In this document: piece by piece, positions 1-53,090 of the stretch
Position numbering within the stretch: the stretch's first letter is position 1
Layout of the letters: each line of letters starts with the position of its first letter
Source of the DNA: Planctomycetaceae bacterium
GTDB lineage: Bacteria; Planctomycetota; Planctomycetia; Pirellulales; UBA1268
Direction: 5' to 3'
Length of the DNA stretch: 53,090 bases
Assembly (NCBI GenBank): GCA_947453375.1
Contig: CANGGT010000006.1
Span: 1-53,090, forward strand
Translations under genes and position numbers: made by a program
The notes under the pieces: generated by a model
Told to the model about the DNA's origin: nothing
Database searches by the model: none
Seen by the model: the letters and a program-made list of their open reading frames with translations, nothing else

Positions 1-83
1 ACCGCTTCGGCGCGGAGGCGCTCTACGTCAGCGCGGAACGATTCGAGCGACACGGTGCCCACGCGACAAGCCGCCCCTTCAGA

Positions 84-461
84 TCAGGCAGCGCCAGCCG
101 GTGCCGGGACGCCGAGGGCGGCTCGGACCTGCTCGGCGATCGCATCGAAGCCGGTCGGGTCGAGCACCGCCATCTCGGAGAGCGTCTTGCGGTCGAGTTC
201 ACACCCGATCTTCTCCAGCCCGCAGATGAACTGGCTGTAGCGAAGGCCACGCTCACGGGCCGCAGCGTTGAGGCGGATGATCCAGAGACGGCGGAAATCA
301 CGCTTCTTGCGCCGCCGATCGCGCCGGGCGTAGACGCCAGCGCGGATGATCGATTCCTTGGCCGTCCGGAGCAGCCGGCGACGTCCGCCGACCGACCCCT
401 TCACCCGCTTGAACAACCGCTTCTTGGCCCGCAGACGGGGGACGACGCTCTTGGTACGCAT
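84..461 (-). CDS. rplT: 50S ribosomal protein L20
   Basis: MRTKSVVPRLRAKKRLFKRVKGSVGGRRRLLRTAKESIIRAGVYARRDRRRKKRDFRRLWIIRLNAA is typical L20; third gene of infC-rpmI-rplT order. Confidence 0.96.
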   Translation of the reverse strand: MRTKSVVPRLRAKKRLFKRVKGSVGGRRRLLRTAKESIIRAGVYARRDRRRKKRDFRRLWIIRLNAAARERGLRYSQFICGLEKIGCELDRKTLSEMAVLDPTGFDAIAEQVRAALGVPAPAGAA

Positions 462-733
462 GGGACTGGTCTTTGTCTTTCAGGAGTCTCGACAGTGAAT
501 CGACGCTGAATCAACGAAACGGACAAAAAAGCGGGAAGGACATCATCGTCCTGTCCGGCCCCCGGAATTCAAGGGGGGCCTGCAAACCGGAAACCGAGGA
601 ACGGAAAAACTGGGAAACAGAGCCAGGGAAACAGGAGCCTGACAGACAACGACGCCAAGGCTCTCCGGAAGTCTCGGGCAAAACTCGCCCCGGAGAATCA
701 GGGGAGGGATGCGCCGGCGGCCGGAAGGCGGCG

Positions 734-937
734 TCAGTAGCTGTACTTACCGAGGGCGGCAGCGATCTTCGGGGTGTCGACCGAAGCGAGCACTCCGGTG
801 CCACGGAGGTTGCGCTTCCGCTTCGCGGAGAGCCGCACCTGAAGGTGACTCGTCCCAGCGCGGCGGTGCTTCACCTTGCCCGTGGCGGTGAGCCGGAAAC
901 GCTTCTTCACACCCTTGTGGGTCTTCTGCTTCGGCAT
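734..937 (-). CDS. rpmI: 50S ribosomal protein L35
   Basis: MPKQKTHKGVKKRFRLTATGKVKHRRAGTSHL; upstream of rplT. Confidence 0.96.
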   Translation of the reverse strand: MPKQKTHKGVKKRFRLTATGKVKHRRAGTSHLQVRLSAKRKRNLRGTGVLASVDTPKIAAALGKYSY

Positions 938-995
938 GATTGGAAACTCCGTGAACGGTGAACAGGAGGCGAAAGGGGAGAACGGTGAGGGAGTG

Positions 996-1496
996 TCAGC
1001 GGGGGGAAAGGGTGCAGATCAGTCGCTTTCCCATCTGCTGCGGCGGGGCGTCCATCTTACCGACCGCATCGAGCTGTTCGAGGATATTCCGCATCACGCG
1101 CTGCCCCTCGTCGATGTGGGCCAGTTCGCGACCGCGGAACACGACCGAGACGATCACTTTGTCCTTGTGCTGGAGAAAGCCACGGGCTTGGTTGACCTTG
1201 AACTCGATGTCGTGCTCGCCCGTCTTAGGTCGGAGACGGATCTCCTTGATCTTCGTGTGGTGGACGTGTGTTTTGTGCTGTTTTTTCTTCTGCTGATACT
1301 TGAACTTGCCGAAGTCCATGATTCGGCAGACCGGCGGCTTCTCGTTCGGGGCCACCTCGACCAGATCGAGCCCGGCCTCGCGAGCGCGGGCTAACGCCTC
1401 GTCGGTGGGGATGATCCCGAGTTGCCCTCCTTCGGCCGTGATCACGCGGATCGGGGAAATCCGGATCTGCTCGTTGATGCGATGGTTCTTATCGAT
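996..1496 (-). CDS. infC: Translation initiation factor IF-3, probable AUC start
   Basis: IF-3 sequence ([54 protein letters not shown]). In-frame extension [17 protein letters not shown] upstream of the track start is the conserved IF-3 N-terminus. In-frame TGA at 1502-1500, ATC at 1496-1494, GGAGG 8 nt upstream. Confidence 0.9.
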
Positions 1497-2469
1497 GGCT
1501 CACGCCTCCGGACTCCGACGAATTGTCAGCCGATGCCCCGCGCCGGCGGCATCGTCAACCTGCCCCGATTCCCGCGCTCACCGGAATCCCGACAGAACGG
1601 ACTCCCGACAGGCTGTCGACCCGACACCATGGCCAGGTAGACCAAAAAAACCTGTCTCATCCGGCCGGGAACCGACTCTCCCGCATCAAAACCGGTAAAA
1701 ACCGCGGGCCCCGCGACGCGTGCGCAACGCCGCAACGAAGTCACCACGACGGGAATCTCCGAGTATTCCATGCGGTGACGGGGGGAGTCAAGCGGGGTCG
1801 GTCCGCCGCGGCAGTGGTTGAAAATCCGTCCCCCGCTCCGTTGAAGCCGGGGATCTCGAGCCGCCCCGGTCAGGTCGCCCCAAACGACTGATACCAGGTG
1901 TCTGCACGTCCATCCTACCCAGTGTGAGCAGACTCTTTGGCTGGAAAGGCCGGAAGAAGGGGGCGTGAACAGCCTCCCAAAGGCGACGCAAACAGAACGC
2001 CGCAAACAACTTAAGCTATTTAAAAAGGGTCCGTACTGACCTGGTCTCAGGGCGTTGCAGAAAAAAACTGGAGAACAACCCTCAGCCCGAAGAACTTTTT
2101 CCGACTCCGGCCGTATAAATCGGCGTCCCGGATACGGGAACGGGGGGCACAGGAGGGCCCGCCCATCGATTCCGAAATCAGCGCCGGCCTGGCAAGGCAC
2201 CGGCCCGGAATCGTGCGACAGCTCACCGCGAACGTCCCTGCCGGCAACGGCAGCGGAACCCTGCCGAGGAGATCGGCGACGCGGTGCACGTTTCGGCATT
2301 TCGAGTGGTCGGTGGGATAGCCGCCGGGCGGGTCGATTGCCAGCAATGAAGGTCGCGTGAAACACTGTCTCGGAGCATCGGGGTCGCGGGCGAAGTCAGG
2401 GGTCGCCCGCAGGCCCGGTTCCGACCAAACCAACGACCGGCCTCGGATGGCCGGCCAAGGAGGAATGCG

Positions 2470-3996
2470 ATGCGTTCTGATTCCCAAGGTCCTGTCGTGC
2501 GCCTGTTCATGGAAGAGCAGATCGATTTCGAGCCCCGCTCCGTCGCCGGCGTGAGCGGAGAAGCGATCGACGCGGGTGCCCCGCGGCACGACGGCGACGT
2601 CGTGCCGTTGAGCGGCGACAGCGTGCTCTCGATCGAGGAACTCGCCTCCCGTTTCAATGTCTCCACGAAGACGATCTCGCGGTGGCGGGCCCATGGCCTC
2701 GTCGCCCGGAGTCACGACGTGGGGGGGCGGAAGCGGGTCGGATTCCTCGCCAGCGACGTGGAGCGGTTCGTCACCGACAACCCGCTGCGGATCGAGCGGG
2801 GAAGCCGCTTCAGCCAGCTCTCCACCGAGGAGCACGGCAAGATCATCGCCTGGGCGCGCCGACTGGCCGCGGTGGGCGCCTGCCCGGCCGACGTCCACCG
2901 CCGGATCGCGAAGCGCCTCAACCGCAGCGTCGAGACGATCCGCTACACGATCAAGCACCACGATCAGGAAAACCCCGGTGTCGAGGTTTTCCCCGCCGCC
3001 GACGGTCGCCTCCGTCCGGAGACCTGCGAGCGGATCTTCCAACTCTGGTCACGCGGCGAAGCGGTCGATTCGATCGCCAAGCGTTACCACCGCTCGAAGG
3101 CGAGCATTTATCGGGTGATCCTTGCCCAGCGGGCCGCCCACACGATGCTCCTCCCCCTCGACTACATCCCCAACGCCCTCTTCGACCGCCGCACGGCCGA
3201 AGACGTGGTCAACCAGCCCTTCCCCGGCCTCGACGAGCCGACGAAGCGGACGCGGCGCCCCGCCGGACTGCCCGCCTACCTCGCCAGCCTCTACGAGGTG
3301 CCACTGCTCAATCGTGAGCAGGAGGTGTGGCTGTTCCGGAAGTTCAACTACCTCAAGCACAAGGCGAAGGCGCTGCGCGACCAACTCGACGCCGAGAAGC
3401 CGAGCACGCGTCTGATGGACCAGATCGACTCGATTTACGAGGAGATCGTGGCGCTGAAGAATCGCCTCGTGCGGTCCAACCTCCGGCTTGTGGTGTCGAT
3501 TGCCAAGCGGCGGGTGGCCCCCGGCGACAGCTTTTTCGACCTCGTCAGCGACGGCAACATGTCGTTGATCCGCGCGGTGGAGAAGTTCGACTACGCCCGT
3601 GGCAACAAGTTCAGCACCTACGCGTCGTGGGCGATCATGAAGAACTACGCCCGCACGATCCCCGACGAGCACAAGCGGCGCGAGCGGTTCCGGGCGGCCG
3701 ACATGGAGATGCTACAGACCGCGGCCGACCCGCGGACCGACGAGAACCAGTTGCGGATGGCGGAATCGGACCGGCTGCAGCAGGTGGGGCGGTTCCTCGA
3801 CCGCCTCGACTCCCGCGAGCAGACGATCATCATCCGTCGCTATGGTCTCGACCGTGGGCACGAGCCGCAGACCCTCAAGGAAGTCGGCACGGCCCTCGGC
3901 GTGACGAAGGAGCGGGTCCGGCAGATCGAAGCGAAGGCGCTCGAGAAGCTCCGCGAAGCGGCCCAGGCCGAGGCCGTCCTTCCGGAACTCGAGTGA
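2470..3996 (+). CDS. RNA polymerase sigma-70 family factor with N-terminal multi-HTH extension
   Basis: Region 2 (NRLVRSNLRLVVSIAKRR..FFDLVSDGNMSLIRAVEKFDYARGNKFSTYASWAIMKNYAR) and region 4 (TLKEVGTALGVTKERVRQIEAKALEKLRE); N-terminal excisionase/MerR-like HTH (LSIEELASRFNVSTKTISRWRAHGLV). SD aaggagg. Confidence 0.9.
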   Translation: MRSDSQGPVVRLFMEEQIDFEPRSVAGVSGEAIDAGAPRHDGDVVPLSGDSVLSIEELASRFNVSTKTISRWRAHGLVARSHDVGGRKRVGFLASDVERFVTDNPLRIERGSRFSQLSTEEHGKIIAWARRLAAVGACPADVHRRIAKRLNRSVETIRYTIKHHDQENPGVEVFPAADGRLRPETCERIFQLWSRGEAVDSIAKRYHRSKASIYRVILAQRAAHTMLLPLDYIPNALFDRRTAEDVVNQPFPGLDEPTKRTRRPAGLPAYLASLYEVPLLNREQEVWLFRKFNYLKHKAKALRDQLDAEKPSTRLMDQIDSIYEEIVALKNRLVRSNLRLVVSIAKRRVAPGDSFFDLVSDGNMSLIRAVEKFDYARGNKFSTYASWAIMKNYARTIPDEHKRRERFRAADMEMLQTAADPRTDENQLRMAESDRLQQVGRFLDRLDSREQTIIIRRYGLDRGHEPQTLKEVGTALGVTKERVRQIEAKALEKLREAAQAEAVLPELE

Positions 3997-4098
3997 TCTA
4001 GCCTCGCCCGCACCGTCGGAATCGCTTCTGCCCTATGGCCCACGGCCGGCAGCAGAGCGTTCCGACGGGCGGCGTGGCGCGATGGTTCCACTGGCCTG

Positions 4099-6216
4099 CT
4101 AGCGAGCTGCAGCCGGAGCGTCGAACGACGCCGGGCGGACGCCTGGATCGGCGGCTGGGCCGGCAGCCGGCGGGGCGACAACCCGACGGCTCCCGGCGCG
4201 CGGCCGGGAAAGCTCGTCCTGCTGTTGCTTCGAGAGCGTTGGCGAGGCGCCCGACGCCACACCGGCAGGTCCCCGAGCGACCGCCCCCGCTTCGGTGCTG
4301 GCCGACTGGCTGGTACCGGCGAGGAAATTGTCGATCGCCGCCCCTTCGCGGAGATGGGTGAAATACCGCCCCATCTCGATCCGCTGCTTCTTGTCCTCGA
4401 TGTCGACATAGAGCTCATCGCGGACCTCCTCGAATCGCAGCTGCTGCGGTTCGGTGTAGCCCTCGCAGAAGAAGACCATGAAGCGGTCGGCGATCTGCAC
4501 CACGCCGGAGAGCTCCCCCGGCTTGAGCGCGAACACCTCCCGCTCGAGCGCGGGCTGGCCACCGAATCGCTGGATCGGGGGCACCTCGCCGCGGAGGCTG
4601 CGGGTGGTCGGGTCGACGGAGTACTTCTCGGCAAGATCGCCGATCAGTTCGGCGTTGGGGTTCTGGCGGGCCAGCTGCCACACCTCCTGAGCACGCCGCT
4701 GGGTGTCGAGGATGACGACGCGACACTTCGCCCGCGGCCCGAACGTTGCGGCAAACGCCTTGTCGAGATCTTCCTGCGAGACCGGCACCTTCCCGACGAG
4801 CTTCTTGAGGGCCACCGTCGGCTGGACGATGTCGTCGAGGTAGTGCTTGAGCGGCACCTTGTCGTCCCGCGTCACCCGTTCGAGCCAGGCCGCGGTGTCG
4901 GGCGTGCCGTCAGCCCGGCGGAAGCCCATCGCCTCGGCGCCGCGCATCACTTCGGCGTCGATGTCGGCCTGGGAAACGGCAACTTCGTTCTTCGCCATCG
5001 CCTGGGAGAGGAGCGTGCGGGTGACGAGGATCTCGAGAACGTCGAGGCCGTGGCGATCGAGGCACGCCTGGCGGACGCGGTCGATGCTCACCGGCGCTCC
5101 GTTGACGAGCGCAGCCACCCCCGGCAGGGCCGCCGCGCGGGCCGGATCGTTCATCACGTTCTCGACCTTGGCGGCCTCCTGGAGGCGACGGAACACCGAC
5201 GACGAGGCCTCCCGGCTCTTCCGCTCGCGCAATTCCTCGGTGAGCCGCGGGCGGACGTCGTCGAGGGCCACGTCGGCCGCCGGCAGATGGCCTTCGCACT
5301 TGATGATGATGAACTGGTCGGCCACCTGGACCACCGGGGAGATGCCACCGACCGGTAGGCCGAAGGCGATGGCCTCGAACCTCGGCTCGCCGGTGTGGCG
5401 GCGGATCGGCTGCACCCAGCCGTTGGCGCTGGCGCTGCCGACGTCGACCGAGTGCTGTCGGGCGAAGGAACCGAACTCGTCGGGCTTCGATGCCACCTCG
5501 GCGCGGATCCGCTCCGCCTCGGACGCCGTGCGGAGAACGATGATCCGCGCCTTCACCGCCGGGCCGAACTGATGCTCGTGGGCCTCGGCGATTTCCTCGG
5601 AAGTGGGCTCGATCTCGGCATGAGCCAATCGTCGCAGGGCGATCATCGGCCAGACGATCTCGTCGGCATACTGCTGCGGGGTGACGCCGCGTTCGTCGCG
5701 GATCAGCTCGATCCACTTCTCGCGGGGAAGATTGAATCGCTTCGCCATCACCTCGATCTCGGCATCGACCTCCTCCGGCCCGACGGCGATCCCCAACTGC
5801 CGGCAGCCCTGATCGATGATCATTTTGTTGACGATCGCCTCGAGGACCGTGGCCCCGTGGCGGGCGACGCATTCTTCGGCGAGTTGGGCCTGCGGGATCT
5901 CCGCGCCGTTGACCATCGCGGCGAGTTGCCGCGCGGGGGCAACGGCGGCGGCAGGCGCCTTCGCATCGGCCGCTTTCTGCCCAGGGGCGGGCCGCGGTGC
6001 CGCGGCAGGAGACGCGGCGGGAGTTCGGCCGCGGAGCAGTGGGATCTGGGCATCGGCCTGAGAGTCGACGGCCCCGACGCGCCAGGCGAGGCAGGCAAGG
6101 ACAATCACCGCAGCACCAAGCAGGCCCGGCGTCCCGCCGATGCTTGCGGCCACAGAACGAACTCCGGCCACGGCACCGGTCACGGCATCGACGAACGTCC
6201 CCCACGCATGGCGCAT
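4099..6216 (-). CDS. Tandem parvulin-type (SurA/PpiC-like) peptidylprolyl isomerase, membrane anchored
   Basis: Two SurA-N-like plus PPIC-like units (FARQHSVDVGSASANGWVQPIRR..; LAEKYSVDPTTRSLRGEVPPIQRF..), N-terminal hydrophobic segment. Confidence 0.8.
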   Translation of the reverse strand: MRHAWGTFVDAVTGAVAGVRSVAASIGGTPGLLGAAVIVLACLAWRVGAVDSQADAQIPLLRGRTPAASPAAAPRPAPGQKAADAKAPAAAVAPARQLAAMVNGAEIPQAQLAEECVARHGATVLEAIVNKMIIDQGCRQLGIAVGPEEVDAEIEVMAKRFNLPREKWIELIRDERGVTPQQYADEIVWPMIALRRLAHAEIEPTSEEIAEAHEHQFGPAVKARIIVLRTASEAERIRAEVASKPDEFGSFARQHSVDVGSASANGWVQPIRRHTGEPRFEAIAFGLPVGGISPVVQVADQFIIIKCEGHLPAADVALDDVRPRLTEELRERKSREASSSVFRRLQEAAKVENVMNDPARAAALPGVAALVNGAPVSIDRVRQACLDRHGLDVLEILVTRTLLSQAMAKNEVAVSQADIDAEVMRGAEAMGFRRADGTPDTAAWLERVTRDDKVPLKHYLDDIVQPTVALKKLVGKVPVSQEDLDKAFAATFGPRAKCRVVILDTQRRAQEVWQLARQNPNAELIGDLAEKYSVDPTTRSLRGEVPPIQRFGGQPALEREVFALKPGELSGVVQIADRFMVFFCEGYTEPQQLRFEEVRDELYVDIEDKKQRIEMGRYFTHLREGAAIDNFLAGTSQSASTEAGAVARGPAGVASGASPTLSKQQQDELSRPRAGSRRVVAPPAAGPAADPGVRPASFDAPAAAR

Positions 6217-6410
6217 CGCAAGCCCTCCTTGGACGAAATCCCGGCGTCCTGCCGGGGATGAACTTTGGGGAACCTAGGGGACTCGGCGTTGCCGATCAAG
6301 GTGAACCGGCACCGCGCCGCCCCCCCACCATGCTGCGTTGCGGCATTTTGCCGCCCGAGGGTAGGCTCTCGGACCTTCCCTGCCCGCCCAGGTTCTCCAG
6401 GTTGTTGCCG

Positions 6411-7115
6411 ATGGCTTCGCACCCCTCGTCTCCCCGTGGCAACGATCCCTCCCACCCGGAGTGCCTCACGATCCTCGGCCTCCTTCCGCCGGTGACGGCG
6501 GAGGACGTCAAGCAGGCCTATCTCGCCAAGGCGATGGCCGCCCACCCCGACCGGGGAGGCGATCCTGCCGAGTTCGTCCGCCTCCAGAAGGCCTACGACG
6601 ACGCGAAGGAGTTCGTGCAGTTCAAGGCGGGGAAGCTCGAATGGCTGGCCTCGAAGATCGAGGCCTACTCGCAGCAGCAGGAGGTGGTCACCGAGGCCAT
6701 CGAGCGCGGCGGCGAGATCGAGATGGAGGAGGCCGACTGGCTGCGGAAGAGTTTCGGTGAGGACTTCGGCCATGTCGCCGACAAGCTCGTCACCGTCCGG
6801 GTGCGCGGCCCCCGGGCTGACGACGTGTTCGCGATCCTTCTCGGCTTCCGCGCCGACTCGCTCAAGGATCTTGCCACCCTCGACCTCTCCGGGGGCACGA
6901 TCACCGACGAAGGACTCCTCCAACTCAAGGAATTGAAGAACCTCCGCTCCCTCGATCTCCGCGGCACGGCCGTCGGCAAGCTCGCCGCCGAGACGCCGAA
7001 GTGGTTTGAACAGCTCGAGTTTCTCGGTGTCCCCAAGGGGGCGGTGGGAATGCTGGGGCGATTCGGGATGCCGCGGCGCGTGAAGCTCGTCGTCGGCGAC
7101 GCCCCGACGGCCTGA
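6411..7115 (+). CDS. J-domain protein with C-terminal leucine-rich-repeat-like segment
   Basis: CLTILGLLPPVTAEDVKQAYLAKAMAAHPDRGGDPAEFVRLQKAYDDAKE (HPD motif), then LKDLATLDLSGGTITDEGLLQLKELKNLRSLDLRGTAV. Confidence 0.8.
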   Translation: MASHPSSPRGNDPSHPECLTILGLLPPVTAEDVKQAYLAKAMAAHPDRGGDPAEFVRLQKAYDDAKEFVQFKAGKLEWLASKIEAYSQQQEVVTEAIERGGEIEMEEADWLRKSFGEDFGHVADKLVTVRVRGPRADDVFAILLGFRADSLKDLATLDLSGGTITDEGLLQLKELKNLRSLDLRGTAVGKLAAETPKWFEQLEFLGVPKGAVGMLGRFGMPRRVKLVVGDAPTA

Positions 7116-7253
7116 TCACGCCGCTGAATGACCTGCCGAGCTTCGCCCCACGATTCCCCAGCCAACGCTTACCGTTCACACGCTCCGGACAAGCTCTCCG
7201 GTCTAACCTTTCGGCCAGGCTATCCGGCCATGCTTTACGATCAAGGAGGATCG

Positions 7254-8141
7254 ATGCCCCGCCCCGCTCCGACAAGCGCCTGGCTCGGCCGCCTGGCCCT
7301 CGGCGTCCTGCTCACGGCAGCCCTGCCGATCATCGCTCGCGGCGACGACGCCGCCCCCTCGCAGGAGAAGCCCGCCGTGTCCGCTGATTCCCCCAACGCA
7401 GAACAGCTCGCCGCCCTCTACGAGGCCAGGACCGTCCGCGTCGCCCCGGCGAAGGACGTTGAGCCGGTCGAGTTTGCCTACCGGCTCCTCGAGCCCGCGT
7501 CGATCACCCCGGGCACCCGCTACCCGCTCGTGATCTTCCTCCATGGCGCCGGCGAACGGGGCAACGACAACGTCATCCAGCTCAAGTACTTCCCCACCTG
7601 GATGGCCGAGCAGAACGCCCGTCAGGCTCATCCCTGCTTCGTCCTCGCTCCCCAGTGCCGCGACGAGCAGAAGTGGGTCGACGTCGACTGGTCAAAGATC
7701 GAGAGCACGCCCCAGTCCCCGACACCGACCGTCGACATGATGGCCGTGATCGCCGCGATCGAGGACACGCTCAAGCGTGAACCGATCGACCCGACACGGA
7801 TTTATCTCACGGGGCTCTCGATGGGGGGCTACGGTTCGTGGGATCTCGCGGCCCGGATGCCGGATCGCTTCGCGGCCGTGCTCCCGATCTGTGGCGGTGG
7901 CGACGAGGCGACGGCGGCGAAGATCAAGGATCTGCCGATCTGGTGCTTCCACGGCGACGCCGACACCGCCGTCCGCGTGGAGCGGTCGCGGACGATGATC
8001 GAAGCCCTCCGCGCCGCCGGTGGAACGCCCAAGTATTCCGAGCTCGCCGGCGTCGGCCACGATTCCTGGACGCCCGCCTACCGCGATCCCGACGTTCTCG
8101 CTTGGCTCTTCGCCCAGAAAAAGCCCGCAAAGGGGAAGTGA
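7254..8141 (+). CDS. Secreted alpha/beta hydrolase (esterase/phospholipase-like)
   Basis: Signal peptide; YPLVIFLHGAGERGNDN, YLTGLSMGGYGSWDLAARMPDRFAAVLPICGG (GxSxGG), late GVGHDSW; SD aaggagga. Confidence 0.85.
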   Translation: MPRPAPTSAWLGRLALGVLLTAALPIIARGDDAAPSQEKPAVSADSPNAEQLAALYEARTVRVAPAKDVEPVEFAYRLLEPASITPGTRYPLVIFLHGAGERGNDNVIQLKYFPTWMAEQNARQAHPCFVLAPQCRDEQKWVDVDWSKIESTPQSPTPTVDMMAVIAAIEDTLKREPIDPTRIYLTGLSMGGYGSWDLAARMPDRFAAVLPICGGGDEATAAKIKDLPIWCFHGDADTAVRVERSRTMIEALRAAGGTPKYSELAGVGHDSWTPAYRDPDVLAWLFAQKKPAKGK

Positions 8142-8377
8142 GCCCGCCCCGGGCTTTCCTCACTCGAGCGTGGCGTCGGGAGAGCCCGTAGCGACGAACC
8201 CTCAGGCCTACGATCTGAAGTTCTGGCTCGAGCGTGGGCTTCGGGGTCGCCCATGCCCCCAGCCGAGTTCGCTCCGGCCCTCCATGGGCCTCCGCTCTCT
8301 CGGACCCGCCTGCGCTCCGCCTTCCGGGCTGCGCTTGTCGGCTACGCCGGCTCACGGAACACGGGCGACCCCTCGCT

Positions 8378-8394
8378 ACAACGCAAAGCGTTGT
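8378..8394. other. Short perfect hairpin in convergent intergenic region
   Basis: acaacgc-aaa-gcgttgt. Confidence 0.5.
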
Positions 8395-8451
8395 GCATTT
8401 GGCTAGCGTGACGGAGGACGAGGCCGGGTTCGGCGAAACGCCCTCAAACAC

Positions 8452-9414
8452 TCACTCCGGGAACAGGCCCGGGATCGAGAGGTAGCGTTCGCCGAGATCG
8501 GGGAGGACGACGACGATCATCTTGCCGGCGTTCTCCGGGCGGCGGGCCACCTGAAGCGCGGCCCAGGCGGCAGCGCCGCAGCTGATCCCGCACATCAGCC
8601 CCTCGCGTTTGGCCATCTGCCTGGCCGTCTCCTTGGCATCCTCGTCGTCGACCTTCACGACTTCGTCGATGACCTTGAGATTGAGCACCCCGGGGATAAA
8701 CCCGGCGCCGATCCCTTGGATCGTGTGACGGCCCGGCTTGATCGGCTCGCCGGCGAGCTTCTGCGAGATCACGGGGCTGTTGAGCGGTTCCACCGCAATG
8801 ACCTTGAGGCTCGGCTTGCGGGCCTTGAGCACCTCGCCACAGCCGGTGATCGTGCCCCCCGTGCCGACGCCGCAGACGAGGATGTCGATCTTGCCGTCGG
8901 TGTCGGCCCAGATCTCCTCGGCCGTCGTCTGCCGGTGGATCTCGGGATTGGCGGGATTGTTGAACTGCTGCGGCATGAAATACTGCGGGCTCGACTTCGA
9001 GACATCCTCGGCGTGCCGCACCGCTCCCGGCATCCCCTCGGCGGCCGGCGTGAGCACCAGTTCGGCGCCGAGCGCCTTGAGCATCCGCCGACGCTCGAGG
9101 CTCATGCTCTCCGGCATCATCACTCGCAGTTTGTAGCCACGGGCGGCACAGACATAAGCCAGACCGATGCCGGTGTTGCCGCTGGTCGGCTCGACGATGA
9201 TCGTGTCGGGCCCGATGCGGCCGTCTCTCTCGGCAGCGTCGATCATCGCCGCGGCGATCCGATCCTTCACGCTCCACAGGGGGTTCATGTTCTCGATCTT
9301 GCCGATGACATCCGCGACGCAGCCTTCCGTCACCCGGCGAAGCCGGACCAACGGCGTGCGGCCGATGCACTGCGTGATGTCATCGCGGATCCCAGCCGAC
9401 TGGATCGTGCTCAT
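8452..9414 (-). CDS. cysK: Cysteine synthase A
   Basis: [23 protein letters not shown] (PLP lysine), [24 protein letters not shown]. Confidence 0.95.
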
Positions 9415-9600
9415 GGCTCGCGTCCCCTCGCGGTTCGGTGAATCATCACCATGTTCATTGTCTTTTGTCAGAATCGATCAGGAAGTTACGCCGACAGGGC
9501 GGTCTGCGTCAACATGACATTCCACCGGCGTCTCCCGCCGCCCCATGGTGGCGCTACCGCCGGTCGCCGGAAGCGGATGCGATCACCCTCAGCGCATGAA

Positions 9601-9628
9601 GAAGGGGGCGTCGTCGGACGCCCCCTTC
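9601..9628. terminator. Perfect 12-bp stem hairpin between convergently placed sequence and the DUF1080 gene end
   Basis: gaagggggcgtc-gtcg-gacgcccccttc; only a weak T-rich tail on the minus strand. Confidence 0.55.
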
Positions 9629-9668
9629 CCCTGCATTCACCGTCTGGCGTGGGCTCCGAAATCGGGGC

Positions 9669-10331
9669 TCACGGCAGCCGCTTGACGCGGATGTTCTTGT
9701 AGCGGACCTCGCTGCCAGGATCGTGGGCCTGGAGGGCGAAGGTGCCGTTGGAGAGCTTGCGGGTGCCCGTGACGCCGTCCGGTTCGACGAACTCGAAGAG
9801 CACCTTCCCGTCGACGATCACGGTGATCTGCTTGTCCTTCACCATCACCTCCTCGGTGAACCAGGTGTTGTCCTTGGCCGGCGGGACGAAGTTCTTGACG
9901 ACGTTGTAGATGCTCCCCGTGCGGACCGGATCCCCCTGCGAGTTGTTGACCTGCATCTCGTAGCCGTCAGCCGGCCATCCATCGGGCTGGAACTTCGTGT
10001 GGAAGAAGATCCCCGAATTGGCATTCGGCTTCGTCATCACGTCAGCCTTGAAGTGGAAGTTCTTGAAGTCGGCCGGCTTCGCGGCATCGGCACCGACGTA
10101 GAAGAGGTGGCTGCGCGGGCCGTGACAGACGATCTGGCCGTCCTCGACCTTCCAGCTCTGGGGGTTCTCATTGACCTTCCAACCTGCCAGGCTCTTTCCG
10201 TCGAAGAGCGGCTCGAAGCCGGCCTCGTCGGCCCGGACCGACCCGACGGCAACCACGAGGCTGCCGAGGACCATCACCGCGGCCATGATGCCGCGCCCAC
10301 GAACCACGACCGGCCCACCTGCGTATCGCAT
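9669..10331 (-). CDS. DUF1080 (3-keto-disaccharide hydrolase-like) secreted protein
   Basis: FEPLFDGKSLAGWKVNENPQSWKVEDGQIVCHG..NSGIFFHTKFQPDGWPADGYEMQVNNSQGD..IRVKRLP. Confidence 0.88.
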   Translation of the reverse strand: MRYAGGPVVVRGRGIMAAVMVLGSLVVAVGSVRADEAGFEPLFDGKSLAGWKVNENPQSWKVEDGQIVCHGPRSHLFYVGADAAKPADFKNFHFKADVMTKPNANSGIFFHTKFQPDGWPADGYEMQVNNSQGDPVRTGSIYNVVKNFVPPAKDNTWFTEEVMVKDKQITVIVDGKVLFEFVEPDGVTGTRKLSNGTFALQAHDPGSEVRYKNIRVKRLP

Positions 10332-10351
10332 GAACGTTCTCCGCCCCGGAA

Positions 10352-13300
10352 ATGGAAAGGACACCATTGACCCAATCGTCACTCGAACGACCCCGGGAGC
10401 ATACGCCGGTGACCGCAGCCTCGCCAACCTCCACCCCGCCCCGGGTCGTGGCAGGGACGCTTCCCCCGGCAGCCCGTGCCGCGCTCGACGCCGCCGGGCT
10501 CAACCACCGGCCCGTCCTCGTCTCGATCGATACCGACGTGTCGCTCGACGGGGAGCCGCGGCAGGAGTGGCTTTTCGTCACCCCCGACCATCTTTCGGTG
10601 GTTCGTGACGGTCGTTCTCCGCCAGGGGAAGGGGCTTCCCTGACGCCCTCCCCGCAGGAAACAGACGGCGGGGCCGGGAAGGTTCTGCGCGTCATCCCTT
10701 GGACCGACGTGGCGCAGGTGCGAACGAGCGCCGGCGTCGGCGGTGGGATGCTCCAGGTGAAGACCGACGGCGACTGGGTCGACCTCCTCCGCTACTCCAA
10801 TGCCCTGGCGACCCGCTTTCATAAGGTGTCGCGGGCGCTCGAACAGGCGAGGGAATGCCCGCGCACCCCCGAAGGGCGGATCGAACTCCCCGCGGCGTTT
10901 CCGATGGCCGGCGGGGCCCCGACCTCTCCTTTGCCGGCGGCGACCAGCAGCGACGTCGCGGCCGATTCGGCCACCGTTGCCGCGCCCGGGGCCACGACGC
11001 CCGCCGACGACGAATTGGCCGCCGCGCTCGATCCCCCGCGGTGCGCCTCCTGCGGCCTGCGGAAGACAACCCGCGAAGAGTCGTGCCCCCGTTGCATGCA
11101 GAAGGGGAGGATCCTGGCCCGCGTCAGCGAACTTCTCCGCCCGCATGCCCGCGGGGCGATTGGCCTTTGCCTGCTGACGCTCCTCGGCGTCGTCGCGGAG
11201 CTCGTGCCGCCGAAGCTCCAGCAGTACATGGTCGACGACGTCCTCTCCGCCCGGGCGCTCGAGCAGACGGGGGCCGACGCGCTCCCCGACTTCAAGACCG
11301 CGCTGCTCGTGGTCGTGCTGGCGCTCGCGTTCTCCCGGATCCTCCTCTCGATCGTCGGCGTGTTGAAGGGGCGGCTTGCCAACGCCATCGGCACGGGGCT
11401 CACCGGCACGCTCCGCCAGGAGATGGTCAACAAGCTCCAGGATCTTTCGATCGCCTACTACGACCGGCATCAGGTCGGATCGATGATCAGCCGGGTCGCC
11501 CACGACAGCGAAGTGCTCCACGGGCTCATGCACCAGATCACCGGGGGCTTCCTCCTCCAGATCGTGCAGCTGGTCGGGGTGGGGGCGATGCTCGTCTGGA
11601 TCAACCCCAAGCTCGCCCTCTTCACCCTCATTCCGGTGCCGCTGGTGATCCTCGGCTCGTGGGTTTTCTGGCGGCACGTCTATCCGCGTCACTACCGGCT
11701 GTGGGACGCCTCGAGCAAGCAGATGGCCGCGCTCTCCGGGATGCTCTCCGGGATCCGCGTCGTCAAGGCTTTCGCCCAGGAGCCGCGGGAGCGGGAGAAG
11801 TTTGCCACCGCCAGCGACCACCTCTCCAACTGGCGGCTGTGGGTCGAGCACACCAATTCCACCTACGCCGCGGCGATGCAGATCGTGTTCGGACTCGGTG
11901 GCCTGATCGTCTGGTATGTCGGTGGCCGCGACGTCATCGCCGGCGAGATGTCGCTCGGCCAGTTGATCGCCTTCCTCGCCTACCTGGCGATGTTCTACGC
12001 CCCGCTCGGCGCCCTCTCGAACTTCACCACCTGGCTGACGAGCTTCCTCTCGGGGAGCCAGCGGGTCCTCGAGCTCCTCGACACGCCGGTGTCGATCGCC
12101 GAAGCGAACAGGCCGCAGGCCTGGGACGATCCCCAGGGGGCGATCCGCTTCCGAAACGTCACCTTCGGCTACGACCGCAACCAGCCGGTGCTCCGGGACG
12201 TGTCGTTCGACGTCGCGCCGGGGGAGATGATCGGCATCGTCGGCCGGTCGGGGTCGGGCAAGACGACGCTCGTCAATCTCCTCGGCCGCTTCTACGAGGC
12301 CCAGGAGGGATCGATCGAGATCGACGGGATCGACATCCGCCGGCTCTCCACGAAGCAACTCCGAGAGCGCCTCGGGATCGTCTTCCAGGATTCGTTCCTG
12401 TTCCGCGGGACGATCTGGAAGAATCTTTCCTACGGACGGCCGCAGGCCACGCTCGAGCAGGGGCTCGAGGCGGCGAAAGCCGCCGGCGCCCATGACTTCC
12501 TCTGCCGCCAGCCGCTCGCCTACGAGACCCTCCTCGGAGAGCACGGCGCGGGGCTCTCCGGCGGCGAGAAGCAACGGCTCTCGATCGCCCGAACGCTCCT
12601 CTACGATCCGCGGATCCTCGTCCTCGACGAGGCGACGAGCAACATCGACGCCGAGGCCGAGAAGGCGATCCAGGAAGCGCTCGCGGTGCTCGTTCGCGGC
12701 CGGACAACCATCGCCATCGCCCACCGGCTCTCCACCCTCCGCAACGCCGACCGGATCCTCGCCTTCGACCGTGGTCGCCTCGCGGAGCAGGGGACCCACG
12801 CCGAGCTCCTCGCCGCCGACGGGATCTACGCCCGGTTGGTCCGGATCCAGACGCAGGTCACGAAGCAGCCGACGGTCGACACGCTCCTCGCCGAGGAGTC
12901 GGCCCAGCCCGTCGTCGCGACGCCTTCCGAACCGGTCACTCCTCTCGTGGAAGCCCCTCCCGCCACGATGCCGGCCAGTGGGGCCATCCGCTGGCTCGAG
13001 ACGGGCACGCATCGCTTCCTCATCGGCCCGCACGACCGGATCGAACTCGAGGAGAACGGCACACGGCTCGCGGCCGGCCTGTTCCTCGTCCGCACCTTTC
13101 CCGCCTCCCGCCCCGAGGACTACCTCTCGGTGCGCGGCTGGAACGAATCGGGCGACGAGATCGAGGTGGGGATGATCCGGCGGCTCGCCGATTGGCCGGA
13201 GGCCGACCGGGCGGTGGTCCGCACCGGCCTCAAGCGTCGCTCGCTCGTCCGCGCCATCGGAAGGGTGCATGACGTGAAGCTGGCCCACGGCTACCTCGAC

Positions 13301-13486
13301 TTCGACGTCGACACCGACGTCGGCCGGCAGAAGTTCACCGCGCGCTGGACGCAGAGCCAGGCGATCGACTTCGGCACCGACGGCAAGATGCTCATCGACA
13401 CCGAGGAAAACCGGTACGTCGTCCGCTCGGTCGACGATCTCCCCAAGGCCGACCGGGAGAAGTTTCTCCAGTACGTCTACTGGTGA
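10352..13486 (+). CDS. ABC exporter (TMD-NBD fusion) with N-terminal PH-like and zinc-ribbon segments and C-terminal DUF1854-like domain
   Basis: Walker [61 protein letters not shown]-terminal [32 protein letters not shown] region. Confidence 0.88.
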
Positions 13487-13589
13487 TCGGGGCTGTCTCG
13501 GAGCCCGTTTGACACTCCCCGGACGGCGTTCAAAAATGCCGCCTGCCCGCTCCGATCCTTCGATTCCATATCTTCTCAGGAGCCGATTC

Positions 13590-14576
13590 ATGTCCCGCAT
13601 CACGCCGCGCCGGTCCGTCAGCGCCTTCACGCTCGTCGAACTCCTCGTCGTCATCGCGATCATCGGAACGCTCGTCGGCCTCCTTCTTCCCGCCGTGCAA
13701 TCGGCCCGCGAGGCGGCCCGCCGTTCGCAGAGCTCCAACAACCTCAAGCAGATCGGCCTGGCGACGCACAACGGCCACGACACCCTCGGCTGCCTCCCCC
13801 CGGCGGTCGCCTTCTGGTGGAGCAGCCCGCAGTACACCGGCGGCTATACCAACAGCGACGGCACCTTCTTCTTCTGTCTCCTCCCCTTCTTCGAGCAGGG
13901 GGCTCTCCCGAAGAACATCACCAACTGGAAGGGAAGCGGCCTGGGTCAGATCGACGCCAACCGGGCCGCGATGAGCGTGCCAGTCCCGACGCTCGTCGCC
14001 CCCAATGACGCCAGCGCCGGCACGCCGATCTTCAAGGACGGCTTCCGTGCCGACTGGATGTGGAAGAACCCGGTCGACGTCGCCCTCTGTAGCTATGGCT
14101 GCAACTTCCAGGTCTTCGGCCGCCCCGAGAACATCAAGAGCGACCTCTGGACTTGGCACAACACCCACGGACAGCGCCGGTTTTCCGACATCACCGACGG
14201 CTCTTCGAAGACGATCTTCCTCGCCGAGCGGAGGATGGCCTGCGGCCCCGATTCCGGACCGAACAACAGCGACACCTTCGGCAACGCCTGGGGCCACCCG
14301 GCCGACGATCGCTACTGGCCTGTTTTCGGACGTACGAACACCGCCTACACGAGCGACCCCAACAACCCGGCCTACAAGACGTTCTTCCCGCCGATGTCGA
14401 CGCCGAAGCCGGCGCAGTGCATCTGGCAGGAGTATCGGGCGATCGGCCACTCCCCTGGCGTGGTTCTCTGCTGCATGGGGGACGGCAGCGTCCGGACGGT
14501 GTCGACGGCGGTCGACACGATTCCCTGGAGCCAGAGCATCCTCCCGAAGGATGGCGGGAACGTCGACATCGAATGA
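13590..14576 (+). CDS. DUF1559 family pseudopilin-like protein
   Basis: [50 protein letters not shown]-terminal H-x10-DG-like motif. Confidence 0.93.
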
Positions 14577-14635
14577 CGTGACGTTTGGCGGCGCCTCAGG
14601 CTCCCTTCCCCCATCAAGCAGCAAGGATCCCCAGC

Positions 14636-15091
14636 ATGCGTCTTCGCCGTAGCCTCGCCATGGTTTCGCTCCTCCTCGCCTTCGTGGCCCAAGTCGGCTG
14701 CGGCCAGCAGGGAACCCAGCTCAAGGGGATCCAGGCCGTGGGTACGGCCACACTCGACGGCACGCCTCTCGAGATGGGGCTGATCGTGTTCGAACCGGAG
14801 GGGGGGGGAGAGTCGTCGAGCAGCCAGATCACGAAGGATGGCTCGTTCAAGCTCTACGACATCAAGCCCGGCCGCTACAAGGTGGCGGTGATGACGTCGA
14901 TGTATGCCGGGATGGCGGCCCAGGAGAAGAAGGCCGCGGCAACGGCCGGACCGGGGCGACCGGTGGCCGTCCGCGACCTCGAGGGGACGCTCCGGCCGGT
15001 GCCGGCCAAGACGGAAAAGACAGCGACTTCCGGGCTCTTCGCCGAGGTGAAGGCCGGGCAGCCGATGACGATCGCGATCGACAGTAAATAG
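14636..15091 (+). CDS. Small lipoprotein with carboxypeptidase-regulatory-like fold
   Basis: Signal peptide with lipobox-like VGCG; GTATLDGTPLEMGLIVFEPEGG..SFKLYDIKPGRYKVAVMT. Confidence 0.8.
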   Translation: MRLRRSLAMVSLLLAFVAQVGCGQQGTQLKGIQAVGTATLDGTPLEMGLIVFEPEGGGESSSSQITKDGSFKLYDIKPGRYKVAVMTSMYAGMAAQEKKAAATAGPGRPVAVRDLEGTLRPVPAKTEKTATSGLFAEVKAGQPMTIAIDSK

Positions 15092-15095
15092 CTGC

Positions 15096-15545
15096 TCAGC
15101 CGTCGAGCAGGTCTTCCATGTGATCGCCGCGGACGCGGACATGCGACGCGAGGGCGACTTCGCCGCCATCGGCTTCGAGCCGCGCGATCTGCGCCGCACC
15201 CTGCGGCTCGGTGAGGTCGAGGACGACGTCGAATCGCCCCGGGCTCTCCCGGACATCGTCCCAGGAGATCGTCACCCGGCTCATCGCCAGGATCTGGGTC
15301 ACCACCCGGCGGCAGCGGCCGGTACGGATCTCCTCGATGTCGAGCGCCACCTGCCGCGGCGGGCTGATGCCGGGGGGGACGACGTCGACCAGGTCGAGGC
15401 CCCGCCAGGGAATGAAGCGGTCCCAATCGGCCTCGGGATAATCCTCGTAGGCGAGGAGCCCGGAGGCGATCACGGGGCAATCGCGGACGGTGCCCGCGGC
15501 GTCAGTGACGCGGAGCCGCACGGTGAGGGTGTCGTTGATGTCCAT
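15096..15545 (-). CDS. Hypothetical protein
   Basis: 150-codon frame starting MDINDTLTVRLRVTDAAGTVRDCPV, ending 4 nt from the convergent lipoprotein stop; no family recognised. Confidence 0.6.
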   Translation of the reverse strand: MDINDTLTVRLRVTDAAGTVRDCPVIASGLLAYEDYPEADWDRFIPWRGLDLVDVVPPGISPPRQVALDIEEIRTGRCRRVVTQILAMSRVTISWDDVRESPGRFDVVLDLTEPQGAAQIARLEADGGEVALASHVRVRGDHMEDLLDG

Positions 15546-15661
15546 GCGGAGCGCCCCGGGGCCGACATGTCCGCGGTCGTCGCGGCGAGTCTCACAGGAT
15601 ACCGCTGCCGACGTCCCCTCGGAAAGGCCCTCGGGCCATGGCTGGGATTGTCCGCGGAGGG

Positions 15662-18202
15662 CTACAGCGCTTCGAGCGTGCCACGCGTGACACCGATGCG
15701 GTTGACGGCCCGCAGCCTCGTCCAGACGTCGCGGCCGGTGCACCGCCCGGCGAGGAGATCGCGGTACGCGCCGACGATCCCCTCGACAGCCTCCGCCGGC
15801 TCGTCGAGGAGCTCGACGCGGAAGTGGGCGACGCCGCGGGCCAGCAGCATCGGCACCACCTCGGCGCCGCTCTGCGGCACGGCATGGAAGAGGGTGTTGC
15901 GGCAGCCGACGTCGGCGGTGAGCGGATGCTCGACGCCGACCCGATCGCGGAGCTTGACGGCATGGTCGTCGCAGGGACGGCCGCAGTTGGTCTTGTCGGT
16001 GCCGGGGGAAAGGACGGCACAGAAGACGCAGTGCTCCATGTGGAACAGCGGCATCCGCTGGTGGATCACCGGCTCGAGGACTGCCGCCGGCACCGCCGCC
16101 ACGAGCTCCGTGAGCTGATCCCGATTGAGATCGTAGGAGGGGACGATCCGCCGCGCCCCATGGGCCCGGAAGAACGCCGCCGAAAAGCGATTGGTGACAT
16201 TGAGGGAAAAGTCGGCGTCGACCGGAGTGCCCTTGGCGTGGAAGAAGTTCAGGGCGGCGACGTTCCGCACGAGCACGGCATCGGGCTGCTGCTTGTGCAT
16301 GAGCTCGAAGATGCCGTTCTCCCCCGGCTTGTGGATCCGCGGGGTCGCGGTGCGGATCGTGCACCCGGCGCGGCGGACGACCTGCACGGCGTCGCGGTAG
16401 CGGCGGATGTCGGAGAAGTCGGCGTCGATGTCGCCGATCCCGGCGGCCAGCGCCGCCTCGACCTGCTCGAGGGATCGGCAGAGGAAATGGAGGACCGGAT
16501 CGCCTCCGGGCGCGGAGGCTTCCACCTCGCGCCACACCGGCTCGTCGGCCCGGGCGACCGCCTCGATCGCCCCGGCACGGATCGACCGGGGCACGACGCG
16601 AACCACTTCGGCCGAGAGCCGGTCGACGAGATCGCGCCGGAGCTTACCGATGACGCTCAAGGGGAGCATCGGGGCCCCGACGACCCGGGCATCGAGATGG
16701 CGCAACTCGAACGGGGTGCCGCCGAGTCGGCCGAGTTGGTCGCGGAGCACCTCGGCCGAGAGCGGATGGCGCCGGGCCGGCTCCGCAGGCTGATCGCTCG
16801 CGACGATCACCGTCGCCCCGCGCTCCTCGGCGTCCCCGAGTGATGCCTCGACGCGCAGCGGCTCCCCCTCGGCCACGGAGACCTTCATGTCGACCGGCTG
16901 CCGACGGTGGAGCCGGTCGAGCGGGGCCCGGAACGAATCCCGCAGGGCCGCCGTGAGGACGGGGTCGTCGGTTTTCCAGACCGTCTGGCCGGGGAGGATC
17001 GTGGCGAAATCGAGGCTCCCGTGACCGAAGGCGAGGTCGACCCGGCCGCGGTCGACCACGTCGGTCACCGACACTCCCCGCTCGAAGACCTCGTAGACGC
17101 GTCCTCCCTGGGCGGCGTCGTCGCCCCCGCCGGCTGGATCGAAGGCGACGCCGTCACCGCGCTTCACCCCAGCGACGAGATCGACCGTCACCCTTCCGCG
17201 ACCGGTGGCGACGACCGTGCCGAGCCGGACGCCCCGTTTCGCGCTGCTCGTCGCCGGCACGAGCCGCTTGTGCTCGCAGCCGAGGAGCCAGCCGGGGGAA
17301 AAGCCGCGCGAGAAAGAAAGCTCCATCGCTTCGATATCGCGGGGAGTGAACGTCGCCCGGCCCCCCGCCGTCGCCGCGTCGATGGCCCGCCGGTAGTGGC
17401 GGACGATATTGGCGACATACTCCGGGGTCTTGAGCCTCCCCTCGATCTTGAAGCTCGACACCCCGGCAGCCAGGAGCTCCGGGGTGAGGTCGTAGGCGGC
17501 AAGGTCCTGAGGGGAGAGGAGGTAGCGCTGCGCCCCGAGATCGACGTCGCGCCCGTCGCAGACGAGTTCGTAGGGGAGGCGGCAGGCCTGGGCGCACTGG
17601 CCGCGGTTGGCGCTCCGCCCGCCGAGGGCCTCGCTCGTGAGGCATTGGCCCGAATAGGCAACGCACAGGGCACCGTGAACGAAGACCTCGAGCGCGAGCG
17701 TCGTCGATCGCCGGATCGCCCCGATCTCCTCGAGCGACAGCTCCCGGGCGAGCACCACCCGCTCCATGCCGAGGGCCTCGGCCAGGCGGATCGTCTCGGC
17801 GCTGGTGAGGGTCATCTGGGTGGAGGCGTGAAGCGGCAGATCGGGGCAGCAGGCCCGAAAGAGCCGGGCTACGCCGACATCCTGGACGAGCACTGCATCG
17901 ACCCCACTCGCTGCCACTTCCCGAGCCAGCCCTTCGAGTTCCCCGAGTTCCCCGTCGAAAGCGAGGGTGTTGAGCGTGGTGTAGCCGCGGAGGCCGTGGC
18001 GGTGGAGGGTCTCGACGATCCGAGGGAGGTCGGAAACGGGGAAGTTTGCCGCTCGAACGCGGGCATTGTGGCCGCAGTCGAGGCCGAAATAGACGGCGTC
18101 AGCCCCGTTTTCAATCGCCGCGCGGACGCAGTCCCAGTCCCCCGCCGGGGCGAGGAGTTCGGGGGGTGGGGCGGTGGGGGTGGCGGGAAGTTGCTGGGTC
18201 AT
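15662..18202 (-). CDS. U32 family peptidase
   Basis: ELLAPAGDWDCVRAAIENGADAVYFGLDCGHNARVRAANF; EVFVHGALCVAYSGQCLTSEALGGRSANRGQCAQACRLPYEL; DUF3656-like middle. Confidence 0.92.
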   Translation of the reverse strand: MTQQLPATPTAPPPELLAPAGDWDCVRAAIENGADAVYFGLDCGHNARVRAANFPVSDLPRIVETLHRHGLRGYTTLNTLAFDGELGELEGLAREVAASGVDAVLVQDVGVARLFRACCPDLPLHASTQMTLTSAETIRLAEALGMERVVLARELSLEEIGAIRRSTTLALEVFVHGALCVAYSGQCLTSEALGGRSANRGQCAQACRLPYELVCDGRDVDLGAQRYLLSPQDLAAYDLTPELLAAGVSSFKIEGRLKTPEYVANIVRHYRRAIDAATAGGRATFTPRDIEAMELSFSRGFSPGWLLGCEHKRLVPATSSAKRGVRLGTVVATGRGRVTVDLVAGVKRGDGVAFDPAGGGDDAAQGGRVYEVFERGVSVTDVVDRGRVDLAFGHGSLDFATILPGQTVWKTDDPVLTAALRDSFRAPLDRLHRRQPVDMKVSVAEGEPLRVEASLGDAEERGATVIVASDQPAEPARRHPLSAEVLRDQLGRLGGTPFELRHLDARVVGAPMLPLSVIGKLRRDLVDRLSAEVVRVVPRSIRAGAIEAVARADEPVWREVEASAPGGDPVLHFLCRSLEQVEAALAAGIGDIDADFSDIRRYRDAVQVVRRAGCTIRTATPRIHKPGENGIFELMHKQQPDAVLVRNVAALNFFHAKGTPVDADFSLNVTNRFSAAFFRAHGARRIVPSYDLNRDQLTELVAAVPAAVLEPVIHQRMPLFHMEHCVFCAVLSPGTDKTNCGRPCDDHAVKLRDRVGVEHPLTADVGCRNTLFHAVPQSGAEVVPMLLARGVAHFRVELLDEPAEAVEGIVGAYRDLLAGRCTGRDVWTRLRAVNRIGVTRGTLEAL

Positions 18203-18341
18203 GCCGGCCGAGTATAGGGCCGGCCGGCTGAGGGCCTGGCAAGATCGCCCGGATGCTCCGCAACTGCCGACCGGGGGCGAAGAATTCCAGCCACAGGATG
18301 GTTGCTTGTGATCGCCGCGTCGAGCGTGTAAGACAAAATCA

Positions 18342-18355
18342 CCTTTGTACAAAGG
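18342..18355. promoter_or_regulatory. Perfect 14-bp palindrome upstream of DUF937 gene
   Basis: CCTTTGTACAAAGG, just downstream of a possible TTGTGA-N17-TAAGAC promoter. Confidence 0.5.
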
Positions 18356-18368
18356 ATCACACCCGTTC

Positions 18369-18387
18369 CGGGGGCACTCTGCCCCCG
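18369..18387 (+). promoter_or_regulatory. Leader hairpin upstream of DUF937 gene
   Basis: cgggggca-ctc-tgcccccg. Confidence 0.4.
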
Positions 18388-18444
18388 TTTCGGAGGGCCC
18401 GCCGCGGCCGGTGACGTCTTTTTTTTCGCTTCTGGGAGTGATGC

Positions 18445-19644
18445 ATGAATATCGTTGATCTTGTCAAGGATCAGTTGACCAGCCAGGTGCTCGGTAGCCT
18501 CGGGTCGCTCGTCGGCACGAATGAGGCGCAGACCAAGGCCGCCTCGGCGGCTGCCGTTCCCGCCCTCCTCGGCGGTCTCGCCAAGCTCGCCGGCACCTCG
18601 CAGGGCGCCGGCCAACTCGCCAACGCCCTCGGTGGACTCGACCTCGGCATGCTCGGCAACCTCGCCGGCGTGCTCGGTGGCGCGAACTCCTCCAAGATCT
18701 CCAACCTCGGCGGTGGGCTCCTCGGCACGCTGTTTGGAAACTCCGCCACGTCGATGATCGTCGAGACGCTGGCGTCGTTCCTCGGCATCAAGGGGGGTGT
18801 GGCTCGCTCGCTCCTGTCGTACCTCGCTCCGGTGGTCCTCGGTACCGTCGCCAAGCAGCTCACCAGCGGCGGCAAGTCGATTGACGCCTCCGGAATCCAG
18901 AGCCTGTTCGCCGACCAGAGCCGCAACATCCAGTCGGCCCTGCCGGCTGGGCTGTCGCTCGGTGACTTCGGCAGCATCGCCAAGGCCGTGACGTCGGCGA
19001 CCTCCGGCGCGAGCCACTCGTCGCACGCCTCGCACGGGCATGTCGAGCGTCAGGCGGAGTCGTCGGGCTTCCCGTCGTGGCTGCCGTGGCTCGCCCTCCC
19101 GCTGATCGCGCTCGGTGCGTTCCTCCTCATGAACAAGGACAAGGGCGCCAAGCCGGTCGAGAAGAACGTTCCGGTCGCCAACACGACCGAGATGATGAAG
19201 AAGATGGCCGAGGCGCAGAAGTCGGGTGAGGCCCTCGCCGAGAAGGCCGCCGCCCAGGGTGCCGAGGCCGCGAAGACCACCACCGACGCCGTCGCTGCTG
19301 TGGTCGAGAAGGCCACCGACGCGATCGACATGACCGCGTTCGGCGGCGACATGACCAGCCTGTTCGGCAAGCTCACCGACAGCTTCAAGGGGATCACCGA
19401 CGTTCCTTCCGCCGAGGCCGCCGTGCCCGGGCTGAAGGATCTCGCCGGCATTCTCGAGGGCTACAAGGTGACTGCCGACAAGCTCCCCGCAGCGAGCAAG
19501 GCGACGGTGAAGGAGATGGTGGGCACCAACCTCGGTACCCTCCAGCCGATCATCGACACCGTTCTCGCCATCCCCGGCGTGGGCGACATCCTCCGGCCGA
19601 TCGTCGAGCCGATGCTCAAGACGCTTAGCGCCCTCGGCCTGTGA
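18445..19644 (+). CDS. DUF937-domain protein with C-terminal TM and extracytoplasmic segment
   Basis: AAAVPALLGGLAKLAGTSQGAGQLANAL..LLGTLFGNSATSMIVETLASFLGIKGGVARSLLSYLAPVVLGTVAKQL; TM LPWLALPLIALGAFLLMN. Confidence 0.82.
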   Translation: MNIVDLVKDQLTSQVLGSLGSLVGTNEAQTKAASAAAVPALLGGLAKLAGTSQGAGQLANALGGLDLGMLGNLAGVLGGANSSKISNLGGGLLGTLFGNSATSMIVETLASFLGIKGGVARSLLSYLAPVVLGTVAKQLTSGGKSIDASGIQSLFADQSRNIQSALPAGLSLGDFGSIAKAVTSATSGASHSSHASHGHVERQAESSGFPSWLPWLALPLIALGAFLLMNKDKGAKPVEKNVPVANTTEMMKKMAEAQKSGEALAEKAAAQGAEAAKTTTDAVAAVVEKATDAIDMTAFGGDMTSLFGKLTDSFKGITDVPSAEAAVPGLKDLAGILEGYKVTADKLPAASKATVKEMVGTNLGTLQPIIDTVLAIPGVGDILRPIVEPMLKTLSALGL

Positions 19645-19692
19645 TCGAGTCTCTCTGAACGCCCCCGGATCTCCAGGAGCGATCAAAAAACG

Positions 19693-19727
19693 GGTCGGGC
19701 CGGCGAAAGCCGGCCCGACCTTTTTTC
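19693..19727 (+). terminator. Rho-independent terminator
   Basis: GGTCGGGCCGGC-GAAA-GCCGGCCCGACC then TTTTTT; A-tract on the 5' side. Confidence 0.92.
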
Positions 19728-19834
19728 ATAGACTTGTGTTGTCACAGTTGCCCCGCGGCGCGACGGCCCTACCGACGATCTATCAGCGGCGCACCGTCGC
19801 CGAGCTTGGGTCGTTCGGGCAACAATCGGAAACC

Positions 19835-20380
19835 ATGATGGCTTCCTCGAACTCCAAAATATTCCTGGCTTTGGCATGCCTCGCCTGGCTTCCGCACGCT
19901 CGGGCAGAGGCGCCTCCTCGCAACACCCGTCATAGGGTCGAGTTTCGCCGTGCGGAGCGCGAGCCTGCGGAAGGACTCACCGCAGCAGCGGTGCTCATGC
20001 CGCCGCGCAGGGTGTTTCTCCATGAGGCGGCGGATGCAACGGATGAAGACATCGCCGAAGCTCGCGCTGTCCTCGACCGGAGATCACATCCGGCTGTGCT
20101 CATTCGCTTCACAGACGACGGAGCGAAGAAGATGACGCAACTCTCGAAGCAACACAAAGACAGGCCGCTGGCAATCATCGTCGATGGCCAAGTGATCGTT
20201 GCCCCGGAACTCCGAACGCCCCTTTCGGATCAAGCCATGATCACCGGCAACTTTACGCAAAGCGAGATCGACGCGATGGTCGCTTTCATCAACGCCGACC
20301 GCAGCGGTGAGCCCGCTCAATCAGCGCCGGATCAAGGCCAGGAACCAGGAGAACCAGGCGATCGAGCGGAATCGCGATAA
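19835..20380 (+). CDS. Secreted SecD/SecDF P1-head-like domain protein
   Basis: Signal peptide; VLIRFTDDGAKKMTQLSKQHKDRPLAIIVDGQVIVAPELRTPLSDQAMITGNFTQSEIDAMVAFIN resembles the SecD P1 region. Confidence 0.7.
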   Translation: MMASSNSKIFLALACLAWLPHARAEAPPRNTRHRVEFRRAEREPAEGLTAAAVLMPPRRVFLHEAADATDEDIAEARAVLDRRSHPAVLIRFTDDGAKKMTQLSKQHKDRPLAIIVDGQVIVAPELRTPLSDQAMITGNFTQSEIDAMVAFINADRSGEPAQSAPDQGQEPGEPGDRAESR

Positions 20381-20458
20381 ATCCGACCGATTGAAGCATT
20401 CAACACAACGAAAATACCCGTTGAGCACGGCAATGCAGCGGGCTCGCCATGAGGCCCG

Positions 20459-20551
20459 GGGATCGACCTGACCGCGTTCGACGGCGACGTGACCAGCCTG
20501 CTCGGCGAGCTCACTGCCACTTCCAAGGGGCTCACCGACGTTCCGTCGTAG
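20459..20551 (+). pseudogene. Remnant fragment of the upstream DUF937-family gene
   Basis: GIDLTAFDGDVTSLLGELTATSKGLTDVPS* matches AIDMTAFGGDMTSLFGKLTDSFKGITDVPS encoded near 19320-19410 (20/30 identical). Confidence 0.8.
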
Positions 20552-20581
20552 GAGGAATCGATTCGCGGATTCATCGTTTGG

Positions 20582-20791
20582 ATGTTGGCTCAGGCTGTTG
20601 CCAACTCGATCGCGGCAATCGCGCTCGTTGTGATCCCTTTCTGGCTCGCGGGCCGGTGGCCGCCACGGGAAGTGCTCCTTGGCTGTTCCATCGGAGGTGC
20701 GCTGTCGCCCTTCGCATGGCGGATGTACCGCGCCGCTCGCGGATACGAGAAAGGGACTGCGAGCGAGGAGGACGCCAAGCCACCGTCTTGA
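20582..20791 (+). CDS. Possible 69-aa membrane protein
   Basis: MLAQAVANSIAAIALVVIPFWLAGRWPPREVLLGCSIGGALSPFAWRMY; hydrophobic, no homologue recognised. Confidence 0.4.
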   Translation: MLAQAVANSIAAIALVVIPFWLAGRWPPREVLLGCSIGGALSPFAWRMYRAARGYEKGTASEEDAKPPS

Positions 20792-20976
20792 GCAGCCGGT
20801 TTCGGACCAAAACTCTGGGCGGTGAATCAGGCAGCGACTTCGTCGTCGAACCGCGGACTGACGTATCTCACCGACGATTGTGAACCACATCGTTCCGCAG
20901 TCTCGGAAAGAGCGTGCGATGGCCTAATTCGGCGCCCGAGCGGACTCGCCATGCAGCCCGTTGTTCGCGAATCCGC

Positions 20977-22941
20977 TCACTCGTCGTTCCCGCGGAGGGT
21001 TGCCAGGACGGTGTAGTCCTCGAGGGTCGTCGTGTCGCCGACGGTCTCTCGCCCGGCGGCGATGTCGCGGAGGAGGCGGCGCATGATCTTGCCCGAACGC
21101 GTCTTCGGAAGTGTGGCGGCGAAGTGGATGTCGTCCGGGGCGGCGAGAGCCCCGATCTGCTGGCGAACGTGCTTCCGCAGCGCGTCTTTGAGGCCGTCGG
21201 TCGGCTCGCCGCTGCGGAGCGTGACGAACACCGCCACCGCCTCCCCCTTCACCTCGTGCGGCCGCCCCACCGCCGCCGCCTCCGCGACGCTCGGATGGCT
21301 GACGAGGGCGCTTTCGATCTCGATCGTCGAGAGCCGATGGCCGGCGACGTTGAGGACGTCGTCGATCCGCCCCATGATCCAGTAGTAGCCATCCTTGTCC
21401 TGGCGGGCGTTGTCGCCGGCGAGATACTTGCCGGGCACCTTCGACCAATACGTCTCCACGAAGCGCTCGTCGTCCCCCCAGATGCCGCGGAGCATGCCGG
21501 GCCAGGGCTGCGTCATCACGAGCCAGCCACCGTGCCCCGGCGTCACCGGCGCCCCGGCGGCATCGACGATCTCGGGGACGACGCCCGGCAGCGGCAGCGT
21601 GCAGCTTCCCGGTTTCGTCGGCGTGCAGCCCGGCAGCGGGCTCATCATGATCCCGCCGGTCTCCGTCTGCCACCACGTGTCGACGATCGGGCAGCGTTTC
21701 CCACCGATCACCTCGTGGTACCACATCCAGGCCTCGGGATTGATCCCTTCGCCGACGGTGCCGAGGAGGCGGAGGCTCGAGAGGTCGCGGCCTTCGATGT
21801 GCTCCATCCCCCACTTCATGAACGAGCGGATCGCCGTCGGGGCGGTGTAGAAGATCGTCGGCTTCTCCGCCTCGATGATCTCCCAGAAGCGGCCCTCGTG
21901 CGGCGCGTTCGGGGCCCCTTCGTAGATGAGGAGGCTGGCGCCAGCGGCGAGGGGGCCGTAGGTCACGTAGCTGTGGCCGGTGATCCAGCCACAGTCGGCC
22001 GTGCACCAGAAGAGATCGTCGTCGCGGAGATCGAAGACCCACTCCGACGTCGTCTGCGCCCAGAGGACGTAGCCGGCGGTGGTGTGCTTGATTCCCTTCG
22101 GCTTCCCCGTCGAACCGCTCGTGTAGAGGATGAACAGCGGCGCCTCGGAATCCATCGGCTCTGGCGACGTGTCGGTGGGCATCCCCTCGACGAGGTCGTG
22201 CCACCAGACGTCGCGGCCGGCGACCATCTCCACCGGCTGCCCAGTGCGCTTCAAGACAACGACATGCCGCACCGTCGGGCTCTTCTCGACGGCGATGTCG
22301 ACGTTCTTCTTGAGCGGGAGTTGGGAGCCGCGCCGCCAGCCGCCATCGGCCGTGATCACGGCCACGGCGCCGGCGTCCTGATTGCGGTCGGCGATCGCTT
22401 CGCTCGAGAAGCCGCCAAAGATCACGGAGTGGACGGCGCCGATGCGGGCGCAGGCGAGCATCGCGATCACGAGTTCCGGCGTCATCGGCATGTAGATCGA
22501 CACCACCTCGCCCGGCTTGATGCCGAGCTTCCGCAGCCCTGCCGCCACCCGGCAGACTTCCGCATGGAGCTGGCGGTAGGTGTATTCGCGGCGCTCGCCG
22601 GTCGGCTCACCGACCCACACGAGCGCCGTCTTCTCCCCCTTGCCAGCGGCGATGTGCCGGTCGAGGCAGGCGGCGGAGGCGTTGAGACGCCCCCCCACAA
22701 ACCACTTCGCCGCCGGGGGCTGCCAGTCGAGGACATTCGTGTACGGCGTCGTCCAGGGGAGGGCCGCCGCGCGTTCCCCCCAGAAGCCTTCCGGATCGTT
22801 CTTCGCCGCGTCGTAGAGCCGACGGTAGTCCTCGAGCGATCCGATCCGCGCCCGGGCGGAAAACTCCGCCGGCGGCGGAAACATCCGCTCTTCGGTCATG
22901 ACGCTCGCGACGGTCCCGGCCGGCCTCTGTACTTCGCTCAT
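20977..22941 (-). CDS. acs: Acetyl-CoA synthetase
   Basis: [78 protein letters not shown]. Confidence 0.95.
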
Positions 22942-23078
22942 CAATACTCCCCCGATGGCGCGCGAATCATGCGCGGAAACTCGAGTCAGAAAAACCCCGA
23001 AAGCCTACGAGCATACCTTATCGAAGACCGCTCCGTGCGGGCCCCGATCCCCGCCGACGACGGGACCACGATGGCAAA

Positions 23079-24200
23079 TCAGCCGGCAAACGCCCCGGTT
23101 GCGGGGGGGTCGTCGCCGAAGGAGATTCCCAGGGCCCGGGCCGCGAGAACTGCGGAGCTCCCTACGTCGACCTGCGACAGCCGGCTCACCGCCTCGGCGA
23201 TCGGCACGCTGGCGATGTCGGGGGGACGGTAGCAGACCATCTCCCCGAAACGCCCTTCGTGGACGAGCCGCACGGCATGGGCGCCGAACTGCGTCGCGAG
23301 GACGCGGTCGAACGTCGTCGGCGGCCCGCCGCGCTGCAGATGCCCGAGGACGACGGCGCGGACCTCACGACCGAGCCGCTTGGCGATCTCGCCGGCGACC
23401 AATTCCCCGACCCCTCCGAGGCGCACCTGCCGGCGCTGCCCGTCGTCGCCGGCGTGAACCGACGCGCCCCCCGGAAGCCTGGCCCCCTCGGCGACGACCA
23501 CGAGCGTGTAGCGTTTTCCCTCCGCTTCGCGCGCCTTGACCGCGCGGCAGACATGCTCGAAGTCCCAGTCGATTTCAGGGAGGAGAATGACGTCGCCACC
23601 GCCGGCAATACCGGCATGGAGGGCGATCCATCCGGCATGCCGCCCCATCACCTCGAGGACCATCACCCGCTCATGGCTGGCGGCGGTGGTGTGGAGCCGA
23701 TCGAGGGCGTCGGTGGCCGTCGCCACGGCCGAATCGAAGCCGAAGGTGAAAGCCGTGGCGCCGAGATCGTTGTCGATCGTCTTCGGGACGCCGACGACGG
23801 GCATGCCTGTCTCGTGGCACTGCTGGGCGATCGACAGCGATCCATCCCCGCCGACACACACCAGGCCGCAGATCCCCAACTGCTCGAGGGTCGTCGCCGC
23901 CGCCTTGAGAAGCTTGGGGTCGATCGCCACGCGGTCATTCTCCCCCACCAGCGCCGTGAATCGACCGGTGTTCGAGGAACCGAGGATCGTTCCCCCTTGG
24001 GTGAGGATGTTCGCCACGAGCGACGGATCGAGCGGCGTCCAGGCGACCGGGTCGACGAGCCCCTCGTAACCACGGAGGAAGCCGAGGCTCTCGTAGCCGA
24101 GGCGGTGAGCGCTTTTCACCACGGCGCGGATGACGGCGTTGAGACCGGGGCAATCTCCACCACCGGTGAGGATGCCGATGCGCGGCCTGCGGGCGGGCAT
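23079..24200 (-). CDS. pfkA: 6-phosphofructokinase (G/K-type active site)
   Basis: IGILTGGGDCPGLNAVIRAVVK, CVGGDGSLSIAQ, VGVPKTIDNDLGATAFTFGFDSAV, EVMGRHAGWIALHAGIAGG, LGHLQRGGPPTTFDR. Confidence 0.93.
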   Translation of the reverse strand: MPARRPRIGILTGGGDCPGLNAVIRAVVKSAHRLGYESLGFLRGYEGLVDPVAWTPLDPSLVANILTQGGTILGSSNTGRFTALVGENDRVAIDPKLLKAAATTLEQLGICGLVCVGGDGSLSIAQQCHETGMPVVGVPKTIDNDLGATAFTFGFDSAVATATDALDRLHTTAASHERVMVLEVMGRHAGWIALHAGIAGGGDVILLPEIDWDFEHVCRAVKAREAEGKRYTLVVVAEGARLPGGASVHAGDDGQRRQVRLGGVGELVAGEIAKRLGREVRAVVLGHLQRGGPPTTFDRVLATQFGAHAVRLVHEGRFGEMVCYRPPDIASVPIAEAVSRLSQVDVGSSAVLAARALGISFGDDPPATGAFAG

Positions 24201-24273
24201 GATGGGATGCTCCGGAGAAAAATGGACCGAAAAAAGCCGGGGGAAGAGGAGGGTGAGTGTAACGGCCGGCGAT

Positions 24274-25080
24274 TCAGGGCCGCCACGCACGGATCGCCAT
24301 TCGGAGCAGGGCCAGGGCCGCGTCGCGGCGTTGGCGGAGGCCCGCCTTGCTCTCGCCGACGGTGCGATCGGTGAACGTGATCGGCACCTCGATGATCCGC
24401 CCGCCGGCACGGTTCACCTGGATGAGCATGTCCTCGAGAACGGCATACCCCTCGTCGAACGGCCCGGGAAGTCGATCGAAGAATCCCAGAAGCACGGCGC
24501 GGAAGCCGGTCGACGAGTCGCGCACCGGTAGGCGGAGGATCCAGCGCGCATACCAATTCACGAGCACGCTCGTGACGCGCCGCGACAGCGGCCAGCCGAC
24601 GATCCGCCCTCCGGCCACCCGCCGCGATCCCAGCGCCACGGCCGCAGGTCGGCCGCCGACAGGCTCGAGCGCTGCCAGGAGCCGGGGGATGTCGTCGGGA
24701 TCGTGGCTGAAGTCGGCATCCATGTTGAGGGCGACGGCAAAGCCATGGGCGCTTGCCATCCGGAAGCCTTCGATGATCGCGGAGCCGAGGCCGCGGCGAC
24801 CGCGGCGCACGAGCACGTGGAGGCGCGGTCGGGTGCGTGCGAGGTCGAGGACCATCCCCCCCGTGCCATCGGGGGAGTCGTCATCGACGACGAGCATCTG
24901 GAGCCCGGGATCGACCCCGAGAACTCGATCGACGAGCTCCCCGATCGACCCACGCTCGTTGTAGGTCGCCGTGACGACAAGCACGCGCCCCGGTGGCCAG
25001 GCCGGCGCGGAGGCAAGATCTGCCCCCGGCTGCGGTGGCGCGTCCGCCCCCCCGATCCCTCCGGGCATCACGCGGCTCAT
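24274..25080 (-). CDS. Polyprenol-phosphate mannosyltransferase-like glycosyltransferase family 2
   Basis: VVTATYNERGSIGELVDRVL, VVDDDSPDGTGGMV, GLGSAIIEGFRMA, ALNMDADFSHDPDDIPRLL. Confidence 0.9.
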   Translation of the reverse strand: MSRVMPGGIGGADAPPQPGADLASAPAWPPGRVLVVTATYNERGSIGELVDRVLGVDPGLQMLVVDDDSPDGTGGMVLDLARTRPRLHVLVRRGRRGLGSAIIEGFRMASAHGFAVALNMDADFSHDPDDIPRLLAALEPVGGRPAAVALGSRRVAGGRIVGWPLSRRVTSVLVNWYARWILRLPVRDSSTGFRAVLLGFFDRLPGPFDEGYAVLEDMLIQVNRAGGRIIEVPITFTDRTVGESKAGLRQRRDAALALLRMAIRAWRP

Positions 25081-26645
25081 TCCGCCGACCCACCCCGACG
25101 CATCCGAGCAAACAGGCGACGATAATCCCCGAGGCGTACGGGAATCACCCGCCGGTCCGCCTCGACCGGGGGCATCCACAGGTCCTCCTCGATCACCACC
25201 ATGTCGGCGTCGTCCGCTTCGTCGGCCACGACCGGCGCCGGAGGGGCCGCGGGGGCGACGGGGGATCTGGCGCGCGTTTCGCCAACGACCGGAGAGTGGT
25301 CTGCCGAGGGAAGCTGCCGGGAGAGCGCCGCACCCTCGCGGCTGGCAACATGACGGCGGTCGCTGAAGTCGGCCGGGGCGCGCACGACATAGCGTTCGAT
25401 GACCCGCTCGGCGTCGGCGAAGTATTCCGCGAACGGATCCTCGATGCCGTCAAACACCAGCTCCACCTCGGGGCCGGACCACGGGTTGCCGGTCGGCACG
25501 ACCGACGGCTCGCGTCCCGAAGGGGCATTCCCCCGAGTGGTTACCGGCCCGCGCTCGTCTTCGACGCCAACCCCGCCCTCGGCATCCTCGACGCCGTAGC
25601 CATCGCTCCCGTCGTCGAAGCCTTGGGGGATCGTGTCGCCGTCACGCAGCCCCGAGATTCCGTCATAGTCCTCGGCCGGTTCGTCCCCGAACGATCCAAA
25701 CTCGACAATCGCGCTGGAGTCGCCCATCTCCAGACGCTCCTCGAGGCGCTCCAGTCCCCGGTCGACCGCCGGACGGGGATCGGCCGCTGGCGGCATCCGA
25801 TCGACGACATGCCCGAGCGATGTGGCGGGGAGACGCTGGATGTCGCGCCACGCACCGGTGATGTCGGCGGGCCCGACGCGCTTCCGTCCCGCTTCGCCGG
25901 CCTGTACGAGTGCCAGGTCGCAGAGTTGGTTGACCAGCCGCGGCACGCCGTCAGTGGCCGCGAACACCGCGTCATCGCTCCCCCGCTCGAAGACGGCATC
26001 CCACTGCAGACCGGCCACCTTCATCTGCGTCCGCAGATAGGCCATGGTCTCCTCGTGGTCGAGGGGCTCGAGATAGAACCGGGCCCCGATCCGCTGGGCG
26101 AGGCTCTCCATCCGCGACGTGCCGAGACGCTCGTCCATCTCGCGCGTCCCGGCGAGGACGACGTGGACGGAGGGGAGCGGCGTAGGAATGTTCGTCAGGA
26201 GACGCAACTCCTCGAGGAGCCGGGTGGGGAGCGTGTGCGCTTCGTCGACGAGGATCACCAGCCCCGACCCGCTGGCAGCGAGGCCGCGGACGCGTTCGAC
26301 GACACCGATCCGCAGTTCCCCCTCATCGATGCCGCGGTACGGCTCGCCGATCTCGGCGAGCACGGCCTGCCAGAGGGCGCGGCGGGTGCAGATTCGGGCA
26401 CCCGAAAGGAGGGCAACGTCGAAGTCGTCGCGGACGTGCTCCGCCAGCTTGGCCAGGAGCAGCGTCTTGCCTGTCCCAGGAGGACCGACCACCAGCCCCA
26501 CTCCTTCAGACCTACGGATGGCCCGTTCGATCCCCAGCAGGGCGGCATCGATGGCCCGCGCCGGGTGGTAGAAATCGGTACGCGGGGCGGCGAGGAAGGG
26601 GCGGCTCGACGGCGGGCGACGCGGGGCGATCATCGTGCGGGTCAA
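25077..26645 (-). CDS. ExeA/GspA-like AAA ATPase
   Basis: FLAAPRTDFYHPARAIDAALLGIERAIRRSEGVGLVVGPPGTGKTLLLAKL..LVILVDEAHTLPTRLLEELRLLTNI; TDGVPRLVNQLCDLAL. Confidence 0.85.
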   Translation of the reverse strand: MTRTMIAPRRPPSSRPFLAAPRTDFYHPARAIDAALLGIERAIRRSEGVGLVVGPPGTGKTLLLAKLAEHVRDDFDVALLSGARICTRRALWQAVLAEIGEPYRGIDEGELRIGVVERVRGLAASGSGLVILVDEAHTLPTRLLEELRLLTNIPTPLPSVHVVLAGTREMDERLGTSRMESLAQRIGARFYLEPLDHEETMAYLRTQMKVAGLQWDAVFERGSDDAVFAATDGVPRLVNQLCDLALVQAGEAGRKRVGPADITGAWRDIQRLPATSLGHVVDRMPPAADPRPAVDRGLERLEERLEMGDSSAIVEFGSFGDEPAEDYDGISGLRDGDTIPQGFDDGSDGYGVEDAEGGVGVEDERGPVTTRGNAPSGREPSVVPTGNPWSGPEVELVFDGIEDPFAEYFADAERVIERYVVRAPADFSDRRHVASREGAALSRQLPSADHSPVVGETRARSPVAPAAPPAPVVADEADDADMVVIEEDLWMPPVEADRRVIPVRLGDYRRLFARMRRGGSAE

Positions 26646-26891
26646 TTCCTGGTGGTGTGCACCGGTCAGGCCGTTGTCCTCCGACAGACGGCTCCCCCCT
26701 TGTTTCGACCAGCCGGCGCGGCTTCCTCCACCATCGCGCCCCGGCGTAGACTCTTCCGGTCGATCCCATCGTCGCGGCCCTGCCGGTCGTGCCGGTTCGG
26801 CCGATGGTGACGCCCGCCCCGGGGAACATCACCCGGCATGGTCCCCCCGCGCTCGCCGCAGACACCGATTCCGGTCCCGAAGAACGTCACC

Positions 26892-27623
26892 ATGTTTCGT
26901 GTGAAGATCTGTGGCGTGACGACGCCTGACGACGCCCGGATGGTGGCGGCGGCGGGAGCCGATGCGGTGGGGCTCAACTTCGTCCCCGGCTCGCCGCGCT
27001 CCCTGACTGTGGAATCGGCCCGGCTGGTGGCAGCTGCCCTCCCCGCCGGGATTCTTCGCATCGGGGTGTTCGCCGGCATGGAGCCCGCCGCGGCACGGGG
27101 GATCGCCGACCGCGTCGGCCTCGACGCCATCCAGTTCCACGGCCATCTCTTCCCGCCTCCACCGGGAGCCGCAAACCCCTGCTGCGACCCCCCGGAGGTG
27201 TGCCGCGACGTCGCCCCGTTCCCGGTGATCCGCGCCTGCCGGTTGCGGAGTGACGGCCCGGCGACCGCGGCGCTCGAAGAGGCGCGGGGCTGGGTCGCCG
27301 CGGCGCTCGCCGCAGGCCGGGCCCCGGCGATGCTCCTGGTCGATGCCGGCGCGGCTCCTGGCGCGGCGGCCGCGAGTTTGGGGGGAACGGGGGTGGTGGT
27401 CGACTGGGTCCGTTTCGTGGCGGCCGGAGATCCCGGTCTGCCGGTGGCCCTGGCCGGGGGGCTCACGGCCGACAATGTCGCCGCGGCGATCGCGGCCACC
27501 GGGGCGACCGCCGTCGACACGGCCAGCGGCGTCGAGTCGGCGCCGGGAAAAAAGGATCCCGAGCGAGTGGAGGCCTTCGTTAGCCGAGCCCTCCAGGCGC
27601 TGGCCGCCAGAGCTGACCGTTGA
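26892..27623 (+). CDS. trpF: Phosphoribosylanthranilate isomerase
   Basis: VKICGVTTPDDARMVAAAGADAVGLNFVPGSPRSL; GLDAIQFHG; LAGGLTADNV; VDTASGVESAPGKKD. Confidence 0.93.
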   Translation: MFRVKICGVTTPDDARMVAAAGADAVGLNFVPGSPRSLTVESARLVAAALPAGILRIGVFAGMEPAAARGIADRVGLDAIQFHGHLFPPPPGAANPCCDPPEVCRDVAPFPVIRACRLRSDGPATAALEEARGWVAAALAAGRAPAMLLVDAGAAPGAAAASLGGTGVVVDWVRFVAAGDPGLPVALAGGLTADNVAAAIAATGATAVDTASGVESAPGKKDPERVEAFVSRALQALAARADR

Positions 27624-27833
27624 ACGCCTCGGCGCGGGATGGGAAGGAAAACACTCTTTTCCATTCCTGCCTGATGGCTAAGATGCAGGGTCTTCCGCCG
27701 GCCGATTGTGCCGGCCAGGATCAACGCCCTCCGCCCGCCCCCGCCGTGCCTTTGTCCGGACCGGGGCGACGCGTGGTGACTTCGTCCCTTCGTCCGCCCA
27801 ATCTGTTCCAGCCCTCCTTGAAGGAGATCTCCC

Positions 27834-29147
27834 TTGGCCCACGTTGAAACCCGCCTTCCTTATAAGGTCGCCGATCTCGCGCTCGCCGACTGGGGCCGCA
27901 AGGAGATCATGCTGGCCGAAAACGAGATGCCGGGCCTGATGGCGCTGCGTCAGAAGTATGGCCGGAGCAAGCCGCTGGCCGGGGCCCGGATTGCGGGCTG
28001 CCTCCACATGACGATCCAGACGGCCGTCCTCATCGAGACGCTCAAGGAACTCGGTGCGGAAGTGACCTGGAGCAGCTGCAACATCTTCTCGACGCAGGAC
28101 CACGCCGCTGCGGCCATCGCCAAGGCCGGCTTCCCGGTCTACGCCTGGAAGGGTCAGACGAACGAGGAGTTCGACTGGTGCATTGAGCAGACGCTGTTCT
28201 TCCCCGACGGCCAGCCGCTCAACATGATCCTCGACGACGGCGGCGACCTCACGTCGATGGTCCACACCAAGTATCCGGAACTGCTCGGCGGCATCCGCGG
28301 CCTCTCCGAGGAGACCACCACGGGGGTCCACCGCCTCTACCAGATGCACGAGAACGGCGATCTCAAACTCCCCGCGATCAACGTCAACGACTCCTGCACG
28401 AAGTCGAAGTTCGACAACCTCTACGGCTGCCGTGAGAGCCTCGCCGACGGCATCAAGCGGGCCACCGACGTGATGGTCGCCGGCAAGGTGGTGGTCGTGT
28501 GCGGCTACGGTGACGTCGGCAAGGGCTCTGCCCACTCGATGAAGGCCCTCGGGGCACGCGTCATCGTCACCGAGATCGACCCGATCAACGCCCTCCAGGC
28601 GGTGATGGAGGGCTACGAGGTGACCACGATGGAGGAGGCCGCTCCGCGGGGCCAGATCTTCGTGACGGCCACCGGCTGCCGCGACGTGATCCTCGGCGAG
28701 CACATCTCGAAGATGCCCAACGACGCGATCATCTGCAACATCGGGCACTTCGATCTCGAGATCGACGTTTCGTGGCTCGAGAACACGAAGGGGGTCAAGA
28801 AGGTCGAGATCAAGCCGCAGGTCGATCGCTACACCCTCCCCTCCGGCAACTCGGTGATCGTGCTGGCTGAGGGGCGGCTCGTGAACCTCGGCTGTGCCAC
28901 CGGCCACCCGTCGTTCGTGATGAGCACGAGCTTCACCAACCAGGTCCTCGCCCAGCTGGCCCTCTGGACAGAGACCGACAAGTACGATGTCGGCGTCCAC
29001 CTCCTCCCCAAGAAGCTCGACGAGGAAGTGGCCCGCCTCCACCTCGAAAAGCTGGGGGTCAAGCTCACGAAGCTCACCCCGAAGCAGGCGGAGTATCTCC
29101 ACGTGCCGGTCGAAGGCCCGTTCAAGCCCGAGTACTACCGGTATTGA
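27834..29147 (+). CDS. ahcY: Adenosylhomocysteinase (TTG start)
   Basis: [79 protein letters not shown] aaggaga before TTG. Confidence 0.96.
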
Positions 29148-29194
29148 GTGCGTCGCCGGGAGCCCCCCGGCGGCAGCCGTTCGTCGCACTCCAG

Positions 29195-29230
29195 ACGGGG
29201 GTGTCGCCCAGGCGACACCCCCGTTCTCTT
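29195..29230 (+). terminator. Rho-independent terminator after ahcY
   Basis: acgggggtgtcgcc-ca-ggcgacacccccgt then tctctttt. Confidence 0.9.
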
Positions 29231-29251
29231 TTCCGGGTGGCCCTCTCGCCC

Positions 29252-29265
29252 GTTCCACGTGGAAC
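29252..29265. promoter_or_regulatory. parS-like site 1
   Basis: GTTCCACGTGGAAC, perfect palindrome with CACGTG core. Confidence 0.8.
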
Positions 29266-29372
29266 CGGGCCGGACTCCGGCCGCTCCCGCGAGCCACTTT
29301 GCCGGAAGGGATTTGCTACGATCCCGGGACACCGTTCCCCTCCCCCCGCACCCCGAGGAAGCTCCCTCCGCC

Positions 29373-30680
29373 ATGCCCCACGTCGCCCCGCTCCGCGGCC
29401 TCCGCTACGACCCCAAGCACGTCGGCGCCCTGTCGCAGGTGATCGCCCCCCCGTACGACGTCATCGACGCGGCGCTCCAGGAGGCGCTCTACCAGCGGCA
29501 CCCCGCCAACGTGATCCGGATCGAGCTGAACCGGGAGGAGCCCGGCGATGACGAGCGGACGAACAAGTACACCCGGGCTGCGAAGTTCCTCCGCAGCTGG
29601 CGCGACCAGGGGGTGGTGATGCAGGAGCCGGCCGCGGCGCTCTACGTCTATCACCAGGAGTTCGAAGTCGAGGGACGGACGTTTGTCCGCCGGGGGGTGA
29701 TGGCCCGGGTCAGGCTCGAGCGTTTCGGCACCGGCAACATCCATCCCCACGAAGAGACGATGTCGGGCCCGAAGCAGGATCGGCTCCTCCTCACGCGGGC
29801 CTGCCGGGCAAACCTCAGCCAGGTGTTTGGCCTCTATCCCGATCCCCAGGGTGAGGTGCAGGCCCTCCTCGATGCGGCCGTGGCCGGGCAGCCGCCGCTG
29901 GAGGCCACTGACCATCTCGGCGTGAAGAGCTGGATGTGGCCGCTCACCGACGAAGCGGTGGCGGCCAAGGTGGCCGGGCTGATGGGGCCGAAGCCGGTGT
30001 TCATCGCCGACGGTCACCACCGGTACGAGACCGCCTGCAATTACCGGGATGAGGTGGCAGAGGCCAACGGAGGCACGCTCCCTTCCGATCATCCCGCCAA
30101 CTTCGTCCTCATGATGCTCGTTGGAATGAGCGACCCGGGACTGGTCGTCCTCCCCACCCACCGGCTGTTCGTCGAGCCCTCGGTGGCCACTGCGGCCGAC
30201 CTGGCCGCGAAGCTCGGCGACTGTTTCACGACCGAGAAGGCCGGCGTCGGGCCGGCGGCCGCCGCTGACGTGTGGGAGCAGATCGAGACCGAGGATGCCC
30301 AAGGGACGCTCGGCCTCTACACCGCAGGCGACCGCACCTGGACGCTCGCCCGGATCACCCCCGCCGGCGCCGCCCGGATGGAGAAGATCGCGGCCGAGCA
30401 TGGCCCGTCCTGGCGGGGGCTCGGGGTGTCGATTCTTCACCGGCTCGTGATCGGCGAGCTCCTCGGCGCGAAGCAAATCCCCACCCCCGGCTACGTGCAC
30501 CTCGTCCGCGAGGTGGTGGAGGGGCTCGAGACCGGGAAGTATCCCCTCGCAGCCCTCGTCATGCCGGCGAGCGTCGGCGACATCAAGAGCGTCAGCGAGA
30601 CCGGCGAACGGATGCCCGCCAAGAGCACCTACTTTTATCCGAAGCTCGCCAGCGGACTGGTCTTCAACCCGCTCGATTGA
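29373..30680 (+). CDS. DUF1015 family protein
   Basis: PLRGLRYDPKHVGALSQVIAPPYDVIDAALQEALYQRHPANVIRIELNRE; KPVFIADGHHRYETACNYRDE. Confidence 0.92.
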   Translation: MPHVAPLRGLRYDPKHVGALSQVIAPPYDVIDAALQEALYQRHPANVIRIELNREEPGDDERTNKYTRAAKFLRSWRDQGVVMQEPAAALYVYHQEFEVEGRTFVRRGVMARVRLERFGTGNIHPHEETMSGPKQDRLLLTRACRANLSQVFGLYPDPQGEVQALLDAAVAGQPPLEATDHLGVKSWMWPLTDEAVAAKVAGLMGPKPVFIADGHHRYETACNYRDEVAEANGGTLPSDHPANFVLMMLVGMSDPGLVVLPTHRLFVEPSVATAADLAAKLGDCFTTEKAGVGPAAAADVWEQIETEDAQGTLGLYTAGDRTWTLARITPAGAARMEKIAAEHGPSWRGLGVSILHRLVIGELLGAKQIPTPGYVHLVREVVEGLETGKYPLAALVMPASVGDIKSVSETGERMPAKSTYFYPKLASGLVFNPLD

Positions 30681-30730
30681 CGGCTGCGTGACTTCGAGCG
30701 GCGATCCGGCTGATCCGGGAGCCGAGCGGC

Positions 30731-30744
30731 GTTCCACGTGAAAC
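30731..30744. promoter_or_regulatory. parS-like site 2
   Basis: GTTCCACGTGAAAC, matches the core of the classical bacterial parS consensus. Confidence 0.9.
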
Positions 30745-30813
30745 CGTGCCACCCCGGAGACCTGGGTGGCCTGCGGGCACAGGGGCCCTTGGGTAACCCT
30801 GCGCGGTCGCGCG

Positions 30814-30827
30814 GTTTCACGTGGAAC
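30814..30827. promoter_or_regulatory. parS-like site 3
   Basis: GTTTCACGTGGAAC, exact reverse complement of site 2. Confidence 0.9.
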
Positions 30828-30912
30828 TTTCCCCGAGGTCGCCAAGCGGCTCGCCGGACGTTTGCGGCAACCTTGCACGACAGAACGGTTGGAACGCCCT
30901 GCGGTTCCCGGC

Positions 30913-31737
30913 ATGACGATCGTGCCGGCGGAAGCCGATATTCCGGTTGTTCCCAGAATTCCCTGGGAAACACCTGGAAGGGATCTGCGTGTGGGAAGGA
31001 TTCTGTGCGTGGCCAACCAGAAGGGGGGCGTGGGGAAAACCACCACCGCGACCAACCTTGCCGTCGGCCTCGCCAAGGGGGGCCAGCGGACGCTGTTGGT
31101 CGATCTCGACCCGCAGTGCAACGCCACGTCGGGGCTCGGGGCCGTCCCGGCGGCGACCCATCCCCTCGTGTCGGAGGCCCCGCTTTGCGGCTCGGTGATC
31201 GAGACCGGCGTGGCAGGCCTCTCCCTCCTTCCGGGGAGCCGAAGCGTCCGCGACGTCGAACGGCTGGCGACGCTCGCCCGGAGCGGCAGTTTTGTCCTCG
31301 AGACCCATCTTGCCGGCGGGCTCAATGCCTGGGACTACTGTCTCATCGATTGCCCGCCCTCGATCGGCGACCTCACCCGGACGGCCCTGGCCGGGAGCAC
31401 GGAGGTCCTGATGCCGATCCAGTGCGAATACTTCGCCCTCGAGGGGCTGACGCAGATGATCGAGGTGATCCGCGACGTGATGGACGAGCGTCCCGGCCGG
31501 CTGCGGTTCGGGGGGATCGTCCTCACGATGCACGACGACGATCTGGAGCTGACCCGCGAGGTGGAGAACGAGGTTCGGGACTTCTTCGGGGAGATCGTCT
31601 TCGAGACGGTCATCCCCCGTGACGTGGCGGTGTCGGAGGCTCCCAGCCACGCCCGTAGCGTCCTCGATTACGCGCCGCGCTCGAGGGGAGCGCGGGCCTA
31701 CACGGAATTGTGCATGGAGGTTCGGGACTTTGAGTAA
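30913..31737 (+). CDS. parA: ParA chromosome-partitioning ATPase
   Basis: RILCVANQKGGVGKTTTATNLAVGLAKGG, LLVDLDPQCNATSGLG, LIDCPPSIGDLTRTAL; exact start uncertain (GTG 30991 also possible). Confidence 0.95.
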   Translation: MTIVPAEADIPVVPRIPWETPGRDLRVGRILCVANQKGGVGKTTTATNLAVGLAKGGQRTLLVDLDPQCNATSGLGAVPAATHPLVSEAPLCGSVIETGVAGLSLLPGSRSVRDVERLATLARSGSFVLETHLAGGLNAWDYCLIDCPPSIGDLTRTALAGSTEVLMPIQCEYFALEGLTQMIEVIRDVMDERPGRLRFGGIVLTMHDDDLELTREVENEVRDFFGEIVFETVIPRDVAVSEAPSHARSVLDYAPRSRGARAYTELCMEVRDFE

Positions 31738-32854
31738 GGAACGACGTCTGGGTCGGGGACTGGAAGCACTGCTCGGCCGTGCGGGGCTCGACCCGCAATC
31801 GACCCCCGCCCCCCCGCAGACCGACGGCACCGGCGCCCTCGCCGCCCAGCCCGCTCCCCTTCCGGGGCGGCCCGTGGAGATTCCCGGCAAGGGGATCGGT
31901 GGCCTCGGTACCGGTGCCGCCCGCCTCATCCTCCACGCGCCGGAGGAGGTCGAGCAGGCGGCCGCGACGCTGCCGGTGAGCGAGGTCGATCCAGTGCTGG
32001 TCGATCCGAATCCCTGGCAGCCCCGGTCGGTCGTCGACGACGGGGCCCTCGCCGAGCTCACCGCCAGCCTCGGGGAGCACGGCCTCGTCCAGCCGATCGT
32101 CGTCCGGGCGCGGGGCGACCGCTACCAGCTCATCGCCGGCCAACGCCGCCTGGCGGCGGCCCGTCGGCTGGGGTGGGCGAAGCTCCCCGTCCGCGTCCTC
32201 GACGTCGACGACCGGCAGATGTCGGAGATCGCGATCGTCGAGAATCTCCAACGCCGCGACCTCGACGCCCTCGAGAAGGCGGCGAGCTTCAAGACCTATC
32301 TCGCCGCCTGGGGATGCACGCAGGACGAACTCGCCAAGCGGCTCTCGATCGACCGTTCGAGCGTTACCAACCTCATCCGTCTCCTCGAGCTTCCCGAGGG
32401 GGTGCAGCAGCGCCTTCGGGCGGGCGAGATTTCGATGGGTCACGCCCGGGCCCTGCTCCCGCTCGGAGACGAGCACGAGCAGCTGAAGCTCGCGCAGCGG
32501 ATCGTGGTCGAGGGTCTCTCGGTCCGGGCGATCGAGGGGGAGGTGCAGGAGATCCTCCGCGCCGACGAGGATGATCCGAGCTTGGCCGACGACGACGGCA
32601 TCTCGACGGCCGTGGCGGACGGCGAGGGGGATGACGACCTTCCCTCTCCCGCCGCACCGACCGCGACGAAGCGGAAGCCGGGGCGGCCGGCGACGAAGCG
32701 AACGGCGCAGGTGCAGGCCGTCGAGGCGCAGTTACGGAGGGCCCTGGGGACGAAGGTCGTCGTCCATGCCAACGGCAAGGGGGCGGGGCGGATCGTGATC
32801 CCGTTCGGCGATCTCGGCGAATTCCAGCGTCTCTTGCAGCAAATCAGCGGGTGA
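31730..32854 (+). CDS. parB: ParB partition protein (probable TTG start overlapping parA stop)
   Basis: SKERRLGRGLEALLG; VDPNPWQPRSVVDDGALAELTASLGEHGLVQPIVVR; AIVENLQRRDLDALEKA; HTH QDELAKRLSIDRSSVTNLIRLLELPE. Confidence 0.95.
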   Translation: MSKERRLGRGLEALLGRAGLDPQSTPAPPQTDGTGALAAQPAPLPGRPVEIPGKGIGGLGTGAARLILHAPEEVEQAAATLPVSEVDPVLVDPNPWQPRSVVDDGALAELTASLGEHGLVQPIVVRARGDRYQLIAGQRRLAAARRLGWAKLPVRVLDVDDRQMSEIAIVENLQRRDLDALEKAASFKTYLAAWGCTQDELAKRLSIDRSSVTNLIRLLELPEGVQQRLRAGEISMGHARALLPLGDEHEQLKLAQRIVVEGLSVRAIEGEVQEILRADEDDPSLADDDGISTAVADGEGDDDLPSPAAPTATKRKPGRPATKRTAQVQAVEAQLRRALGTKVVVHANGKGAGRIVIPFGDLGEFQRLLQQISG

Positions 32855-32956
32855 GACCGTTCAGCGGGCGACGGATGTCGGGAGGGCTGTAATGAGTGGC
32901 CGGGGTCGGTAGGCTGACCGCTTCCAGCCCTCTGAACCCGTATCGCCGCTGCTCCC

Positions 32957-34153
32957 ATGCTCAACAAACTCGTCACGCTGCTCCGTGCCCACGACAAGCT
33001 CGGATGCGTACGGGCGATCGATCGCTCCTGGCGGGGTGGCCGGCTGCGGGTGCCGCTCGACACGGCGCTCGAGGCCACCCTCGCCTGGCTCTGCGCCGCC
33101 CAGGATGCCACGCCCGATGGCGGGGTGTCGTATGGCTACAGCCTCACCGCCGGCTGGCGCCCGAGCTATCCGGAGACGACCGGCTACATCATTCCCAGCT
33201 TTCTTGCCTGCGCGGAGGTGACCGGCAACGACTCGCTCCGCACGCGGGCCATCCGCATGGCCGATTGGGAGATTGAGGTCCAACTCCCCGACGGCGCCGT
33301 CCGCAGCGGGCCGCTCGGCACACCGGTCGCGCCGGCGGTCTTCGACTCCGGCCAAGTGCTCTTCGGCTGGAACGCCGCCTGGCGTGCCACGCGCGATCCC
33401 CGCTACCGCGACGCCGCGATCCGCGCCGGTGAATGGCTCGTGGGCAACCTCGATGCCGATGGAGCGTGGCGGAAGAATCTCTCGAATCTCACCGAAGTCT
33501 CGCCGCTGTGCATCAACGTCCGCTCGGCGTGGGCCCTGGCGGAATCGGGGGTGCTCTTTGGCCGGGAGGATTTCGTCGACGCCGGCCGCCGCAACGGCGT
33601 CTGGACGCTTTCGATGCAGGATGATTCGGGATGGTTTGCCTCAAACGCCTTCCATCATGGCGAGGAGCCGCTCCTCCACAACATTGTCTATGTCATCGAG
33701 GGGCTGCTCGGCCTGGGGACGCTGTTTGCAGACGAGGCGGCGATCGCGGGGGCCGATCGGGCCGCAGCGGGGCTCGCGCGGCACGTGCTCGAGACGGGGC
33801 GGACGTACGGCCGCTATGCGACGCAGTGGAGGCCGGTGGTCTCCTGGCGCTGTCTGACCGGCGACGCGCAACTCGCCGGCGCCCTGATCCGGCTGTGGCG
33901 GAGCGGGCGACGGTCGCTCCCCTATGACGAGATCGCGCTTGAATTACTCCAGAGCGTGAGCGCGACGCAGGTGCTGCCGTGGCGGGCCGGGGACGGCCTG
34001 TCGGGCGGGGTCGGTGGCTCGTGGCCGATCTGGGGGGCGTACATGGCCTACACCTATCCCAACTGGGCGGCGAAGTTCCATCTCGACGCCCTCCTCCTCC
34101 ACCTCCACGGCGTCGACGCCCAGGATCCGCTTGCAGTGCGGAACGTGGGGTGA
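32957..34153 (+). CDS. Alpha/alpha-barrel (six-hairpin glycosidase-like) protein of unknown function
   Basis: Repeated helical hairpin motifs (GYIIPSFLACAEVTGNDSLRTRAIRMADWEIEVQLPDGAVRSG; FDSGQVLFGWNAAWRATRDPRYRDAAIRAGEWL). Confidence 0.65.
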   Translation: MLNKLVTLLRAHDKLGCVRAIDRSWRGGRLRVPLDTALEATLAWLCAAQDATPDGGVSYGYSLTAGWRPSYPETTGYIIPSFLACAEVTGNDSLRTRAIRMADWEIEVQLPDGAVRSGPLGTPVAPAVFDSGQVLFGWNAAWRATRDPRYRDAAIRAGEWLVGNLDADGAWRKNLSNLTEVSPLCINVRSAWALAESGVLFGREDFVDAGRRNGVWTLSMQDDSGWFASNAFHHGEEPLLHNIVYVIEGLLGLGTLFADEAAIAGADRAAAGLARHVLETGRTYGRYATQWRPVVSWRCLTGDAQLAGALIRLWRSGRRSLPYDEIALELLQSVSATQVLPWRAGDGLSGGVGGSWPIWGAYMAYTYPNWAAKFHLDALLLHLHGVDAQDPLAVRNVG

Positions 34154-34243
34154 CGGGGCGGGGATGCGCCAGGAAATGGGCCACGGACTAGTTTTCGGGC
34201 GATTTCGGGTAGACTTCCCCCGCTGGGCCGAAGGGCCTCGCGA

Positions 34244-34318
34244 CGGGGCGTAGCTCAGCCTGGTTAGAGCGCCTGGTTTGGGACCAGGAGGTCGAAGGTT
34301 CGAATCCTTTCGCCCCGA
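34244..34318 (+). tRNA. tRNA-Pro(UGG)
   Basis: Cloverleaf: acceptor CGGGGCG/CGCCCCG, anticodon stem CCTGG/CCAGG around TTTGGGA (anticodon TGG), T-arm GGTTCGAATCC; CCA not encoded. Confidence 0.95.
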
Positions 34319-34449
34319 TTCGGTTTGAGGCTTGAAAACAAGGCATTTCGGTGATCGACCCCGGATCGCCGGCGGATCGTCGGGACGGCTCTGGGCTATG
34401 CCGGGGCTACCCCCGCCGCTTCCGATGGTGTGGTTTTGCTGGGGTGGAA

Positions 34450-35190
34450 GTGAGGGGGTGGGTGACCGCGCGACCTCCACGGTTCTCTTCTTGGCTCTCT
34501 CCCTGGTTCTCTGATCCCTGGAGGCTCCGTCTCCTCCGGGTGCTCATCGGGGTAACGCTGCTCGCCGTGGTCTGGGCGGCAGAACGCTACGGGTTCTTGG
34601 GGCCGTTGGGCCCCGAACCGCCCCCTGTCGCTTGGCAACCCGAGCCGGGTTCGTCGCCGCCACCGACAGACCTCGCGACCACCGATGACGGCGCTGCCGA
34701 AGCGGAGGCTCCATCGCCGACGGAAGCCGCCCCGCGAGCGGAAGCCACCCCACCCACGGATTCAAACGTCGATCGCGCCCCGGGCGAGCCCGCCGTGCCG
34801 CGAGCGTCACGCCGATCGAAGCCGACGCCGCAGGCAGCACCGAGGCCACCACCGACCGCCGCCGATCCGCTGGTGATCGACGGGCTCTCCCTGCGCGATT
34901 CGAGCGGCCGCACGATCTACCGCGGGCAGATCGATCTGGCCCCGACGATGGAGCGGATCGCGGCCGGCCGGCGGTTGCGATTCCCCAACGATGGCACCAC
35001 GTTTCAAAACCGCGAAAATCGCCTTCCTCGACGCCCGCCGGGATACTACCGCGAGTGGGTCGTGCCAACACCGAAGGAACCAGGGCCAGGGCCGCAGCGG
35101 CTGATCACCGGCGAGGGGGGCGAAGTCTGGTACACCCACGACCACTACCGCTCCTTCCGCCGCCTCCCCACGGAGATCCGGATCCGATGA
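34450..35190 (+). CDS. Membrane-tethered barnase/RNase Sa-type ribonuclease (start uncertain; frame open from GTG 34351)
   Basis: TM LRVLIGVTLLAVVWAA; Pro/Ala linker; RLRFPNDGTTFQNRENRLPRRPPGYYREWVVPTPKEPGPGPQRLITGEGGEVWYTHDHYRSF matches the RNase Sa core with E, R and H catalytic positions. Confidence 0.85.
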   Translation: MRGWVTARPPRFSSWLSPWFSDPWRLRLLRVLIGVTLLAVVWAAERYGFLGPLGPEPPPVAWQPEPGSSPPPTDLATTDDGAAEAEAPSPTEAAPRAEATPPTDSNVDRAPGEPAVPRASRRSKPTPQAAPRPPPTAADPLVIDGLSLRDSSGRTIYRGQIDLAPTMERIAAGRRLRFPNDGTTFQNRENRLPRRPPGYYREWVVPTPKEPGPGPQRLITGEGGEVWYTHDHYRSFRRLPTEIRIR

Positions 35191-35585
35191 CCACCGCCCC
35201 TGACGCCCCTGGCCCGTTCCTGTTCAGCGACGATCCGGCGGCGTACCGCGCCGAAGGCGCCCTCGTCGTGCGGATTCCCGCCAAGGCGAAGGGGAAGGAA
35301 AAACTCCTCAGCGTCCTCGCTGCGAAGCTCCGTTTCCCGAGCTACTTTGGCCACAACTGGGATGCCCTCGAAGAATGTCTCCGCGATCTCTCCTGGCTCG
35401 GCGATCAGCCGCGGGTGGTGATCGTCCACGAGGCGTTTCCTTTCTCGCCGGCCGGTGAGGCGCTCGCGATCTACCAGGGGATTCTCGCTGACGCCGTGGC
35501 TGTGCATCGCGAACGCGGCACATCCCCCTTGCTCGAAGTCGTCTTTCCTAACCCGCCGTTCGACAGCGCCCCACGCAAGGGCTGA
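35187..35585 (+). CDS. Barstar-family ribonuclease inhibitor
   Basis: AKGKEKLLSVLAAKLRFPSYFGHNWDALEECLRDLSWL, barstar-like core; ATGA overlap with the RNase gene. Confidence 0.88.
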   Translation: MTTAPDAPGPFLFSDDPAAYRAEGALVVRIPAKAKGKEKLLSVLAAKLRFPSYFGHNWDALEECLRDLSWLGDQPRVVIVHEAFPFSPAGEALAIYQGILADAVAVHRERGTSPLLEVVFPNPPFDSAPRKG

Positions 35586-35633
35586 CAGACAACGTCTTGC
35601 CGGCCGTCGGCAACGCCCCGGAAAGCCTGCCCG

Positions 35634-36029
35634 ATGCCTGAAATGGTGCTCTACCGAGACCACCCGGCGATGTTCCGCAACCGGCCGGTACTGTTCCTCG
35701 CCTGCTGCGCGCTGATCCCCTTCGGGATCGGCCTCGTCGCTCTCGTCGCCTGGTGGCTCCACTGCCAGGCCACGTCGCTTGTGATCACCGAATCACGTGT
35801 CACCCTCCGAAAGGGGCTGTTGAGTAAGTACACCAACGACGTGCTCATCGCCGACATCCGCAATGTGCAGGTGAGGCAGAGTCTCCTCCAGCGGATCTTC
35901 GGTGTCGGCGCCGTCGCCGTATCGACCTCGGGGCAGGGCGACATGGAAATCGAGGTCCGCGGGGTGCCGGGCCCCGACCGGATCAAGGCGATCCTCAACG
36001 ACCGCCGAAGTGCGCTCCGCGCACCGTGA
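35634..36029 (+). CDS. Bacterial PH-domain (DUF304-like) membrane protein
   Basis: Two TM segments then LVITESRVTLRKGLLSKYTNDVLIADIRNVQVRQSLLQRIFGVGAVAVSTSGQGDMEIEVRGVPGPDRIKAIL. Confidence 0.85.
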   Translation: MPEMVLYRDHPAMFRNRPVLFLACCALIPFGIGLVALVAWWLHCQATSLVITESRVTLRKGLLSKYTNDVLIADIRNVQVRQSLLQRIFGVGAVAVSTSGQGDMEIEVRGVPGPDRIKAILNDRRSALRAP

Positions 36030-36052
36030 TCCCGTCCGGAGCGAACGGCCCG

Positions 36053-38110
36053 TCAGCGGATCGAGACGTCGTCCGGGGCGAGGGCCCAGATCGTCGGCCG
36101 CGCCGACGCGCCCGAGAGCGCCTCGCGGAGGAAGAGATCGATGACGCCCGTCCGCAGGCCGCGCTGGCTGAGGAGGATCATCGCCTCGCGCGACACGCCG
36201 AGGGCCGCCAGACGGGTGCTGGCGTCGGGATCACCGAAGAGGACCGAGAGATCGAGCCCCGCCGAGACGTTGGGCCGATGGACGATCTCGTATTTCTCGA
36301 TCCCCGCCTTCTTCGCCACCGCCGCAAGGCAGTCGTCGAGGCCGCCGATCTCGTCGACGAGCCCCGCCGCCTTCGCCTGGCTCCCCGACCACACCCGGCC
36401 ACCGGCGAGATCCTGAAGCTTCTCGACCGGAATCCCGCGCGACTCGCTGACGAGCTTGAGGAACCGGCCGTAGACGTCGTCGATCGTCTTTTGGAGCTTC
36501 GCCTGATCGTCCTCGTTCCAGCCCCGGTCGGGAGCGAAGGCACTGGCCGCCTCATCGAGCGCGATGTTCTCCATGTGGAGCCCGACGCGTTTGAGGAGGG
36601 TGCCGAAGCTGATCTTCATGGAGAAGACGCCGATCGAGCCGGTGAGCGTGCCCCGCTCGGCATAGACAGGCACCCCGAGGCAGGCCACCCAATAGCCCCC
36701 CGACGCGGCCACGGTCCCCATCGAGACGACCGTCGGCTTCTTCTTGGCCAGCTCCGCGAGCGCCTGGCGGATCGCTTCACTCGCCGTCGCCGAGCCACCC
36801 GGTGAATTGATGCGAATGACCACGCCCTTGATCTTGTCGTCGCGGCCGATCTCCTGGATCGCCTTGACGGTGGGGCCGGAGACGATCGAGCCGGGCGACT
36901 CTTTCTTGCCGTCGGCGATCGCCCCGGAGAGATGCATGACGGCGAGCGAGGTCTCCGTCACCTTCGCCGCCTTCTCGGGGCCTCCCCCCGACATCACCTT
37001 CCCCATCAGCTCGAAGAACGACATCTCCTTCTTCGGCTTCGCCGCCGCCTCCACCCAGCTCGTCTCGCCGCCGATCCAGCGGTTGAGCGTCCCCTTCATC
37101 GTGCCGAACGGGGCGAGCTCGTCGACGAGCCCGGCGGCGACGGCCTCGGCCGGGAGGAAGAGCCGCTGCTTCTGGAGCTCGCGCACCTTCTCGGTGGTCA
37201 GGCCGCGGCCGCGGGCGATCATCGACACCTGAGCGTCATTCATGCTCGTGAGCATGTCGAGGTAGTGCTGGCGGAGATGCTCGCTCATCGCCGAGTTCAC
37301 GTAAGGCTCGACGGCGCCTTTGAAGTTGCCCGCCCGGACGACCGAGGCTTTGAGGCCGAGGAGATCCATCGCGTCGCGATAGAAATACGACTGCATCGTC
37401 TTCGACGGCATGTCGACGCCGCCGAGATCGGCCATCGCCACGTGATCGCAGCCGGCCGCCACCGCGAGGTGGGCCGATTCCGCGCTCTCGAGCCACGCCC
37501 CCACCTTCTTCCCCGACTTCCGCAGCGCCTCGAGGCGGCGAAGGAGCTCGTCGAGTTGGGCGAGGTTCATCGTCAGATCGGCGTCGGAGAGATCGATGAC
37601 GACGGCGTGGATCTTCGGGTTCTTCGCCGTCTCGTCGAGGAGCTCACAGAGCTTGTAGAAATTTTTCCGCTTCCCAGGCGCTCCACCGATGATCAGGCTC
37701 GTCGGATCGAACTCGTTGGGGCCGACGATGTCTTCGTAGGTCCCGCCGAGCGTGATCAACTGCACCTGAAGCTTCGCCGCTTCGGCTTTCGCTTTTGCCT
37801 CGGCTTCCTTCCGCTTCTCGGCCCGCGCCGCCTCGGCATCGGCAGGCTTCTCGGTGGCCTTTGCTTCGACGGGCTTCTCGTCGGCAGGCTTGGCGTCTGC
37901 CGGCTTTGCTTCGGCGGGAGGCGCTTCGGCCGTGGGCGCCGCGTCGGCGGCAGGCTTGGCCTCGGCTGCCGGAGGGGGCTCGGCGACGGACGTGGCGCCG
38001 TCGTCGGCTTGGGCCAGATCGCTAGCCACCGTCAGGGCGAGCAGGAGGGCCACGCTCCGGGCCAGTTCCAGAACCCGTCGACCGGTCGGTTCGTAGCCTC
38101 GAGCCTTCAT
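36053..38110 (-). CDS. sppA: Signal peptide peptidase SppA, long form
   Basis: VVIRINSPGGSATASEAIRQALAELAKKKPTVVSMGTVAASGGYWVA; two S49-like halves; Ala/Pro/Lys/Glu-rich N-terminal linker. Confidence 0.88.
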   Translation of the reverse strand: MKARGYEPTGRRVLELARSVALLLALTVASDLAQADDGATSVAEPPPAAEAKPAADAAPTAEAPPAEAKPADAKPADEKPVEAKATEKPADAEAARAEKRKEAEAKAKAEAAKLQVQLITLGGTYEDIVGPNEFDPTSLIIGGAPGKRKNFYKLCELLDETAKNPKIHAVVIDLSDADLTMNLAQLDELLRRLEALRKSGKKVGAWLESAESAHLAVAAGCDHVAMADLGGVDMPSKTMQSYFYRDAMDLLGLKASVVRAGNFKGAVEPYVNSAMSEHLRQHYLDMLTSMNDAQVSMIARGRGLTTEKVRELQKQRLFLPAEAVAAGLVDELAPFGTMKGTLNRWIGGETSWVEAAAKPKKEMSFFELMGKVMSGGGPEKAAKVTETSLAVMHLSGAIADGKKESPGSIVSGPTVKAIQEIGRDDKIKGVVIRINSPGGSATASEAIRQALAELAKKKPTVVSMGTVAASGGYWVACLGVPVYAERGTLTGSIGVFSMKISFGTLLKRVGLHMENIALDEAASAFAPDRGWNEDDQAKLQKTIDDVYGRFLKLVSESRGIPVEKLQDLAGGRVWSGSQAKAAGLVDEIGGLDDCLAAVAKKAGIEKYEIVHRPNVSAGLDLSVLFGDPDASTRLAALGVSREAMILLSQRGLRTGVIDLFLREALSGASARPTIWALAPDDVSIR

Positions 38111-38316
38111 GCATTTCTCCCTGCAAGGGTTGCCTGTCTCGGGACAGCGGCCGGAACGACGTCCTTGGACCGCGGCCTCCTGTTCCACGCAGGAAACGGA
38201 GGCAGGAGGACCTGCCCGAACCCGCTCCTCACTCGAAGGATACGCTGGGGTCGGGGTGGGGACCAATGCCTCATGGGGCCAGACTGTCCAGTCGCCGGCG
38301 GCCTGTCGGCAAGACC

Positions 38317-38694
38317 TCACCCCGCCATCTTCAGCCCCCCCCATACGGCGACGAAGCCGAGCATGTTCGACGCCATGACGGAGGCCACGGCCAACCCCGG
38401 CCGCCCCGATTCCCACAGCTCGACTGCCTGGAAGGCGTAGCTCGAGAAGGTCGTGAATCCGCCGAGGAGGCCGACCAGGAGGATTGTCTCGACCCCCTGC
38501 GGCATCACGACACGCGATCGGGTCGCCCCCACGATCGCGCCGAACAGGAATGCCCCGAGGGCGTTGACGGCAAGCGTTCCCCAGGGAAACCCGGTACCGA
38601 AGAGGCGTGTGGCCATGATGGTGACGCCGGCCCTCGCCACCGTGCCGAGCCCGCCGGCCACAGCCAGCGCGATCCAATGGCCAAACGTCGACAT
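38317..38694 (-). CDS. crcB: CrcB-type fluoride channel
   Basis: GGLGTVARAGVTIMATRLFGTGFPWGTLAVNALGAFLFGAIVG..LLVGLLGGFTTFSSYAFQAVEL. Confidence 0.93.
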   Translation of the reverse strand: MSTFGHWIALAVAGGLGTVARAGVTIMATRLFGTGFPWGTLAVNALGAFLFGAIVGATRSRVVMPQGVETILLVGLLGGFTTFSSYAFQAVELWESGRPGLAVASVMASNMLGFVAVWGGLKMAG

Positions 38695-38815
38695 CTGGTC
38701 CTCCGTTCCTTGTTTTCCGCTCCACCACGGAGCAACGCTCACGGAATCCTAACGGCCCATGAACAACGCCTGCTCGTCCCATGCACGGGCTCGCCCGTGG
38801 GCGTCGTTCCCGATG

Positions 38816-38845
38816 TTGCAACACGGCCCCGAGAAACTCTATAAG
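38816..38845 (+). promoter_or_regulatory. Sigma70-like promoter
   Basis: TTGCAA-N18-TATAAG. Confidence 0.6.
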
Positions 38846-38904
38846 ATGGGTCTTGCGGAGACGGTGGGGGGGCGTCAGTGAACTCCCCTTGCGCGGAGTG
38901 TTCC

Positions 38905-39048
38905 ATGAATCGGCATGATGCCTTCTTTCTCGTTGTTGTTCTCGTCGCCGCAGCGGCGATCCTCGTTGCAGCGCCGATGGTGGTCAGTTTTGCCATCCGC
39001 TCCGGCGCCGACGCGCTCGGCAGGATGGCCGTGGACAACACCCCCTGA
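38905..39048 (+). CDS. 47-aa single-pass membrane microprotein (not in ORF track)
   Basis: MNRHDAFFLVVVLVAAAAILVAAPMVVSFAIRSGADALGRMAVDNTP; GGAG 7-8 nt upstream and promoter at 38816. Confidence 0.5.
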   Translation: MNRHDAFFLVVVLVAAAAILVAAPMVVSFAIRSGADALGRMAVDNTP

Positions 39049-39118
39049 CGAGTTGCCGGGTGTTGGAGCGCTGTGGCCTCATCGCCACGCCGCCGCTTCC
39101 TTTCCTGACGGGGCATCG

Positions 39119-39577
39119 ATGCATCAGCCTCAGGACGGTCCCCGTCTCCGCACGCTGGCGATCTTGCTGGGTGGGCTGCTTTTGGCATGCCTTGCGGGAA
39201 TCGCCCCGACCAGCAAGACCGTGGCCGACGATCTCGAGGCGCCCCTGCCCCGGGCCCCGCACGGCACGCCCTTCACGTTCGACATCATCGAGAGCCTCGA
39301 CGCGGCCTACCTCGGCGACACGCCGAGCCACGTCGGCCGCGACGGCGGGCTCGAGTTCCGTCCGAATGTCGCCCTCGGCGATCCGGTCTATCGCGAGGTG
39401 GCGAAGGCGGGCGAAGAGCCGCAGGCAGTGCGGGTCGGGAGCGTGACACGGGTCGTCTGGGAACGCGTCAGCAGGAGCCTGACGGTGGAGTTCGATCCGG
39501 AGCCATTCGTGCGGATCGCCGTCGGTGACGAGGTGTTCGTCGACCTCAATCCCGCTCCGCCGACCGCCCGGCCGTGA
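39119..39577 (+). CDS. Hypothetical secreted/membrane-anchored protein
   Basis: MHQPQDGPRLRTLAILLGGLLLACLAGIAPTSKTVADD signal/TM followed by compact domain; no family recognised. Confidence 0.6.
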   Translation: MHQPQDGPRLRTLAILLGGLLLACLAGIAPTSKTVADDLEAPLPRAPHGTPFTFDIIESLDAAYLGDTPSHVGRDGGLEFRPNVALGDPVYREVAKAGEEPQAVRVGSVTRVVWERVSRSLTVEFDPEPFVRIAVGDEVFVDLNPAPPTARP

Positions 39578-39834
39578 GGCCTCGTCGAGGGGATTCCACG
39601 GCGGCCCCCGGCGCGGGCTGAACCATCGCGCCCGAACCGACGTATCATTCGGCCCGGATCGGCTTGTCCGAACGGCCTCGAGTGGCTCCCAGAACGGCGT
39701 TCGCAGGCCCCGTGGCCCCTCGTCACGCTCGCTCCGGCACCGCCCCCCCCCGGTCGATATACTCTGCCCTTCCTCCCGGTCGTCGCGCGGCGGCTCGGCG
39801 AGGATTCCAGCCCCACGCGCGCGGCGGACACGCG

Positions 39835-41295
39835 ATGCTCGTCTTCCCCCACCGGATTCTGTTCGTCGGCTTCGGCGCCGTGGCCCGCTGCACCCTGCCG
39901 ATTCTTCTCGACCACATCAAGGTGCCGGCCCACAACATTACGATCCTCGATTTCGAGCCCCTCGAGTCGGCGATCCGACCTTGGATGGAGCGGGGCGTGC
40001 GGTTCGTGCGCGAGCGGATCACCGCCGACAATCTCGGCGAGGTCCTCGGCAAACACCTCTCCACCGGCGATCTCCTCATCGATCTCGCCTGGAACATCGA
40101 CTGCTGCGAGATCGTGCAGTGGTGCCACCACCAAGGGGTGCTCTACCTCAACACCTCCGTGGAGATGTGGGATCCGTACGAGCATGCCGTGACAGCAAAG
40201 CCGAACGAGCTGACGCTCTACTGGCGCCACATGAACCTGCGGCGGATGATCGCCAACTGGAGCACCCCCGGGCCGTCGGCCGTCCTCGAGCACGGCGCCA
40301 ATCCCGGCCTCATCAGTCATTTCACGAAGCACGCCCTCCTCGACATCGCCACGCGCTGCCTCGAAGAGCGGAAGTTCACCGGCCGGAAGGCCGAGCAGAT
40401 TCGCGAGCTCGCCCGAACGCGCACTTTCAACCATCTCGCCCATGAACTCGGCGTGAAAGTGATCCACTGCAGCGAGCGCGACACGCAGATCTCCGACCGT
40501 CCCAAGCAGGTCGACGAGTTCGTCAACACCTGGAGCGTCGAGGGCTTCCGCGAGGAGGGGACGACTACCGCCGAGATGGGCTGGGGCACGCACGAGAAGG
40601 AACTCCCCGACCGGGCCTTCGAGCACCCGGAGGGCCCACGCAGCCAGATCGGGCTGGCGCGGATGGGGATGAACACCTTTGTCTCGAGCTGGGTGCCACA
40701 CTACGACATCATCGGGATGGTGGTCCGCCACGGCGAGGCCTTCAGCATCACCGAAAAGCTCTCGGTGCGCGACGACCACGGGGTGACCGTCTACCGCCCC
40801 ACCGTCCACTACGCCTACTGCCCCTGCGATGCCGCGGTCGCCAGCCTCCACGAACTGCGGGGATATGACTACGATCTTCAGCCGCGGGTGCGGATCATGA
40901 CCGACGAGATCACGTCGGGCTCCGATATCCTCGGCGCCCTCGTGATGGGGCACCCGCTCACGAGTTGGTGGTGCGGCACCGATCTGTCGATCGAGGAATC
41001 GCGGCGTCTGGTGCCCCACCAAAACGCCACGACGATGCAGGTGGCGATCTCGGTCGTGGCCGCCTGCATGTGGATGATCGAGAATCCCGACAAGGGAGTC
41101 CTCCTCCCCGACGACCTTCCCCACGAGTATGTTCTCGGTATCGCCAAACCCTATCTCGGCAAGTTCATCTCGACGCAGTCCGACTGGACGCCGCTGAAGC
41201 GATCCTACGACCCGTTCCGCGGCCAAGTCGACGCCCGACGTGACCACGACGATCCCTGGCAGTTCAAGAACTTCCTGCTCCCCGACGGAGGCTGA
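39835..41295 (+). CDS. hss: Homospermidine synthase
   Basis: ILFVGFGAVARCTLPILLDHIKVP..DLAWNIDCCEIVQWCHHQGVLYLNTSVEMWDPY..VLEHGANPGLISHFTKHALLDIA. Confidence 0.93.
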   Translation: MLVFPHRILFVGFGAVARCTLPILLDHIKVPAHNITILDFEPLESAIRPWMERGVRFVRERITADNLGEVLGKHLSTGDLLIDLAWNIDCCEIVQWCHHQGVLYLNTSVEMWDPYEHAVTAKPNELTLYWRHMNLRRMIANWSTPGPSAVLEHGANPGLISHFTKHALLDIATRCLEERKFTGRKAEQIRELARTRTFNHLAHELGVKVIHCSERDTQISDRPKQVDEFVNTWSVEGFREEGTTTAEMGWGTHEKELPDRAFEHPEGPRSQIGLARMGMNTFVSSWVPHYDIIGMVVRHGEAFSITEKLSVRDDHGVTVYRPTVHYAYCPCDAAVASLHELRGYDYDLQPRVRIMTDEITSGSDILGALVMGHPLTSWWCGTDLSIEESRRLVPHQNATTMQVAISVVAACMWMIENPDKGVLLPDDLPHEYVLGIAKPYLGKFISTQSDWTPLKRSYDPFRGQVDARRDHDDPWQFKNFLLPDGG

Positions 41296-41306
41296 CAGAA
41301 AGCCGC

Positions 41307-42443
41307 ATGACTCCCGCCACCCTGCTCAAGCTCGCCAAGACCCACGGCACGCCGCTGTTCGTCGTCGATCACGCCGAACTGCGCCGCAACTACGCCACCT
41401 TCCGCAAGCACTTCCCCCGGGTGCAGATCTACTACGCCGTGAAGGTCAACAGCGATCCGGCGATCGTGGAAACCTTCTACAAGGCGGGTGGCAGCTTCGA
41501 CGTGGCGAGCATGCAGGAGTTCCATACGGTTCACCAATTCATCGAGCATCTCCCGAAGAAGGCCCGCCAGGACTTCATCTGGGACAAGATCATCTACGCC
41601 AATCCGATCAAGCCGACGGAGACGCTCCGTGAGCTCGATCAATATCGCCCCCTCGTCACCTACGACAACCACGAGGAGGTGAAGAAGATCGCCAAGCATG
41701 CCCCGCACGCCGGGCTCGCGCTGCGGATGCGAGTGCCGAACACCGGCTCGATGGTCGAACTGTCGAGCAAGTTCGGGGCCCTGCCGGGGGAGGCCGTGGA
41801 GCTGATCGAGTATGCCCACGAGCACGATCTCGTCGTCGAGGGGCTCTCGTTCCACGTCGGCAGCCAGTGCACGAATCCGCAGAACTACATTCAGGCCCTC
41901 CACCTCTGCGCCGGGGTGTTCGCCGAGGCGAAGAGCCGTGGCTTCGACCTCAAGATCCTCGACATCGGCGGCGGATTCCCCGCAGCCTACGACGAAAGCG
42001 TGCCGGAATTCTCCACGCTCGCCAAGTCGATCAACCACGAACTCGACCGGCTCTTCCCCGAGCCCATCGAGATCCTCGCCGAGCCGGGCAGGTTTCTCGT
42101 GGCGTCGGCCGGCTGGGCGGTGTCGAAGATCATCGGCAAGGCGTTCCGCAACGACAAGACCTGCTACTACGTCGACGACGGTGTCTATCACACTTATTCC
42201 GGCGTGATCTTCGACCACTGCACCTACCACATGAAGAGCTTCAAGAAGGGGTCGCCGAAGCTCTGCGCCGTGTTCGGGCCGACCTGCGACGCCCTCGACA
42301 CGATCAGCCTCGCCGAGCAGCTTCCTGATCTCGAAATCGGGGACTACCTCTACAGCGAGAAGATCGGCGCCTACTCCGCGGCGTCGAGCACCCACTTCAA
42401 CGGCTTCCCGCCGGCGAAGGTGGTGCACATCAATCAGAAATGA
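41307..42443 (+). CDS. Alanine-racemase-fold PLP ornithine decarboxylase-like protein
   Basis: VQIYYAVKVNSDPAIVETFYKAGGSFDVAS, EGLSFHVGSQC, ILDIGGGFPA, AEPGRFLVASAGW, FGPTCDALD. Confidence 0.9.
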   Translation: MTPATLLKLAKTHGTPLFVVDHAELRRNYATFRKHFPRVQIYYAVKVNSDPAIVETFYKAGGSFDVASMQEFHTVHQFIEHLPKKARQDFIWDKIIYANPIKPTETLRELDQYRPLVTYDNHEEVKKIAKHAPHAGLALRMRVPNTGSMVELSSKFGALPGEAVELIEYAHEHDLVVEGLSFHVGSQCTNPQNYIQALHLCAGVFAEAKSRGFDLKILDIGGGFPAAYDESVPEFSTLAKSINHELDRLFPEPIEILAEPGRFLVASAGWAVSKIIGKAFRNDKTCYYVDDGVYHTYSGVIFDHCTYHMKSFKKGSPKLCAVFGPTCDALDTISLAEQLPDLEIGDYLYSEKIGAYSAASSTHFNGFPPAKVVHINQK

Positions 42444-42501
42444 CGCGGAAGTGACGGCCTGACGTGAAGGGCGGGAGGGATCTCGGCCCTTCTTCGCACG
42501 T

Positions 42502-43653
42502 TCATTCCATCACTTCGTCTTCGGGGGCCCAGGGCTGCGATCGGCCGCCCCCCCAAGTGATCTCGCCAGCCCCTTCGCGGCGCACTGCCTCGATGACGTG
42601 GTAGTGCTTCACCTCCTCGCGGGCCACCGAGTCCCATTCGGCGGGAAGCTGCTCGAGATACCACGACGGCTGCTTCGTGACGACCAGGAGCGTCCCTCCC
42701 GGGGCGAGCCCCCGGCGGGCCGACTCGACGAACAGCGCCGCGATGCGGAAGTCGGCGTAGTAGGGGGGATTGGCCAGGGCGAGGTCGTACGTCCCAGGCT
42801 CGGGAACGGAGCCGTGCGCCTCGAGCGCCACCTCGAGATTCGGGAGGCCGTTGGTCGTCGCCCCCCACCGGGCACACTCGACGGCCCGGGCGGCGCTGTC
42901 GAAGGCGTGGACATGGACGGTCGGATCGCGGGCCGCCATGCCGAGGCCGACGCTGCCGGGCCCGCAGCCGATGTCGAGCACGCGCGTATCGGGGGCGACG
43001 TCGACGGCATTGAGGAGATGGCGGGCGCCGGGGTCGATGCGGCGGTGAGAGAAGACCCCGGGACGGGTCAGCGCCTTGAGGAGTCGGCCGCGGTCGCGGA
43101 ACACGACCTCGCAGCTGAAGTCGCGGATCTTCGCCGGCTCGCGGGTCTTCTCGACAAGGTACGTCACCGTCTCCTCTCCCGGCCGAACGCGGACGGTCTC
43201 GCCGGTGGCGGTGAGTTGCTCGTGGAGCCAGCGGTCGCGGGGGTTGTCGGTGGAGACAACGAGCCGGCCACCGAGACGGAGCTGGACGAGGGCCTGCTGG
43301 AGGAGATCGCGGGTCAGCTCCGCCTCGCCACCGGAGGCGGTGGGGAGAACGACGAGATCGTAGGGGCCGGCCGGCATGTCGGCGGCACAGACGAGCCGGG
43401 CGCTCCCCGCCGCGGGTGAGGCGGGCGACTGCCACCGGGCGATGTCGTCCCGCGTCAGATCGTGCTGGAAGAGGTCGAGGAACCAGACGGTGACGTCCGC
43501 CGCGGGGCGTTCGGCGGCGAGGGTCCGCCCGGCCTGGGCCCGCCCATGGGTGGTGCAGAGGATCCGCTCACCGGGAAGGTCGCGGGCGACAGCGAGGGCA
43601 TGAGCCTCGGCGGGGCGGGGAGGGAGCGGCGTGTGGGGGGCATGTTCATCCAT
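42502..43653 (-). CDS. Class I SAM-dependent methyltransferase, RsmC/RlmG-like
   Basis: VLDIGCGPGSVGLGMAARDP, YDLALANPPYYADFRIAALFVESARRGLAPGGTLLVV. Confidence 0.85.
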   Translation of the reverse strand: MDEHAPHTPLPPRPAEAHALAVARDLPGERILCTTHGRAQAGRTLAAERPAADVTVWFLDLFQHDLTRDDIARWQSPASPAAGSARLVCAADMPAGPYDLVVLPTASGGEAELTRDLLQQALVQLRLGGRLVVSTDNPRDRWLHEQLTATGETVRVRPGEETVTYLVEKTREPAKIRDFSCEVVFRDRGRLLKALTRPGVFSHRRIDPGARHLLNAVDVAPDTRVLDIGCGPGSVGLGMAARDPTVHVHAFDSAARAVECARWGATTNGLPNLEVALEAHGSVPEPGTYDLALANPPYYADFRIAALFVESARRGLAPGGTLLVVTKQPSWYLEQLPAEWDSVAREEVKHYHVIEAVRREGAGEITWGGGRSQPWAPEDEVME

Positions 43654-43702
43654 GGGGCCGATTAGAGCAGGACTGCCGGAGGATGCATCCGCCCCCTGTG
43701 GA

Positions 43703-45031
43703 TCAGCGGTCTCCCCCCTCCGGAGCCTTTTCCGGAACGGCACGCCGCGGGGGAGGAGCCCGACCCGCAGGCGCCGCAAACCCTGCTTCGACCTCGGCCA
43801 GCCTCGACCGGAGAATGGCGGTGACCCCCGGCTCGGCGGCCCTGAGGTCGTGGGTCTCGCCGGGATCGGTGCCGAGATGGAAGAGCTCCGACTCCCCGGC
43901 GGCGCTGACGACGAGCTTCCAATCACCGGCCAAGCAGGCCCGGTCGGCCGTGGCGATCACCAGCGGGGGCCGGTCGTCGACGCGTCCCGCCACGAGTGCC
44001 GGCCAGAGGTCTATTCCGTCGCACCTGGCTTCGGCCGGCAGCGGAACGCCTGTCGCGGCGCAGAGCGAGGGAAAGAGATCATGGATCGCGATCGGCTGCT
44101 CGGAGACGGTCGCGGCCGGCAGACGGCCGGGGAAACGCACGATCGCCGGGACGCGGATCCCCCCTTCGTACACCGTCGCCTTCCGAGCCCGGAAGGGTGC
44201 GTTGCTCCCGGAACGGTCGGCGCCGTTGTCGGAGAGAAAGAGGACGATCGTTTCGTTTGCCAGCCCCCGTGCGTCGAGCGCCGCAAGGACGCGTGCCACG
44301 CTCGTATCGAGGACGTCGATCATCCCGCAACGCGTCGCCTGGGGCTCGGGGAGCCCGGCGTATTTCGCCGTTGAATCGGCCGGCGCGAGAATCGGGAAGT
44401 GGGGGACATTGAAGGCGAGTTGGAGATAGAAGGGACGGTCGGCCTCGCTTCGCTCGATGATCCGCACCGCCTCGTCGGCCATGAGGATGGCGGCGTATCC
44501 CTCCTCCTCGACCGGAGTCCCATCCCGCTGCCAATCGAGGCCGCCACGCCGATCGAGATGGGTGAAGGAGTCGATCTCGGGACCGAGAAAGCCGTAGAAG
44601 TGGTCGAAGCCGCTCGCCAACGGCGGGCTGGCGGTGCCGAGATGCCATTTGCCGACGAGGCTCGTGGCATAGCCGGCGGCGGCCAGAGTGCGGGGAAGGG
44701 TGGACAGACCTGCGGGAAGGCCTGGGTCACGGCGCGCCAGCGGCCGGTCGATGCCGAAGCGCCGCGGCAGGCAGCCGGTGAGGAGGGCGGCGCGGGTCGG
44801 GCTACAGACGGGATGGGCGTAGCAACGCCGCAACTCGACCCCCTCGGCGGCGAGTCTGTCGATCGCCGGCGTGCGCGCCGGTCCACCGTGCCGCTCGAGA
44901 TCGCCCCAGCCGAGATCGTCGGCGAGGAGCACGACGATATTCGGCGGCCTGGCTTCCGCCGCCGTCGATCCCGGCAGCGCCAGCACGAGACCGGCAAGCG
45001 AGAGCACGATGAGCTCGTGGATGCCACGCAT
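43703..45031 (-). CDS. Secreted sulfatase
   Basis: PPNIVVLLADDLGWGDLERHG; formylglycine motif CSPTRAALLTG; GKWHLG; FLSDNGADRSGSNAPFRARKATVYEGGIRVP. Confidence 0.94.
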   Translation of the reverse strand: MRGIHELIVLSLAGLVLALPGSTAAEARPPNIVVLLADDLGWGDLERHGGPARTPAIDRLAAEGVELRRCYAHPVCSPTRAALLTGCLPRRFGIDRPLARRDPGLPAGLSTLPRTLAAAGYATSLVGKWHLGTASPPLASGFDHFYGFLGPEIDSFTHLDRRGGLDWQRDGTPVEEEGYAAILMADEAVRIIERSEADRPFYLQLAFNVPHFPILAPADSTAKYAGLPEPQATRCGMIDVLDTSVARVLAALDARGLANETIVLFLSDNGADRSGSNAPFRARKATVYEGGIRVPAIVRFPGRLPAATVSEQPIAIHDLFPSLCAATGVPLPAEARCDGIDLWPALVAGRVDDRPPLVIATADRACLAGDWKLVVSAAGESELFHLGTDPGETHDLRAAEPGVTAILRSRLAEVEAGFAAPAGRAPPPRRAVPEKAPEGGDR

Positions 45032-45162
45032 GAACACCACCCTGAGACGGTCGATGGAAGGGGACCAGGGAGCGTCGGCGCGGGGCATCTCCCACGACGG
45101 CCCCTCCGCGGCGCGTCGACCGCGCCGCGGAGAGAGGCCGATCTGGATTCACGCTTCTCGAT

Positions 45163-45990
45163 TCACTCGGGGCGACGCGGACGCTCGGGCCGTGGGGCGC
45201 CGTCGCCGCCGGGCCCACCCGGCGGACCACCCCCCGGCCCGCCTGGTGGGCCACCGGCACCGCCACCGCCCGGACCGCGGCGGCCACCGCGTCCTTCAGG
45301 ACCTCCCGGAGGACCGCCCCCTGGCGGGCCACCAATTCCAGGCCCACCCGGGCCACCGCGCTGCCGCCCCATCTCTTCGGCAAACTTTGTCAATTCATTG
45401 CGGTCGAGCTTGCCGTCGCGGTCGGTGTCGAACGACAAGGCACGCTCCACAAACCGCTCCGGGCTCGGCGGCCCCATCCCGGCGCCCCGCCCCCCGCCAG
45501 GGCCACCCTCCGGCGGTCCTCCGGCTGGCGGTCCTCCCGGGCCCCGCTCGCCTCGACCCGGCCCCCCCGGCGCACGCTCGCCAGGCCCGCGCTCTCCCGG
45601 CGGGCCACCGCGGGGCGGGCCTTCACCTCTGCCTTCACCTCTGGGGGGCCCAAAACCTCCCGGAGGGCCTTCACCCGGCGGCCCATGCTCCCCGGGGGGA
45701 TGCGGCGGGCGAAACTCCTCCTCGTCGATGACGCCGTCGCCGTTGCCATCAAGGGTGAGGAGCGCCGTGGCGGCATTCTTGATTTCTTCGGCATCGAGAC
45801 GGTGATCGTGGTCGCGATCGAGTGCCTCGCGGAGCGGGTCGAACGGCGGCGGACCGGGGGGGCCGCCGTTTGGCACGGGGGGCGGGCCGCCCTCCGGACC
45901 GCGTGGCGGCTGGGCGAGGGCCAGCGCGCCGAGGCCGATCACCGCGACCGCGGCGGCGATCCCGCACCAGGTTCGTGTTCCGAGTTTCAT
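45163..45990 (-). CDS. EF-hand secreted protein with Gly/Pro-rich collagen-like low complexity
   Basis: EF loops DRDHDHRLDAEE, DGNGDGVIDEEE, DTDRDGKLDRNE; long GxPPGG-type tracts; signal peptide. Confidence 0.85.
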   Translation of the reverse strand: MKLGTRTWCGIAAAVAVIGLGALALAQPPRGPEGGPPPVPNGGPPGPPPFDPLREALDRDHDHRLDAEEIKNAATALLTLDGNGDGVIDEEEFRPPHPPGEHGPPGEGPPGGFGPPRGEGRGEGPPRGGPPGERGPGERAPGGPGRGERGPGGPPAGGPPEGGPGGGRGAGMGPPSPERFVERALSFDTDRDGKLDRNELTKFAEEMGRQRGGPGGPGIGGPPGGGPPGGPEGRGGRRGPGGGGAGGPPGGPGGGPPGGPGGDGAPRPERPRRPE

Positions 45991-46054
45991 CGCATGCACC
46001 CTGCTTTCTGAATTGGGCCCAGAGCCGTTTCGACCGCCGTGCGGCGGCCGATGA

Positions 46055-47335
46055 TCATTCCGTCGATCCAATCGCATACAAAAACTTTCCCGAGCGGAGA
46101 TAGATCCGGCCGTCGACGAGGGCCGGAGTGCCGCTGGCATCGCTGTCGTCTCCCTCGAAGACGTTGTGCGCGAGAACCTCGTAGCGCGGTGCGGCCGGGA
46201 GAATGATCGTGCCGTCGTGACGGGTGACGACGCAGACCTTCTCCCCGGCGACCACCGGCGAGGCGTACACCGGCCTCCCCCCCGACGTGATCTCGCGGAC
46301 GCGTTCCTTGTAGATCTCCTTGCCGGTCTTCGCGTCGGAGCAGAAGGCCAGGCCCTTGTCGTCGATCCAGTAGAGGTGTCCGTCGTGGAGCACCGGCGTG
46401 GCGACGTACGAACTCGTGCGGCTCGTCCAGAGGACGTGGGTCTTCGAGACGTCTCCCCGCCCGCCGGCCCGAACGGCGAGCGACCCCGAGGAACGAAAGC
46501 CGCCGAAGACGTAGACGACGTCGCCGTCGACGATCACGCTCGGGCTGACATTCCCGGTGAGCCCCATTTCGGCATGCCAGCGAAGCTTGCCCGTGCGCGG
46601 ATCGAGGCCCCACACCTCCCCGGGCACGGCGACGACAATCTCCTCGGAGCCGTCGGGAAGCGTGACGACGCCGGGAGTGCCGTAGGCGAGCTCGAGGGCC
46701 GCGGCCTCGGCCTTCCAGACTTCCTTCCCGGTCCGCTTGTCGAGCGCCCGGATCGACTGGCTCTCTTCTGACGCGTTGCAGATGAGATGGTCGCCATGAA
46801 GAATCAAGCTGGCCCCCGATCCCCAACGGCGGTTGCTCGACTCGGTGCCGACGCCCGTCCGCCAGATCTCCCCGCCCTCCACGTCGAAGGCGACGACACC
46901 AGCCTTGCCGAGGAAGGCCCACACCATTTCCCCATCGGTGACCGGCGTGTTGCTGGCGTAGCCATGCTCGGTGAGGTAGCCCGCGTAGGGATCATCGGGG
47001 CCCGGCGCGGCGATGTCGCGCTGCCAGGCCACCTGCCCGTTCGTTCGATCGAGCTTCACCAGATGCCTGGTCGGCCCCCGTCCGCCGCCCCCTTCCGACC
47101 AGCAGGTGACGAAGACCGCGTCGCCATGGACGATCGGACTCGACGACCCGCCCCCCGGCAGCGCCGTCTTCCAGAGGAGATTCTTGGAGTTGCTCCACTG
47201 CAGGGGCACCGAAGCCCCGGCAGCCCGCCCCCCCGGCCCGCGGAACTGCGGCCAATCCTCGGCAATCGCTGACGTCGCGGCGACGCACAGGCATGCAGCG
47301 GCGAGGCCTCGGGCAAGCCGATCACGGATGATCAT
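46055..47335 (-). CDS. PQQ-like beta-propeller secreted protein
   Basis: EDWPQFRGPGGRAAG..WKTALPGGGSSSPIVHGDAVFVTCW..VAFDVEGGEIWRTGVG..GLDPRTGKLRWHAEMG. Confidence 0.9.
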   Translation of the reverse strand: MIIRDRLARGLAAACLCVAATSAIAEDWPQFRGPGGRAAGASVPLQWSNSKNLLWKTALPGGGSSSPIVHGDAVFVTCWSEGGGGRGPTRHLVKLDRTNGQVAWQRDIAAPGPDDPYAGYLTEHGYASNTPVTDGEMVWAFLGKAGVVAFDVEGGEIWRTGVGTESSNRRWGSGASLILHGDHLICNASEESQSIRALDKRTGKEVWKAEAAALELAYGTPGVVTLPDGSEEIVVAVPGEVWGLDPRTGKLRWHAEMGLTGNVSPSVIVDGDVVYVFGGFRSSGSLAVRAGGRGDVSKTHVLWTSRTSSYVATPVLHDGHLYWIDDKGLAFCSDAKTGKEIYKERVREITSGGRPVYASPVVAGEKVCVVTRHDGTIILPAAPRYEVLAHNVFEGDDSDASGTPALVDGRIYLRSGKFLYAIGSTE

Positions 47336-47367
47336 CGTGGCTCCTTTCTCGAGTCGCCCGCGGGCCG

Positions 47368-48678
47368 TCATTCCACGACACGGAGGACGTCGTTGCGCTT
47401 GTAGACACGGTTGCGGCCGCCGCGGGCCGCTCCCTCGAACTCGAGATGGCAGTCGAGGAGGACGCCGAGCGTGGCGTCTTCCGGAATCTCGAGCGTGATC
47501 GTGACGAGATTCCCCTCGCGGCGGATCGCGGTCGCCTCGTAGGGGCCGATCTGCACCCACGAAGGCGCTCCCTCGGGCATCGCTCCGGGCTGCCGACCGG
47601 CCCCGCGCGGCGAGATCCCCTCGCGCGGATCGAGTTCGATCGTCACGTCGCGTTTCCCGCCTCGGGCCACCGCCCCCGGACGCACGGCGACGATAGCGGG
47701 ATCGGCGATCGTCTGCCCTTCGGCGTTGTTCTCGATCGCCCCGCTTCCGGCCCGGCGCAGCCCGCGGTTGTTGCTCGGCTCGACGACGCCGCGGTAGCCA
47801 CCGAGGAGGTAGGGAAAGCGGCCCGGCGTGGCGTGGTAGTGGTAGCCACGATTGGGATCGGCGTGGCCGTTGCAGGCGTCGAGCGCCAGGCCAGACGACG
47901 TGAGCTTGTCGCTCTCGTGAGCCATGACACCTTCGGCCTCGTAAGGACCGTGGATCGGAAATCCGTCCCAGGCGAAGCCGATGATCGGCGAATGCTGCTT
48001 GCCGTCGTCCTTGAAGGGGCTTTTTACGCAGACCGGATACTTGTGGTAGTGGTAGACGCCGGTCTGCTGAGGATGGCCGCAGCAGGCGTCGAGCCAGACC
48101 TCCGAATAGCCTTCGACCGCATTCATCCCTCCCTGCTCGAAGGGATTGAAGAACACGACGCCGTTGATCGCCGTGCCGACCGGCCCCATCGGCAGCCGCG
48201 TCGTCGATGCCGCGAGCCGTGGCTCGAGCGGCAGCCGGAAGGTGAAATCCTGGACTTGGATCGAGTTCGGATTGCCGCTGTTGGGAAAGATCGCGGTGGG
48301 GTGGTTGGGATAGCCCTGGCTCCGGATGACGAGAAACCCGGCGGGGTGGAGCTCGCTGCCGGGCTCGTGCGAGATTCGCACCTCGTCGATTCCGTCGCCG
48401 TTGGAATCTCGCTGCGAATACGAGAAGAGGTCGACGAACTGCACCTCCTCGCCGACGATGTCGCAATGGAGATAGCGCGGCTTGTCGAGCTTGCTGCCGG
48501 CCTCGTCGTGGGTGTGGACAAACCACCGCCCCCCGATCGGCTCGACGCCGGGAGGGGGATCCTGGCCACGGACCACCGCGGGGAGGAGTAGGGCGCAAAG
48601 ACAGGCGAAGCGCACGAGAGCACCACACGCTCGACTCCCCCCCCACCGTGCCTTGGCAGATGCGGAGCAGAGGTGCAT
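47368..48678 (-). CDS. YHYH-domain secreted protein
   Basis: CGHPQQTGVYHYHKYPVCV..IIGFAWDGFPIHGPYEAEG..RGYHYHATPGRFPYLLGGYRG. Confidence 0.9.
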   Translation of the reverse strand: MHLCSASAKARWGGSRACGALVRFACLCALLLPAVVRGQDPPPGVEPIGGRWFVHTHDEAGSKLDKPRYLHCDIVGEEVQFVDLFSYSQRDSNGDGIDEVRISHEPGSELHPAGFLVIRSQGYPNHPTAIFPNSGNPNSIQVQDFTFRLPLEPRLAASTTRLPMGPVGTAINGVVFFNPFEQGGMNAVEGYSEVWLDACCGHPQQTGVYHYHKYPVCVKSPFKDDGKQHSPIIGFAWDGFPIHGPYEAEGVMAHESDKLTSSGLALDACNGHADPNRGYHYHATPGRFPYLLGGYRGVVEPSNNRGLRRAGSGAIENNAEGQTIADPAIVAVRPGAVARGGKRDVTIELDPREGISPRGAGRQPGAMPEGAPSWVQIGPYEATAIRREGNLVTITLEIPEDATLGVLLDCHLEFEGAARGGRNRVYKRNDVLRVVE

Positions 48679-48783
48679 GGTGATCCCCCGGGAGCGGAGT
48701 CGACGCGGAAACCTGTCGTGTTCAGGCTTGAACGGCCAGGGATCACAAAGGTTTCCCGTCCGAACGCCGCACGGGCGGGGGAT

Positions 48784-50349
48784 TCACTTCCCCGCCGGCG
48801 CGGGCTTCCCCGTCGGGGCCTTCTCGGCCGGCGTCTTCTCGGCCGGCTTGGCCGCCTCGGGAAGAACCTCGAGGGTGAGCGGGTCGCGGAGCGGCAGGTG
48901 GGTCACCTTACCGTCGAAGAAGTCGGCCATCGTCGCTCGCTTGCCGAGATCCCCCTTCTCGATCTCGTCCCAGTCGCCCACCACGAGGATCGCCATCTTC
49001 GCCGGATCGAGATGCTTCTTCGCGACCCGCTGGAGATCCTCTCGCGTCACCGCACTGACCTTGTCGCGATAGGTCTGCCAGAACTGCGGATCCCGCTTCG
49101 TCCACTCGTCGTTCACGAACACGCGGAGCATCGCCGGCTTGCTCTCGAACTGCCGCGGAAAGGTCTCGATCGCCGCGAGCTTCGCCGTTTCGAGTTCCTC
49201 GTAGCTCACCAGATCGTCCCGCACCCCCTCGACCAGATCGAGGATGATCTTCGTCGCCAGGGCGACCGTCGCGTTCTTGCTCTCGAACCGAGCCTGGAAC
49301 TGCCCCGGATAATCGACCTTCGGCGCCACGGCCGAGGCCGCCGAATAGGCGAGTCCCTCGTTGCTCCGCACCTGCTGCATGATCCGGCTGGTGAACCCCG
49401 AGCCGCCGAGGATGTCGTTGAGGAGCAGCAGCGGGATCGCGTCGGGATCGTCTCGCTCGATCGACCGCATCCCCATCACCACCTTCCCTTGCGGGATGTC
49501 CTTGGGAACGTGGTAGAGGCCGGGGGCGAGTTGGGCCGTCGGCGCGACCGGATCGGGGACCGCGGAGCCCTTCTTCCAGCCGGCGAAGGCCTTCTCGAGC
49601 TTGGCGAGGATCTCCTTTTCTTCGAAGTCGCCCGTCACCGAAACGATCATGTTGCCGGGATGGAAGATCCTCGCGTGCACTTCGCGGAGACGGTCGGTGG
49701 TCATGGCGGCGACGCTCGCGGCCGTCGGTTCGCGCGACTCGAAGTGGTCGGCGCCCCAGAGGAGCCGCTTCCACTCCCGCGAGAGGATCGACGAGGCGTC
49801 GTCGTTGCGCTGCTTGAGAGCCTCCATCAAACGGGCTTTCGAGGTCTCGAGTCGCGCCTCGTCGAAGCCCGGCTTCCGCAGCATGTCGACGAACAGCCCG
49901 AGGCTCTCGTCGAGATTGCTCGACAGGCAGTTCAGCCCGGCCGTCGTGAAGGCATCGTTGCTCCCCACCCCCATCTCGGTGGCGAGGAAGTCGAGTTGCT
50001 CGTCGAACGCCGTCGGCTTCGCCGTCGCCGTGCCCCCCTCACGCACCATCCTCGCGGTCGTGGCGACGAGCCCGGGAACATCGGCCGGATCGAGCGACGC
50101 CCCCCCCTTGAACGTGATCGAGATCTTGACGAGGGGAAACTCGTGGGACGGGGCCACGTAGACCACCGTGCCATCGGCAAGCGTCCGACGGAATTGCTTC
50201 GCCTCCGGCACCTTGAAATCGAGAGCCCTGAACTCGATCTCCTCGGGGCGGGCCGGAAGCACCGGCGGCTCCTCCCCGCGCGCGACGAACCCCGAGGCAA
50301 CGACAGCGAGAATCCCCACGAGAGCACGGAAGCGGTGGAACGTCGTCAC
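48784..50349 (-). CDS. M16 family protein lacking the HxxEH motif (GTG start proposed)
   Basis: LADGTVVYVAPSHEFPLVKISITFKGGASLDPADVPGLVATTARMVREGG; GSGFTSRIMQQVRSNEGLAYSAASAV. Confidence 0.85.
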   Translation of the reverse strand: MTTFHRFRALVGILAVVASGFVARGEEPPVLPARPEEIEFRALDFKVPEAKQFRRTLADGTVVYVAPSHEFPLVKISITFKGGASLDPADVPGLVATTARMVREGGTATAKPTAFDEQLDFLATEMGVGSNDAFTTAGLNCLSSNLDESLGLFVDMLRKPGFDEARLETSKARLMEALKQRNDDASSILSREWKRLLWGADHFESREPTAASVAAMTTDRLREVHARIFHPGNMIVSVTGDFEEKEILAKLEKAFAGWKKGSAVPDPVAPTAQLAPGLYHVPKDIPQGKVVMGMRSIERDDPDAIPLLLLNDILGGSGFTSRIMQQVRSNEGLAYSAASAVAPKVDYPGQFQARFESKNATVALATKIILDLVEGVRDDLVSYEELETAKLAAIETFPRQFESKPAMLRVFVNDEWTKRDPQFWQTYRDKVSAVTREDLQRVAKKHLDPAKMAILVVGDWDEIEKGDLGKRATMADFFDGKVTHLPLRDPLTLEVLPEAAKPAEKTPAEKAPTGKPAPAGK

Positions 50350-50423
50350 GGAAGACACCTGGGAAGGAGGAATGGAGCGGGGAAGGATCGCAGACGGTAC
50401 CGAACCATGGACTCGAAACCGGA

Positions 50424-51992
50424 TCATTCCCCCGCTTTGCGGCGGAACGTCGCCACGCTGCGGTTGGTGGGGGAGAAGTATTCGTTGGCGACCCGCCGGA
50501 TGTCGGCCGCCGTGACGGCTTCGTACTTCCGTGGGCCGTCATTGATCTCTTTCCAGTCGAGCGTCGCTTCGGCGACGGCGAGTTGGACGAGCAGCGACAT
50601 GTTGCTCTCGAGACGCCGGTAATTGCCCGCCGCCACCCGGTTCTTCACCTTGCGGAGTTCGCGCTCGGGCACCTCCTCGGACTGGAGCTTCGCCAGCTCT
50701 TCGTACCAGGCAGCCTCGAGGGCTTCGGGCGTTGCCTCGCCGCGAGTCTCCGCCTCGAATGCGAACAGCCCGGCATACTTCCGCGTGTCGGACGTCGCCT
50801 GGGCGCCCGAGGCGATTGCCCGCTCCTCGACGAGCCCCTTGTAGAGCCGGCCGGTGCGCTCGTTCAGAAGCTCGGCGAGCATGTCGAGCGGATAGCTGTC
50901 GGCGTGACCGGCCGGAACGGTGTGATAGCGGATCTCGACCGACGGTGGAAAATCCCCCTCGGCGTTCATCCGCTGCTCGGCGAGTTGGTCAACCTCGAGG
51001 GTCACCACCGGCGGCGGCGCCTTCTCTCCGGCCGTGAGCCGGGAGAAGTAGCGGGTGATGAAGGCCTTCGCGGCGGGGGCATCGAAGTCGCCCACGACCA
51101 CGCCGACGAGATTGCCGGGGCGGTAGTAGGTGTTCCAGTATTCCTGCGCCTGCTCCTCGGTATAGCTGTTCAAATCGCTCGGCCAGCCGATCACGGGCCA
51201 CGAATACCCACACGACGCCCAGAACATGCTGTCGAACTGCTCCTGGAATCGCCCCGTCGGCGTGCTGTCGGTGCGGAGCCGACGCTCCTCGTGAACAACG
51301 TCGCGCTCGGAGTAAAACTCGCGGAAGACGCTGTCATGGAGCCGGTCGCTCTCCATCCACGCCCACAGCTCGAGCTTGTTGGACGGAACCGTGATGAAGT
51401 AACAGGTGAGGTCGAAGCTCGTGAAGGCGTTCATGCCGCTCCCCCCGGCCTTCGTGTAGACCTGGTCGAACTCGTCCTTGACGATCGTCGCCGTGGCGGC
51501 GCCGTCGTCGCCGCGCCCCTGCTGGGCCTTGATGAGGCTGTCGAGGCGGCCACGGAGGACGCGGAGGGCCTGGGTGTCGTTGGCGGGATCCCACGGATCG
51601 TCGATCTCCCCGCGGAAGTAGCGGTCGTACTGCTCCGTCCACACGAGCCGATTGAGATCCTCGCGCACCTTCCTCTGCTCGTCGCGGAATTCCGCATCGC
51701 GCTTTGCGTCACGGGTGCCGATCGTGTCGGTCCCCTTGAACATCATGTGCTCGAAGAAATGGCTGATCCCGGTGATCCCGGGGCGTTCGTTGACGCTCCC
51801 CACCTTCGCCACCCACCCGGCACTGACGACGTTCGGCTGGTCGGTGCGCGGCACGAGGAGGAACTGCATCCCGTTGGGGAGCGTGAACTCCTCCACCGCC
51901 ACCTGCTGGGCGGTGACCGGCGGGGGGGCGACAAACCATCCCGTGAGGAGAACCAGGAGGCACCCGAAGCGGGCCTGGCGCGGGGACGTCAT
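50424..51992 (-). CDS. M16 family zinc peptidase
   Basis: LPNGMQFLLVPRTDQPNVVSAGWVAKVGSVNERPGITGISHFFEHMMFKGT (HxxEH). Confidence 0.92.
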   Translation of the reverse strand: MTSPRQARFGCLLVLLTGWFVAPPPVTAQQVAVEEFTLPNGMQFLLVPRTDQPNVVSAGWVAKVGSVNERPGITGISHFFEHMMFKGTDTIGTRDAKRDAEFRDEQRKVREDLNRLVWTEQYDRYFRGEIDDPWDPANDTQALRVLRGRLDSLIKAQQGRGDDGAATATIVKDEFDQVYTKAGGSGMNAFTSFDLTCYFITVPSNKLELWAWMESDRLHDSVFREFYSERDVVHEERRLRTDSTPTGRFQEQFDSMFWASCGYSWPVIGWPSDLNSYTEEQAQEYWNTYYRPGNLVGVVVGDFDAPAAKAFITRYFSRLTAGEKAPPPVVTLEVDQLAEQRMNAEGDFPPSVEIRYHTVPAGHADSYPLDMLAELLNERTGRLYKGLVEERAIASGAQATSDTRKYAGLFAFEAETRGEATPEALEAAWYEELAKLQSEEVPERELRKVKNRVAAGNYRRLESNMSLLVQLAVAEATLDWKEINDGPRKYEAVTAADIRRVANEYFSPTNRSVATFRRKAGE

Positions 51993-52081
51993 GCGGCGAT
52001 TCCGGAAGGGAATTGGGGGCTGGAGGGGGTGGCGGAGACCACCAGCCGATTTATAGCAGGGTGTCCCGCAGAGCGGGAACG

Positions 52082-52990
52082 TCAGCCGACCCGCCCGGAG
52101 AGCCACCACTGGAGGAGCGTGAGGAAGATCTCGAAGACGATCAGCCCGACGATCGCGTATTCCACGCGGAGCGCTCGCCTGTTCTGGACCAGCTCGAGCG
52201 CCGTTTCCGCCGTCCGCGAGATCAGCGCGAGCTTGCCGTGGAGTGCGGCAAACCGCTCCCGGATCTCGAACTCGTCGCGGAGTCTGGCCCAGATCCGCTC
52301 CAATTCGGGATGGTCCCAAAGCAGCTCCGGCGCATCGTCGACGCGGGCCCCCGCCACGACCCGGTGCTCGGCGAGGAGGGCCGTTCCCAGGTGCTGAAGG
52401 AGTTCGTGGGCCGCCCGGCCTCCGCGTCCCCAATGATCGAGGTTCACGGCGAACGGCTCGATCCGCTCGAACTGCCGCTCGATGTTGCGCTCATGATGGG
52501 CCAGCGACACGCTCTTGGCCATGATGTCGGCCACCACCTGGAGCTTCTCGAGAGTGACATCCGCGAGAACGAGCACGTTCCCCTCGAACGTCTCCCGCGC
52601 ACCGCCGACGCGGATCTCGAGCCCCTCCGTTTCCCGATCGGCCGCCCCGAGTGGCTGACGGAGATGGGGGCTGATCTGCCGTAGATACTCCGACACTCCT
52701 GCCGGGGAGACGCCGAAGAACACCACCGCACCGTACCGGAAGAGAACCGCCACGCCGGTTGTCCCGTGTCCAGCGCCGAGGCTGCCGGCCGGGGAGCCGG
52801 CGATCCCCAGTCCGTCGAGTGCGCCGATCAACTCCACGACCAGCGGCGCCCCGCCGGGGCGTTCGGCGGCGCCGAGGGCGCTCAGATCGATCCCCGTGCC
52901 TGCAAGCACCGCCTGCGCCCGGAACGCGTGCGCGGCTCCCGGGGAAACGGTGGCGGGAACGTCGTCGGGCGAAGAACGGGAATCGGACAT
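52082..52990 (-). CDS. DUF155/RMD1-YagE family protein with C-terminal TM
   Basis: VLFRYGAVVFFGVSPAG..VLVLADVTLEKLQVVADIMAKSVSLAHHERNIERQFERIEP..VEYAIVGLIVFEIFLTLLQWWL. Confidence 0.8.
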   Translation of the reverse strand: MSDSRSSPDDVPATVSPGAAHAFRAQAVLAGTGIDLSALGAAERPGGAPLVVELIGALDGLGIAGSPAGSLGAGHGTTGVAVLFRYGAVVFFGVSPAGVSEYLRQISPHLRQPLGAADRETEGLEIRVGGARETFEGNVLVLADVTLEKLQVVADIMAKSVSLAHHERNIERQFERIEPFAVNLDHWGRGGRAAHELLQHLGTALLAEHRVVAGARVDDAPELLWDHPELERIWARLRDEFEIRERFAALHGKLALISRTAETALELVQNRRALRVEYAIVGLIVFEIFLTLLQWWLSGRVG

Positions 52991-53090
52991 CGGCAGACCG
53001 GAGGGAGTGTCCGGGGGGCCGTGGCTGGGTACGCCGGCCACGGAAAGCCTTCCCGAGTCTCCAGACTACACCGTGCCTACGATCGGAGAG

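What the first reader, a model, noticed from the sequence alone, without database searches (positions are those of the whole stretch)
29252..30827. Three parS-like sites bracket a DUF1015 gene next to parAB
GTTCCACGTGGAAC (29252), GTTCCACGTGAAAC (30731) and GTTTCACGTGGAAC (30814). The last two are exact reverse complements and match the core of the conserved bacterial parS (TGTTNCACGTGAAACA). They lie in the promoter regions of the DUF1015 gene and of parA, 0.1-1.7 kb from parA. This points to a nucleation centromere in a lineage with little studied segregation, and to possible ParB control of DUF1015 and parAB.
Basis: partly seen in the sequence, partly recalled or inferred. Interest (0 to 1): 0.68.

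Follow-up and report, generated by a model that had tools for sequence, protein, structure and literature searches.

The report
Chromosome centromere with altered ParB clamp
The three short DNA motifs are almost certainly the bacterium's centromere (parS), where the ParA/ParB machinery starts pulling the copied chromosomes apart; that is ordinary, but the ParB protein of this whole family of uncultured planctomycetes carries the very amino-acid change that, engineered into Bacillus ParB, abolishes its CTP-splitting activity, which is worth testing.

Summary
GTTYCACGTGRAAC occurs exactly at 29252, 30731 and 30814, and nowhere else in the 4.51 Mb draft genome (about 0.03 copies expected by chance). 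All 11 congeners also have exactly three copies; 38 of 40 relatives have at least one. The order ahcY, DUF1015, parS pair, parA, parB is conserved across the order (Pirellulales). In the genus, the only invariant 14-bp block between ahcY and DUF1015 is the third site. ParB keeps the parS-reading residues (R209, G237). These are parS sites of a chromosomal ParABS system.

The proposed ParB control of DUF1015 is not supported. Three family members have lost the DUF1015 orthologue but kept the sites, and the third site lies upstream of the likely promoter core.

In one complete relative, parS lies about 0.1 Mb from the GC-skew minimum, while dnaA lies near the maximum; other chromosomes were inconclusive.

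New point: ParB in this family reads GQRRLA instead of GERRxR (Q in 52 of 52; E in 61 of 63 sequences from other families of the order; one origin). This equals B. subtilis E78Q, which abolishes CTP hydrolysis. Either the clamp is naturally slow or locked, or catalysis has been rewired as in KorB. Not decidable by sequence.

The parts
29252..29265 (.). parS site 3, GTTCCACGTGGAAC (perfect palindrome), between ahcY terminator and DUF1015
   Evidence: Exact match; the only fully invariant 14-bp block of the ahcY-DUF1015 intergenic region in 10 congeners, 100% invariant inside against 26% outside.
30731..30744 (+). parS site 1, GTTCCACGTGAAAC
   Evidence: Exact match; conserved in all 9 congeners aligned, changes only at the degenerate Y/R positions.
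30814..30827 (+). parS site 2, GTTTCACGTGGAAC, reverse complement of site 1, 83 bp from it
   Evidence: Exact match; 83-bp spacing repeated in G001, G002, G003, G004, G005, G006, G008, G010 and G011.
30991..31737 (+). parA (Walker-type ATPase); probable GTG start (an upstream in-frame ATG at 30913 is not conserved)
   Evidence: PF13614 E 1e-42; 82-99% identity in the family.
31730..32854 (+). parB, TTG start, overlaps parA; ParB_N, HTH_ParB and ParB_C domains; P-motif GQRRLA at residues 137-142
   Evidence: Pfam; PDB relatives Spo0J, Noc, ParB; family-specific E to Q at residue 138.
29373..30680 (+). DUF1015 gene lying between the parS sites; conserved neighbour, not shown to be a regulatory target
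   Evidence: PF06245 E 1.1e-86; synteny; orthologue lost in three relatives that keep sites.
27834..29147 (+). ahcY (adenosylhomocysteinase), conserved upstream neighbour
   Evidence: PF05221 E 3e-136; synteny.
29194..29225 (+). intrinsic terminator of ahcY, separating ahcY from parS site 3
   Evidence: 14-bp stem, 10 G-C pairs, T-rich tail.
29312..29324 (+). candidate extended -10 element of DUF1015 (TTTGCTACGATCC)
   Evidence: TGCTAC-ATC kept in all 10 congeners; inference only, the sigma-70 scan reports no promoter.
30858..30893 (+). conserved non-coding element downstream of parS site 2, possible parA promoter region
   Evidence: Well conserved in 9 congeners; function not tested.

Best explanation
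The three motifs are the parS centromere of the chromosome. Shown by sequence: canonical palindromes, present only here in the genome, under strong purifying selection, next to a single complete parAB operon whose ParB has the parS-type recognition residues. Inferred from characterised ParABS systems: ParB dimers nucleate on the sites, bind CTP, close into clamps that slide over neighbouring DNA (covering DUF1015 and the parA upstream region), and ParA moves the loaded region to the daughter cell; SMC-ScpAB is probably recruited (ScpB is present). DUF1015 is a conserved passenger inside the centromere rather than a demonstrated ParB target. The ParB of this family carries a natural E to Q change in the catalytic P-motif (GQRR), so its clamp cycle may be slower than usual or catalysed differently; that step is not decided.
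For: Exact sites, only 3 in the genome, 0.03 expected. 11 of 11 congeners have exactly 3, 38 of 40 relatives at least 1, and 108 of 140 good genomes of the phylum have at least 1. Synteny ahcY-DUF1015-parS-parA-parB across many families of the order. The only invariant 14-bp block equals site 3; in the pair, changes occur only at Y/R positions. ParB has HTH_ParB, R209 and G237 aligned to R173 and G201, which are absolutely conserved in parS-binding ParBs (PMC7383237). Sites are kept when DUF1015 is lost. In complete relative G030, parS at 5.516 Mb lies about 0.1 Mb from the GC-skew minimum at about 5.42 Mb. ScpB is found in all 18 genomes tested.
Against: No binding data. The own genome is a draft (about 92% complete, 334 contigs), so further sites or the origin could be missing. 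The origin link is clear in only one of four complete chromosomes sampled; G186, G152 and G029 gave weak or no signal. In G029, parAB (0.886 Mb) is far from the nearest cluster of imperfect sites (5.307-5.326 Mb).
Confidence: 0.94

Rival explanations
1. ParB-parS here works mainly as a local transcription switch: site 3 controls DUF1015 and the pair autoregulates parAB, with segregation secondary.
For: Sites lie in the intergenic regions upstream of both genes, and the 83-bp pair in front of parA is conserved. Plasmid ParB relatives such as KorB silence promoters over more than 1 kb (PMC11790492).
Against: Three relatives lost the DUF1015 orthologue but keep sites. In G030, parAB is 8-9 kb from the sites. 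Chromosomal ParB usually has little effect on genes next to parS (review PMC7022226). In the window, site 3 lies upstream of, not on, the promoter-like element.
Confidence: 0.08
2. The palindromes are operators of an unrelated dimeric regulator and lie beside parAB by coincidence.
For: CACGTG-centred palindromes are also bound by other regulators (own knowledge).
Against: Identity to parS; single-locus occurrence; co-occurrence with parAB across the order and often at parB in other families of the phylum.
Confidence: 0.02
3. Chance occurrence of a short palindrome.
For: None beyond the shortness of the motif.
Against: 0.03 expected in the genome against 3 within 1.6 kb; conservation at the base level in congeners.
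Confidence: 0.001

Closest known systems
Chromosomal ParABS systems of Bacillus subtilis (Soj/Spo0J) and Caulobacter crescentus
   Same: parA-parB operon, canonical parS core, ParB_N/HTH/C domains, parS-type recognition residues, sites close to parAB, conserved ENLQR and RR of the CTP pocket.
   Different: GERRxR is GQRRLA here; only three sites in 1.6 kb, one pair in front of parA and one in front of a DUF1015 gene; dnaA is not next to the locus in the relatives examined.
B. subtilis ParB E78Q and C. crescentus ParB E102A (engineered mutants)
   Same: Substitution at the same glutamate of the GERR motif; E78Q is the identical change.
   Different: Natural and fixed in a whole family here; accompanied by a non-R residue at 142 (mostly A), K176R and N179D and other family-specific changes that might compensate.
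KorB of plasmid RK2
   Same: Natural loss of the GERR glutamate (GARRYR).
   Different: KorB binds OB sites and acts as a repressor; its recognition domain and site differ; it still hydrolyses CTP.
Noc and its NBS site
   Same: Related fold; several relatives' third site carries C:G at position 6 in one half, as NBS does.
   Different: The window ParB has R209 and G237, not the Q and R of Noc, and lies with parA.

Membership tests
Chromosomal ParABS segregation system | parS palindrome (core GTTYCACGTGRAAC) | tested here: met
   Three exact copies, none elsewhere in the genome.
Chromosomal ParABS segregation system | ParA-type ATPase adjacent to ParB | tested here: met
   PF13614 and MipZ/ParA-type hits; KGGVGKTT P-loop; overlaps parB.
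Chromosomal ParABS segregation system | ParB with ParB_N, HTH and C-terminal dimerisation domains | tested here: met
   All three Pfam domains over cut-off; best PDB relatives are Spo0J, Noc and ParB.
Chromosomal ParABS segregation system | N-terminal ParA-stimulating motif LG-R/K-GL in ParB | tested here: met
   RRLGRGLEALLG at residues 5-16, nearly invariant; motif as given in PMC12704722.
Chromosomal ParABS segregation system | parS-type specificity residues R173 and G201 (Caulobacter numbering) | tested here: met
   R209 and G237 invariant in 52 of 52 family members (PMC7383237).
Chromosomal ParABS segregation system | CTP P-motif GERRxR with catalytic glutamate | tested here: not met
   GQRRL(A/F/L) in 52 of 52; G137, R139, R140, E171 and N172 kept.
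Chromosomal ParABS segregation system | parS within the origin domain | tested here: inconclusive
   Met in G030 (0.1 Mb from skew minimum, 0 of 60 permutations as good); weak in G186 and G152; none in G029. Not testable in the draft itself.
Chromosomal ParABS segregation system | ParB binds parS and the locus drives segregation | not testable with these tools
   Needs EMSA, ChIP-seq or imaging.
Noc nucleoid occlusion factor | Q173/K179/K184/R201 recognition residues | tested here: not met
   R209, L215, E220 and G237 instead.

The most novel reading that the evidence does not exclude
A whole family of planctomycetes segregates its chromosome with a ParB whose catalytic glutamate is naturally glutamine, so that CTP hydrolysis is absent or very slow and clamps stay closed on DNA far longer than in model species. 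Segregation from only two or three parS sites would then rely on a clamp that is not recycled by hydrolysis, contrary to the current model.
Probability: 0.27. Interest if true: 0.75.

Novelty: new variant of a known kind. Interest (0 to 1): 0.45.

Why it matters
The centromere itself extends a well-known system to an uncultured planctomycete family and shows a parS locus kept together with ahcY and DUF1015 across an order. The part that could change thinking is ParB: CTP hydrolysis is held to be needed to recycle ParB clamps, and the engineered E-to-Q change abolishes it in B. subtilis. Here evolution fixed the same change in an otherwise complete ParABS system. Measuring this protein would show either that segregation works without hydrolysis or that ParB has a second way to catalyse it.

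Tried and rejected
Local skew in the 53-kb window shows no clear switch. Searches for papers on parS in Planctomycetota found nothing dedicated, DUF1015 papers nothing of use, and no paper in the library holds both GQRR and ParB. The motif parser missed 17 of 29 phylum-level ParB loci, so GQRR outside the order was only partly surveyed. parS-like matches inside trpF of several relatives (e.g. L068 at 4268) look like coding coincidence (conserved FRVKI codons). The AlphaFold model is confident only in the domains (mean pLDDT 79), holds no nucleotide and came without coordinates, so it does not settle catalysis.

Full report
Observation. The three 14-mers are at 29252, 30731 and 30814 with no mismatch. 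At the local base composition 0.03 copies are expected in 4.51 Mb; a scan of the whole draft genome finds these three and no other, with none for the reversed control pattern. All 11 other genomes of the genus also have exactly three, and 38 of 40 relatives at least one. Across the phylum, 108 of 140 good genomes have at least one, usually one to three.

Anatomy. Order on the + strand: trpF, ahcY, intrinsic terminator (29194-29225), parS site 3, DUF1015, parS pair 83 bp apart, parA, parB. parA most likely starts at GTG 30991 after GGAAGGGA; the upstream ATG 30913 is ACG in congener G010. parB starts at TTG 31730, overlapping parA.

Conservation. The order ahcY-DUF1015-parS-parA-parB recurs in many families of the order, including named Pirellula, Rhodopirellula and Bythopirellula relatives. 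In 10 congeners the ahcY-DUF1015 intergenic region has one fully invariant 14-bp window, and it is site 3 (100% invariant inside, 26% outside); in the pair the only changes are at the Y and R positions, which keep the parS pattern. This is strong purifying selection on the sites themselves.

Which gene do the sites belong to? In G013 and G023 the ahcY-parA interval has no DUF1015 gene but still has three sites, the outer one with one mismatch; G017 also lacks the orthologue and keeps sites after ahcY and before parA. A genome search finds only a 28-29% paralogue in these three. In the complete chromosome G030, DUF1015 and the sites stay together at 5.515-5.518 Mb while parAB lies 8-9 kb away. 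In G029 (Planctomycetales bacterium 10988), DUF1015 is at 5.277 Mb, five one-mismatch sites lie at 5.307-5.326 Mb, and parAB is at 0.886 Mb. The constant element is the site cluster as a chromosomal locus; neither promoter is its fixed partner. Control of DUF1015 by ParB is therefore unsupported. Autoregulation of parAB remains possible.

Origin. The draft cannot be tested. In G030 the GC-skew minimum is at about 5.42 Mb and parS at 5.516 Mb; no permutation of 60 fitted as well. The full-length dnaA (3.126 Mb, with Bac_DnaA_C) lies at the skew maximum. G186 (Lacipirellula limnantheis) and G152 gave weak fits and G029 none. I count the origin link as shown in one relative.

ParB. It has ParB_N, HTH_ParB and ParB_C, the N-terminal LGRGL motif, and Spo0J, Noc and ParB as nearest solved structures. 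R209 and G237 align with R173 and G201, which a published mutational study calls absolutely conserved in parS-binding ParBs (PMC7383237). So the protein should read parS.

The unexpected part is the P-motif. Canonical ParB has GERRxR. This family has GQRRLA: Q138 in 52 of 52 sequences against E in 61 of 63 sequences from other families of the order, and A, F or L at 142 where the others have R or K. The tree needs a single origin, on a branch with 100/100 support. The remaining pocket residues tested (Q97, G137, R139, R140, E171, N172) are invariant. Two further fixed changes lie beside the ENLQR box, K176R and N179D. In the alignment with B. subtilis Spo0J the Q sits on the glutamate of GERR. 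B. subtilis ParB E78Q shows no appreciable CTP hydrolysis, entraps DNA, and gives a reduced but broadened ChIP profile; [quoted passage not shown] C. crescentus E102A binds CTP, does not hydrolyse it, and leaves DNA about 15 times more slowly (PMC8367383). Against a simple reading, RK2 KorB has alanine at this place (GARRYR) and hydrolyses CTP faster than C. crescentus ParB (PMC11790492). So the sequence predicts altered catalysis but cannot say whether it is lost or rewired. ScpB is present in all 12 family members tested, so SMC-ScpAB is probably available. No paper in the held library mentions GQRR together with ParB.

A smaller point: in other genera of the family the third site usually has one mismatch, and it is mostly the same one, A6 to C (GTTTCACGGGAAAC or GTTTCCCGTGRAAC; L176, L177, L179, L181, L182, L190, L192, L193, L201). 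Position 6 is one of the bases that distinguish parS from the Noc site (PMC7383237). This may be a kept weaker site; not tested.

Verdict. The feature is a genuine chromosomal centromere of known kind, with high confidence. The regulatory reading is not supported. The ParB motif change is real at sequence level, family-wide and directly testable; its effect is inferred.

Noticed in passing
window 31730-32854, residues 137-142 and 176-179 of ParB: GERRxR replaced by GQRRLA, with K176R and N179D co-fixed in the whole family; equals the B. subtilis E78Q hydrolysis mutant.
   Followed up: partly
L176 -2408, L177 -2552, L179 -2568, L181 -2395, L182 -2388, L190 -2555, L192 -2667, L193 -2667, L201 -2683 (relative to parB start): The ahcY-DUF1015 site in other genera is mostly a one-mismatch hybrid with C:G at position 6 in one half, i.e. 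half parS, half Noc-site-like, and conserved.
   Followed up: partly
G031 (L089 and other contigs): A relative with 18 exact sites on many contigs instead of 1-3, and DUF1015 on a contig other than that of parAB; L249 is its close ParB relative.
   Followed up: no
G030 3.126 Mb; G186 3.921 Mb: The better-scoring, longer DnaA gene lies near the GC-skew maximum in G030 and far from parS in both; each record starts at a shorter second DnaA with a DnaA_C domain.
   Followed up: partly
G029 5.307-5.326 Mb and 0.886 Mb: Planctomycetales bacterium 10988 has no exact parS; five one-mismatch sites cluster about 30 kb from its DUF1015 gene while a divergent parA (45%) and parB lie 2.2 Mb away.
   Followed up: partly
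G173, G128, G168, G105 and others: In other families of the phylum one exact parS lies inside the parB gene itself.
   Followed up: no
window 30858-30893: Well-conserved non-coding element (TGCGGCAACCTTGC..GAC..AACGGTTG) between parS site 2 and parA; possible parA promoter.
   Followed up: no
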